The notes beneath the pieces were generated by a model. That model had not been told where the DNA came from and did no database searches. It saw only the letters and a program-made list of their open reading frames with translations. From contig OX387603.1 in the NCBI GenBank assembly GCA_947568835.1, forward strand, positions 27,676,651-27,740,650: 64,000 nt of DNA, given 5' to 3'. This document shows positions 1-64,000 of this stretch, piece after piece. The DNA comes from Protonemura montana (taxonomy: Eukaryota > Arthropoda > Insecta > Plecoptera > Nemouridae). Position 1 is the stretch's first letter; the number at the start of each line of letters is the position of its first letter. The translations under genes and the position numbers were made by a program.

Positions 1-733
1 GATATATTTTGATGTGTGGAATCTGGAACACCAGACTTGTCTGGGAGAAAAAAGACAATCTTGCAAAGTATGTTAGTACCAGGCAGTGGGTCTAATTCAA
101 ATTCTAATTGACATAAAAATCTCAAACCCCTCATTTGCAGTTCTGACTTAGCAAACTATTTGAGCCCCTGTGAACAGTGTTGATGCAGAAAGGTTTTTTA
201 GTCAATAAAACCTTATGCTGACTGACAAAGGAAGAAGAATGAAGGAAGCTACCATTGAAACTTGTTCAATGTTAAGTTTTAACAAGTAGTAGGTGTCCCT
301 CATGCTGCCATACAATGTATTTCATGGTGGCATTTATGTAAAATATTTATATGTGCTATTAATTTTGTTCCAAGTCCCTTACAAATACCGATGTTGAGGA
401 CCTACACTAAATATTTGCTTTATTGTAATTATTATTGATCACTTCTTTATTAGAGATCCCAGTGCTTACCCTAAATCTTCATTCCTTTCGAATGTAGATC
501 GCAAAAGCTCTTTTTTTCTACTTAGCTATAAACGCTAAAATTCAAATAATTAGCACTACAATTTCGATAAAACTAATGCTAAAAACGCGTACCTTCTTTT
601 TTCGTCACCTATGTCTGAAATCTGCTATAGACATGAAATTCTGTACTTTTTCCATAACACCGCCATAACACCGAAATCCAAAAAGCTTACCACGAAATTA
701 TCGAAATCATAACACCATAAAATCTTGGCTCTA
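1..733. mobile_element. hAT-like element, copy A, left end outside window
   Basis: This stretch repeats the segment at about 3400-4093 at high identity and ends at 733 with the same terminus (reads ...ATCTTGGCTCTA), so it is the right part of a second copy of the element annotated at 2713-4093. Bases 173-289 read as 39 codons with one internal stop. They contain [10 protein letters not shown], then NLMLTDKGRRMKEATIET, which resembles the C-terminal dimerisation region of hAT transposases. Copy B has lost part of this stretch through an internal deletion. The element lies in a dynactin intron. The hAT assignment rests on this peptide and on the 8-bp target duplication of copy B. Confidence 0.7.
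173..289 (+). pseudogene. hAT transposase C-terminal remnant
   Basis: An uninterrupted match to the hAT C-terminal dimerisation block except for one in-frame TAA at codon 12. The pattern (S-x-D-A-E-R-x-F-S, then N-L-x-L-T-D-K-x-R-R-x-x-E-A) is typical of the last ~60 residues of hAT transposases. No longer transposase frame is visible in the window, so this is a fossil in a non-autonomous element. Confidence 0.6.
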
Positions 734-1191
734 GTGATTGGCTATTGCCATGGAGTTTAATTTAACTCCGACTTTCTCTTGGCATTAAGAACATTGTAAT
801 GCTGGGCAGAAGACAAATACAAATTAGATTGGTCAGTGAAGTCGGCGACAGATTTTCAACAAGTCAGAGATATTTTACCTGAAAAGCTTTGAACGTGAAA
901 CACTGGTGTTGTTTTACTAAATATAAGTTAATTAAAATAAAAATGATAAATAGCATCAACCTTTATTAATAATATTAATAATTTATTAATGAATCTTAAT
1001 CTAATAACTAAAGTAACTCACTACCTTTACTTACTTCCTATTAAGATATTTCATTCCATTAAATAATATTATATCCCACTTGGACCAACACTTCTTAATT
1101 CATATTCAGCCACCGGAGACCTACAATCTGCTCCCAAGATGTAAACAAATTAAATTAAATAAAAAAATAAATAGCATCGATATGTACTAAC

Positions 1192-4100
1192 CTGTAGCAG
1201 CAGCTGCACCACACGAGCATCGGTTGCAAAGCTTGCGGCGGCTGCGATTATCGTAGCGGAAACATCCGCCACCAGCGCGCCATCGTGCGCGGCCATATCT
1301 CCGAGCAGGGCAGACAACATGGCCGACAGAACAGCACCGCAGCGGCTCAGAGGTTCCAGTCGAACGTTCTCGTCCAGCTGAGAAGACCACCGAGTCAATT
1401 ATCATACATTTGCGAGATTCAATGACGTTAAACGGGTCTTTACTCTGGTCTTTATTTGGAAGATTTAATAATAGCATTTTTACTTTTTACTTTAAAAAAA
1501 AAAAAAATCCTGTGTCCACGGCTGTCCGTGCAGAAATTGTCAAAGGCCGCGTTTTTTGGCTTGGGTGCTTAGAAAAAATACTCCCATAAGAAATAACCCG
1601 TAGTGATTTTTCGACCCTTAGCACCTGGACAAACCTCTCATCAAATAGAATTCAAATAATTTGAGCATAGTCCTCCATCCTTCCTCTGTGTTGAAATAAT
1701 TTGGCTTTATGATAAAATTATTCGTTTAGCCACGGTAAGCGAATTACCGCAGGTATGTAATTAGCATATTGCATATTTTCGTGCAGTACCGCACTGAGCG
1801 TGCCGCGGCCGAGCCGTAGCGGCAGCGACAGCGCTCAGAAAAAAGAATCGGTAGGGAGGGGATAGACTTTTGGCAACTTTGGCCAACGGAGCGGTCGCAG
1901 GGAAAGACAAGATTCTACAAGAGAATCATACTCAGCTTGCAGATCGCGCCGCGCGAAAAGCCAGAAATCTTAGATAAATAATTTTATATCCATATTTTCA
2001 GAAAATTCTTGTAAATAGGTCAATTTCAATTGATACTACAGTTACAAATCTATGGTAAAAATTAATTTTGAATGGTTAATGCCTCTTTAAGTTACTGATA
2101 TATTGGTTTCCAATGATTGGCATTTAAACTCAGTGAAGGCAATTAGCCTGCTTTTTTACAACAATACGGCTTAGCATGAGCTAAAATTATTTCTCATTTG
2201 ATAAATGAATGATGTGCATTATTCTGCAAGATAGCAGAAGTCATATAGGATTAGATCGCCCAGTATCTGTATAACTTTATAAGACAAGGGATGGCATCCC
2301 TGTCTTCACGACGTTGTACAGATCGGCCACTCTACCTGGTCTCTCTTGACAAGTTCCACGAACGCATCCAACGTCTTCTCGTGTACGGAGAGTTCTTGGA
2401 GGGCAGCGGCCACTTTCAGTAGCGTGTCGGGAGAACAAACTTCCAGCGCCCGAAGAAGTTGATGCACAGGTACCTAGAAACCAAGCGGTATTCAAAGTCT
2501 GCAGGCTAGACCCCCTACTCTTTGTACTTGCATGGGCAACATTAATCCCTTCAGAAAGCCCTTGAATTTGTGAGGAAAATACAAGTAATCGTATTACCCT
2601 CAGCAAATAGCTACAGTATTTTCAGGAGAATCAGTAAAAAAAAACACTAAATAAATTAGGAAATAGGTTCTAATTCTGAAAATACTGTAATTGTTAAGCA
2701 ATTGACAATTACTAGAGCCACGATTATATGGTGATGCGCGAAATCGCGAATTGTTCTTATCTCTTGTTTTTCTTACAAATGAGTGCAATTCATTGAATTC
2801 CCAACTCAAATATGTAAGAAGCTCATCGCGACATAACGCGAAATTCACGAAAAATCATCCATAACAACGAAATCAACTATTTCCCGCGAAATCATCGCGA
2901 AATGAGCCTTTTCCCATCAAATTATCTTAAATTTCAGATAATCTGTTTTTTTTTTTCATTTTTATCAAACTATATTTCACGGAAAATAAATAAACAAATA
3001 AAATAACCCATTTGTTGTTATGCTAAATTAAGAGATAATGAAGCTATTTCACTGAAATATGTGTATTTTGCGAAATAGCCACTTATTTCCATGCAAAATA
3101 TTTAAAATGTTTATTTTATCTCTCTAAACACACATTTCCATGAATTTGTCATATTCAGGTCTGTTTCTCATCAAATGCTGTCAACATTCCTAAGCTTAGG
3201 GGGTAGAAGTAGTGGGGCAAAATGTTTGCAGTAGGAAACCATTGCCATTGGTTGGCTGAATCTTCCCCTCCTTGCCATGTGAGCACCAGCACCACATGCA
3301 TTCAGTCTATATAGAGATTAGCTGGGATTTCAAATTTCAATGGGGTGTAATAAATCTTTGACTTTTGAGGATCAAGCAAAGCAACTCTTTGTGAGTGATG
3401 GATATATTTTGATGTGTGGAATCTGGAACACGGGACTTGTCTGGGAGAAAAAAGACAATCTTGCAAAGTATGTTGTTAGTACCAGGCAGTGGGTCTAATT
3501 CAAATTCTAATGGATATAAAAATCTTAAACCCCTCATTTGCAGTTCTGACTTAGCAAACTATTTGAGCCCCAGTGAACAGTGTTGATGCAGAGAGGTTTT
3601 TTAGGGAAGCTACCATTGAAACTTGTTCAATGTTCAGTTTAACAAGTGGTAGGTGTCGCTCTTACTGCCATACAATGTATTTCATGGTGGCATTTATGTA
3701 AAATATTGATTTGTGCTATTAATTTTGTTCCAAGTCCATTACAAATACCGATGTTGAGGACCTACACTAAATATTTGCTTTATTGTAATTATTATTGATC
3801 ACATCTTTATTAAAGATCCCAGTGCTTACCCTAAATCTTCATTCCTTTTGAATGTAGATCGCAAAACCCCTTTTTTCTATTTAGCTATAAACGTTAAAAT
3901 TCAAATAATTAGCACTAAAAGTTCGATAAAACTAATGCTAAAAACACGTTTTTTCTTTTTTTCGTCACCTATGTCTGAAATCTGTTATAGACATGAAATT
4001 CTGTACTTTTTCCATAAAACCGCCATAACACCGAAATCCAAAAAGCTTACCACGAAATTATCGAAATCATAACACCGTAAAATCTTGGCTCTAACAATTA

Positions 4101-7100
4101 CTATCTAAAATTACTGAAAAGCTCCAGAATTTTCACTACCAGAATGCAACTTTGAGAGGCTTTATCCTAGAATAAACTGACATTCCCAAAGCATTCCTCC
4201 TTATCCCACCCTTGAAGCTGGGCTCTGTGTGTCCAGATAGCTCAGCTGGTAGAACACCTAACCAGCAATTGAGAGTCCTGGGTTAATATCCCGGTACAGT
4301 TGCACATTTTTTCAGTCCGGCTCCCTTTCTATCCTTCACTTGGTTTCAGCTTCCTCGTGGAAGAACCAGAAAATTAAAAAAGCCTGCAAACTGGAAAATG
4401 GTCACAGAGTATAAAAGACGAAGCCAGTTCATTCAATGGTTCAATGTTACCTGCAAGGAGTGCAGCAGCAGGGACATGCGGCTGCCGAACGCATAACGAC
4501 CCGCCTCCGTTCCCTTGACAACGTTGAATCGATCTAGCGGAGGCGGAACCGAGAACCGGTCCCTGGTCTGCCCCAGCAAGATGTCTGCCTTCAATGCCAG
4601 CCTCTCCAGAAGAAGCATCGTCTGAAGGAAACGTTAACAGTTGGACGCTGATACTTTTACAATCAGCAGCATCGAGAATCAAATCTTTAAAAACTGTTTA
4701 AAATCTTATTTATATTGAAATTATTAAAATGATTGAAATTAAAAATTTGTATTGCAAAATAATTTTTGCATTTTATTATTATGAACACTAACACCCCTTA
4801 AAAAAAAAGAGTTCTTCAAAAGCAAAAATCCTTATCCCACCTTGAGATTAGGAGATTTAGATAAGTCATGCTCAAAAAGTGTTCATTATAATAAAATACC
4901 CCGTACATTGCAAGCATTTGCAATTTAAATAAGATCTCATCTAATTTTTGCATTGCCCCTGACAATCCTGGTACTTCAAAACTTGGTCAAAAGCAATAAA
5001 TAAACAATAATATTTTTTTTTATTATTCAATCTACCCCTATCAATGCTATCATTGATCTGTAGGCATCCAGAGCCATTCAAGACATCCATAGAAACATCG
5101 TACATTTTTCTGTGAATTGGCTAAAAACTATTTAAGTACCAAAGTATTTTGATAACTTTGACATAAGATTAAGTGAATGGTAAGTTGTGCATAGAAAGGA
5201 ATCTTTCAGCATCAATGAAGTTAGGGTCAACAAGTAATTTAGTGCAAGTAGAATTATATTGCAATGTCGTTGCACATTGATAACAGCAGTCCACCATCTC
5301 TGATCGTAAATAACCTGGATAGCGGTTGCCATTGACACTTCAAACCCAAGGTTGCCACCTTGACAGTCCCTGGTTCTGAGTTCTCTCAAATAATTCATGC
5401 TATTTGAAGTGTTTTCATACGTAGCTTACCCAGTTTTCCTAGTTTTTACTACTTTAATAGTCAAAATTAGTTGAAGACATTTTTTAAAAACTCTAAAATC
5501 ATGATTCTATGTTCTATCCTGATTATTTGAGATCAGCTGGCTGGATCCTAAGCTCTATCCATGTTATTTGAGATCAGCTGGCTGGATCCTTTGCTCTATC
5601 CAGGTTATTTGAGATCAGCTGGCTGGATCCTATGCTCTATCCAGATTATTTGAGATCAGCTGGCTGGATCCTATGCTCTATCCAGGTTATTTGGGATCAG
5701 CTGGCTGGATCCTATGCTCTAGCCAGGTTATTTGAGATCAGTTGGCTGGATCCTATGCTCTATCCAGGTTATTTGAGATCAGCTGGCTGGATCCTATGCT
5801 CTATCCAGGTTATTTGAGATCAGCTGGCTGAATCCTATGCTCTATCCAGGTTATTTGAGATCAGCTGACTGAATCCTATGCTCTATCCAGGTTATTTGAG
5901 ATCAGCTGGCTGGATCCTATGCTCTATCCAGGTTATTTGAGATCAGCTGGCTGAATCCTTTGCTCTATCCAGGTTATTTGAGATCAGCTGGCTGGATCCT
6001 ATGTTCTATCCAGGTTATTTGAGATCAGCTGGCTGGATCCTATGCTCTATCCAGGTTATTTCAGATCAGCTGGCTGGATCCTATGCTCTATCCAAGTTAT
6101 TTGGGATCAGTGCTTGCTCATCATGCCTATGCCAGTCATAGCTTGGAACAAGTGTGAAGTTAAGACCTACCTGAATGGCGTCCTGGTCCCCACCGCGTGC
6201 CACCAGGTGGTCAGGCAAGAATCCGCCGAGAAGTTGAACCTGTTTGCGTAGCTGCGCTGTCTCCAGCTGCCGCAGCTCGAGGTCCACGGCTCGCGTGTGT
6301 GCACGACTCTCCGCAAACACTTTCTGTACGCAAGCGGACAAAAGATTCAAATAAAATATGTTTCAGAGTTGGTAAATCCTTTTGTTTTAAATATTATTGT
6401 TAAAAATAGATTACAGACCCTCGAGCAATCTTAACAAGAATAGTTTAGTATCAAGGATATTAAGATTGTTACCAAACCCACAATATATGAGGTTTAACCG
6501 TTTAATCAGGAGCAAATTTGAAACCATATGAAAACCACGTCAAAGTTCAGATTAACAACATTCAGATTCTCCACTAGCTTGTTTCACAAAAAATGCAGCC
6601 ATTGTTGACAACAAAGGATGATAGATCGGAGCTTTGCCCAAGTATTTATATAAATATATGAATTCTACATCCGTGAAACTTATCCGATAACTTGGATGTG
6701 CTCTATAGAAGCCTGTAGTTACCCCGAAGTCCAGCTGTTCCAACGCAAGAGGGCGCTGGGAGTTCTCGGCCTGTGCCTGTTGCAACGTCACGTTCTGCTG
6801 CTGCAGTTCCTGCACCAACTCTCGGAACTTGCCGATGATCTGGTCTCGGTCGGAGATTGTCTCCAAGGCAGCCTCTCGCTCGCGCTGCACCTGGTTTTAA
6901 GAGGACACGAGGAAGGTGGCGTTAAGTACGAGTTTAAGTACTTCTATTCCCAGAGTATTCTTTGTTCAAGATTCATAACATCTCTTAACTTGGCAAAGCA
7001 TTGAAATTCTTCACCACTTGACGCCAAATTTCTTCTCCAGGAAGTTGCACTCCCTCTATCTTTCCTTCTTCACTGCGACAAATATGCAGCTTCTTGGCAT

Positions 7101-10100
7101 CATATAAATTATTAGCTTGGGAATGCTTGCAGAACAACCTTTAACTTTTACAATCCAAATAGGCTAGACACAAGATGTGTTGATATCGTGTATACGACTG
7201 CTCTTGTGCAACTCTCTCATCAGCAGGCCACTTGTAATCACGGTCCATTTGATACACCGTGTCAGTGCTGTCCCTCTGAATTGTATCAAACCATGCACTC
7301 TGTCAAAACTATTTCAGCCGAGAATGAACCCAATCCCCGGGGACAGCCTGCTCCACTCCACCGAACCACCTGCTGTTTAATAACCATTCCACGAGCTACA
7401 CGCGCCTGCGTACCTTCCGCACAGCGCCGTTAGCAAGGTCCAGTTCCTCACGGAGTTCTGACTCGAGCTCGTGGCTGCCTTCTTGCACCTGCTCGTTCAT
7501 ATCTTGGAGGTCTTCCAGGTCAGCGACAGCATCTTCTAGCTCAGCTACACGCTCCTCCAGAGAAAGCTTGGCGTCGCCCAGAACACGAACCATCTCCTCT
7601 GCACCCAGGGCCGCATCCACCTACGCAGAGGGAGGGTAGCGTCAGAAACACTTCACTTCTACCTGCTCTGTTTTCAGATTATAAGTCCATACAGTTGGTC
7701 TAAAACCATTGATAACTGGTTGCTAATTCATAGAAGCAGCCATCAAGTGAAATTAAAAATAGAATTTTGTGAAAATCTTACTAAAAATTCAAGCATGTCA
7801 CAAACTTTAATACAGCCTAGTATATTATTAACTAATTAATAATTGCAATCAACCCAATTATGCAAAAAAATGAAAAATTCAAATATGTAATTAATAAGTG
7901 ACAGCTGAGCTAGAAGCTTCTTTGTAGAGCGCCAGATTCACTACAGGTAGCCGGTGACTGTTAAATTCACTGTTTTTCTTCATTACTCTGTGCCTATTGC
8001 TACGTCAATTGTGGGTAGACCCTCAGGGGAACTATTGCTATGTCAATTGTGGGTGGACCCTCAGGGGAACTATTGCTATGTCAATTGTGGGTGGACCCTC
8101 AGGGGAACTATTGCTATGTCAATTGTGGGTGGACCCTCAGGGGAACTATTGCTATGTCAATTGTGGTTAGACCCTCAGGGGAACTATTGCTATGTCAATT
8201 GTGGGTAGACCCTCAGGGCAACTATTGCTATGTCAATTGTGGGTAGACCCTCAGGGGAACTATTGCTATGTCAATTGTGGGTAGACCCTCAGGGGAACTA
8301 TTGCTATGTCAATTGTGGGGAACTATTGCTATGTCAATTGTGGGTGGACACTCAGGGGAACTATTGCTATGTCAATTGTGGGTAGACCCTCAGGGGAACT
8401 ATTGCTATGTCAATTGTGGGTACTGGGTAGACCCTCAGGTGAACTATTGCTATGTCAATTGTGGGTAGACCCTCAGGGGAACTATTGCTATGTCAATTGT
8501 GGGTAGACCCTCAGGGGAACTATTGCTATGTCAATTGTGGGTAGACCCTCAGGGGAACTATTGCTATGTCAATTGTTGGTAGACCCTCAGGGGAACTATT
8601 GCTATGTCAATTGTGGGTGGACACTCAGGGGAACTATTGCTATGTCAATTGTGGGTGGACACTCAGGGGAACTATTGCTATGTCAATTGTGGGTAGACAC
8701 TCAGGGGAACTATTGCTATGTCAATTGTAGGTAGACCCTCAGGGGAACTATTGCTATGTCAATTGTTAGTAGACCCTCAGGGGAACTATTGCTATGTCAA
8801 TTGTGGGTAGACCCTCGGGGGAACTATTGCTATGTCAATTGTGGGTAGACCCTCAGGGGAACTATTGCTATGGCAATTGTGGGTAGACCCTCAGTGGAAC
8901 TATTGCTATGTCAATTGTGGGTAGACCCTCAGGGGAACTATTGCTATGTCAATTGTGGGTAGACCCTCGGGGGAACTATTGCTATGTCAATTGTGGGTAG
9001 AACCTCGGGGGAACTATTGCTATGTCAATTGTGGGTGGACCCTCAGGGGAACTATTGCTATGTCAATTGTGGGTAGACCCTCAGGGGAACTATTGCTATG
9101 TCAATTGTGGGGAACTATTGCTATGTCAATTGTGGGTGGACACTCAGGGGAACTATTGCTATGTCAATTGTGGGTGGACCCTCAGGGGAACTATTGCTAT
9201 GTCAATTGTGGGTGGACACTCAGGGGAACTATTGCTATGTCAATTGTGGGTGGACCCTCAGGGGAACTATTGCTATGTCAATTGTAGGTAGACCCTCGGG
9301 GGAACTATTGCTATGGCAATTGTGGGTAGACCCTCAGGGGAACTATTGCTATGTCAATTGTGGGTAGACCCTCAGGGGAACTATTGCTATGTCAATTGTG
9401 GGTAGACACTCAGGGGAACTATTGCTATGTCAATTGTGGGTAGACCCTCAGGGGAACTATTGCTATGTCAATTGTGGGTAGACCCTCGGGGGAACTATTG
9501 CTATGTCAATTGTGGGTAGACCCTCAGGGGAACTATTGCTATGTCAATTGTGGGTAGACCCTCAGGGGAACTATTGCTATGTCAATTGTTGGTAGACCCT
9601 CAGGGGAACTATTGCTATGTCAATTGTTGGTAGACCCTCAGGGGAACTATTGCTATGTCAATTGTGGGTAGACACTCAGGGGAACTATTGCTATGTCAAT
9701 TGTGGGTAGACACTCAGGGGAACTATTGCTATGTCAATTGTGGGTAGACACTCAGGGGAACTATTGCTATGTCAATTGTGGGTAGACACTCAGGGGAACT
9801 ATTGCTATGTCAATTGTGGCTAGACCCTCAGGGGAACTATTGCTATGTCAATTGTGGGTAGACCCTCAGGGGAACTATTGCTATGTCAATTGTGGGTAGA
9901 CCCTCAGGGGAACTATTGCTATGTCAATTGTGGGGAACTATTGCAAGCTGTCAATACCAGACAAGACTTGCCTGCTCCTGAAGATCAGCGACGATGTTCT
10001 CCAACTCCTCGACACGCGTGCTCAGCTTCTGCTTTGTCCGCGACAGTTCCTGGACTTCCGATCGCGTCTGATCCGCCTCCTTAGCGAGCTTGTGTTGTTC

Positions 10101-13100
10101 GTGCTTCTCGTGTGCGGAAAGATCCCGCATCCTGCCGCGAAGACAAACATTGCTTGCACTCGGATCACACATTGCACCCAAGCGGTGGGACCTAACTAAA
10201 AACGCTACTCCTTGCGTTCAATCGCCGTGTTTCATACTTAAATCTCTTAGCTTTCAGGGCTATTTCCACTTGAAACAGGCTAACTTCTTGGTTAATGTTA
10301 GCTTTCTAGCATTCTGTTACTAAATGACAAACAATTGCCAATAATATTGCCAAAAAATGCAAAAAAAAGGTGCCAAGGATCCTGTAGCCTTAAAATTAAA
10401 TCAATCAGAACTGCAAGCTAGTAGGGATATAGGTTAGAATTACAGAACCCTGGTAAAATCCCCCTGGATTTCATCCATGGAATTCAATCTAAAGTATATC
10501 ATTGCAAATATGTTGAAAATACCCAGAATGCATACATACCTGACCAGCGTCTCTCGAAGACGGGCATTTTGCTGCTCAAGTTGTGTGAGCTCGTAGCTCG
10601 AAGCTCCGGTCCCGCCCTCGCCGCCAGTTCGTTCCGCTCGAAGGATCTCGAGGTCGAGAGTCAGTTCCTCGACACGCTCCTTGGCGGTCTCGAGCTCGAT
10701 GGCCAGCGTCTCAGACTGAAGACAAGACAACGGGTTTATGGAGAGAACATTTCCGAGCGGAGGTTGATTGCTATTTGCCAATAAAGTCACCACATTATTG
10801 AGGCTTTATCATAAGCCAGTCATCTGCCAGTCTATGTCATCTGTTTTTGATTTGGCTTTCAAAAATGTTAATTTCTTTGGTTGGATCAAGTCTCATCTGA
10901 TTACTTAGCAGATCTGTAGACATGACATTTTGCAGGGGAAACGATCGAGGAAGTTTGATTTGAATGACTCTGAAAAACAGATTCTGATACACGTTAAATA
11001 TGCAAAGGAACTCAGGTAACAATGAACAATGTTGAAGGGAAAGTCCATTGGATTTCACCAATGGAACTGACATTTTGAGAGATTTGTAGGAGAATATTTA
11101 GATAAATACACAAAAAAGATGCAAATTTAAATTTGATTTCAGTGATGATTCAGGAAGGCTTTGTTTTGTCACAAAAAAAGCAATTTTATTTAGCAGCCGT
11201 CACTACTTTCTCTCTGTCCTAATCACAGTTTAGTATTTGAACCTGGAAGGACGTGGTTTAACTTTTAAACTGTCGTTTGGAGGTCAGAGTAAGAAGTCCC
11301 ATTGATATTTTTTTGTATTTCTGAGTCACCAAATATTCCATTTTGAAGCAAACACATTGTTAAAAACTTTTTTTTTTTACTTTTTCTCTGTGTGTTGTCT
11401 AAGATTCTTGGTTTGCAATTATTAAAGTATCATTGTTTTAAAGCAAATTACTGCGCCGGTTAAAAGTTGGTGAAATCGGTCCCAAGTCTAGCAATAATAT
11501 CAAAATAAATAATGAAGTACCGACCTGGCTGATAGTTGAGTTTGAACGCAGTTAACTACGAAATGGAACGATGCTAGACCAGCATTTACTATCAAACAAA
11601 AGATGATCAAGTAAGCTCACCTTCTCCTCTGCCATCTCCTTGTCGAGCGTGGCCATCTCCATGGTCTCTGCAAGGTCTGACATTTCCTCGGCGTGAAGTT
11701 CACGAGCTTCGATCGCGTCTCGAGTCTCCTGCCGCGCACGTTGAAGGTCGCGCTGCAGCGACGCCTGTGACTCCAGGATTCGTGACTTGAACTCCAGAAG
11801 TTGGTCGACCTGGACTCGGCACTTCTCAAGCTCCAGCATCTTCTCCTTATCTTGCAGTCGCTTGGCTGCAAACCAAGAGAGATTCACATTCTCAGTTCAG
11901 CACTGAAACAATCTTTCATTTACATGCTACGACTATTGAAATTACTAGTGCTGGCAATGGCCATTTTGTTTCATTGTTAGAAATACTAATTCTTTTGAAG
12001 GGTTATAATGTTCATGATAATACGAGCCTTGGCACGATTGAGCTCAAGAATACCATTGTTGTCTTGAAAATACTTTGCAAGTGAATGTCTTGGTGGCACG
12101 CCCAATTAGACATTGCCACTACCTTTAAATTACATTTAGAAGTTAAATTGTTGGCCCAGTAGTCTTAAGAAACCTTTTGAAGGAGTGAGGATTTCTCCAT
12201 CCATAACTATAAAACAAGCAAGGGAAGTAAAGCTGTTCAAAATCTTGACATTCAGACCTCAACGTTGGTATTGAGATGCTTTCTTTCACCTCCCTGGGTC
12301 CCAACTTGCCTAGCGCTAATTTATTTCTTGGTTTAGCATTAGATTTTACTTGTCTTTATTAAATCCATGACCACATTTGTTGAGTTCAACTGCGATCTGT
12401 TTCGGCAACGTGTTTTTATTCAGAAGACGCTAAGAAATATATCTAGTAAGTGCCAGACCGAGTTGCTTACCGAGCAAAATGTATTTTGAGTAATAATTGA
12501 ACTAGCTTCTAATATATCTTTCTGACCTTTCAGTTTCATTAAGACTGGAACCAAGCTAACCTACTACTGCAGGCTGCGCACAAAACGGTTCCTCACAAAA
12601 AGCAACAAATTAACATCACGTTGTCAGGAAAGCTTTCCGATTGCTGAGCTGATTCTTACCGCGTAGGGTTTCTAGTTTCTCCAGCGCATCTGTGAGCTGC
12701 GCGCGCAGAGACTCGTCTGCCTGCGCCGCCGCCTGCGCGGCCTGCAACGCGGAGACTCGCTCCTCCACTGACGGGCCGGTTGTAGGAGTGGCGATCGCTG
12801 CTCCAGGCGTAAACTGCGGCTTCAGAGTCTCAACGAAGCCGGTCTGACAAACAAGAGACACCACATTAAATACACTGCAATACTTGACCGATATTTCAAG
12901 ACCAATGGCCCGAATTTCATTTTTATCTTTTGCGGAATTCCTTAGACCAAAAAGCTGATCTTGTGCGAAAGAAAGGTAACTGACCTCGACAAATGATGAC
13001 CTGGGCGTGGTGGCGGTACTGCCTGGTGTTGAGAACTCCGATTGACTGCGACTCATGGCCAGCGTTGCCCGGGAACTGAAACAAACAGGCAGCAGCCGTC

Positions 13101-14241
13101 AGGTCAGGAACAGCGCAAGCATGAGCACGGTTGTGCTTCTAGGGTGACGTAGCAAAGAAAACATCACAAGTACTTGAAACGGCTCCTAACATAATTTTGC
13201 CGAAAGTTAAGATCCACTAAAGTACTTATTCCCAGTTGAAGTAAACCAGTTTATTATCTAGATAATAATGACAGAGCACCACCATCAAACACCATGATCC
13301 ACCATGATCCATTAAATGTCCAGCACAATAGACAAATGTCAGTTTGCAAGTAAGTAGCTTATGCCAAATTATGATGGCTTTAATCCTGACAAGTAAGTGT
13401 AGATGCAGGCGTGAGTGCATAAAAACAATCATTCAGTATAGTTCTGACTTGCAAAAATTGACAGCACAAATTAGTCTTAGCATGTACCTGGGTCGTTCCG
13501 TTTTGGGCTTTCCTGCTTGGGCAGGCGAAGATTTTCTCCGCACACTTCCAAATGCAGCGAGGAAAAAGAGACAAATAGCAAAAAAAAGACCACATTGCAT
13601 TTGGTGCCGAAGTTTATAAAATCTAGAGCTTCGAAAGCAATATTTAGCCATGACTCACGTGGTTGGTTCTGTTTTTCGACGAGTCCCACTGATCCAAAAA
13701 TAGCAGCATAATGGTCGACAACATTTAAATTAGCGACAGGCTCGACCGTCAAAAGACGTGCAAAGCGGATCAGAGATTCAAATGGTTAAGCTAATAGCTT
13801 TTACTGACCCAGGAAGTCGAGATCTCTTTGGTTCTGCCGAGTCAGGAGTAGATGCAACCGATTCGATAGCATTTCCTGCCTCGTCCAATAGAGTTAGCTG
13901 GCTCTGTCGCACAAACATCCCTTCATTCTCGCCACATGAAAAGTAAACCTTCCCTTTAAGAGAAATAAACAGAAGAAAATAACAATGTAAGTGTCAGATG
14001 GTAATGATTAATAACTCATTCAACATTTGGTGTGATCAGATCGATATAAATTAATGGTCAATTCCTCTTATCGATAACCCATGAACTTACCCTGGACGGT
14101 GCCATTGTTTTTTCCTTTAGGCTCATCAAGTACGATACCAATCCATTTGCCCGTGGCGAAGCCCGTTAGTCCGACAAATGCCACTGATCCCCGGAGACCC
14201 TTCTCAGTTAGCTCGACCCTCTGACCTACCCGCAGTGACAT
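1192..14241 (-). CDS. DCTN1: Dynactin subunit 1 (p150Glued), 5' 725 codons, 3' part off the left edge
   Basis: Largest dynactin subunit; it tethers dynein cargo complexes to microtubules. Coding exons (minus strand, in order): 14241-14091, 13953-13809, 13075-12985, 12843-12660, 11865-11621, 10715-10540, 10131-9972, 7620-7414, 6890-6723, 6323-6171, 4621-4451, 2473-2336, 1377-1192. All join in phase to 725 codons. Residues 1-72 form the CAP-Gly domain (GKNNG at 43-47, EGMFVR at 61-66). A Ser/Thr/Arg-rich linker follows to ~130, including [12 protein letters not shown]. Residues ~165-510 are long coiled coil with [13 protein letters not shown] and [11 protein letters not shown] typical of p150, and the dynactin p150 family region starts at ~510. 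The start ATG lies 2 nt after an AG acceptor, so a 5' non-coding exon lies upstream. Intron 7 uses a GC donor. The last ~500 residues of a normal p150 are beyond position 1. Confidence 0.95.
2713..4093. mobile_element. Complete non-autonomous hAT-like element, copy B
   Basis: Terminal inverted repeats: the left end reads TAGAGCCACGATTATATGG, and the reverse complement of the right end reads TAGAGCCAAGATTTTACGG. The element is flanked by an exact 8-bp target duplication ACAATTAC at 2705-2712 and 4094-4101. An 8-bp duplication with a TAGA-type end is the hAT signature. The right ~690 bp is shared with copy A at 1-733, with an internal deletion near 3602. The left 200 bp holds several short CGCGAAATC-type palindromes. 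No intact transposase frame is present. It lies in the dynactin intron between exons 11 and 12. Confidence 0.85.
4231..4320 (+). repeat. tRNA-derived SINE head
   Basis: Contains a good A box (TAGCTCAGCTGG, 4238-4249) and a decayed B box (GGTTAATATCC, 4281-4291) at tRNA-like spacing. The acceptor ends do not pair and no proper anticodon loop forms. It is therefore read as a SINE promoter region, not a tRNA gene. It lies in a dynactin intron. Confidence 0.55.
5355..6111 (+). repeat. 41-bp minisatellite (about 14 units) with shared flank
   Basis: Tandem array from about 5508 to 6111 of a 41-bp unit with core GAGATCAGCTGGCTGGATCC. Units differ by single substitutions. The same unit and the same ~150-bp left flank recur at 22430-23093, so the minisatellite is an internal part of a dispersed element. 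It ends ~60 bp from dynactin exon 10 (6171-6323). Confidence 0.9.
7994..9944 (+). repeat. 38-bp minisatellite, about 51 units
   Basis: Near-perfect tandem array of a 38-bp unit with core ATTGCTATGTCAATTGTGGG followed by TAGACCCTCAGGGGAACT. A few units are truncated (GTGGGGAACT junctions at about 8317, 9108 and 9931) or carry small insertions (8420-8427). Recurrent unit variants (GGACAC, GTTGG, CTCGGG) occur in blocks, as expected from unequal exchange. It fills most of dynactin intron 7 and ends ~28 bp from the 5' splice site of the exon at 9972-10131. Confidence 0.97.
11043..11482. mobile_element. MITE-like interspersed element, copy 1
   Basis: One of three copies (others 44593-45071 and 59598-60073) sharing internal landmarks such as TTTAGCAGCCGTCACTA and GGAGGTCARAGTAAG. 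The ends form imperfect inverted repeats based on GATTTCACCAA. There is no coding capacity. Target duplications were not clear, so the superfamily is open. It lies in a dynactin intron. Confidence 0.65.
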
Positions 14242-14243
14242 TT

Positions 14244-17114
14244 CTGCAAAAAAATGATCATATGCATAACTCATAATACACAGGACCATAAAAATATCAT
14301 TTCAGAGGTTAAAATGAGTGTAATATATCTCAAAGTCGGTTTTATTCACGACTATGAAAATGAGGCACACCCTCATCGACAACCCAGTAATCAACAAATA
14401 TCCCTCAAACTATCAGTAAGAAACAGTTAGGTCTACCAGTTCGGTGAAATGACACACAGATGATTTGATCAGCGTCCCAGCGACTTAATTTCTTTTTATT
14501 TTAGGTATTTGCAATGATACTTTATTCTGCAGCTGTCAAAAGTTCAATTCGCCCATGACGTATAGCAGCCATATTGGTACAGAATCATGCTGCGCGACCT
14601 GCCGAGCGAAAACTGAGCTACGTGCCGTATTTAAAAAGTTGCGGCCGGAAATTTGCTAAACTGCGTTTATTTCTAAAAGAAAGGTAATTGACTTTACATT
14701 ATATTTAATCATTTTTCAGGCACAGCTGATAGAAAGTGATAGCACGTTGCTGGTATATGAACCAGCAACCACCGACTGAGAAAAAAACAATTATCCACAC
14801 ATGGTCAGGAGACAGACGAAGAAGTAAAAAAAAAAACGATCATTAATTCTGCCACATGTGTGGCTCTTAAAAACAAATGCCAGAATTATGTATCGTCTCA
14901 TATGACTTGTGTTTAGTAAATGATATTATATATTTACCATAACAGAGTTATAATAAAATGTTGGCGTCACATTGCTGGCGGGCGAAGTGTAAAGGGTTGA
15001 AGCTTGTGACTGACTGTCATACGATACCACGAGTGTTAAGTTTTTTGATGGGGATGATTAGAAAGAACAAAAACTGCCCCTATATAAGCTTGACAAGTTC
15101 TGACGGGTGTCAAAGTTCAGGCTGGCGGAATGTTTTAAATGAATAACCCTTTCTTCTAGCATAATTATAGTGCTTTTTATAGTGTGAATGCATTTTTCTA
15201 CAGAAATCTTGGTGCGTTCGCTAAATTTCTGTAGCATCGTTTGTGATTAGACCGCTAAAATGCTAAAATACTTATTTTCAGCAAGGAATATCGCTTTCGG
15301 TAGTTATCGCCGAGTTGTTATCGACTTTATGCACTGAAAATGGTTTTGCCGACTTTCGAATAACACTTCCAGAAGAATCTAATTCGATTCCCAATTTCCA
15401 TTAATCAGCATCGATTCTCGCAGACTCCAGAATTGAGACTAATCTGGACCTCGGAAGCAAGAATGGGATCTTCATGCAAAGCCTAACGAAGAAAATCAAA
15501 TTTCTTAGAAATTTTCGAGTTTGCGATTTAAAATGTCCTAATCTAAGCCCACTGGAGGCCAATTGAGACAAGCGAGGCCCTCGTGATACACAATTCCTTC
15601 TCGATGTGACAAAAGATCTCCTGAGTCAAGCTTCGGATTCTTTATTTTCGATTGGAAACCACTTCACGTTACGTTACCTGAACGCGTGTATGTTAGAAAC
15701 TCCGAGCTAATTTGTATCTTCTTCCACGATTGATTTCACATTTGGTAACATTTGGAAATTAAGGGGTGCGCTGTCACGTTTTCGGTAACTTTTCAGACTC
15801 AATTCAGGCACAAAGTTTATGCAAAAGACTTTATTTTAAATAAAAACAACTTTCAATATTTGAAAAAACCACTTACTAGGAGCATGTCATCATAATAATT
15901 GCTAGAAACCCTTTCGCCAAATGTCCAACAAAGTGAAATACTATTCGAAAATGGACCATATACATGGGGGAACCAAAAGAGACAGCCTGCAGTAAGACCA
16001 AGCCCAAGGTTTATATGTACTGTTTATCCCAAGCCTAGCCTCATGAACAGACTCTTGTCAAATGTATATTGATATTGGAGGTTACAAACACGCAAAGCGA
16101 ATCGGACAAATTCAATTCCAGGGTTCGGGACTTGCCAATTCATATCGACGGTATTGTTGGCCGTATGTTTTTCCTGTGGTGACTGCCAACATCGGGAAAA
16201 CATGTCCCCAACACACAACTGCTTTACAATAGAGAAGAAACCAGAAGCAACTGATTGGAGCTGCAAATAAATAACACATTTCTAACTGACAGTGGCAGAT
16301 TTACCATTTGCAACCGGTCAATGATAAGTAACACATTGTTTACTAAATATAAATTCAGTTTGTTTATATTTATGACAAATTACCAAAATTTCTCGGCACC
16401 TGGCAGTAAAAACAGAGAGCAAAACAAAACAAAAGTTGTGTCGTGCGTAGCCTCCCAAGTGGCGTACGCTAACACGTGCACGCTGGTCTCGTGTCTATTC
16501 TCTGCAGGAGACAATTGAAGAGCTGAAAAACTAGACAATCACTGCTACACGCTGCCAGTCTTGCGCTCCGGCTCCACGTAGCAAGAGGGCTGTGCAATGT
16601 CGTTAAAAAATTCAAACTGGCAGACGACAGTAATATATTTTTTAACGTAGATAATTTTTTTTTTTGGTATAAAGATGCTCACTTATTGGATCATATGTCA
16701 GAACACCTGCACATGACAATGTTTAGGTTAGGTTCTGCTGGGTTTACGATATCTTTCTGCATAATTAATTTTAGAGTTTGTGTGCAAGCAAAGCGTACAT
16801 TTTTTGCACGTTTGGTTATAATTGAAAACTGTACCATACCCAACAAACCATATTCTGCACGGTGCATTAGTTAAGTTTCATTTCGTGGGGTCGCTGAACC
16901 TTTTATCCTTTCAACAGGCTCTTTTGTACCACTTCCAGGATTGCCACCCTTACTAGAATAACACTGACAGGTGCACCATAGCAACGTTTATTTTATGTCA
17001 AACACCGCGCCCAATTTAACCTAACAACACATTGCCAAACTTTTTTTGTTTTCAAAAGTACAAAGAGAAAAACGGAATATTTTACAGACCTTAAATCTGA
17101 GAAAAACAAAAATT
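14244..17114. other. Intergenic: dynactin upstream region, no gene seen
   Basis: About 2.9 kb between the dynactin start codon and tRNA-Ala. It should contain the dynactin promoter and a 5' non-coding exon, because an AG acceptor sits just before the ATG, but I could not place either with confidence. A GC-richer stretch near 14560-14660 is a candidate start region. Open frames here are short and show no protein-like composition. Confidence 0.5.
17102..17114 (-). terminator. Pol III terminator of tRNA-Ala
   Basis: Directly after the tRNA 3' end, the minus strand reads two runs of T (TTTTTGTTTTT), the standard RNA polymerase III stop. Confidence 0.7.
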
Positions 17115-17187
17115 TGGAGGTGCCGGGCATTGATCCCGGTACCTCTCACATGCTAAGCGAGCGCTCTACCATCTGAGCTACACCCCC
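17115..17187 (-). tRNA. tRNA-Ala (AGC)
   Basis: Reading the minus strand from 17187, all four tRNA stems form: acceptor GGGGGTG/CACCTCC (one G-T pair), D arm TAGCTCAGATGGTAGAGC, anticodon loop CTTAGCA with anticodon AGC, and a T arm with CCGGG/CCCGG around GATCAAT. There is no intron. It is followed on the minus strand by a T-rich run (17102-17114) that would stop RNA polymerase III. Sequence and folding match animal cytosolic tRNA-Ala. Confidence 0.95.
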
Positions 17188-17441
17188 AATGAGTACATAG
17201 CAATAAAATAAGTAATTTGAACTTGCATAAAACTAATTGGTGATCTAGATTTTGTCGGACCTGTTCGCCTCTGGGCGTTGGCCGCGGTACTTTCTCTGCG
17301 TCAACAACGTAACGTCTCGACCAAGTGTCGCAGAAAGTGCCACTCTGAGCTACCATTCATGCAGACTTGTACCTAGGAGGACAGAGGTCAAAGATGTAAC
17401 ACTCCAAGAAGAAGAGAGTTTTGACTTTAAATTTAGTTATC

Positions 17442-18345
17442 GATTGATTTGTGGTGTTTAACGACGCATTGTTATCAAAACGGATCATTTGGAACTGGTT
17501 TAACGGAGGCGGTGAATGATCGGGTGATAAGAAGGGACCTAAACCAATGATATGTCAATAAAGCCTAGCCTAAAAGGGTGGAGAGAAAACCCGGTGCTGT
17601 TATGTAGTCATCCCAAAGGGACCACCGGCTTAACGTCCCTTCCGAAGGACGGTTCAACGCAAACAACAGGATTATTTCACAAATCCATGCTGTTGAGAGG
17701 TTGATAAGCAAGGCGAGTGAAGATGCTTTACTAACTTTCATCCCTCCAACCTCTCTCCCGAACAGAACTGGTCATGTGTATGATGGTCACCCATCCAATA
17801 CCTGACCCAGCGCAGTGTTGCTTAACTTCGGTGATCTCACGAGGACCAATGTTTCCAACACGACAAACAGTTCGGTGGTCACCCATCCAATACCTGACTC
17901 AGCGCAGTATTGCTTAACTTCGGTGATCTCACGAGGACCGGTGTTTCCAACACGCCAAACCGTTCGGTGGTCATCCATCCAATACCTGACCCAGCGCAGT
18001 GTTGCTTAACTTCGGTGATCTCACGAGGACCAATGTTTCCAACACGACAAACCGTTCGGTGGTCACCCATCCAATACCTGACCCAGCGCAGTGTTGCTTA
18101 ACTTCGGTGATCTCACGAGGACCGGTGTTTCCAACACGCCAAACCGTTCGGTGGTCATCCATCCAATACCTGACCCAGCGCAGTGTTGCTTAACTTCGGT
18201 GATCTCACGAGGACCAATGTTTCCAACACGACAAACCGTTCGGTAGTCACCCATCCAATACCTGACTCAGCGCAGTGTTGCTTAACTTCGGTGATTTCAC
18301 GATGACCGGTGTTCCCAACACGCCAAACCGTTTGGGTGGTGATAC
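17442..18345 (-). mobile_element. 5S-rRNA-derived SINE, copy 1, with expanded head
   Basis: Read on the minus strand, the element starts with several copies of a 5S-rRNA-like head (AAGTTAAGCAACACTGCGCT, then ATTGGATGGGTGACC). It continues with a ~330-bp body shared with the copies at 33478-34055 and 34858-35520, and ends near a GATTGATT-type tail at 17442. The head keeps the 5S internal promoter parts (A box, intermediate element, C box). This matches the SINE3 type of organisation (5S-derived promoter plus unrelated body). Confidence 0.8.
17786..18337 (-). repeat. Six tandem 92-bp 5S-derived units (184-bp higher-order period)
   Basis: CACCCATCCAATACCTGAC or its CATCC variant recurs about every 92 bp (near 17788, 17880, 17972, 18064, 18156, 18248). 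Alternate units carry ACCAATGTTTCCAACACGA or ACCGGTGTTTCCAACACGC, so the true period is a 184-bp dimer. Each unit keeps the 5S internal-promoter core. The first third of 5S rRNA is missing, so these are not functional 5S genes. Confidence 0.85.
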
Positions 18346-18394
18346 CATATAGTTTAGAACAAAAATAATCTTCACCAACACTCACTTCCACTGT

Positions 18395-18505
18395 GAATCC
18401 CTTCTAGGCTAGGTAAGGTTCATCATTCACCGATGCCATTAGGCCAGTGCTACAGGGATTATTGTCAAAATAGTGCGTCGTTACACCAGAAATCAATTAA
18501 ACCAA
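18395..18505 (+). repeat. 5S-SINE tail fragment, opposite orientation
   Basis: Matches the 3' part of the SINE body as seen at 33945-34050 (TAGGCTAGGTAAGGTTCATC, GCCATTAGGCCAGTGC). It lies just beyond copy 1 in the opposite orientation, so two insertions or a rearrangement have met here. Confidence 0.6.
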
Positions 18506-19640
18506 CCATGTTTTGGAGGTCAGGAGGGGGTTATGTCCTGGCTTACAGGTTTCTACCTCCACGTCCATGAGACCATCATCATTCTTGTAGCAATGTCCTT
18601 CCTTGCAAGTTAGTGCTCGAAGCACATGGCCGAATGATGCTGGCCCGGGCTCGGTGGTGTTGGACAGGAGCAATCCGTGGGACCGACCACCTTCATGTCA
18701 CACTCTTCACCTACATCATTACCACCCTGTTTTTCACCAACTTCGCTACTCCATCAACCACATCATTTACACCAACCCTTTCTGAGGAGGCCTATGTGAC
18801 CACGTGTGCTTCTTTGCAACAATCAAACGATCAATCAAATTTGAAAGAACTGATTTGACAACTCTTAAAACGCAGATTTGCGCCAAAATAGAAATCCAGC
18901 TGATGCAATGGATGATGGATTTAATCTCGACTGCAAACTGCAAATATGATTGTATTATGAACAACAACCTGGCCCTTTTTGGCTGCATCTCAAAAACAAA
19001 GAAGAAAAAAAAGATGGAAATTGAACACTTGACAAGTTTGTTTTTGCCACGACTTCATTAAGATCGTCCTCATCTCGGCAGCTGTCTTGAAACTGTCACT
19101 GCACATTAATTACATCTGATCATAAAAACAAACGCATCTCGAGCGAACGAATCTCGGGCTGAAGATCACACATGTCTGCTCTTGTCGCTGATTGGCTGCC
19201 GTCTTGGGCCGCAAGAGACGGTAACATTTCTCTAGTTTTTAACTCCGCTCGTTATTTTCGTTGCCGGCTTTTCTTCGAGTCGCTCAGTTGTTCGTGGGTC
19301 GCCGTGTCGAGCAATTGTGTTCGAGTTCGTGCAAAGTTTGCATCTTTTCATTCAATTTTACTGTCAAGTGAACAGCGTTGTCGGATATCAGTTTTGGTGC
19401 TAAAAAAACTGCATTTCTTTGCCGATTGTGTGCAGTGATAGTGAAGTTTTTAAATTATGATACAGTTTTGTTTTTTGTAATTTTTTTTTTTCGTTTGTGT
19501 CTTACATCCACTTTTTCATCTAAAAAATCAGGTAATTTTATGACTGGTATATTTAGGTATGTGACTGTCTATCGATTGTGCTTGGATGTTGAAATATTTA
19601 AGTGTGAGCTGTAAAGCAATTGTTTATTTTCATGTTTTTC
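18506..19640 (+). promoter_or_regulatory. Presumed promoter / 5' UTR region of the GLIS gene
   Basis: No coding frame is supported. From ~19150 to 19440 the DNA becomes GC-richer. It contains CGCTCAGTTG at 19281, a match to the arthropod initiator TCAGT, followed by CG-rich sequence that looks like a 5' leader. The first coding exon (ATG 19916) follows an AG acceptor, so at least one upstream non-coding exon is expected. The start site is a guess from composition and the initiator motif. Confidence 0.35.
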
Positions 19641-19915
19641 ATGGTTTTCACTCCAATCTGGAGCAAATAATTCCTTTTGAAAGATCAACAAAAAAAATCC
19701 CATCGATGCCTTTGCGTCAAAAGCCGCATTGATGCTCAACCCTTCCTATAATGTTGCAACCCCAACAATCTCTCTCAAATCAGCGGTAATATCATGCTTT
19801 AAACACTGGCAGTCCAAGATTTTCAAACCAATTGTTAAACAACTTTTCAAGCAGCGCACTCTAGCTTCCAGAACGAGGTCTGGTTCATCAAGACGCTCTC
19901 CATGTTCCAGCCGTC

Positions 19916-22900
19916 ATGCACTTGGAGGCAATGATCGGCCCGAACGCCACCCCGTTCGACGCGTTCCACCTCCACGACGGCCACCTCTACGAGTCGTGCA
20001 AAGCAGAACCAGTGTACGACAGCTACCATCAAGCTGAAGACTCGTCCCTGGCCGGAGTCATTCAATTGTCGCTGTCCTCTGCAGATATGATCGCTCAGGA
20101 TGACGTCTTCCTCTTGCCGTTGACCAGTGAAGGCTACCTGGATTACAGGTACAAGGATGTCTTTGTCTTAGAATGTTACCCTTTGATTGATTGTGGGCGG
20201 TATTCGTGCGGAACATAGGAACAACAACTCTCGTTCTATCAGGACTTATGAATGTTGAAGAAGTTAAGCAACACCACGCTAAATCAGGCATTGGATGGGT
20301 GACCGGGGGAGGATTTATTGAAGTTATAAACAAAATTACAGGAGGAGAAATCGATAATTGATGTGAGTGCATCAGACTCATCAACCTCACAAGAACACTA
20401 ATGTAGACTCATGTCTACTTGATGTAAACTTAGCACTTGTTTTAACAAAAACTATTTCAACTGGGTTTTGAATGCTAAGTGAAGAACAGCTAAATTTCCC
20501 AACGTTTCGTAACTTGTACTCGTTACTTCTTCAATGGTTTGAGCAGTCCTGACAATTTTCTGATAACAAAAGAACCACATAAAATTATAACAATTAATTT
20601 GATAACAATTATATCGATAGCTACAACAATTAATGGATGATGAAGAAAGTGCATATAGATTACGTGGCTGGGTTTACCCTCCAACCCGATTGATTTTTAG
20701 CCTCAACAACTCATAAATATCAGCAAGTTACAATAAATTAATCTGCAAACAGCACATACTGTGCCACAGACATTCAGCGCCGAGGCGTTCAGAGTACTTC
20801 AGAGTAACAATATCATGATCCCTGCTCGTCTGTCATCAGCGACGTCCCTACCTACCACACCGAGCCGTACCCCGAGGTCGACCCCAGCCGCACTCTGCCC
20901 CCGATCGACGTCCTGCCAAGATCTACCGGCAGCTTTCAACGGGTGGACGTCGAAGAGTACACACCCGCTAAGAGGACTGCGTCCAGAGGCCGACGGGGGG
21001 CGTCGAGAGCGTCGCCGTTTGGAGGCGACTTCTCGAGCTTGATTCGCAACTCGCACTCTAGTCTATACCAGTTTGGAAGCCCTCAGGTTGGTACATCTAT
21101 TGCCATCCAGTTCCTTGATGGACACTTTGAGGAGCACGCTCTTAGCCTCCGTTGCGGATGGATTCACTTCTTCGTTGGCTTGTTTTGACACATGGTTCTG
21201 CGTTAGATTTAAAATTTCAGCCTAAGAACTGCCGTGGAAATGATCAAAATGATCGGCACACGATTTTCACCCATTAGAGATAATATTCAGGAGAGCTGTG
21301 CATGCCAGCAGTCGTTAATTCTGGTCCTTAAAACACTATAATAGACCCGTTTATAACTGGGAGAGACCCAAAACAGAGGAAAATAGATCAAGACTAAGCG
21401 GTGGCCGGACCATTATGCCAATTCCCTTTAAAACTTTTTCATCGACAACCGAACAATTTCCACAACCCAAAGCCGCATTTCCCTAATGAGTGCGTCGTCA
21501 AACGTCTCTCACCACGATCTTCCTGGTTTCTGCAGGAGACTCCTGGAGGCTATGGCCACGTCATCCATGAGCGACTGCCGAGCTTCGGGATTTTCCCACA
21601 CGAGCAGCACGAGTCGCCACTGCTATCGACCAATCAGGTCGTCATGCCGCAGCACGAGAGCGAAATGCTGGCCGCCATCTTGGCCCAGACATCTCGCAAT
21701 GCGCATGTCAACGACAATGACATCGCGATGTCACATCAGCAGCAGGTTTACCAATTGCTGGATGAGCCGAACGATGAGGACGACTTAGGTGAGATTCATT
21801 AAAAATACGGTCTTGAGACCTCGTTTTAATTCCCGGTTATCATATGGGAGTTCCCTCTGCCGGATCCTGTTGATATTGCTATTAAAACGTATGTTAATAA
21901 AGCTATAGTTATCAATGGTCACCCATCCAATACTTTACATGCATAATATACAGATGTACAATACTTGGATGGGGTAATGCACCAATCCTTAATGGAACTG
22001 CATTCTAACCCATCATATAAAGGACAAAAAAGATCAATTCACATTTGCATCAACTTGTACGACATCAAAAGTAGGTGACCAGTGAACGCAAGTGTAACCT
22101 CCGAGCCTGCCACCAGGTGTCGCCGAGTGCCGATGGACCGACTGCAGCGCTCGCTGTGGCGACCAGGAGAGTCTCGTGCGCCACATCGAGAAGGCGCACG
22201 TGGAGCCGCGCAGAGGCGGCGATGAGTTCGCGTGCCTGTGGACAGGGTGCGCCAGGCGTGCGCGTCCCTTCAACGCACGCTACAAACTGCTAATACACAT
22301 GCGCGTCCACAGCGGCGAGAAACCCAACAAGTGTCCGGTGAGTGGAACACCAATAGGCGCGATGAAAGCGTTCGTTTGTTTTGTTGGCTGCACAGGGAAG
22401 ATTATGAACCAGTTCAGACTTTGAATCCAAGGCCGCCATCTTGAGAGACCCTGATTTTGAGTTCGCTCAAAGAGCTCATGCTAATTTAAGTGTTTTCATC
22501 GGCAGCTTTCGTGGTTTTCACTACTTCAATGGCCAAAATTTACTGAAAATTTGTTACAAGAACTCTAAAATTTGCTTAGAAATCATAGGGATGCTTTGCA
22601 TTTAGGGAATCCTACCTGGTACCTGACTTCAATTTAGATCAGCTGGCTGGATCCTATGCTGTTTCCAGGTTATTTGAGATCAGCTGGCTGGATCATATGC
22701 TCTATCCAGGTTATTTGAGATCAGCTGGCTGGATCCTATGCTCTATCCAGGTTATTTGAGATCAGCTGGCTGGATCCTATGCTCTATCCAGGTTATTTGA
22801 GATCAGCTGGCTGGATCCTATGCTCTATCCAGGTTATTTGAGATCAGCTGGCTGGATCCTATGCTCTATCCAGGTTATTTGAGATCAGCTGGCTGGATCC

Positions 22901-25900
22901 TATGCTCTATCCAGGTTATTTGAGATCAGCTGGCTAGATCCTATACTCTATCCAAGTTATTTGAGATCAGCTGACTGGATCCTATGCTCTATCCAGGTTA
23001 TTTGAGATCAGCTTGCTGGATCCCATGCTCTATCCAGGTTATTTGAGATCAGCTTGCTGGATCCCATGCTCTATCCAGGTTATTTGAGATCAGAGATGCT
23101 GACTCCCACTTTTCACAGCCACTTAGAGTTCACAGCGAGAGAAAATAAACACAAGTTTGAAGTTCAAAGCCACGGGGCCATTAGCACTAAATTTGTAAAC
23201 ACCCCTCGTTTGTTTATATCGTCGATAGTCTGTCACCGCCCGCTTGTTGCGTCGAACACAGTTGCAGTGGTGACAACGACCGTAGCGAGTGACGCGGTGA
23301 AAAAATCCGCCGCGCGAATCCACCAGCAACAGATGGCGTTTGTTTTTGTTTTTATCGCGGTCGCGAGCAATTGGAATCCATGGCGTTCTTAGTGCAGTGA
23401 TAAAAGAAATTGAAAAAGTCACGTCCGGTGGTTTGAAGACAGATTAAAATGTATAAACTTCGCTTGTTTTTTATTGGAGCTGTCATCAAACAATATGGCA
23501 AATGCTATTTATAAAGTGTGTCGTGAAATTATAAAATCAGGGTGGCTGAAATTCGATGAAATCATTTAGACAGTCGAAAACGAATTGTTTTTCTTGCTCA
23601 AGTCGAACGGTTTTTAACGCCTGCCAAGTGAACTAAACTGAAGATACAGTTTCTGTATTTTGTTTCTTTTTACAGAACTTCTTTTGTTTTCAACGAAGCT
23701 TTGCAAATAATGGCGTCGGTTACTGTTAAGTTGTGATGAACTTGAAACCTTGGTCTGGAACAAAGTAGCAGCGATTTGATTTCATCAAAATGTCTTCCAA
23801 ACCAACAACAAAATGGCTACCACTGTAACAACGATCGATGAAATCCAACCAAATGAAAGACTTGAGCAAAGCCGAGTCGTGCACCATTAAGTGCAGTTTA
23901 TTCCATCAACAGGGTCAGAGCTCGTATTTATATAAACTCTGCAGTATGCAATGCTTGACGTGGCAAATTTCTCCCCTTCTTGCAGTTTGACGGCTGCACC
24001 AAGGCGTTCTCTCGGCTGGAAAACCTGAAGATCCACCAGCGGTCGCATACCGGTGAACGACCCTACTCCTGTCAGTACTCTGGCTGCACCAAAGCTTTCA
24101 GTAACAGTTCAGATCGTGCCAAGCATCAGAGAACTCACTTTGACACGGTGAGTGGTCGCCCATCCGATACCTGACCTGGCAATGCGTCGTGCACCTCATG
24201 GTGTTGTCTTTGTTACAGAGTTACAAGCGTTCTGAAAACAGAACCAAACTGATATAGTCAATGCTTTGTTGATTGAAATTTGATATGATAATTAGAGTGA
24301 GATTTATGTATTATGACTTTGATTTTTTATTAATATTTTCTGTTGCAAGAATTAATTGGTTGTTGATAAAGCAAATACTTGCCTAGAAGGGAAATGATAG
24401 CCTGCTCCTAGCCTTACCACCGCCCCAACTTAAAGCTTCTTCCAAAGAAGACAACTCGTAACGAGTTTGATAGAGCGGCGACAGAAGTTGAAACCCAACG
24501 GAAAGCTGGCTCCTGAAAGCTCCAATCTTCCTCGTTAAAGTGCATAAAGTTCCCATTCATTCCTGTCACAGTGGTCGGCTGCATAACTTAGATCCTAACA
24601 GTAAAATACCAGGAATAATTAATCATGAATACAAATGTATTTTACTTGCTAGAAAATAACCATCTTTGCTCGAAATTTAAGAAAAACCCGCCAATCAAGA
24701 GCCTTTTATCGATGATGAAAATAATGTTTTTGTGTTGACTGCGCAGAAACCGTACGCGTGTCAAGTGATTGGCTGCGCAAAGCGGTACACAGACCCAAGT
24801 TCGCTGCGCAAACACGTCAAGAATCACACTGCGAGCGAGCAGGCGCAGGCCAGGCGTAGGAGCAGGGGAGACGTCTCACCGCCGGCGCAGCAGCTGCGTG
24901 GTAAGTCAGCGCAGCGATGGATCCTATATGTCACACGATCGGTCTCTCGGTACCTGTGCAAGAAAGTAGATGAATGTAAAAGTGGTCTAAGAAGAGTTTC
25001 AGCTCAACACAGAGTCCTCAAAATGCGTTACAATTCACTGCTGAGCGGAGTGTGATGGTCACCCATTCCAACTGAGTCAGCGCTGTGTTGCTTAACTTCG
25101 GCAATCATCGCGAGAACTCACTTTCAAGTGTTTTTAAGAACGTTTACTTGCCGTAATTGTTCAGGGGTTCGATTTTTTTTATAAACAGCCACCGATTTAT
25201 CAGTTATGAAGGAAGCTTTGGATTCACTTGCCGCTGATAGCAAGTGTAACCCACCCAATCCTCGTGATGGACAGCCGTAGACCAGCATATAAAACAACTG
25301 GCAAGGCGCCACTACCCCTGACTCAAACTTCATCATAGCACCCAACTGTTCCTTGCCACTTGACGCCAATTGTTTAATCTCCCAACAGGTCATCCAACTG
25401 CAACCAGTGACCTCCACGCGTGCCAGCTACCCTATGCTCACTCGCCTTGCGAGGAGGTGAACGGCAACTACCAGACGAGGTCCGAACGAGAGGGAGAATG
25501 CCACAACGCAGCGTACCACGAAGCTGAAGACACCCAGCTCGAGTACGTCCCATTCGAGTCGGTTCGGAAGCTGCTCGGCGAGCACTTCGGTGAGTTGGCA
25601 AACATCTTTGTCTCTGATGACTGGTGGGTTGTGTCTGCCCAAAGTCTGGGATATTTATTTACCCCCTTGATCGTAAATGCCCTGTTGGTCAATTTTCCCA
25701 GCTACATCAAGTGGGATAGTTGTGGGTATCACAACCCACAAATCATGTGGGCATTTCGACTTTCAACCATATGGAAGTATGATGTATCTTTCAAAGCTCT
25801 ACTTTTGAGTTGAAGAATTGGTAACACCGACTCTTCAGCCCTTTAGCCAAACGGGGAATTGTTCAGTTGAGTGAGTCATGTCGGGTATGGATGGAGTGGA

Positions 25901-26650
25901 TGGTTTTGACCGCTCTCACTTGCTGTTTGAGCGTTTTCAAAGTGAGCTGAAGTAAATGCTGGATTGAGATATGTACATTTTGATGCCTTTTAAAACCCCT
26001 CGAGGAATTCACAAAAGTGCAATGTCACAGTGGTTTTCATGACATATAAAGTGACAGGTGCTCAGAACCATAACTCTGTGGAGCTAATGATAGAATTAAA
26101 ATTCTCGCAGCTGAATGACAAATGTGAGACAATGAATCAAAACAATGCTCTACGTTTGAGTGGTGCTATTTTCAGATCAAGAGCGTTTTAAATCCTCGAG
26201 TTGGCCAAAAAGTCTCCCGGACTGACAAAAAGTGTGGTACTAGGATCAAAAAAAGTTGGTGTATTTCTTACATCTAAAAATAGTGTTTGATTGCTAAATT
26301 GCAGTTGGTACACATGGTGAAAGAACTCGCTTGTAATTTAAAATGTTTGATTGCTAAATTGTAGTTGGTACACATGGTGAAAGAACTCGCTTGTAATTTA
26401 AAATTGTTGATGCCGGCAACATGAAACATTGCCAGTAGCTCATGCACTCGACAAAATAAAGTGAGAATTATCAGGTTAAAACATGGCATAAAGTTTTCTG
26501 TTTTGTTTATTTCCAGGATATTTAGACTCTTCGACCCACGATCAACTCTACATGGAGTCGGAGATCGAACAGCAGTTCCTTGAGTTAAGCAACCTTGAAA
26601 AAACTCCGAATGAAAACATCTTACCATTATTCCAGGACCATGTCCTATAA
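19916..26650 (+). CDS. GLIS-family (GLIS1/3, lame duck-like) five-zinc-finger transcription factor, complete
   Basis: Nuclear DNA-binding regulator of the Gli/Zic/GLIS class. Exons: 19916-20148, 20840-21086, 21536-21788, 22117-22337, 23986-24147, 24747-24900, 25389-25589, 26517-26650. All phases agree, giving 534 aa and TAA. Residues 1-245 are acidic and low-complexity, with a basic stretch ([11 protein letters not shown]). Five tandem C2H2 fingers occupy ~249-400: CRWTDC...HIEKAH, CLWTGC...HMRVH, CPFDGC...HQRSH, CQYSGC...HQRTH, CQVIGC...HVKNH. The family blocks [22 protein letters not shown], split here over exon 4, and [13 protein letters not shown] and [12 protein letters not shown] are diagnostic of GLIS proteins over Gli or Zic. 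A basic tail (ARRRSRG) follows finger 5, then a C-terminal region with an acidic end. GLIS1/3 versus lame duck orthology is not settled. Confidence 0.92.
20262..20312 (+). repeat. 5S-rRNA-derived fragment in GLIS intron 1
   Basis: GAAGTTAAGCAACACCACGC followed by GCATTGGATGGGTGACC corresponds to the internal promoter segment of 5S rRNA, as in the SINE heads at 17.8 kb and 33.5 kb. No SINE body follows. Confidence 0.6.
20399..20575 (+). repeat. Dispersed repeat related to 42049-42417
   Basis: Shares CATGTCTACTTGATGTAA, ACTGGGTTTTGAATGCTAAG and TTTCCCAACGTTT-type blocks with the element at 42 kb. It is non-coding and lies in GLIS intron 1. Confidence 0.6.
22430..23093 (+). repeat. 41-bp minisatellite (about 11 units), second locus
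   Basis: Same 41-bp unit (core GAGATCAGCTGGCTGGATCC) as at 5508-6111, with the array at about 22636-23093. It is preceded by a diverged copy of the same ~150-bp flank (TTAAGTGTTTTCATCGGCAG, compare 5405-5425). It lies in the GLIS intron between the exons coding fingers 1-2 and 3-4. Confidence 0.9.
23100..23420 (+). promoter_or_regulatory. GC/CpG-richer island in GLIS intron 4, possible internal promoter
   Basis: Much richer in CG dinucleotides than the surrounding intron (for example TCACCGCCCGCTTGTTGCGT and AATCCGCCGCGCGAATCC). Short blocks echo the presumed GLIS 5' region: GTCGCGAGCAATTGG here against GTCGAGCAATTGTG at 19305, and GTGCAGTGATAA against GTGCAGTGATAG at 19430. This suggests an alternative start, but there is no direct evidence of transcription. 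Confidence 0.25.
24150..24182 (-). repeat. 5S-derived fragment immediately after a GLIS splice donor
   Basis: GGTCGCCCATCCGATACCTGACC is the antisense of the 5S C-box segment and begins within 5 bp of the GT donor at 24148. Confidence 0.45.
25052..25117 (-). repeat. 5S-rRNA-derived fragment in GLIS intron 6
   Basis: GATGGTCACCCATTCCAACTG, then GTGTTGCTTAACTTCGGCAATC, is the antisense of the 5S promoter segment with a small internal deletion. No SINE body is attached. Confidence 0.6.
26281..26406. repeat. Tandem duplication of ~62 bp in GLIS intron 7
   Basis: Two adjacent, almost identical copies containing GGTACACATGGTGAAAGAAC, about 110 bp before the last GLIS exon. Confidence 0.85.
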
Positions 26651-27699
26651 GTCTTGGAGAGTTGGACTTTTCCAGAAGTTAAGACATTCTGAGCGACCGC
26701 CGCTAGAGGCTGTCTGGCCTGTGTGCTGTTGGCCAGTCGATGAATATTCTCCATCAGAAGGAATGGACAGCCAATAGCTTGGTATTCTGTCGAAGACATC
26801 TTGCTCGTGATATTGTTTCTCAAATCCACTGGGATTTCCGAGCGAAACAATGAATATTTATAATAATCTTGTGAAAGTGAGTCATGCATGAAATTATGTA
26901 AGTGTTTTTTGCATGTGTAGGCCAATTACATAAGATCAATCAATTACTGTCAATTGACTAAAGTGATTAAACAATGATCTCAGAACTATCTTAAAAAATC
27001 TCTCCTAGGATAATGATTATCAAGTTGGAGTGGTGCTCTCTTGGAGATATTTTCTATGTATTTCCAGACTAATTTTTTGTCGGCCACGTAGGTTAAAGAG
27101 TCAATCGATGCAAATATTAATTATGTAAGTCTGTAAAATATTGCTGTCTGTAAATAAGTGAATTGTATTGTGACTGATTTGCCTGTTTTTTAATACATTT
27201 TTTTACAAATGCAAGATATAATTTCATTCTTTTTACCAATTAAAATGTTTTTAGAAGTTACATTTCTACCCAATCACATTATCCTCTCGAAGTTGCGATG
27301 CTTATGGTGCTACTGACCGGCCAATCGAATCAACCAACGACTTTTAAACAACTTCCAGTTCAAAATCTCACAATTTTATTTGCAACATCTGACAACGAAT
27401 TAAAATGCTTTTAAATTCAACTGTGGTTCAAAAATAAAACATCAAGAGGTGATCATATCACAGATACTGAAGTTTCTAAATGTTAACAAGCGTTCATTTT
27501 TCTGCACAAATAATATGAATAGAATCCATTCGAATACAAATTCAACAAATTTCAAACATTGAAAAATGATTGGCCCCACGACCGCGTTTTAAGAGCTCTC
27601 TTCCGACAGTGTTTGGGACAGAGATATCTCTCTCTTAAACAAAACTAGTCGGCCGCGGCTGGTGGTTTTTAAAAGTGGAAGCCGTGTTAACCAAGGTCT
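26651..27699. other. Convergent 3' regions of the GLIS and GILT genes
   Basis: AT-rich non-coding DNA between two stop codons of converging genes. A minus-strand AATAAA at 27375-27380 lies ~320 bp after the GILT stop and is the best candidate for its polyadenylation signal. No other gene or repeat was recognised. Confidence 0.5.
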
Positions 27700-30600
27700 C
27701 TAGTAGTACTGGCGTTGTCGTCCAACACACGCTGTCGGCTTCTCGCCCACGATCTTCTCACAGACGAGGCTGAGAAGGTCGACCAAAGCACTGCTCTGGT
27801 CAGCAGAGGTGTACACCTGAAAGAAATCAGCACAATTCAGAAACTCTGTCGGGCGATCTCACCATCTGCATGACTACTAAGTAGAATCTACAGATGAATC
27901 TCCTTTAGGTACATTGGTACATTTTGTTTCAAAGTTGGCAACAACTTTTCATCTTAGAAAGATGATACTATTCAGGCGAGATATACAGCCATGTGCAGAT
28001 GACACAGGCTAGGGGCCAGTGGAACCAGGGGGAACGTCTTACTTTTCAGAATAAACCCAGCCTTCGACCTAGCAAACTGTCGACACTAACACGGATCGCT
28101 TTACGAGCTCTGACAATGTCAAGGAGCCCACACGTCTTGCGACATGCCGTTCAGTCAGGTACATAGTGGATGTCATATGGGTGACGAGGATTTGTCAAGC
28201 TCACCCCATCGAATGCAACTGTCGGCACGAAGGTAATGGTCGGCTCAAAGTTGTGGGTGCGGTCCCCGTAAGCGACCAGCAGGGTATCTCCTCGCGAACC
28301 ATCGATGCACGCCTTGATCGGGGTGTAAGAAACACCAACTTCTTCGGCGCACTGCGATCGAGAAAGAACACGTCTGGGTTAACATAGCGAAGCTGGTCGT
28401 AAAGAGGCTAAGAAAAGCTTGGCGCAGACAAAGCCAGCTTCTGCCCAACACAAAACGGGGCAGGGCAGTTAGATGAAGGATGGAGGATTGTTTAATGGCT
28501 TCGGTGCTGGTTAATAACTCACCGTCGGTCCAGCAGTAGGCGGGTACTGGTTGCTCATGGCACAATGCACGAACTCTACGTCCAGCGTCTGATTTCCGGC
28601 GAACACATCCAGTGCGCACGCCTGCACGCGGTTTCCGGCACACTCATCCGGCCCGTGCTGGCATTGATAGGTCCACTGGCCGTTAGCATCTTGCTCGTGC
28701 TGAAAGATGTTGAAAACATTTTGTCATTAGGTGGGTTTGTGCGCTGTCCATCCTAGCCATTCCTATGATACTGAATGCACGCTAGTAAGAAGCAGGGGGC
28801 AAACGCATTTAAAACTTGTCCCTAAATCAAAAATACTAATATCCAAGTCCAACCCTATGTGCCCTGGATAGTGAGCTGAGTTTCTCATAATAGCTGTTGG
28901 TTGATGACGATTGCCTTCACTGCCCTTATTATTTTTAATTTATCGGTGACCGCATTCCAGAGAATTTATACAGATCCAATGTTCTCATTTGCTAAGTTAC
29001 TTGCGTTTGCCGCGCCGCATTTCCTGTTCTGAAACAGGTGACTTTAAAATCAGGCCACCGCCAAATTTTGTCAATGTAACAGACTTGTCTCTGGTTGTGG
29101 TTTTGTACTTTGTTAACGCAATTCGTCACAACTTGCGGCACTTGTAGCGAACATTGAAACTGTCGCCAACCGAGTCCTCATGTTCATGAATAATGGAGGC
29201 ACTACCTCGAGCACTTGTTTCCATGCTCGTGGCTAGCGCTCGACTTTTATGCAAATCCGGGACAACATTGGTCACCCAGACCAGACCCGATTTGTACCCC
29301 AGAAGAAACGTTGGTTGGCCGAGAAACAGGTTTGATCGGTCTCGATATTATCAAAGTTAGTTACATTCTTTAGCGTGGGCTTAAAATAACTCCTCTCATC
29401 TGAATTGAGCTTGACCTCAGCCAGTGGTTACCTGTTTCAAATTTTATTGCTCATTTTGATAACATAAACCTAAATTTGCCTGGCTAGGTACAGGCACTTC
29501 CAAGGTAGATTTGAAAATATTGTTTGGCCTTTGAATTTTAGATTTCTTCACAACAGTGTGGAGCCAAAAGAATCGTTTAATTTCTTTTGAAGGAAAAATT
29601 TTCTTTGACAAAATTCTGTTTTAAAATCAGACCTTTCCATACCAATTTATTTTCAAAAGTCAGGGAATCGAATTGAAACGCTGGTTATCAAATCAACAAT
29701 TAAACGAGAACAAATGTTAAAGATCATCATTGAGTTGCAGATAAGTGTGAATCCACGTGTCCAGTTAAAGCCGAACAATTACTCATCTTATCTCCGAGCC
29801 TGACACACAAATCATTCACCACTAAATTAATTGACAGAATAAACTTGTTAATTCAAGGTACAAGTCCAAGGCTACCGATTCCCAGATCTACCTAACAGCT
29901 GATTGTACACAATGTCAAAGACCTCGTCGTCTGGCTTTCATATGATTGTACCTAATTAATGGGGTGCTCTTCTCGGACGAAGGACGTCTGGCTTGGCCGC
30001 GGGCAGAGCCGAGATTTGATTGGATGATTTGATAGGCGCAAAGTGGTGCGATTGAAAAGCGCGATGGAGGGGCGGGGGCAAGAGTAATCTCAAGTAGGCT
30101 CGAAATTAGATCTAAAAATAGAAGCGTATGGTCATTTGACACACTAGGCCAAATCGACACTATTAAGTTAATATTGGAATTATATATTTGAAATCGATCA
30201 ACGCAACTGCCTCGGTGTGGCATAAACACATCGGTCAGTACATCATCGAGTGGTTCGAGTTCTGAAAATAGGTTTTGTCAAGTTAGTTCCGTTGCAAATA
30301 CATATTGAGCCGTGCGACTCACCGTCGCCTTCCCGTAGGGGACGAAGTCAACTTTCACGTAGTCTTTCCCGAGCGCGGTCCAGGTGGGGTAGAGCTGGCG
30401 GTTGATGAAGCGGATGCTGTCTGGACAGAGGCTCTCGTAGTAGACGGAGATCAGAATAGGCTCCTGCAAGTTCAGTATTAACAATCATCTATAGGCACGT
30501 GTGTTCTGCGTTTCATGGGGATACGATTCCTGCTACATGTTGGAGACGCTTACACAAACAAATTGATTCAGATTTATTATCATATTGCAGTGGAGCAATA

Positions 30601-31743
30601 AATAGTCCACTAAAATGTTCTTTAAGATAAAAAAAATAAAAATTCTTTCAGCAGATACTTTCAATTTTACAAGGTTTTCAAAATCATCCTTCTGTAACGA
30701 TTTGTTTGGTCAATAGAACAGTTTGCCTCGAGTTGTGAGGTGAATGTACATTCATGATTGGACCAAATTAAAGTTAGGACATCATTTCCTTGTTCGCAAG
30801 GTCGATCGATGGGAAGATGAGCATTAAAACAATGTCATGACAACGCAGATCTATCTGTGACTTTTAATGATTCTTAATGTTCTGGCCGGATAGCTTTGAG
30901 CTCGTGGGACAAAATCAAAAGATTGTCCACCAGATTGTCTACCAGAATCACCCGAACAGCAAATCAGGGACGCGAGGCGGAGAGCAAACATTGACTAAAC
31001 AGTTTCTGATCACACTATGACACCCTGGCCAAGCATGGTATTCTAATTGGTAATACACACACATTTAGTTCAAATGAAAACTTGACAAGATTTTAAGCAA
31101 GTATTTTATTATTAGTATTTTATTCGCATTTTATTTTATTAGTATTAGTATTTGATTAAGTATTTTATTATTATTAGCAAGCAGGTATTTTATTTATCTC
31201 GCTTCAGTGTTTTTTTTCCACCGTTTCATCCAATTAACCCGTTCGGACACGTTTACATAAAACAATTCAGCAACAATTGAAGATTAACAATGCGATCAAA
31301 GTCAAGCTTCGAATTATCTTCTCGGCAGATTATGAGTGCATGCAATACAAGACAAGGCAGAATTATGAACAACCTCACAAAGTTACATAATAACATGCAG
31401 CTCACAAATCGGCAATATATCATGTCCATGAAATTCCACTTTGACTTTCAGATTTTCAGAATCTTTTTAACCGCTTTCTTTTTCGTGATATTTTCTGCAA
31501 ATGTTTTTGGTTCGTGGCCCTTATTTTGCAAGCAAGACACGTGGCTGTTCAAGTTTTCGCTTCTTGGTTAGGTTTCTAACAAGCAAACCCAAAAATTCCA
31601 ACAAAAACTTGATAAACATCAAATCGAATGTAAACTCCCACCAACTTAACCTAACCCTAGTTTTACCCAAATGATTGCAAGCAAACAAGACTTACGGCCG
31701 AAGCTAACGCGACCAGAGCAGCGAAGGCGAAGTACAACAACAT
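27700..31743 (-). CDS. GILT-like lysosomal thiol reductase, complete
   Basis: Gamma-interferon-inducible lysosomal thiol reductase family; members reduce disulfides in the lysosome and act in insect and crustacean immunity. Exons (minus): 31743-31696, 30463-30323, 28699-28523, 28351-28205, 27816-27700. All junctions are phase 0, giving 209 aa. Exon 1 encodes the start of a signal peptide (MLLYFAFAALVALASA). The thioredoxin-like active site is ESLCPDSIRF, a CxxS instead of the classical CxxC. The GILT signature CQHGPDECAGN is near residue 77, with a Cys pattern (VQACALD, VEFVHC) and CAEEVGVSYTPIKAC as in other GILTs. NQTLDVE is one potential N-glycosylation site. CxxS would change redox chemistry, so activity is uncertain. 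No neighbouring paralogue is seen. Confidence 0.93.
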
Positions 31744-32261
31744 CTTCTAAGATATGAAGGTCCTCACAGTAGCAGGCAAAACAGAGGAATGAGATCGGAC
31801 AGCACAGCCTCTCGGCTTTTAACGCTGCCCACTCGAGAAGCGATCGTAACCAACGTGCATGTTTGGTTGCATACCATTGGTAGAAGAAGAATAATGCTGC
31901 CATCTTTAAAGATTAGATATTTATCAATTGTTTGATTGCTGGCCGTTGATTAGGTATTATCTTTCGAGTTTATCCAAATTGGTTGTGACTTGTTTTTATG
32001 GTCAATGTTTTGAAATGTAGATGAGGTTGGCTTGCTATCTTTAAAGCCATTAGGAGTTAGTGTAGCAGGTAGCTAGGTTATGGTGGGAATACCGTGTAGT
32101 ACATGAACTATTTCTTCATGACTAGGTACTTTATTTTGTTGGTTAGGTGACCGCATTGAAAAAATGTCACTAAAGGGTAATAAAAACGTAGAAATTAAAA
32201 TAGCAAACTCTTTTATTATTATAAACTCTGTAACCGTCTCAAAAATTGATGCGCAAACGGG
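31744..32261. other. GILT upstream region, no gene seen
   Basis: Non-coding. It should hold the GILT promoter and 5' UTR on the minus strand. I could not identify a TATA box or start site with confidence. Confidence 0.4.
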
Positions 32262-32374
32262 GACTCGAACCCCGATCTCCACCTGTCGCGGGTGTTGCTC
32301 TAAACCATTGAGCTACTTGGACCCCGATCTCCACCTGTCGCGGGTGTTGCTCTAAACCATTGAGCTACTTGGAC
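32262..32374 (-). repeat. tRNA-like SINE head with exact 52-bp duplication
   Basis: On the minus strand, GTCCAAGTAGCTCAATGG (A box) and GGGGTTCGAGTCCCC (B box/T arm) are tRNA-like. The anticodon arm lacks U33 and the acceptor ends do not pair. Bases 32271-32322 are repeated exactly at 32323-32374, which duplicates the A-box half. Confidence 0.65.
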
Positions 32375-33400
32375 ACTGGCTTTTCGAGACGATTTTAGTG
32401 TATTTGATGAGAATGACGGATCATTAATAATATTAATGATAATACATTGTTTCTTGTCGCAGGAAGTCTCAGGCCAGGATTGTCTTAGCTAAAAAATTAC
32501 AAGCTAAAATTAATCTATATTAACACCATGTCCATTATTCGTCAAGTGACATAGACATGTCGCTTTTTATTTCAATAGAATTCTTTGACACTGTAAAAAA
32601 AACACAGTTTTTGATCTAAAAAATATTTTCATACTTTTTTAAATTTGATTTTCAAACTGCTTTTTGCATATATGCTAGTAGAGCATTAAACAGCACGATC
32701 ACTGTGCAGTGAACACCGGTCTCTTGGAGTACAAAACAGTATTTTTTACTAATAATTAAAATGTACCACTGCTAATGTAATTACACCTGAGTTGTTACGC
32801 AGGTTCATGACTTCAGTATAAAGAAATTAAACCTGATGGGATCGGATGGGCCCAATTACCCTAAACGTTCATTTGAGATGTTAATTCCATGTTTTACATA
32901 ATTCCATACCAAAATTAGCGAATAAATCCCATGAAAACGTCTGAATTATTGTCTGATTGCATTGAGCATGTTTTAAATCACTTATGAGGATTGATGTGAA
33001 CCTAAGATTGGAAACAAGCACCGAGTAAACACACATGTAGACCCCCCTTCCAGTGATTACCAAGTTTGCATTACAATGACATGTCAAATGCTACGCATGA
33101 GGAGAGTCGAGTTGAAGGCGTTTCGATCAATTCTCACCCTAAACTCTTGTAGATTCCCTATTTTTCAATTTCTTGGGTGCAAAGAAAGGTTTGTCTTCTT
33201 CCACCATTACTTTCTACGTCGGACAGTGGAACCTATGCTTTATCCTACTTGTACAAGATTATCCTTCTACGACCATCCACTTCCTGTCTCTTGCCCTTTC
33301 CGTTCAGCACACGTGTGTTGGGAACAAAGGTAAAACTCCAAGAACAAAACTCAGTATTCACACTCAGATTTATAAAGTAATTTATATGCGTAGGTTGCAA
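32375..33400. other. Intergenic, no feature seen
   Basis: AT-rich DNA with only short non-protein-like frames between the tRNA-like SINE and the poly-C run. Confidence 0.4.
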
Positions 33401-33425
33401 CCCCCCCCCCCCCCCCCCCCCCCCC
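33401..33425 (+). repeat. Poly-C tract (25 nt)
   Basis: Uninterrupted run of 25 C. The true length may vary through replication or sequencing slippage. Confidence 0.9.
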
Positions 33426-33477
33426 AAACCCATTGACAGATTTTGTAAACTCTTTGTCCAGGATGATTTTCTGAGAT

Positions 33478-34055
33478 TGTATCTCGTGAGATCACAGAAG
33501 TTAAGCAACACTGCGCTGAGTCAGGTATTGGATGGGTGACCATCATACACATGACCAGTTCTATTCGGGAGAGAGGTTGGAGGGATGAAAGTTAAGCAAC
33601 ACTGCGCTGGGTCAGGTATTGGATGGGTGACCATCATACACATGACCAGTTCTGTTTGGGAGAGAGGTTGGAGGGATGAAAGTAAAGCAACACTGCGCTG
33701 GGTCAGGTATTGGATGGGTGATCATCATACACATGACCAGTTCTATTCGGGAGAGAGGTTGGAGGGATGAAAGTTAGTACTGCAACTTTACTCGCCTTGC
33801 TTATCAACCTCTCGACAGCATGGATTTGTGGAGGAATCCCGCTGTTCGAGTTGTACCGTCCTTCGGAAGGGACGTTAAACCGGTGTTCCCCTTGGTGCTC
33901 TTCGACAGAAGTAGGCTACGTGCCGGCACCGGGTTTCCCATCCTACCTTCTAGGCTACGTTAGGTTCATCATCATCCTCAGAATCATCCACCCATTCACT
34001 GACGCCATTAGACCAGTGCCGCAGGTCAAACCCCAATAATCAATCAATCTGAGAT
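33478..34055 (+). mobile_element. 5S-rRNA-derived SINE, copy 2
   Basis: Three tandem heads of about 92 bp, each with AAGTTAAGCAACACTGCGCT (or AAGTAAAGCAAC), GGTATTGGATGGGTGA and a linker ending GAGAGAGGTTGGAGGGATGA. A body follows with CCGTCCTTCGGAAGGGACGT and a tail ending in AATAATCAATCAATC. The linker differs from that of copy 1, so head modules were exchanged or two subfamilies exist. It is inverted relative to copy 3. Confidence 0.8.
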
Positions 34056-34857
34056 TTTACGGATCCGTTTGGGTGCCATCTTAGATCCTTGGAGAGAGTG
34101 TCGTCTTCTGGCAAAGTCAAGCAGGGGGCTGAGAGTTTCTTCTGCAATAACCTACGATACAACCTCCAATACATACCAAAGTCGTCCGTAGCTGAGCACA
34201 TTTTCTGCGGAGACATTCACTCAAAATGCAACTCTACATGCACACAAAATGTCCCGGTATTTTCTGTAAGAAAACACAAGTTTTTCTTTATTCCCAGATT
34301 CTAGATCCAGATTACACGACCCTTCACCTGCCAGTTGCTAAACGTGTCTACCTATGACTGGCCACGGCGCTGGTACACATTCGATGCAATTGCGTCAGCT
34401 CCTTGCAGTCATAATAAAACTGATATAAAAATAGCTATTGTAAAGTATTTGTGATTGCTTTGACTTCACCAATCAGCCATAATCTTTGTAAGTACTGAGT
34501 ACTGGCGGCCGACGACAGTAATCGAATCACACATGTCACGCATTCGTCGTATTGGCTTCTCGGAGAGATGAGGTGGTTTGAAATACTATAAATGAATACT
34601 TATTTGTATTACACAAGTGTATTTAATTGTATGCCAGAAGTTTGGTGTCTCTGTTTCTTCCTCAGTCATCATATTTAGGTACAATTTTAAACATTGTTAA
34701 CTGAAAAAGAAAATTGGTTTTTAGAACCAACGAGCGTGTCCGACCTCTTTAAGATAAGTGCGCAATTAATGCTGATGGTCGCTCCTTATTTCCTTGGTTC
34801 TTTGCTACAAAATAACAATCTTCTATTTTGAATCTCCAACAACTTCCTCTTGATACG
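34056..34857. other. Spacer between inverted SINE copies, no feature seen
   Basis: About 800 bp of AT-rich DNA separating two inverted 5S-SINE copies. No coding frame or RNA gene is supported. Confidence 0.4.
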
Positions 34858-35520
34858 ATTTGATTGATTATTGGTGTTTAACGACGCACTGTTTTGACAT
34901 CTGGCCATGCGGCACTGGTCTAATGGCGTCGGTGAATGAGTGGACGATGATGAGGATGAGGATGATGATGAGGATGATAATTAGAATGATGATGATGAAA
35001 CTAACCTAGCCTAGAAGGGAGGAGGGGAAACCTGGTGCCAGCACGTAGCCTACTCCTGTCGAAGAGCACCAAGGGGACCACCGGCTTAACGTCCCTTCCG
35101 AAGGACGGTACAACTCGAAAAGCAGGATTCCTCCACAAATCCATGATGTCGAGAGGTTGATAAGCAAGGCGAGTGAAGTTGCTGTACTAACTTTCATCCC
35201 TCCAACCTCTCTCCCGAACAGAACTGGTCATGTGTATGATGGTCACCCATCCAATACCTGACCCAGCGCAGTGTTGCTTAACTTTCATCCCTCCAACCTC
35301 TCTCCCGAACAGAACTGGTCATGTGTATGATGGTCACCTATCCAATACCTGACCCAGCGCAGTGTTGCTTAACTTTCATCCCTCCAACCTCTCTCCCGAA
35401 CAGAACTGGTCATGTGTATGATGGTCACCCATCCAATACCTGACTCAGCGCAGTGTTGCTTAACTGCGGTGATCTCTCGAAAACCGGTGTTTCCAACACG
35501 CCAAACCGCACGGCGGTGAT
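34858..35520 (-). mobile_element. 5S-rRNA-derived SINE, copy 3
   Basis: Reverse orientation. The tail GATTGATTATTGGTGTTTAA is at the low-coordinate end, followed by a GATGATGAGG-rich microsatellite (~34945-34995), the body, and three tandem heads (near 35233, 35325, 35418). The outermost head (35455-35510) carries the copy-1 type linker (ACCGGTGTTTCCAACACGCC), so both linker types coexist in one element. Confidence 0.8.
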
Positions 35521-35752
35521 AGTTCAATGTTACCGAATGATTGGGGGCAGGTATACCAACCAACTAAATATCCACCACTTACAGGTCTCAGCCTTATTCT
35601 TTCCACGATTGACCATCGTGATGCCTCTGCTGTACACATGTAATGGCGGCAAACACCAGGTATTAAAGAGAAGTGTCTTCCCTGATTAACGGCCCAACAG
35701 ACGACCTCTGTACATCCCCGGTTGCGCTACCTGAACACCAACTTGCAAGCTA

Positions 35753-36330
35753 TAGTCTAGGAATATCGAGCGGCTATCTCTTCAAATAGAGAAGTTAGGA
35801 TATTCGGTGTTATATAAAGCTGAAATTTTGATATTATGTGCATAACACCATGACACAACTATTGTCACAAACCCGGACAAAAAATTTTCATCGGAAGACA
35901 TTCAAAAAAATTACCAAAGTCAAAATTTCTTAAAAAATGAAAATTTCTTAAAAGTTGAATAAGTATGTCATTTTTGAATTTATAAACGTCTAGTTTCCGC
36001 AGAAGCCTAGGCATTAATACGTTATATCGATGCCGTTTTTAAAAAACATCAAAAAGTTTTTTCTAACCTATGATATGAGCCAAAAAGTAGCTAAAAAACG
36101 CAAAAAAAATATATACCACTTTTCACTTAATGCCACGGGACTAAATATTGGCCAAATGTTATAAAACGAGTTTGTAAAGATAGCTCAAATCATTGTCTAC
36201 AAGACTGCAGATCTAACTTTTTGAACACGTCAAGTTGACAACAGAGATTTTTACTTTTCCCTACGAGAGGTAACTCTTGGCGCGCTGCCAAGCGCCGATA
36301 AGCCGTGCGGCTGGCTGGCAAATAGCATGC
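35753..36330 (+). repeat. Left long terminal inverted repeat
   Basis: Inverted counterpart of 38715-39283. The inner end is at AATAGCATGC, where the two arms stop matching. Confidence 0.85.
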
Positions 36331-36371
36331 TATTGCTTGGAACGCTCTTGATACATCCATGCGTGCGTACA

Positions 36372-38120
36372 TCATTGAAGCGTTTCTTCGTCGGCATTGT
36401 CGATCATGTCACTATAGGCATTGTAGCATTCCCTATCACACCTGCATACGTCGATGCATCCAATTCCATTGCTATTGCACGTGCAAGTGGGGTTTATGCT
36501 GCAGGATTTCTTGGACTTGACTGAAATTTTGCAACGTTTCCATGGCTGTTTGACCCTCGAAATATACAGGTAAGACGAACTTTCTGCCCAGGCTCTGACA
36601 CCAGCCACTGTCTTCGGGACCTATCACCACAAATAATAAAAATAATAATAAGAAGAAGAAAAATAGAGACGACATTTAAATTCTAGTTCAAAAACCTCTG
36701 ATAGCTTTGAATATTACTTTGGCAAACTTAAGCCACATTTTTGGAAATTGCACGTGCGAGTTTACCTAAGTGCTAAATTGCCATGCAGCTCGTCGAAGGT
36801 GCTGATGAAATGCCCCTTCGCTCGGGAGTATTTTGGCAATTGAGATAGGTCGCGACACTGCTATCTTAAAACGCAGCGCATTTAGCGAGTAATGATACTG
36901 TCGGAATTTCTTGTTTGTATCGTACAATTTAACCACCAAACTTCGAGCAGTGCTCACCTTTTCCAAAATGTCTGAAAAATTGGCCAAAAGTGACAACTCG
37001 TCTCGGGTCATTTTATTCAGTTGACGCCAGATCCTGTTTTTACCGATTCCGAAAAACGTTTAAAACAGTGTCACAGCCGGACAGTGCATGGGGCTGCAGG
37101 TAAAGCGATGCTTATTGGGAGCCCAATTTTCAATGCAATTTCGTGTACAGGAATGAACCGATGTGCATAGGTGCTTTTCCCGACTGATCCCGTTTTTGCT
37201 GATATAACAGCCCAATAGAAAGAAAATCTGAGCACATGATGCCTGGGAGGTTTCCTGTGCAATAGTGGAATGAGATGGTTTGGTCTTTGCTGTTGCTAAT
37301 TAGTTTATTGTGTATTAAATACTTGTAGGTGACACGAACTTGCCACTTTAGTGTCTACACCCTCAGCAATGAGGTATTCCCTGTATTTTTCGCAAACGTT
37401 GGGAATTGGTATAATTTTCCATCTCCTCATTTTATCCGAAATAAACGCTTGTGTGTTGACAGCAGCGCGATCGTATTGTGAGACGGTTTGGACCTTTTTA
37501 CATGCCTCTATGCTGTTAGCACTCAGATATTTCGACAAACAATCTGCATGGTAGCTGGCGTTTACCTCAAAGAGGGAACCGAATGTCATTCGATTTAAAA
37601 TTACCTCGTCATTTCTCTCTTTGGTTGCTTTCAATACATTTTCCCTAAGAGACTCCGGATTCATGTCAACGAGAGAAACTTTACGTCCTGTCTTGTTTGT
37701 ATCTCTTAATTGATGGATAATGAAACGGTATATGCTCCAGTCAAACTCTGGCATTGTTGAACGCGATACCCGTTTGTTTGGGGGTGGTGTTTCACCTCTG
37801 TTTAAGTTAGGGGACTCGAGCCTACGTTTTTTGCCATGTCAACTTCCACTTCTGCAACTTCCTTGCCTTGATATTTGTAAGGAAAAATTTGATACCCTTT
37901 CTTGCTTGCTTGATTTATTGTTCTTGCAATATCATTGTCTTTTGCTTATTAGACCCTTTTCTGTTAAATTAGGAACATTCTCGCTGGTTAGGAACGCTAA
38001 CTGAAAAAAATTTCCAATACCTGTGGTGGAAATTATTTTTCTAGATTCTGTTGTGGAGGGTTCGCAGCTATCTCCTGTTTTCTCTGCTAAGTGAAAATAG
38101 TGAATAAAATTAACTGTCAT
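36372..38120 (-). pseudogene. Decayed gene of the long-TIR transposon (uncharacterised multicopy family)
   Basis: Only blocks survive, in order on the minus strand. At 37754-37305 is a 149-codon frame with FEVNASYHADCLSKYLS, a Tyr-His-x-x-Cys motif. Near 37090-37063 is HALSGCDTV followed, after a frameshift, by FFGIGK. At 37011-36766 is a frame with LNALRFKI and SEGAFHQHLRRAAWQ. At 36608-36372 is a Cys-rich block SINPTCTCNSNGIGCIDVCR resembling tesmin/CXC-type Cys clusters. From memory, this order (YHxxC, ALSGCDT, a Ser/Thr-x-x-AxxxHxxRAxxQ block, Cys-rich end) recurs in large unannotated families of cnidarian and arthropod proteins. Function is unknown; a transposition role is only inferred from the TIRs. 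Stops and at least one frameshift make this copy inactive. Confidence 0.65.
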
Positions 38121-38714
38121 GTTAACATGGATCTAGTATGAGGAAGCATGCATTACTACATACCCATCCGTATTGCTAGTTATTCCGTTTTGTAGGCGAT
38201 CTTTTCACTTGCACAAATAAACAAAATCATTGCTGAGTAACTAGTGAATTAGTGAGTAAACAAGTGAGTTTACGCGCATTTTATTTATCTTCATGCCATT
38301 TGCATTCCATATATTTGGGAGAATTTTCAGAAATTATCAATAATATTCGTCGTCCTGCTTTGAAAGTGAGTAGGAAACTAACTAGCAAGCCAGCAAACTA
38401 ACCCTGCAAGCCATCGAAACCCATGTCAAGTGGATATACCTCGACAAATCTGTTCGCAGTCTTCTTGAAAATCATTATCTCGGATTCTGTAGATCCTCAA
38501 ACCTCTGCACGTGGTTAAAACAGAGCAAGGTATGGTTGATATAAACGAATATATAACTTTTTTTTTATGTAAAAATCAAGAAACAGACCAAATTTACAGA
38601 CAAAAAACAAAAAGCCTCCAATTTTAGGTAAATAATATGAAATCAAGTGCGGACCTAACGTAGTATCAAAAAGCCTGCGCACTCAACGCTAGTATGCCAT
38701 TCAAAGCACCCTAC

Positions 38715-39283
38715 GCATGCTATTAACCAGCCAGCCGCACGGCTTATCGGCGCTTGGCAGCGCGCCAAGAGTTACCTCTCGTAGGGAAAAGCAAAAATCT
38801 CAGTTGTGAACTTGACGTGTTCAAAAAGTTAGATCTGCAGTCTTGTAGACAATGAATTGAGCTATCTTTACAAACTCGTTTAATAACATTCGGCCAATAT
38901 TTAGTCCCGTGGCATTAAGTGAAAAGTGGTATATATTTTTTTTGCGTTTTTTTAGCTACTTTTTGGCTCATGTCATAGGTTAGTAAAAACTTTTTGACGT
39001 TTTTTAAAAACGGTATCGATATAACGTATTAATGCCTAGGCTTCTGCGGAAACTAGACGTTTATAAATTCAAAAATGACATACTTATTAAACTTTTAAGT
39101 AATTTTCATTTTTTAAGAAATTTTGACTTTGATAATTTTTTTGAATGTCTTCCGATGAAAATTTTTTGTCCGGGTTTGTGACAATAGTTGTGTCATGGTT
39201 TTATGCACATAATATCAAAATTTCAGCTTTATATAACACCGAATACGGACACGCCCCTTTTTGCCGTCGATATTCCTAGACTA
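38715..39283 (-). repeat. Right long terminal inverted repeat
   Basis: Inverted counterpart of 35753-36330. It differs by scattered substitutions and small indels, which points to a fairly recent insertion. Confidence 0.85.
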
Positions 39284-40922
39284 CTAGTGCTGCCACCTGG
39301 CAAGCATAATATAACTGATTATCTTCGCCACAGCCGCTAGGATCGGACAAAAAGTAATGTTTAAACATGAAATTAACACAAACAAAAGTTGCATCTGTTT
39401 TTTTAATTTGTTTCTTAAATTCTTAAGAACAAGAGATTACAAAAAAAATGTATAAATTGTAATACTTGTGTTTGTGAATGAGTTTGTGTGTGTTCGGATT
39501 TAAATATGATATAATATCTATAAATAAAGATAAATCTGTAGTTTCTTGGTACCTATATGACCGTAGTGACGACACGCTCATGCTGTCAATAATTTAAAAC
39601 CAGTTTTGTGTCAGAAAATGCCGAAAAATGTAAAAAAATAGATTTGCAACTGTGTTTTCTCAATGTTTGGCATTTTTTTAATCCTGAAGGTAGTGTCGTA
39701 TTGCATTTTACTTTGCCGATATAATGTCATAGTTCAATTTCAATTGATAATCACATTGACACTTTGCCATAATTAGCACCAATTGGCTAAAATTGTTCTG
39801 GAAACGTTCAATGTGTCAACTTTTCCACCAATCGACCGGCCAACTGGCCCTGGGTTTTTGTTATTATTCATTATTAATTTATTTATTTACTATCGATTTA
39901 TTTATTATTAATTGGATTAATTGAAATTAAATTTTTTTGTTCCTTAGTGTATGAAATACAAAAAAAAAACTCTTATAAAATGTGCTAACATTTAAAAAAA
40001 ATAAAAAAAAAGTACGAATTTTTAATTTTTCAAATTTTGTTTATCACTGTACCAAATTGAAAAAAAAAAAAAAAAATTTTTTTTAAGTGTCTTTGTGCTT
40101 GGGTTGCAGATTCATGTGAAGTATTTTTATTTGTATTTGTATATTATTTAGTCAATAGCAGACATTGGAATGTGGAGACCACGTCAGTTTTTATATAAAC
40201 ATTTAGGTACATGAGTGATAGTCATTTCAATGGTGACAAATACATTACAGGTCAAGAGTGAAGAAAATCACCGTAATTCCAGATGTTAATCTCTTGGGGC
40301 TAGTACTCTTTCAACACCGGTAAATCTATTATTTAAAAAAGTTTGAATTTCAGAAATTGACTGTATCACATTTGTGAAATTGTTTTGCTGTAATGCTGTT
40401 TGAAATTGCTTCCTATCGTCTGGAAAAGAAGTGAGGTCTTATAAGGTCGTTGTAATTAGTACAATTGGGTTTTAAGTTTGTCAATTTCTTTTCTCGATCG
40501 TAATTATTATCTTTTATTGACAAAACATCTTTAAAATATTTGCTTGCATATTGGATTACCGCTTTTATCGCAGTGTTACCAAATATACGTACTCTATGTA
40601 ATCACTTAAAAATGTTTCTTTTGTGGCAACTTAATAGCCAAAGTAAATGTGACATATTTAACTGTGAGCCAAAATAAAATTACTTAAGTTTTTTTAAGTC
40701 TATGTACAACAAACAAAATCTTATGAGAATTACTCCGAAAACATGTAAAGGTGGCAACAGTGTAAGCTGCCGTCAGCTGCAGTGCCCTGCGTTTACAGCA
40801 GTTGCATGTCAGTTCCGATCGGGAAGTTTGGTGAATAAACTTGGAGTGCAATCTGTGGCTTTATCGGGCTTCCTGTTAGGCAATAAGTCATGAACATAGT
40901 CTGACAATTTGAATATAACACG
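39284..40922. other. MOB3 upstream region, AT-rich
   Basis: Very AT-rich, with homopolymer A/T runs (39958-40085). It should contain the MOB3 promoter and 5' UTR. No further gene is supported. Confidence 0.4.
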
Positions 40923-43900
40923 ATGGCTTTGAGTGGATTTGTGGAGTTTTTCCATAAAGGAAAGGTAGGTAACGATGTATTTTAATTTTCTCACCTAATC
41001 ATTTCACACATTCAACTCTGACCTTGCCACACAAGGTTGTGTTTGGACTAATGAATCATCAATCGGACGAGTCCTTCAATTTGCAACATCCTGTTTCTAA
41101 CGTACAACCCTCAATGATATATTCCTTATTTGCAACTAAAAAACAGAACGAAAAAACTTACACCCAAACTAGATGAGAAAAAAAAGCCTTCAACTTTCAA
41201 AACATGAAAGACAGCTATACCATAGGTTATTTTATGGCCATACCCACCACACCACTCTCCATGTCATTGGTTTACTCCAGTTTTCAATCCACCACCGATT
41301 CTAAATCCAATATTGGGATAGTTTCCTTATCTTTACGCCACACTTCCAATTACAGCCGCGTAATGCCCGTCAAACAGGCAATATTATTGCTGACTATATT
41401 CTTACTGAAAATCTTATTTAAAACTTTGCATAGATTGCAATAATCATAATTAAGATTGTATAATGAATGTCTTTCTGCCTTTTAAGACTTTTCGGCCAAA
41501 GAAGCGTTTCGAGCTGGGAACCCTGCGTTACTCGCTGCATAAGCATGCACAAGCGAGTCTTAGCTCTGGAATCAACCTGCGTTCTGTAGTTCAGCTGCCT
41601 GAAGGAGAAGATCTAAATGACTGGATTGCTGTTCACGGTAAAAATCAATTTCCAACTGGATACCGATCTATTTGATTGCAAGCTGCTTGAGGCTTAAGGA
41701 ACTGCTTGAGCCTATTTATAATTAGTTTATAGAATATGGAATACTGCTCTAGAAGAAGCTAATAGCTTATGGGAAACGGGTTGTTAGCCGCTGCACTTTG
41801 TTGAGCCAGAATCTCTGTGTGAATGGTCAGCATTAGTAGAACAGAAAATCCCAGTTGTCAAATTTAAATGGTTTGAATTGCCAGACCGGAGCTAGCTCTA
41901 GTGCTGGCCGTTCACACAAGGATTTCATCTGAAATTTGGGCAGCAGAAGCGTACAGTCTCCCAAAAGCAATCGGTTTCAACTTCACTATTCCTAATTCCA
42001 TGCTGCTAATTCCTTGCTGCTATTAGTGATCTAAAGTATGATCGTTTTTAGACGCATGTCTACTTGATGTAACATAAGCACTAGTTTTGACAAAAACTAT
42101 TTGAACTGGGTTTTGAATGCTAAGTGAATAACAACTAAATTTCCCAACATCAAGAACATCAAGTAGACATGAGTCTAAAAAAAAATCATAGTGCATCTCT
42201 ATGCGGAGAGACGTGGGAAGTTAGTAGATAGTTTGGCGAGACTCCGAGAGTAAACTATCTTAATTTTGTGTGGTTATTTTGTTATTGGAAAATTGTCAGG
42301 ACTACTCTTACCCTTTAAAATGTAATAGGTACAAGTTACAAAACGTTGGGAAACTTAGTTGTTCTTCACTTAGCATTCAAAACCCAGTTCAAATAGTTTT
42401 TGTTAGCAATCTAAATTCTTTAATTTTTCCAAACTAGTGCAGGCCAACAAACATGGGGCCAATCACTTCAAACAATTCAAAACATAGTTTTGAGAAAAGC
42501 TTTTCGTAAATCTTAACTCGATTCAAGCCAAATAAAATGTATCCCTCCAGTGGTGGACTTTTTCAACCGCATCAACCTGATCTACGGCACCGTGAACGAT
42601 TGGTGCACCCCCGCAAGTTGCCCAACCATGTCAGGCGGGCCAAAGTTCGAGTACCTCTGGGCAGACGGCGCGGCATTCCGGCGGCCAACGGCGCTACCAG
42701 CACCACGATATGTTGCGCTCCTCATGGACTGGACAGAGGCACAGATCAACGACGAGGCTTTGTTCCCAGTTTCCACCGGTAAGGTGTCCGAACTGTGATG
42801 GGGCTGTTTCTGCTGCTAGGGTTTCATCCAATACCTATTGCGATAGATCAACCTCTGTGCATCATTAATGTTGATCTACAAATATACGACCTCATCCATT
42901 GACGTGAGTTTGGCGATCCCTCGACATCTTTGAAAGTTAAAAACATTTTTAAATGAGTTTCAACAGATCAAAAGATTATGTTCCTTTGTTACTTCGCTTT
43001 AATGTTATGGTATTTTCCCCAAGGCTGAGTGGTTTTTCTTCAATGAGAAAGATTTGTGGTAAGAAGCTCTTTGCCATTTCTGTAGTTACCAGCACTTCAT
43101 AATAGCCTCTTGTCAAAATCTCTGCTGGATCTTCATCTATATCTGTCTATCACATCCTCGGCCCCCCTGAGAGATACTCTAAGAATGACTCTGCCGTACC
43201 TAGTTAAAATTATGTCCGACCATTGCAGACGTTCCGTTCCCGAAGTCGTTCATTTCTCTCTGCCGCAAGATCCTCACGCGACTTTTCCGCGTGTTTGTCC
43301 ATGTCTACATCCACCACTTTGATCGCATTGTCGTCATCGGCGCGGTGAGTTTTCTTATTTTCTTACTTCTTCTTCAGGATTGAGGAATCTTAACAGGATT
43401 GCTTCTGATGAGATAAGACACATAGAATCGCAATGTGAGTTGCATTTTAGTTGAGCAAATGGTTCCTTTTATTCTTTATGTATTTATTTTTCTATGGAAA
43501 GGAGTGGTACCAGTACCCCTACATGCTTCTTTTGGTACTTTTGATTCACCAAAAATATTTTCAATTTCTTAATGAAGAAATTTTGCTGTGGGAAACAATT
43601 TTTGCATGTTTAAACCTACTTATGTGACTTATTTATCAAACTTTTTGTCAAATGGTCAGTGAAAAGCAAACACACACAAAAAATGTTCAGTCAAATTGAA
43701 TCGATGCTTTTTTGCTATTTTCATCCAAAAAACTGTCCCATCAAAATAAAAGCAGTTAGGAAATAGATTGGCTGTTTTAAGAAACCACCAAATTATACCT
43801 AAGAATATGTTGTACATGAGCTCTTTTGTTGTAAATAAACACACATTTTTTCTTGCAAGTACTGGACTATTTACTGAACTAATAGTTTGATAACTAGAGA

Positions 43901-44082
43901 AATAAAGAAACCCTTCTTACTGATGTTTACTATTGTTTCAGGAACCTCACGTGAACACGTGCTACAAGCACTTCTACTACTTTGTTCGTGAATTTGACCT
44001 GGTCAGCAGCAAGGAGCTGGAACCCCTGAAAGAGATGACGGCTCACATCTGCAAGGACTACAACGAACACGCCGCCCACTAG
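40923..44082 (+). CDS. MOB3: MOB kinase activator 3-like, complete
   Basis: MOB-family adaptor; MOBs bind and regulate NDR/LATS or MST kinases, with MOB3 the less studied branch. Exons: 40923-40964, 41487-41637, 42551-42778, 43229-43344, 43942-44082, giving 225 aa. All phases agree. The Mob1/phocein fold spans nearly the whole protein. Zinc ligands are visible as C83 and C88 in CTPASC and the His residues in FVHVYIHH and [33 protein letters not shown] and [10 protein letters not shown] are strong MOB3 matches, while the N-terminus lacks the extended MOB1 leader. The length is close to human MOB3A-C (~217 aa). The last nine residues ([10 protein letters not shown] region) differ from vertebrates. 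Confidence 0.95.
42049..42417. repeat. Dispersed repeat with nested inverted arms in MOB3 intron 2
   Basis: The left part carries CATGTCTACTTGATGTAA, and its inverse occurs at about 42155-42175. The internal block ACTGGGTTTTGAATGCTAAG near 42110 recurs inverted at 42370-42395. It is related to 20399-20575. The layout suggests a nested or duplicated fold-back element. Confidence 0.6.
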
Positions 44083-44592
44083 AATTTGCTTCATTAGGTA
44101 CTTGATGTTGCTGCCACCAAGGACTTAGAAAATAAGTGACTTGCTCAAGCCATCAAAGCCAAGCTCAAAGCTTTGTTTATGATGGTTTATTATTTTGCAT
44201 TTATATTATTATTCTTTGAAAAATGGCCACCTTTTAATCAGGAAATTGAAACTTAGTCATGTGGCTGTCATGGCTGATACTTAAGCCGCTGAGCTACATG
44301 GTCAATGGATACGACGCTCATAAAAGAAATTTATCTGAAACAGCGAAAATACATTTGAAATTAAATCGAGACAAATTTAAATGAACTACGTAGAGCAAGC
44401 AAGTTATTTTTGCTGCAGATGAGAAAGCACTTGCAATTTGTTTGTCATGTCCATTGGCAATAGGTTCACTTACTGTCAATACAAAATACCATATGACTTG
44501 GACCTGTCATATGCAACAAACACACAATTAATGTCGGATTTAGTGAACTTTTAGCACGAAAACTACGACTAAATGTTGCAGAATTTGTGAGT

Positions 44593-45071
44593 CAGGGCTG
44601 ATTTCACCAACACCGTTTAAATCTTGCTTAATCTGCGTTTGAGGAAGGTTTTAGTTTAGGCCAAAATTGATTTTCCCCGTTCAGCCGACATTTCAAAAGA
44701 TTTGAAAGAGGATGTTTGGGTAAATACACAAAAAAGATGTAAATTTAAATTTGAATTTGTTGATTTTTCAAGAAGACTTTTGTCCTGTCACTTAAAAGAA
44801 ATTTTCTTTAGCAGCCGTCACTATTTTCTTTCTGTCCTTATCACCGTTTAATGTTTGAACCTCGAAGGATGGGGGTTCAACGTTTAAACTGACATTTGGA
44901 GGTCAAAGCAAGTAGTCCCATTTTTATTTTGTTTGTATTTCCAACACTATTTTTGGTCTAAGTTTATTGTCTCAGTTTTTTGGTTTGCTATCATCAAAAT
45001 ATAATTGTTTTAAATCAAATTACTGTGCCGGTTAAAATCACCCCTAAACGGCGTTGGTGAAATTGGCCCTG
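44593..45071. mobile_element. MITE-like interspersed element, copy 2
   Basis: The clearest copy. It starts CAGGGCTGATTTCACCAACA and ends with the inverse (TTGGTGAAATTGGCCCTG). Internal sequence is shared with 11043-11482 and 59598-60073. CAGGG ends are common in hAT-type MITEs, but no 8-bp duplication was seen here. Confidence 0.75.
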
Positions 45072-48000
45072 AGTAGTCTATATTGTGGGATCTGAAACAA
45101 GCAGTGACTTGGATTTCTATTCCTTGGTGACAACTGTCAGAATTTTATTGGCACTAGTATCGCAATATTTTCAACCAGTAATGGAGGCTAATGCCAAAAA
45201 AATGAACTCAATGTTAAGCTGGTAGCAAGCAATATCAACAGGCTTTTATGTCAAAGATCTATTTTATTTACTAGTATTAGTGAACAAGTCTCTCACGGTA
45301 GTATTCCGATTGGGGTAGTATCCCAAAAGGCATTTTCGTTATTGATTGATGAAAGTTGAGAAAGATATTCACATGAAATCGACGAGAAAACTCTGGGTGT
45401 GGTCAATAAAGTTAATCAATGGAGCAAGCGACTGACCTCCACCTTCAGATCTCTAGTCAAGAAAGTTTACAAGAGTTTTAAATATCTAAGACATTTCATT
45501 GGAGGAAACCGGCAAAATTTTTAAAGTTATGTTCCTTTAGTAACAAACACTTGCGTTTCAAACTTACTATTTTGTATTTTGAACTTAACGCGCTCATTCA
45601 CTGTCGGAAATCTGTGGGCTTCTTTCTCTCCAACCCAATCCATCGACTGTAGTATTAAGGTAGTTATTAATTATTATTATGCATTTTATTTCTTACCACG
45701 AGTTTTTACTGTTGGGTTTCGTTTGTAGGTTTTGTAGTTTTTGCAACAACGAAATCAGGGAACGGTAGACTAACACAAGTTTTGGGAATACACTCAGTGT
45801 CGTTGAAACGTAGACTAGAACAAAGTTCTTGAGACGAGGTCGTTCTGCAATGGGACTGGCATAATTTTTTAATGGAATTGTGAATTAACATTAGTCTTGC
45901 ATTTTAGGTACTGATGAAGTTTGGTGAATAGAATGCTGTTTTTGTTACTGGCCAAAGGAACAACAAAGATTTTTATAAATTGGAAAAGAAAACATGTCAA
46001 AAGTTAGGTTATTTCAAATTCATTCGGTTTATTTCCTAGAAAAATAGTTAAATCCTTTGGCTGGTTTCCATCCAGCTGGCAAAAGTACTGGATAATACTG
46101 TCACATTATCATAAACAGTAAGGAAAGGAAATACGAATATTATTCAATAATGGATTTGAAGTTAGCACCATGGCTAGTACCAACCAAATCATTAATCATG
46201 CCCATAGCAATAACTTTGTGTAAAGCCGTAATTAGTTTTTTAACCAGACAGTAACGGCGAACTCGTAACCACGCCAACCATATCTCGCCGCGAAAATTCT
46301 AAAGGCCTAAAGCCGCTTCAAGACTTTAAAGTTGTTACCAAACTTAAACAAGGGAATAGGGAAACTTTTTGTGATTTTGTAATTAACATGATATTTTAAT
46401 TTACTTATAGACTAGATTAGTTTTACAATTTATACCTAAACATTTTTACCTAAGCTCTAGATTGCTTTGATAAAGTACAATAATAAATTAGGCAGTGGCA
46501 GGATTATGACTAAATATATACTAAGAGGTTTTTTCCAATAACGTTTGGCTCTGCAGTAGGACAGTGATAGCCTTTGAAAAAATGTTTGTTCAGTCCCTGA
46601 ACCATATGTGGTATTGAGAATAGAGGCACAAGTACAGAAAAGTTACAATCCCCACATGCTAACAATCTCCAGGCAAGACTTGCTTCGACTTGTATACTGT
46701 ACTGAAATTTTCTGGATTGAATGGACCCCAGAATGCCTTCAGTAAAAACTACTGGCTGAATGATGACAGTCTTTCCCCGTAGTGTTTGTTGTTAAGGCTG
46801 TAGGTTTTGTATTGCCACAGATGTAATGCCTAACAGAGAACATTATTGTTGTAGTTGGTGGGGTAGGGAAGAGAGAGGAGAGTGCTAATAACCGGAAACT
46901 CGGAAAATGGATGGCATTGCATTGTAATTTAGTAAATTTGTTCACTGACCCATTCAATTCAAAAAGTTTTGAGATGCAATCTTAATGGAGTACTGCTGTG
47001 GATATATTAAATTAAATCCAAGCCCTGTCCTTTTGCCCCAAATGGTTCAAACTTTAAATGCTAATTGTGGATGTGTTGGCTTGATATGTGTCAAATTTAC
47101 CTTAAATACCTAATAATAACTTGTTGTCGTTAAAGATTTTGGTGCTTATGACAGCGACAACTAAATTACATAGTACAAAGGAGAATTGTCTACAATCACC
47201 GCTTAAACGATCTGATTTTTTAACCTGTCACTGCACTCGGCATTTGGCTTTGCCTGTTCACTGACACTTAATGGAGTTATGTCTCAATTTATCCTCTCTA
47301 GTCACCAAATAAATGGTTATTTGTAATCTGATTCATGGAAATGTTTTCATTGTAATGTTCCTACCTGAAATCCTGTTTCTATGATTAGTTAGTTAAATTA
47401 TAAAAGTGTACGACCATTGAATTTGAAGTCAATAACGAGTATCCAGGCCATGAGGCGTCTTTGCTGATGAAATCAAAGGTCATAATATTATGCAAATCAT
47501 TTAATAGACTGACCCTACAATATGAGTTAGTTGAAAATTTCAAGTGAAGGCATTGAAATGTAGAAGTGAACAGCTATTAGATATCTATAAACATGTGGCT
47601 TGAGTCGCAGAGCTAATTTTTAACTTTTGTAGAACAAAGGAGCCTCGATGACAGGTACGTGGTAACAGTTGTGGTCAACCGATGGCGATGGCGCTTGCAG
47701 CCGTGATTTGAAACACATCCCTTCTAAAATATTGATACATATGTGTCAATCGTTGAGGCTAGTAAAAATAAGCGACGGGATTTGACTACCTTAATGGCAG
47801 CACTACATATAGTAGTGGTTTGTATGATCTGGATGGGTATGCAATGGTTTTTCCAAGCAGTCAACGTACTCATTCAACCCACCCGAGGAAAGCGCAATTG
47901 CAGCTACCCCAACACCAAGTAGTAGTTTTAGTGTTGATAGGAATGAACTATCTATGAACTAACTAGTGAATAGACTAAAGGTAAAGAATTAGAAACACCC

Positions 48001-49242
48001 CTCCCCCAGTATCTAACCTAGTGATGACCACGGCATTTGGAACTCACAGCCTGATAACCCAGCGTATACCCAAAAAAAATGTAGGACTACACCACTGCTT
48101 AATGGCATTCCACGTCAAGCTAGCAGACTTGAGAGAATAAATCCAACCTAACCTCCAGTACTCATATGCCCCAGAATTAGAAACTTCAGACCAACCAAAT
48201 CTGGAAGGATGTTAATATTCATTACCAACTCACATTGCTTACTTGATTATTTGCTAGTTCCTGAATGGATATGGTTAGTGCACAAGACCTGTAAGATCTT
48301 ACCTTGCATTTTGTGTGTCACAAGTTTTCAGCTCTTAAATTGAATTGCTTGCATATTTAAATAATGATGTTACTGTCACTTGGCAATGAAAAATAAAATA
48401 GATGTTAATAGAAAGTTAAAGGATAGTGTAAGCAAACAATGCATGCAAACAGAGGTCAGCATCAGATTTTTTTTTTTTTTTTTCGATTAATCGATGGCAT
48501 AGGAATCTTTGTTATTGAAGAGGCAGAAACAAAACTTCATCCAGAAGATCTGGAATGAAACTTTCAACTACTGTAAATCATCAGACATGTTTTTCGCTAA
48601 GGTGGCCACATACCTACTTGTTGGAACTGAACTCTGAAACTATTCGATTGCTTTTGGAATCGGATTTGACCCTCAACAAAGAGTGGCAATAGTAAGTGCC
48701 AGATTGGGTTATTGGGCCAAGCACTACTGGCATTTGAATAATGTTTGTTGGATTTCAATAGCAATGCATTTGACACAGAAGTCGGGTACAGAGACGTCGG
48801 AATGACCCTAAGTGAAAGGCCCTGGGTTGGGTAAACAACCATTTACAGAGATTTTCTAAAGCTATTCAGCTTGTTCCTAGCTTGTACTCACAATTTCCTC
48901 AAAAGCAAACCCCTTGCAGTAATTTATGCAACAATCAGGGCCAACACTCCAGACAAAATTAAAGTGCTTGAGAACAAGCTCGATGAGTTGTGAAAGTTGA
49001 GAATGTAGGAGTTTGCATTACTGCCACCCCCTTCACCATCCCATTGCTGCCAATTTTAGGTTAGGCCCAGGAACTTTTGATTCCCAGTCTGGCTAAGCTG
49101 AAGAAAATGGATACAAATCTTTTATATATAATAGCATTTAAGATAAGATGCATAAAAGGAGAACCAAGGATCACAAAAGGCCAGACAAATACAACTTGTA
49201 GAGACAAACAGATTTATTCCCTTGAAAATGTTACAGCGCTTT
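45072..49242. other. Intergenic between MOB3 and RpL32, no gene seen
   Basis: About 4.2 kb of AT-rich DNA. The longest frames are under 85 codons and lack splice-compatible neighbours or recognisable motifs. Homopolymer T occurs at 48468-48483. Confidence 0.5.
49213..49218 (-). promoter_or_regulatory. Polyadenylation signal of RpL32
   Basis: AATAAA on the minus strand, 24 nt beyond the stop codon at 49243. Such a short 3' UTR is typical of ribosomal protein genes. Confidence 0.65.
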
Positions 49243-50593
49243 CTATTCATGTTCCTCGCTCCTGATCCTGGCGTTGGGGTTGGTAAGCCTGATACTGAGC
49301 TGTGCCGCTCGCTCGACGATCAGCTTGCGCTTCTTCGAGGAGACTCCGTGCGCAACTTCTCCGCAGTATTTCTTGTTCTGCATCATCAGGATTTCCAGGT
49401 CCTGTAACAAAACACATCAGAATAGAATCCAACTCTTTTAATGGGAGTTAGTGAGAACTAGTGCTGGTTCATGTCACTCTCTGTATGGCATTAACATTCA
49501 AGTCATTTCCAACAAATTGAAATATAATATATTATCCATCCTTTGTTCTTTTTCTGAATCTTAAAATCTGTATACATATATATATATATTTATATATTTC
49601 TAGTCACCCCCCCCCCCCCCCATGTATTCATTCAGTAGCCGGCCAGAATTTAACCTGTCGCGTAATGTTAGCATTGCGTTATGTCGCGCTGATCAAGGCT
49701 TTCTAGTCGGAGGTGCCTTAACTGAGAATTTTTCAAGGATTGACTCGGTAAAGAAGGACAGATAACAGCCAGATCTTCAAGCTTTTGATTTACGCTAATT
49801 CATTCCGACTAAAATCATTGTTGCCCCAGATAATATGAATTCATGTTCAGGGTTTTTCTCAAAAGCAAAAAATTAGAAATTGGCCACAATTGATTTGATT
49901 GAAGTTACGAGTTTCCTTTACACTGTCTGTCGATTTCAAATATCGAGAACATAACAAGAAATAAATTAACTGTTGGTTGTTTACTATGTCTGGATTTATA
50001 TTGGCAACACACCTTTGACAGTTCAGAACTTTTTAAGCCAGACTGGAATCTTTGGAAGCTGAGAATTGTCAGTTTGAGATAATAACCAACTAGATAACAT
50101 TTTAAAGAGCAGACAGTGGGAATTTCCTAGCCGTTTTAATTTCTAGACCAGACTTTGGACCTTGCAAAACTGAAAACAAAATTAACACCCAGATTGTCTC
50201 AAGCTACAGACTGTAAAAAAGGTGCATTTCTTTTAAGTCTTTCACATACCTTAACATTGTGTACAATGACTTTGCGGAACTTTGAGGGCAGCATGTGCTT
50301 CGTCTTCTTATTCGCACCATAACCGACGCTGGGCATCAGATACTGTCCCTTGAAGCGCCTTCGCACTCTGTTGTCAATACCTTTCGGTTTCCTCCATGAT
50401 TCCTAAATTGATGAAATGCAAGTACAGAGTTAGTAAGTATGTGAGTGCTAGTGAAGTTGGTCACTTGAACATGTGATTGTTTAGTAAGTCAACCCACCCC
50501 TAACTTCTTGTATCGATCACTCTGATGACGGATGAAGCGTTTCGTTCTCTTTTTGACGATCTTCGGTCTGTAGACGGGCTGAAACTGTCCCAT
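49243..50593 (-). CDS. RpL32: 60S ribosomal protein L32 (eL32), complete
   Basis: Large-subunit ribosomal protein. Exons (minus): 50593-50498, 50402-50250, 49401-49243; both introns are phase 0, giving 135 aa. The N-terminus [20 protein letters not shown], then [35 protein letters not shown] and [12 protein letters not shown] are unmistakable eL32 blocks, and the length matches the family (~134-135). The start ATG is preceded by ACCATGG-like context. It lies head-to-head with the SKP2-like gene, with ~860 bp between the start codons. Confidence 0.98.
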
Positions 50594-51454
50594 GGTGATC
50601 GGTTTCGCGAATCTGTTTAGAATAATGTAAACTGTATTATCGTAAATACACGTGTAAGGTTAGGCGGATAATGCATGGTGGCCGACCATGACTGTTTAGT
50701 AGACAATTTTGAGAGATATCAACTTAAACAAGAAAGAAGTATTTCTAAAACTGGTAGATATATAATCCAAGGAAATGGGGTGAACGAAATAGATACAGTT
50801 AAACGCATATTTATCCAGGATTACTCAGATAAAACACGATTATTCACATACCAAAATTCAGCGACAAAACCAATCTGCGTAGAGCAATGCTACCAACTGC
50901 AAAAATACCAAATCTAAAAGTCACCAAACTTCGAAAATTTAGTGACGTCGAAACAGCTGTTGAATGTTGCACGCTGGAGCAAATGTCATAATATCTCACA
51001 TGCTTGGCTCAGATGGGCTGTGCTGCGCTTCTCGAGCGATTGCGTGTGTAATTTCAAAACGAGAATTTTATTCTTCAATAAGAATATAAGGCTGTATACA
51101 TGTGCTTGTATTTTATAACTTGTATTTCCTTAACTTGTATCATAGTTTCACAATAAATGGTCCTGAGGTCCTGAGCCAAGCATTTACTAATGTCACAGCC
51201 AAAATCTTCCAAAAGAGATTCCTAGAATTCTTTTTAAATTCTAGATTCAATTCAATAATAGAGTTTGCCCCTTTAAAGTATTTGCCACCCCATGGATTAG
51301 CTAATTGCAATAAAATAGTGCCATAAACATTGGTTTTTGGGAACCGTATAGGGTGTTGGTACCTACTTACTAACTAAAAAGCAATAACATGCATATTTTT
51401 CTCTTTTTACAGTGCCACAGACATCAATGATCATACCAGCCTCTTCACCATACA
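50594..51454. promoter_or_regulatory. Shared upstream region of RpL32 and the SKP2-like gene
   Basis: The two start codons point away from each other. The stretch includes a 5' leader end (TTTTTACAG acceptor at ~51411-51413) in front of the SKP2-like start, so a 5' non-coding exon is likely. No TATA box or initiator could be fixed. Short open frames here look non-coding. Confidence 0.4.
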
Positions 51455-54400
51455 ATGCCGGTCTCGGAACTGTTACTGCTTCCGGAAGAAATATTATTGA
51501 AAATATTTTGCAATCTGCCTAAAAGATCGCTAACAAAAACAGCTCAAGTTTCCAGAACTTTCCGGAGAATTTCTTACGATCCGACTTTGTGGAAACAAGT
51601 AGTGTTCAAAAATCAGATCCTGTGTGCAGGCACACTTGGGTTTATTCTTGCTCGTGGAACAACTACTCTGCACATCCTTAATTGCCAGGTACGTTCGTTG
51701 CATTCTCAGAATTATAAAAAAACCATCATAAAACATTCTTAGAAAGTGTCTGTATGACTAACTTCAACAGGAAATATTTGTTGCATACAGTGTTATTTTA
51801 AAAAATTTTCACATTTATTTATTTATTTGCATTTCTCTTACAATTTTACAATTAAGTTACGGTGGTAAGGTAATACCGTTGAGTGTAGGTTATAGGTAGA
51901 GTTTCAATATTTATAGTAGGTTACTCGCTTATGAATATCGTTACGTGTTTATCAATCGTTGAGGTAAACATTGATGGAGATTTTTTTAAGCATGAAAAGT
52001 CACAAAAGCGAGTTAACCTACGAGAAATATTGAAATTAAAATTCATACGACAGTGGCTCCACTTAACGTGATTGTCCGGTACTCTGCATTTTTGTCGGTA
52101 AGGTAGTAATTTTTCACGCAGAGACTTTAACATTGACGTTGAAACTCTACCTATAACGTACACTCAACGGTAATACTTAACCTTATCTTTACTAAATTCA
52201 TGGACCTAGTTAAATTGTTAGTTTCAAAAGAAATGTTGCTTTCATTTTCTTTTTGGGAAAGAATAAAACACGACTTACTGGGGTAGAAACGACTACTTGT
52301 GGCAGATATAAAGAGGTACTTTGGCTGTTTTTGTGAGGTTGATTACTGAGATAAGTCTTGAGATTGAAATCTTATTTTGGGATTGAGGTTCACATTTTTT
52401 TGTCTACATTTCATCGAGATCAGAGTTTTAAAACTTAGAGAAACCTTAGAGGCCAGAATGACTGAATAATTGAATACATGAACAGGTTTTCAGCTGCAAT
52501 TTATAACTTTTAGTGGTAGGGTTGCTTAAAAGCATATCTCAAAGGTAGCATGTAAATAATGAAATGTGCCAGAATTTTTCATTTTCTGTCAATTTTTCAT
52601 TTTGACAATCCTATTGCATTTTAAAAAACATACATAATTCAAGATTACGATTTAAGATCACGAAGAATGTGAATCATGAAGCATTCATTTTCAATGAAGA
52701 TGATGGATGATTATGGAAGTGCATCTGCAGTGGTTATAATGGTTTGAAAAAGAAAGCAAGATGGCCGGCAGCCAAGACATTAGAAAGATGGCAGACGAAC
52801 TAGGTAGGCAAGATGCAAACAGTGAAGTAAATTGTAAGCCAAACAGGAACAATTGCCCATTATGCACAAAAATAGTGAAAAGTGGGTTGCAGTGTGTCGT
52901 ATGCTCACACTGGTTTCATTTTACATGTGTGAATAGAGTCGGGAAGGACTATAAACTAAAAGTAAGTGACCTCGTGTGTACAGACTGCGAAAGTGTGATT
53001 AAGGACGGAGAGGTTAACGATAGGCCTACAATAGCATCATCGGCAGTAGAGGACTCAGTGACTGTAGTGGACAAAGAAATCAGAATGGATAAGAAAAGAA
53101 ATGAGAAAAAGAAGTGCAGCAAATGTGACGGAGCAGGGAGGGAATTCGAAAGGATGTGGCTGGAGATTGACATGCTTAAAGCACAACTACAAGGAGTGAC
53201 GTCTCAGTTGAATGGCTTTGAGGATGAAGTGAGGAGTACCATGACTGCTACTTCTGAACCAACAGTCAAAAACCAAGAGCCAAACCCAGATCAAAAACAG
53301 CAACCAAGCAAACAGCAACCAGCAACTAGCAACCAGCAAGCAGGAATTAGTAAGACATTTGAACAACAAATGGCAGATTACAAAAAAGATCAAGCACAGA
53401 AGCACCAAGGATCCACAAAAATAGACCCAAAATCAAAGAATAGATCAAGGGAAGTACCAACAGACCGGAGACCAAAAGTGGACAAGATGTATGATCTCCT
53501 GACATTGGATGCGCTGGGAGATAAACGAACGAAACGGAAACCAACTACAAACCGTAAGTCTAATGGTAAAAGAGGTGATACTACATCAGATCCCTCAAAA
53601 ACAACCGAGGAACAAGAAATGGTTATGAACCGAATGATGGTTAGAGAGTGCGAGGGGGATCTATTTACCCAAACTGATGGGTCCTACTCTCTAGGGCACT
53701 GTGTGTCTGAGGACTTGCTGATGAGTCGAGGAATAGCAGCAGAATTTAAATCTAGATTTGGAAATATGGATGTACTGATAAGCCAAAAGAAAAAAGTGGG
53801 GGAAGTGGCAATACTGAAGGAAGGTGATAGGTACATCTACTACCTGATTACAAAGAAGCTAGCTAGCGAAAAACCAAACATGCAAGATCTAGTGAAAACA
53901 GTGGAAGCCATGAAGCAGCACAGCCTAACTAACAATGTTAGAAAAATTGGAATACCTCGTCTCGGAAGTGGATTGGACCGCTTAGAATGGCGAGCAGTTA
54001 AAGACGTGGTAAAAAAAAACCTTCGAAGACACCAGTGTGGAAATATTAGTGTGCCATCTATCACCACCTTTGCTCAGGAGAACAAGGGTACATGCCAGTG
54101 AACCACAGCCCCAGCAGCCGTTTCACGAACAGCAGTGGCCGAGAGTCGGTGAACAAGGACAGCAGTGGCCGAGAGTCGGTGAACAAGGACAGCAAAAGAC
54201 GAGAGTCGGTGAACCACAGCCACAGCCCCAGCAGCCGTTTCACGAACAGCAGTGGCAGAGAGTCGGTGAACAAGGACAGCAAAAGACGAGAGTCGGTGAA
54301 CCACAGCCACAGCCCCAACAGCCGTTTCACGAACAGCAGTGGCCGAGAGTCGGTGAACAAGGACAGCAGTGGCCGAGAGTCGGTGAACAAGGACAGCAAA

Positions 54401-57400
54401 AGACGAGAGTCGGTGAAACACAGCCACAGCAGCCGTTTCATGGACAGCAGAGGACGAGAGTCGGTGAACCACAGCCACAGCAGCCGTTCCATGGACAGCA
54501 GTGGCCGAGAGATGCGTTGGATTTTCGGAACCAGCGGAACGGAGACTCCAGGCGCCCCGGCGGGATGGCGTCACCAGGGCAACGGGAAATGGCACCGGAA
54601 CCTCGGTACTCTCGGGACCAAAACCAAAACAAAGGGGACTCTCAAACCCAGCCCAGGGGGGGAAAGAGGGGGCCCTACCTCCAAACTTGGACGAACAGTA
54701 AAGGAGAGAGAATACTATTGTGCAAAGAATGCAGTTTATAAATGTAGGGTAAAACGAAAAGACACATGTGGAAGTTCGCTCAAATTAATGCTAATCAATG
54801 CAAGGAGCCTTCTTAATAAGATAGATGATTTAAGAACCCTCACTATCACCTATGAGCCAGATGCAGTGGTTGTAGTAGAGACATGGCTCAGCGATGAAAT
54901 CACACAAGGGGAGCTGATGTTAAATGGATATACTATCCACCGCAGAGACCGTAATAGAAATGGGGGAGGAGTCCTCATTGCATGCAAAGAGCACCTCAGT
55001 GCCACGAAACAATGGGAAGACGATGAACATGAAATATTGTGTGTAAAAATAGGGGGGAATGATAACCCTACGGTAGTAGTTGGGGGATACAGAACAGGGC
55101 CTGGAGGAGCCGCTTTCCTTGAGTGCTTGGCAAGGAGAGTGGAAATGCTAGGACCCGATACAAAGGTACTCCTCGCTGGGGACTGGAACTTCCCGAACAT
55201 AAAATGGTGCATTAACCTGCGGGAGACTGGAGGGGGCGTCCAGACCCAGGTCAACTTCCTCATGGGTATGGGATTTGAACAAGCAGTACAAGAGGGTACA
55301 AGAGAACTGGCAGATGGCAGATCAAACCTGCTGGACGTAGTCCTAGTAAAGCCGAGGAATATAATAATAAAAAGTGAGGTAACAGAGGGCATAAGTGACC
55401 ATAAATTGGTGCTCATAGAAGTAGAGAATGATAGGATAGCTAAGGCAGAGCAGACCTGTAAAACTAGAGTGGTCTGGCAATACAAAAAGGTAGACAAAGC
55501 AGGGCTTAAGCAAGAACTTTGGGACAATTTTGAAGAATGGACGTTATCAAAAGGGACGGTAGAAGCAAGGTGGATAGAAATGATGGCAATAATGCGAGCA
55601 GCTTGCAACAGGCACATACCGTCAAAAATTATTAAGGTGTCTAGCGACCCGCCATATTACAACAGAACAATCAGGAAACTGAAAAGAGAGGCCAGAGTAA
55701 TATGCAAAAACCGTGCTCGCATAGCAAATGGTGGGTGGAGACTTAAGATGAAAAGAAAACAGATAAAGAAAGCGATTGGGGAATCACAAGATAAGTTCTT
55801 TATGAGTATGCTCAAGAACGGAGAAAAGGAGGGGTGGCGTAACTTATATGGGCATGTTCGCAGGACCAGAGGGGGCGGACATACTATCCCAAAGCTAGTA
55901 GACACAGATGGGGTTGAGCATACCTCGGCCAAAAGCAAAGCGGACGCCCTAAATAGGTACTACTCAATGGTATTCGCAGCAGGGGAGAAGCATAAGAAGC
56001 AAATAAGATGCAACACAAGGGGACAGGCACCCATGGCATGCAGGATAGAGTTTGTTCTCCAAGCCATCAAAAGCCGTAAGAATGGGAAAGCGCCAGGCCA
56101 AGACGGGTTAACTGCAACCTTCCTCAAGACAGCAGGTCTTGAAGCAGCAATGTATCTGGACTCCCTGTTTAACCAAATAATTGTGGACGGTGTCATACCC
56201 ACTGGCTGGAAAAAGGCCATAGTCATTCCTATTCACAAAGGTGGGGAAAAGAGAAAAGTAGAGAACTACAGACCAATTAGCCTGACCAGCATAGCATGTA
56301 AGGTGCTTGAAAAGATAGTATGCAACTACCTAAGAAAAATCCTACATGATGAGAAGTGGCTATCACAAGCCCAGCACGGGTTTAGAGCAATGCACTCATG
56401 TGAAACTCAATTAGTCGCTTTGACACAAGAACTAGCAGACGTGATTGACAAGGGAGGGGTAGTGGACGCGGCTTTCCTCGACATGAGAAAGGCGTTCGAC
56501 TCGGTCCCCCACGCGCTACTCATCAAGAAGTTAGACAGAATAGTGGAGGATAAAGCAGTGCTAAATTTAATCATCGACTTCTTAACAAATCGTGTGCAGG
56601 TTGTGAGTGTGGAAGACAAACTATCGACAGAGGCGGACGTGACATCCGGTGTACCACAGGGAAGTGTCTTGGGCCCCCTGCTATTCATTATATTTATAAA
56701 CGACATCGAGGAAGTGGTCTCTGGGAGGATAAGACTATTTGCGGATGACTGTATTGTGTATAGACAGATCCGAGATAGAAAGGACGAGGAGGCATTCCAA
56801 ATGGACATTGAAGCAATAGACAAATGGATGGACGACAATAGCATGCAATTGAACCTGGACAAATGTGAAGTTGTTAGATTTGGCAAGAAGAAGACAAAAT
56901 GCAACAGAGAATATGAACTTAAGGGAAAGGAGATAAAATGGAGCAAGGGATATAAATACCTAGGTGTATGGTTGGATGAAAAATTGGATTGGAAAGGCCA
57001 AGTTGAAAGAGTGGCAACCAAAGGAATCTGGTGTTTGAACTTTGTGATGAGAATACTAAGGGGTACGCATAAATCGGTAAAGGCACAGGCATACAAAACG
57101 CTGGTCAGGCCTATCTTGGAATATGGGGGTATGGTATGGGACCCATATCACATAGACCAGGTTAAAGCGGTCGAAAGGGTTCAGAGGATGGCTGCGAGGA
57201 GGGTCATGGGGAGGATGAAGAGGTGGCGCTAGGACGCAAACACCAGATCTCGTGTCAAGGAGAGCCCGAGCGCAATGATCCTGGAGCTGGGATGGGAAAA
57301 CCTCAGCACTAGGAGAAGTAAAGCAAGGCTGTGTGGGCTGCACAAAGCCCTGAGCGCCCATCAAGGTTGGGCTGAGGTAGGGGCTGGCATCGAGATAAGC

Positions 57401-60392
57401 CTCAGTCAGCGAAATGGCCAGGGATTGAGGGAGAGAGGTTCCAGAACAGAAGTCGGCCGGAACTCCTTCCTGGCCAGAACCATTAGGGAGTGGAACCAGC
57501 TGGAAGCCCCCATAAGGGAGAAATCAAATGAATGCACAACAAAAACATTTAAGAGAAGATTAAATGCGTGCACTAACTGAAGTTCCTAAAAAAAAAAAAA
57601 AAAAAAAAAAAAAATGCTAGTCTATTATATAGTAATATAGTATTAAGCTACTACTATTAGTCTAGATGTAATATTATTCCTTGCCAATGTACACTATGTG
57701 CGCTTGTAAGATGTAAATAAATGAAAATGAAATGAAAAACTAATTTATATATTTTTTTAAATCGATTTATTTTTCGTCCAATTTTACTGTATTAATACTG
57801 TCGCCTACACGTAATTACGCTCTCGTCAGGATGGTCATTTTGGTGTAAGGACCAAACACAGTATTATCTTGTCAACACACAGAAAACTTACAACAACTCT
57901 CTTTTAAATATGAGAACAACCCTCAAACCCAACACTCGACTTCACTCCACGAGTCTAGCACCTCAATAGCTAGCTCTTCCTTTAGCGGGAATTCAAATCT
58001 TATCTAATGTTGTTCTAACATTACTACCAAACTAACAGTCTTGATAATGCTAGCGCCAACGCTGGCGAAACGTCGACCACCGACACGGTCCTTTTTAGGA
58101 CCAAAAAACCATTCAACAGAGCAAAAACCGTTTTCACCTACACTACCAAACTTATTTTTTATATTCTTTCAATTTCAGTTTGAAGAGCCATTGTGTTATG
58201 GTGAGCCACCAGAGCATGGATATGAGCTTCAGTGCTTACGAGTGAGAGAATACAACGACAATCTCTCTGATGGTGAGTCATAACCACTTTGTCAACAATT
58301 TTATTTTTAAAGACTGTGATTAACACTTCTAGACGCCAAGATTTTCTACGAGTTTCTAATCAATTTTCTTGTTCGATAAAACAGTGTTTCAGGTCCTTCT
58401 TAGCCATTGCAAGTGCCTGAAGAACGTTACCTTGGAGGTGCGAAAGTTATCAATACACAATTCCCACTGCGTAGCAATTGCAGAGAATACGGCGCTTGAG
58501 TTTTTGAGCTTGAGCTGCACGGGTTTGACATTTATAGGGTTACTCAACATCATACGAAATTGTCGAAGGTGAGGTGGGATCCGATTGAGATTGTTTCTGT
58601 TGTCGTATTGTATTTTTATTGAAATTTGGCCAAGTACCAAGTACCTGTAAGAAGCATAAGACATACTTGCATGAGTAGCGCTAGGAACTTGTACGTGAAG
58701 GATTTACCAAGTACCTGTAAGAAGCATAAGACATACTTGCATGAGGAGCGCTAGGAACTTGTATGTGAAGGATTTACCAAGTACAAAATCAGTAGAAGCG
58801 GGTTATTTTTTTTCCGGCTGTGTTTGGAGTTGATATGTTAACCTGCTAAGTGTTTCTCATTTTAGCAAAGCAGCGGGTGTTTCTGGTAAGATAGAATTAA
58901 TGGCAACGTCTAATGATTTTTCAGTCTTCATACTTTTGAATACGGAAAGTACATCCCAATGACACCCTCCGCGGTCCAAACGCTGGTAAATGAGCTCTCC
59001 AACCAGATGAAAGTCATCGACGTTTTCAGATATAATGAGTCGCTGCAGGATGATCGTAAGTTTGGACTTATTTAGAGACTCTTCTGGCTACCAGATCATT
59101 GGCTAACATATCTATGATCAGTGATCACAATATTGGCAAGGTCTGAAGACGTAGCTGTGGTTGTGCCAATACATTAAAAAAAAACACCATATTTTCACAA
59201 CAAATAACTGCCTTTCTTTCGTAACTGACTAACTTCCCAACTTATTTCACGTTAGCTTTTCTTTTTTTTGGTGCTGACCTCATTTATAGAAGGTGTGGAA
59301 GAATTAACAATGTTTCAGCACCTTGTGACTTTTGCAGATCTTGCTACACTCGTAAAAAACTGTCCGAACATGACAGACTTGAATTTGAACGGGTGTCAGA
59401 ACATAACAGAAGCATCGGTGCATCATCTGGCATTGCTGCAAAAACTGGACAACCTTAACATAGCCGGATGTGCCAAACTACCTTACAATGCAATTGCGTA
59501 CGTACATCACTGGCACTGGAATTATTTGGTTGCTTAAAATTAATCGGATGAGCTTAGTGAACGAAGCGAGCAAAACTTAGACTCAATTTGACCACTCGGG
59601 GCCGATTTCACCAACGCTGTCCAAATCAAGCGTTGATTTTCCCCGTTAAGCCGACATTTTGAAAGCAAATGTTTAAAGGCAATAAAAAGAGGTAAATTTA
59701 AATTTGACGATGATTAAGGAAGACTTTGTCCTGTCACAAAAAAGAAATGTTATTTAGCAGCCGTCACTATTTTCTCTCTGCCCAAATCACCATTTAATAT
59801 TTGAATCTCATTGGATGAGGGTTATTTGGAGGTCAAAGTAAGTAGTCCCACTAATATTTTATTTCTATTTCATATCATAAAATATTTTGTTTGGAAGCAA
59901 ACATATTGTTAAAAAGTAAAAACTATTTCTTTCTTTTTCTTTGTGTATTGTTTCAATTTTTTAGTTTGCTATTATCAAAATATCATTGTTTTAAAGCAAA
60001 TAACTGTGTTGGTTAAAATAACCTCTAAACGTCGTTTAAGAGCGTTTTAAACTGCGTTGGTCAATCGGCCCTGCAAAGAAAGGAGAAATGTAACGTTTTG
60101 CACCTTGTAGCAATAACTTGCAAGTATATGGAAGTTAACATTCCTTTACATCCACTTTCAAATGTGAAGTTGCATTAGAAATTAACACAAATCTGGAGAC
60201 GACAAAAACTCGTAGGATAGATGGGAGTAGATTCATACTTTCGTAAAGCTATCTGCCTCATTTGTAGCAGAAACAAAGATTTGGCCGAAGATTGAAATAA
60301 AAATCTATTTTTAACCAGAATATTTTTGTTTCAGACGTTTACCTCGCTTGCAGCCCTTCAAAACGCTGTGGTATACGATCACCTTTAATTGA
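51455..60392 (+). CDS. Skp2: SKP2-like F-box / leucine-rich-repeat protein, complete
   Basis: Substrate receptor of an SCF ubiquitin ligase; SKP2 directs turnover of cell-cycle inhibitors. Exons: 51455-51688, 58179-58272, 58385-58568, 58925-59055, 59290-59497, 60335-60392, giving 302 aa in consistent phase. The F-box is at ~7-48 (LLPEEILLKIFCNLPKRSL...PTLWKQV). LRRs follow: CKCLKNVTLEVRKLS, NTALEFLSLSCTGL, LATLVKNCPNMTDLNLNGCQ and LQKLDNLNIAGCAKLP. Their order and FADLATLVKNCPN match SKP2. It is shorter than vertebrate SKP2 (~424) because the long N-terminal extension is absent. An in-frame TGA upstream fixes the start at 51455. Intron 1 (6.5 kb) holds a full-length LINE in the same orientation and a fold-back element. 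Another FBXL is possible but less likely. Confidence 0.85.
51868..52183. mobile_element. Fold-back MITE in SKP2 intron 1
   Basis: Inverted arms: ACCGTTGAGTGTAGGTTATA then GGTAGAGTTTCAA on the left, and TTGAAACTCTACC then TATAACGTACACTCAACGGT on the right. An inner pair (AGTAGGTTACTCGCTT / AAGCGAGTTAACCTAC) lies within them. It is ~316 bp and non-coding. Confidence 0.8.
52761..54101 (+). CDS. LINE ORF1: PHD finger plus TARG1/OARD1-like macrodomain (446 aa)
   Basis: Residues 32-76 form a C4HC3 PHD finger (C32, C35, C45, C48, H53, C56, C73, C76), a known feature of ORF1 proteins in several CR1-group LINEs. Residues ~120-155 hold a CxxC pair and a likely coiled coil. A Gln/Lys-rich linker runs to ~285. 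Residues ~292-435 match the ADP-ribose glycohydrolase TARG1 (OARD1) along its whole length: EGDLFTQTDGSYSLGHCVSE, KKKVGEVAILKEGDRYIYYL, ITKKLAS and LGSGLDRLEW. The two residues essential in TARG1, the Lys of ITKK (here K365) and the Asp of GLDRL (here D406), are both present, so hydrolase activity is plausible. The stop overlaps the ORF2 start by 10 nt. Function in retrotransposition is inference. Confidence 0.9.
   Translation: MAGSQDIRKMADELGRQDANSEVNCKPNRNNCPLCTKIVKSGLQCVVCSHWFHFTCVNRVGKDYKLKVSDLVCTDCESVIKDGEVNDRPTIASSAVEDSVTVVDKEIRMDKKRNEKKKCSKCDGAGREFERMWLEIDMLKAQLQGVTSQLNGFEDEVRSTMTATSEPTVKNQEPNPDQKQQPSKQQPATSNQQAGISKTFEQQMADYKKDQAQKHQGSTKIDPKSKNRSREVPTDRRPKVDKMYDLLTLDALGDKRTKRKPTTNRKSNGKRGDTTSDPSKTTEEQEMVMNRMMVRECEGDLFTQTDGSYSLGHCVSEDLLMSRGIAAEFKSRFGNMDVLISQKKKVGEVAILKEGDRYIYYLITKKLASEKPNMQDLVKTVEAMKQHSLTNNVRKIGIPRLGSGLDRLEWRAVKDVVKKNLRRHQCGNISVPSITTFAQENKGTCQ
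54092..57232 (+). CDS. LINE ORF2: endonuclease-reverse transcriptase, ended by a premature TAG
   Basis: 1046 codons from the ATG that overlaps the ORF1 stop. Residues ~5-145 are encoded by the minisatellite (SGRESVNKDS repeats). The endonuclease domain starts at ~230 (LMLINARSLLNKIDDL), with VVVVETWLSDE, NGGGVLIA, GDWNFPNIKW and SDHKLVL active-site regions. The reverse transcriptase spans ~700-950: YRPISLTS, FLDMRKAFDSVPHALL, SGVPQGSVLGPLLF, and the catalytic FADD at 883-886. After TAG (57230-57232) the same frame continues for 116 codons to 57580 with family-typical C-terminal sequence (RTIREWNQLEAP, FKRRLNA), so the stop is a nonsense mutation truncating the protein. Confidence 0.92.
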   Translation: MPVNHSPSSRFTNSSGRESVNKDSSGRESVNKDSKRRESVNHSHSPSSRFTNSSGRESVNKDSKRRESVNHSHSPNSRFTNSSGRESVNKDSSGRESVNKDSKRRESVKHSHSSRFMDSRGRESVNHSHSSRSMDSSGREMRWIFGTSGTETPGAPAGWRHQGNGKWHRNLGTLGTKTKTKGTLKPSPGGERGGPTSKLGRTVKEREYYCAKNAVYKCRVKRKDTCGSSLKLMLINARSLLNKIDDLRTLTITYEPDAVVVVETWLSDEITQGELMLNGYTIHRRDRNRNGGGVLIACKEHLSATKQWEDDEHEILCVKIGGNDNPTVVVGGYRTGPGGAAFLECLARRVEMLGPDTKVLLAGDWNFPNIKWCINLRETGGGVQTQVNFLMGMGFEQAVQEGTRELADGRSNLLDVVLVKPRNIIIKSEVTEGISDHKLVLIEVENDRIAKAEQTCKTRVVWQYKKVDKAGLKQELWDNFEEWTLSKGTVEARWIEMMAIMRAACNRHIPSKIIKVSSDPPYYNRTIRKLKREARVICKNRARIANGGWRLKMKRKQIKKAIGESQDKFFMSMLKNGEKEGWRNLYGHVRRTRGGGHTIPKLVDTDGVEHTSAKSKADALNRYYSMVFAAGEKHKKQIRCNTRGQAPMACRIEFVLQAIKSRKNGKAPGQDGLTATFLKTAGLEAAMYLDSLFNQIIVDGVIPTGWKKAIVIPIHKGGEKRKVENYRPISLTSIACKVLEKIVCNYLRKILHDEKWLSQAQHGFRAMHSCETQLVALTQELADVIDKGGVVDAAFLDMRKAFDSVPHALLIKKLDRIVEDKAVLNLIIDFLTNRVQVVSVEDKLSTEADVTSGVPQGSVLGPLLFIIFINDIEEVVSGRIRLFADDCIVYRQIRDRKDEEAFQMDIEAIDKWMDDNSMQLNLDKCEVVRFGKKKTKCNREYELKGKEIKWSKGYKYLGVWLDEKLDWKGQVERVATKGIWCLNFVMRILRGTHKSVKAQAYKTLVRPILEYGGMVWDPYHIDQVKAVERVQRMAARRVMGRMKRWR
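54104..54512 (+). repeat. 30-bp-based minisatellite at the ORF1/ORF2 junction
   Basis: Repeats of a 30-bp unit (core GGCCGAGAGTCGGTGAACAA) interspersed with ~27-bp CCACAGCCCCAGCAGCCGTT blocks. All periods are multiples of three, so every frame stays open through it: SGRESVNKDS in ORF2, QQWPRVGEQG in a third frame, and also both of the longest antisense frames. Confidence 0.85.
57740..58178 (+). other. Rest of SKP2-like intron 1, no feature seen
   Basis: Intronic DNA between the LINE 3' end and exon 2. No coding sequence was recognised. Confidence 0.4.
58640..58790. repeat. ~76-bp tandem duplication in SKP2-like intron 3
   Basis: Two adjacent copies of a unit starting CCAAGTACCTGTAAGAAGCA and ending AACTTGTAYGTGAAGGATTTA, differing at two or three positions. 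Confidence 0.85.
59598..60073. mobile_element. MITE-like interspersed element, copy 3
   Basis: Ends based on GGCCGATTTCACCAACGC and its inverse GCGTTGGTCAATCGGCC. The interior is shared with the copies at 11 kb and 44.6 kb. It lies in the last intron of the SKP2-like gene. Confidence 0.7.
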
Positions 60393-61431
60393 GGAGGAAT
60401 TTTGTTCAAGACTGAAGAAATCTTCTCTGAGATTTAGGTCTCAGTTATGATCCACGAGCCACAGCTGAGCAGGATCAGTTATTGTCATCTTTTGCCAGCA
60501 CATTCTTCACAAGTGATAAAAAATGTTCCTATTTGTATTATTTTATCTGCGTTCAGAAGATGATGTCCAGTGTTTTGTAATTATTGCTTAGCTTATGGTA
60601 CTTACTGAGAAAATATGTTATTTGTAAAAACTTTGTAGACCCTGTGCTCAACCTTCAACAAGTAAATTTCAGCCAAATGTTATGTATTGTTACATTTTGG
60701 GTCCCACCCAAGAAGATGGGACCAAGTCTGGGAACCCTGGAATAATCATACACAATATGTCCAAAAAAACCACTGCTGCTAAGTATAGAATACCTAATCA
60801 CATCCTATGGTTTTCATGGAAAATGTCTCCCTATTGGCAAGCTTTCCAGTATAAAGTTGATTATGCATTTCCACAGACTCTAGGTATAGGGTCTATGATC
60901 TGACAGGTTCAAGGAGCTGGGTCTCGTGATTGCATTTACTCCTTGCATCAATCGATCTTTAGTACTAAGTGCTGATCCTATAGATGCTTGTTACTTTGTG
61001 AAGATCCTCAATCTTCATTTTATCTAAAGAATAAATTTGATTACACACAAATTTTCCTTGGCAAGATTTAGGAAGAAATGCAAGGGATGCAAATGGATTT
61101 GGCTTCTCATTTTATAATCCCGAAATATTGTCATGCTCATCTTAAAACGCACTCAGTTTGCGAAGCCCTAGTATTTTAGAATATTACTAATTATTATTCT
61201 ATGCAAGTATAACTATAAACAAAGATTATAGTACTAGTATCATTCATTACACAACGATTACACACTCAACGCTAGTATTTTTGCTACAAACTACTAATTG
61301 AATGTCTCCCGCCAAAACAGGTGTATTTTCTGGATCTTTGTTCTGGATGAAACTCTGATCTGACAGGTGGTGTGGACAGTCTAATTTAGATTTGCTACTA
61401 ATGTAACCGTACGATTTACTTCACGTTTATA
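60393..61431 (+). other. SKP2-like 3' UTR and PUS3 upstream region
   Basis: No further gene is seen. AATAAA at 61030-61035 is a candidate polyadenylation signal for the SKP2-like gene. The PUS3 start lies ~400 bp beyond, so its promoter must be in 61040-61430. Confidence 0.4.
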
Positions 61432-63704
61432 ATGACCAGCGTATCTTTGAAGAAGAAGAATAAAAAGGGAGTACCTCGGGAGGAATTAGAACTTCTATCG
61501 AAAGAGGTGCGAACCGCTTTAACTGTCTTAACCTAAAAGCAGGACCATGCTTTGACAGATTTTATTTGAATAAGTTTATCTGAACATAATAAACTGAACA
61601 ATTAATTTTCTACTCTCTTTCTAGGATTTGATCGATAGAATTCTTCAACTAGAGGCTCACACGTACCAGCTAAGGAACATCATAACCAAGAAGGATGAAG
61701 ACTCCTTGATTAAGGGTGGACGAAAGCCAAATCAAAGGAAATTTGATTTTTCGAAATGCTTAAAACGCCATGTTTTCATCAAGCTTCTCTACATGGGCTG
61801 GGATTACCAGGGCTTTGCGACTCAGGAAGACACAAATCGTACAATAGAATTTGAACTATTTCGAGCTCTGGAAATGTCATGCCTGCTAGAGAGCCGACAG
61901 ACCAGTAACTACAACCGATGTGGCCGAACAGACAAAGGTGTCAGCGCTTTTAGCCAAGTAATCTCACTAGATGTTCGCAGTCGTCTCTCAGCTGATGATC
62001 AAGGCAAGCTGTCAGAAGAATTGCCATATTCCAAACTTCTCAATAGGTAAAACGTGATCTGTTGAAGGATTTTTCTCTGTTGAACAATTTAAACAAAAAC
62101 ATGTAACGGTCCTTTTAATGCTTTCCTGTCAACAGACTCCTACCGAAAGACATCCGTGTCGTAGCATGGTCTCCTGCTACTCAAGACTTGTCTGCCCGAT
62201 TTGACTGCCGGCTACGTGAATACAAGTATTTCTTTCCTCGAGGTGATCTAGACATTGATGTGAGCAAAAGCAGTAGTCAATTATTATGTTTATTCTTCAA
62301 ATGATTTATTTTTACTGTTTTATTATGATGAATTCCAGGCTGCTTCCTAATAGATATATCTTAGCATTTTAAATTTTTAGTGGGTTTTTCATTTCAGTTT
62401 TTTTTGTTCTAATAGATAGCCACCTTAAACCAGCACGGCATTAACATGTTTAAACAACGAGATATAATTTGATCAAAACCGGGAAGACTTAATTTTTGTT
62501 TGTTTCACATTCTGTGTAGGTCAGCCTCGTCACTTATCAGTGTTACTTTTGTAATCAGCTTAATAAATAAATTGCTGCTACCAAGCGCTATACAAGCGTA
62601 GGTATTAAATTTGAAACGTCAACAAACCCCTTTTGCAGGCGATGAACAAAGCCGCTCAGTTCCTGTTGGGAATCCACGACTTCCGGAATCTGTGCAAAAT
62701 GGATGTCGGCAACGGCGTAACCAACTACGAGCGGCGAGTTTCCAGCGCCAACATCACGTTGGTCGATACACAAGAGGAAGGTTTGTATCTGCGATGGACA
62801 CTCGGTACCTACTTGATATCTACATTCCTTCTTGTTGGCGCTCTGTTCAAGTGGTTGCAACTTACAATACAGACATTTCATGTACCACTTCAACCAAGAA
62901 TGTGTTTCAACACCTTTCCAAAACTGCTTGAAGTAGCTTAGAGGACAGTCATAGCTCTTTGAAGTTGTCCTTTTGGTCTGTTATTTATTTGTGCACGGCT
63001 TTGCTTCAATCTAAAGAATGTGTTACGAAATAGCGATGTTTTATTTTAGGCTACGGCATGTGCGTATTCTCGATTGTCGGAGCTGCCTATTTGTGGCATC
63101 AGATTCGCTGCATCATGGGGATCTTGCTTTTGATTGGTCAACGCAAAGAAGAGCCAGAAGTCATCGAGAGGCTGTTGAACATTGATACCAATCCCAGGTA
63201 ACTTGATTTTACCCTGAAATGTGTAAACAAATAGACTAGTCGGTACTTAATTCAAGCATAACCTGTTTGGCTAGATTGAAAATTAATAGTTTTTTTAAGA
63301 GAAAATATGTACACATATTGTATGAAAAACTGTGTGAAGCGTAAATAAGTAAAGAAATGTATACGACTGTCAAAAACCGAGCTTGTTAGGTTAAAAAAGG
63401 GTAACATAAAAGACTATCTATGAATTTCAGTTGCCAAAGTTAATGAATGTTTACTATCTGACATGGTGTTTTCAATGATACTTAGAGCTACGTTATCAAT
63501 TTTATGAGATGTCCCTGGAAGTGATTTTATTTCCGCTATCATTTGGGTTCTCAGCAAGCCTCAGTATTGCCTGGCACACGAGTTGCCTCTGAACCTGTTC
63601 CGCTGTGAGTTTGATCCCGGAGCTACGCAGTGGTTTGTTGACGCTGAGGAGATGACGGATGTAGTCACAGTGCTACAAGAGGCTTGGGCACTCAACACAA
63701 TCAA
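61432..63704 (+). CDS. PUS3: tRNA pseudouridine(38/39) synthase PUS3, 5' six exons, 3' end off the right edge
   Basis: TruA-family enzyme (Deg1/PUS3) that makes pseudouridine at positions 38/39 of the tRNA anticodon arm. Exons: 61432-61506, 61625-62046, 62136-62259, 62639-62780, 63050-63197, 63555-63704, in consistent phase (353 codons plus 2 nt). A basic N-terminal leader (SLKKKNKKG) and a short coiled coil (LIDRILQLEAHTYQLRNII) precede the catalytic domain. The catalytic Asp is in CGRTDKGVSA (D128). REYKYFFPRGDLD, FLLGIHDFRNLCKMD and YLWHQIRCIMGILLLIG are family blocks. At 63703-63708 the frame could read AAG TAA; I prefer a GTAAGA donor because the human protein continues ~100 residues further and phase is kept. 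The remainder is outside the window. Confidence 0.93.
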
Positions 63705-64000
63705 GTAAGATTGGCTGGAAGCCAGCCTTGGTGTCTAATGACACCATTCATTTGACAAACTAATTTTACAGAATTTCTGCTATAGTTGTTACAGCCCCAA
63801 ACTTATGGATACAATTTCAGTGTGATTTCAGTGATGCAATTTGAAGATACTTACTTTAATTGCAAGATATTTCCCAAGATGTTGAATTGCTAGAAAAATT
63901 CTCAATAATAGCTTATAAAAAAAAACATCTTGGCAAGACAAAAACTGTAGATCAGGAGGAAAATGGCAGATAACAGCAGAGATGATTGTTAGTGTTTTAA
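63705..64000 (+). other. Right edge: PUS3 intron or 3' region
   Basis: AT-rich, with no recognisable PUS3 C-terminal exon. It is read as the start of an intron. Confidence 0.4.

Follow-up and report, generated by a model that had tools for sequence, protein, structure and literature searches.

A TARG1-type macrodomain as an apparently exchanged module in the ORF1 proteins of several LINE types of Protonemura montana

The stretch of Protonemura montana DNA analysed here (the window, 64,000 nucleotides) contains a LINE whose first open reading frame, ORF1, encodes a macrodomain of the TARG1/OARD1 type. As the domain is common to many LINE types of this genome and to two Ty3-like elements, the finding is that of a family, and not of a single element. 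It seems that the domain was captured and has apparently been exchanged as a module of ORF1 and of LTR polyproteins. We infer, as somewhat probable, an activity, a target and a counter-defence role: the captured TARG1-type (ALC1-class) hydrolase would erase host ADP-ribosylation from the RNP of the element, from its nucleic acids or from the insertion site.

All parts of the window LINE lie on the forward strand. A 5′ leader (52587..52736) held in common with the element at locus L002 (52587-52646 at 92% and 52662-52736 at 87%, by blastn) precedes ORF1 (52761..54101), an open frame of 446 aa as read here. Residues 32-76 (52854..52988) form a PHD-like zinc finger scoring 16.8 bits in Pfam (E=0.0072), which is under the cut-off; the PHD of a relative, L011, is over it at 26.6 bits. 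The in-frame portion of the macrodomain, residues 296-418, occupies 53646..54014 (Pfam, phmmer against PDB and Foldseek), and the codons for K365 (53853..53855) and D406 (53976..53978) correspond by alignment to those for the catalytic lysine (K84) and catalytic acid (D125) of TARG1. Compared with the L002 relative, ORF1 changes frame near 54013, so that here the end of the macrodomain (54013..54090, E=1.4e-4 to that relative) does not share the frame of ORF1; the change adjoins a run of A, and a sequencing error is therefore possible there. Tandem repeats with periods of 30, 51, 87 and 117 (54103..54511) lie between the macrodomain and the endonuclease, and are crossed by the first portion of the ORF2 frame (54092..57232), which may be non-coding. 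ORF2 contains an APE-type endonuclease (54800..55402; Exo_endo_phos, E=6.7e-12) and a reverse transcriptase (RT; 56243..56971; RVT_1, E=1.1e-35), the pair of Pfam domains by which it was assigned to a LINE, any likeness to the CR1 clade being tentative. No GDSL/SGNH esterase was listed by Pfam for the window ORF1. An in-frame stop (57230..57232) closes ORF2, and similarity to the ORF2 of a relative goes on in the same frame to 57544. Because the domain end is out of frame and ORF2 is interrupted, this copy is probably inactive, barring sequencing errors.

When the 258.5 Mb assembly was searched with the DNA of the window LINE, at least 44 matches were found, with 20 loci returned, one of them the window itself. 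Fourteen loci were compared by blastn; the other five (L036, L042, L045, L047 and L049) are 71-77% identical. Thirteen of the 14 retain the 3′ part at ~90-99% identity, all beginning downstream of ORF1, and 12 of these (L032 in two pieces) reach a shared terminus at 57725..57745, which marks the 3′ end of the element; L040 ends at 57638. In the fourteenth, L041, similarity is confined to 52784-53432, the part of ORF1 upstream of the macrodomain. Such dispersed, 5′-truncated copies with a common 3′ end are as expected of a LINE, and the pattern is that of one with recent activity. There was no second copy of the exact window LINE with its macrodomain among the 14 compared. A search for target-site duplications gave a longest shared word of 10 bases, which was AT-rich, and no clear duplication. 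Ahead of the LINE, positions 52000-52176 form a separate short repeat that recurs near L034, L037 and L040 (82-96%). Elsewhere in the window are four 5S-rRNA-like matches (17862-18336 and 35395-35513, minus strand) and two tRNA matches (17115-17187 and 32250-32322), perhaps representing 5S-derived SINEs.

The identity of the macrodomain is indicated by sequence and by predicted fold. With the whole ORF1 as a phmmer query against PDB sequences, residues 296-418 best matched human TARG1 (4j5r, E=2.7e-35), a value that rules out a chance match, and other macrodomains matched the same residues at E=0.05 and above. The Pfam Macro family (cut-off 22) gave 21.4 bits for the whole of ORF1 and 24.5 bits for the domain alone. 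An AlphaFold2 model of the window domain (pLDDT 78.8, pTM 0.77, from 40 aligned sequences, the last part of this copy being out of frame) has a predicted fold closest to TARG1: its top eight Foldseek matches in PDB were TARG1 chains (E=2.6e-18, TM 0.82/0.91), and DarG came next. Human TARG1 was also the best solved match for the domains of L013 (1.7e-38), L014 (1e-31) and L028 (1.1e-23), and for an 11-sequence profile (4.2e-56, with DarG the runner-up at 2e-14). These searches bear out the initial annotation, made from the letters of the window, that a LINE ORF1 here carries a TARG1-like macrodomain which profiles should recognize and which has K365 and D406 in the places of TARG1 K84 and D125. 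It extended the homology to about residue 435; the in-frame part in fact stops near 418, and the remainder is in another frame. The available text of PMC7050489 gives the catalytic pair of TARG1 as Lys84 and residue 125, printed there as Glu125, whereas the PDB sequence has Asp at this position.

A protein search yielded 47 matches in the genome at E<=0.001, and when three relatives served as queries the numbers were 50, 51 and 47, mostly at the same places; these counts are lower bounds and take in partial, decayed and exon-split matches. The domain is thus found across many elements of the genome, excluding a quirk of one copy. Besides the window's own, at least nine LINE types have it in ORF1, each with endonuclease support (L002, L011/L012, L014-L016, L017-L019, L022/L025, L023, L024, L028 and L030, where a slash or range denotes a single type). 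Exo_endo_phos was found in the downstream frame of all seven LINE relatives scanned (L002, L012, L014, L017, L024, L028 and L030), in L012, L014 and L030 under the cut-off of 24.5 bits, and the endonuclease region of the window LINE was matched by L023 (E=5.8e-49) and L025 (E=1.2e-45). The stretch examined around L029 gave no ORF2 evidence. Among ten proteins, Macro scored above 22 bits in five (L010, L011, L013, L014 and L024) and 16.7-17.3 bits, under the cut-off, in the others (L002, L017, L028, L029 and L030); this weakens the case for a TARG1-type hydrolase, although the three relatives compared with PDB (L013, L014 and L028) all match strongly.

Domain order in these proteins, as read from Pfam, is varied. 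The ORF1 of L002 is SAP-macro-GDSL, with GDSL over the cut-off; that of L011 is PHD-macro-GDSL and that of L014 macro-GDSL, GDSL being under the cut-off in both, and a PHD-like stretch in L014 appears only by similarity to the window. In L017, L024, L029 and L030 the macrodomain is followed by tandem repeats (those of L017 draw low-complexity Pfam matches, PBECR4 and mucin-like), L028 is BTB-macro-repeats, and L010 has the macrodomain alone. At L052, read by eye, macro and repeats are followed downstream by an endonuclease-like start. Tandem repeats adjoin the macrodomain in the window (54103-54511) and at L013, L017, L024, L028, L030 and L052. Open frames exist elsewhere: that of ORF1 in L014 is 725 aa, and an ORF2 frame of 810 aa, beside L015 (a near-copy of L014), is open to the end of the stretch L081.

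Two further carriers, L013 and L020, we take to be Ty3-like LTR elements. In L013, aspartic protease, repeats, macrodomain, RT and RNase H follow one another in a single frame (Pfam), the protease, RT and RNase H being as expected of a Ty3-like element. In L020 the macro stretch is preceded by RNase H and followed by an integrase zinc-binding domain, and the element is judged broken because these three lie in different frames; the macro stretch has no Pfam match, and was detected by similarity (E=4.6e-19). This degraded stretch (C16:9787834-9788205), between RNase H and integrase remains, is placed unlike the macrodomain of L013.

Some of the LINEs have moved recently. L014 (on C3) and L015 (on C15) share 2501 bp at 99.96% identity, comprising ORF1 and the start of the endonuclease, and their 5′ flanks differ; L016 (on C16) has 1975 bp in common with them at 99.8%, and L017-L019 are ~96-98% identical in their main pieces. 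From the identity of L014 and L015 on two chromosomes, the ORF1 macrodomain and the endonuclease start have recently moved as a unit. A host gene that merely lies beside a LINE is excluded, as ORF1 and the endonuclease start were copied together in L014-L016 and in L017-L019. At L004-L009 (G000 C15:14042-57160 and C23), near a chromosome end and on a small contig, the macrodomain LINE copies are almost identical to one another and three are spaced by ~11.42 kb, which may reflect either a true tandem array or the assembly. TARG1-like macrodomain copies that are decayed or incomplete cluster at G000 C5:17499866-17577411.

There are also indications of exchange. The macrodomains of the window LINE and L002 are 71% identical, and their RTs 43%; in blastp the alignment of the two ORF1 proteins is limited to residues 254-431 of the window ORF1, and the N-termini show no similarity. 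That the two nonetheless have a leader in common signals a mosaic origin. The L022 frame contains an ORF1 with PHD-like and macro parts, 37% identical to that of the window, and past an interruption L025 supplies the remaining macrodomain, an SGNH-like motif (by eye) and an endonuclease. RT identity between the window LINE and the L015 element (L081) is 30%. Shared leader and macrodomain, set against unlike N-termini and diverged RTs, suggest that the macrodomain is a module handed between LINE lineages.

Conservation was assessed in 15 element rows, which include the broken L020, L022/L025 and L023, and omit L003-L009 (internal stops), the near-copies L012, L015, L016, L018 and L019, the partial L026 and L027, the cluster at C5:17.50-17.58M and further matches that are weak or incomplete. 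Median pairwise identity is 36% (range 19-74), and nine of 138 columns are invariant, among them the equivalents of K84 and D125, which are found in 15/15 element rows, in the host gene described below and in human TARG1. Under random placement both named positions would fall within 9/138 with a chance of ~0.4%, although any working relative would be expected to keep its active site. Some positions near the catalytic ones vary: TARG1 C122 is replaced by Ser (window, L002) or Thr (L013), L124 by Arg (L014), H32 by Gln and G121 by Ala (both in L028), and G123 by Ala (L020).

Between the window and L002 macrodomains, dN is 0.162 and dS 2.58 (saturated), a ratio of 0.063 with a bootstrap interval of 0.048-0.156 (126 codons, Nei-Gojobori; replicates with infinite dS were dropped from all intervals). 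For window-L003, window-L010, L002-L010, L011-L014 and L013-L011, dS is infinite and the finite bootstrap ratios are 0.04-0.38; L002-L003 gives 0.18 (0.06-0.43). Young pairs have too few changes for constraint to be visible: L011-L012 differ by three replacement changes and one silent change (ratio 0.78), and L002-L007, L017-L018, L017-L019 and L018-L019 by one to three replacement changes and no silent ones. When the ORF1 proteins of L011 and L014 are compared, conservation is highest in the macrodomain at 68% (90/132 residues), followed by the esterase (55%), PHD (45%), C-terminal part (26%) and linker (24%). Thus the purifying selection anticipated in the initial annotation is supported from relatives of the window copy, and the decay at the Lys and Asp that would have spoken against it is absent from all 15 rows. 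Low dN/dS would also arise from selection on the fold alone.

These data bear on the thought that the domain is a passive hitch-hiker, host TARG1 sequence that was transduced and is functionless for the element. LINEs can pick up host sequence, and several copies have decayed (L003-L009, L020, L023 and L027), as the window copy is itself broken; but many diverged families keep the domain in frame, constraint extends across a saturated synonymous distance, the catalytic residues are invariant, and the carriers range from LINEs whose RTs are ~30% alike to a Ty3-like polyprotein, all of which makes functionless carriage very improbable. It is rather less easy to set aside the view that the macrodomain serves mainly to bind RNA (or ADP-ribose), replacing the RRM or zinc-knuckle of ORF1p, any catalysis being incidental. 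TARG1 is described in the available text of PMC5928194 as binding RNA outside the ADP-ribose pocket, and Pfam gave no RRM, CCHC or Transposase_22, either in the window ORF1 up to E=1 or in ten relatives up to E=0.05. The catalytic pair, however, is needless for plain RNA binding and yet is among the 9/138 invariant columns in rows otherwise 36% alike, so that this alternative is disfavoured and we consider it unlikely.

The genome has a TARG1-like gene of its own (L021, C12:9958.0-9958.9k) with an apparent intron (splice sites by eye), 50% identical to human TARG1; the intron seems, again by eye, to hold a 5S-like piece. PARP catalytic domains occur in at least three places in the host genome (at least four matches). 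Phage provide a more distant comparison: 127 of 130 pattern stretches from IMG/VR encode relatives of the macrodomain, of which the best 80 were kept and 14 phage rows were chosen from these. Lys and Asp are invariant in the 14 rows, as they are across alignment A2 (39 phage sequences), only the Lys being an independent observation, since the search pattern contained the Asp. Many IMG/VR contigs (L085-L164), several of them >200 kb, encode TARG1/DarG-like macrodomains. A tree with TARG1 and the elements, as proposed in the initial annotation, groups both against phage (97/92), but leaves human and host TARG1 in an open polytomy with the elements. The data allow a single clade of elements (p-AU 0.505) but do not establish it, as it occurs in 28% of bootstrap trees, and they are compatible with one capture or with several.

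How might such a domain serve an element? ORF1p would bind the element RNA and travel along with it, and its macrodomain, using Lys365 and Asp406, would strip off ADP-ribose placed by ADP-ribosyltransferases of the host, so protecting the element. The substrates on the RNP could be acidic residues, RNA ends or bases, and others could be new cDNA or proteins at the insertion nick. Clearing host ADP-ribose off the RNP or nucleic acids of the element is most likely to be its role, and the action at the insertion nick put forward in the initial annotation is one among several possibilities. The known range of TARG1 would accommodate this: it cleaves ADP-ribose from Asp/Glu and from nucleic-acid phosphate ends (PMC7050489, in the text available), and is reported in the accessible part of PMC13036486 also to free uracil in RNA and thymine in DNA of ADP-ribose. 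Counting against the proposal, human L1 is not inhibited by PARP1 overexpression (PMC4441479, available portion), and the literature searched holds no report of ADP-ribosylation directed at these elements. A different use of the domain would be to counter ADP-ribosylation-based silencing, by stripping silencing factors at element promoters with PHD as chromatin reader, rather than to meet an attack on the RNP. SIRT6 MARylates KAP1 and so silences L1 (PMC4695847, in part), and PHD accompanies the domain in the window (weakly) and L011, while L022 and L014 show it on similarity alone; it is not listed by Pfam for L002, L017, L024, L028 or L030, however, and the available text of the same review leaves unresolved any TARG1-like action on sirtuin-made marks. 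We regard this use as quite unlikely, and return to clearance of the RNP or nucleic acids as the preferred role.

The closest known relative of the domain, TARG1/OARD1 (C6orf130), resembles it in sequence, predicted fold and the Lys84/Asp125 pair, but here the domain sits within a retroelement ORF1 or LTR polyprotein. Kapitonov and Jurka are said to have described, in 2003, LINE ORF1 proteins with PHD and/or SGNH esterase. Such combinations are known from PMC4120745 and PMC3905857 (available parts), and those LINEs are like the present ones in having PHD and esterase in ORF1 and APE endonuclease and RT in ORF2; the elements here add the macrodomain. The term ‘macro’ is absent from the main text of the ORF1 survey PMC4120745 and likewise from that of the bdelloid LTR paper PMC5408684. 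Macro domains aboard retroelements do have a precedent in fish epsilon-like ERVs, which may carry macro-domain ORFs (Basta et al. 2009, cited in PMC4977317); these are LTR retroviruses and not LINE ORF1, and the macrodomain class is unstated in the accessible text of PMC4977317. Viral macrodomains (Coronaviridae, Togaviridae, Hepeviridae) are likewise parasite-encoded hydrolases of Asp/Glu-linked ADP-ribose but are MacroD-type, whereas those here are TARG1-type with a catalytic Lys; in animals TARG1 is the sole hydrolytically active ALC1-like member (both points from the available text of PMC7050489). DarG and phage TARG1-like macrodomains have the Lys/Asp pair (in 14 phage rows, the Asp being part of the search pattern), but lie on the opposite side of the supported branch (97/92). 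No LINE with a macrodomain was among the literature matches listed (titles and abstract starts, with Repbase, preprints and most subscription journals outside the scope), and the use of a TARG1-type macrodomain as an ORF1 module by several LINE types looks new to the sources searched.

A bolder extension, possible but somewhat unlikely in our estimation, is that LINEs and LTR elements draw on a common, circulating stock of TARG1-type erasers, the reason being an undescribed defence in which the host ADP-ribosylates retroelement RNA, cDNA or RNPs, perhaps at uracil or thymine. Some families pair the eraser with an SGNH esterase, and theirs might be a two-enzyme ORF1p removing both ADP-ribose and acyl groups.

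The macrodomains of RNA viruses are understood as countering host ADP-ribosylation, and conserved, catalytic-looking macrodomains in several types of retroelement suggest that ADP-ribosylation restrains retrotransposons too; TARG1-type erasers with PHD, SAP, BTB and esterase partners would be natural tools for finding the mark. The roles of ORF1 proteins have long been unclear; the macrodomain widens the set of enzymes known in them, and its presence hints that transposable elements may be in an unseen conflict with ADP-ribose tagging.
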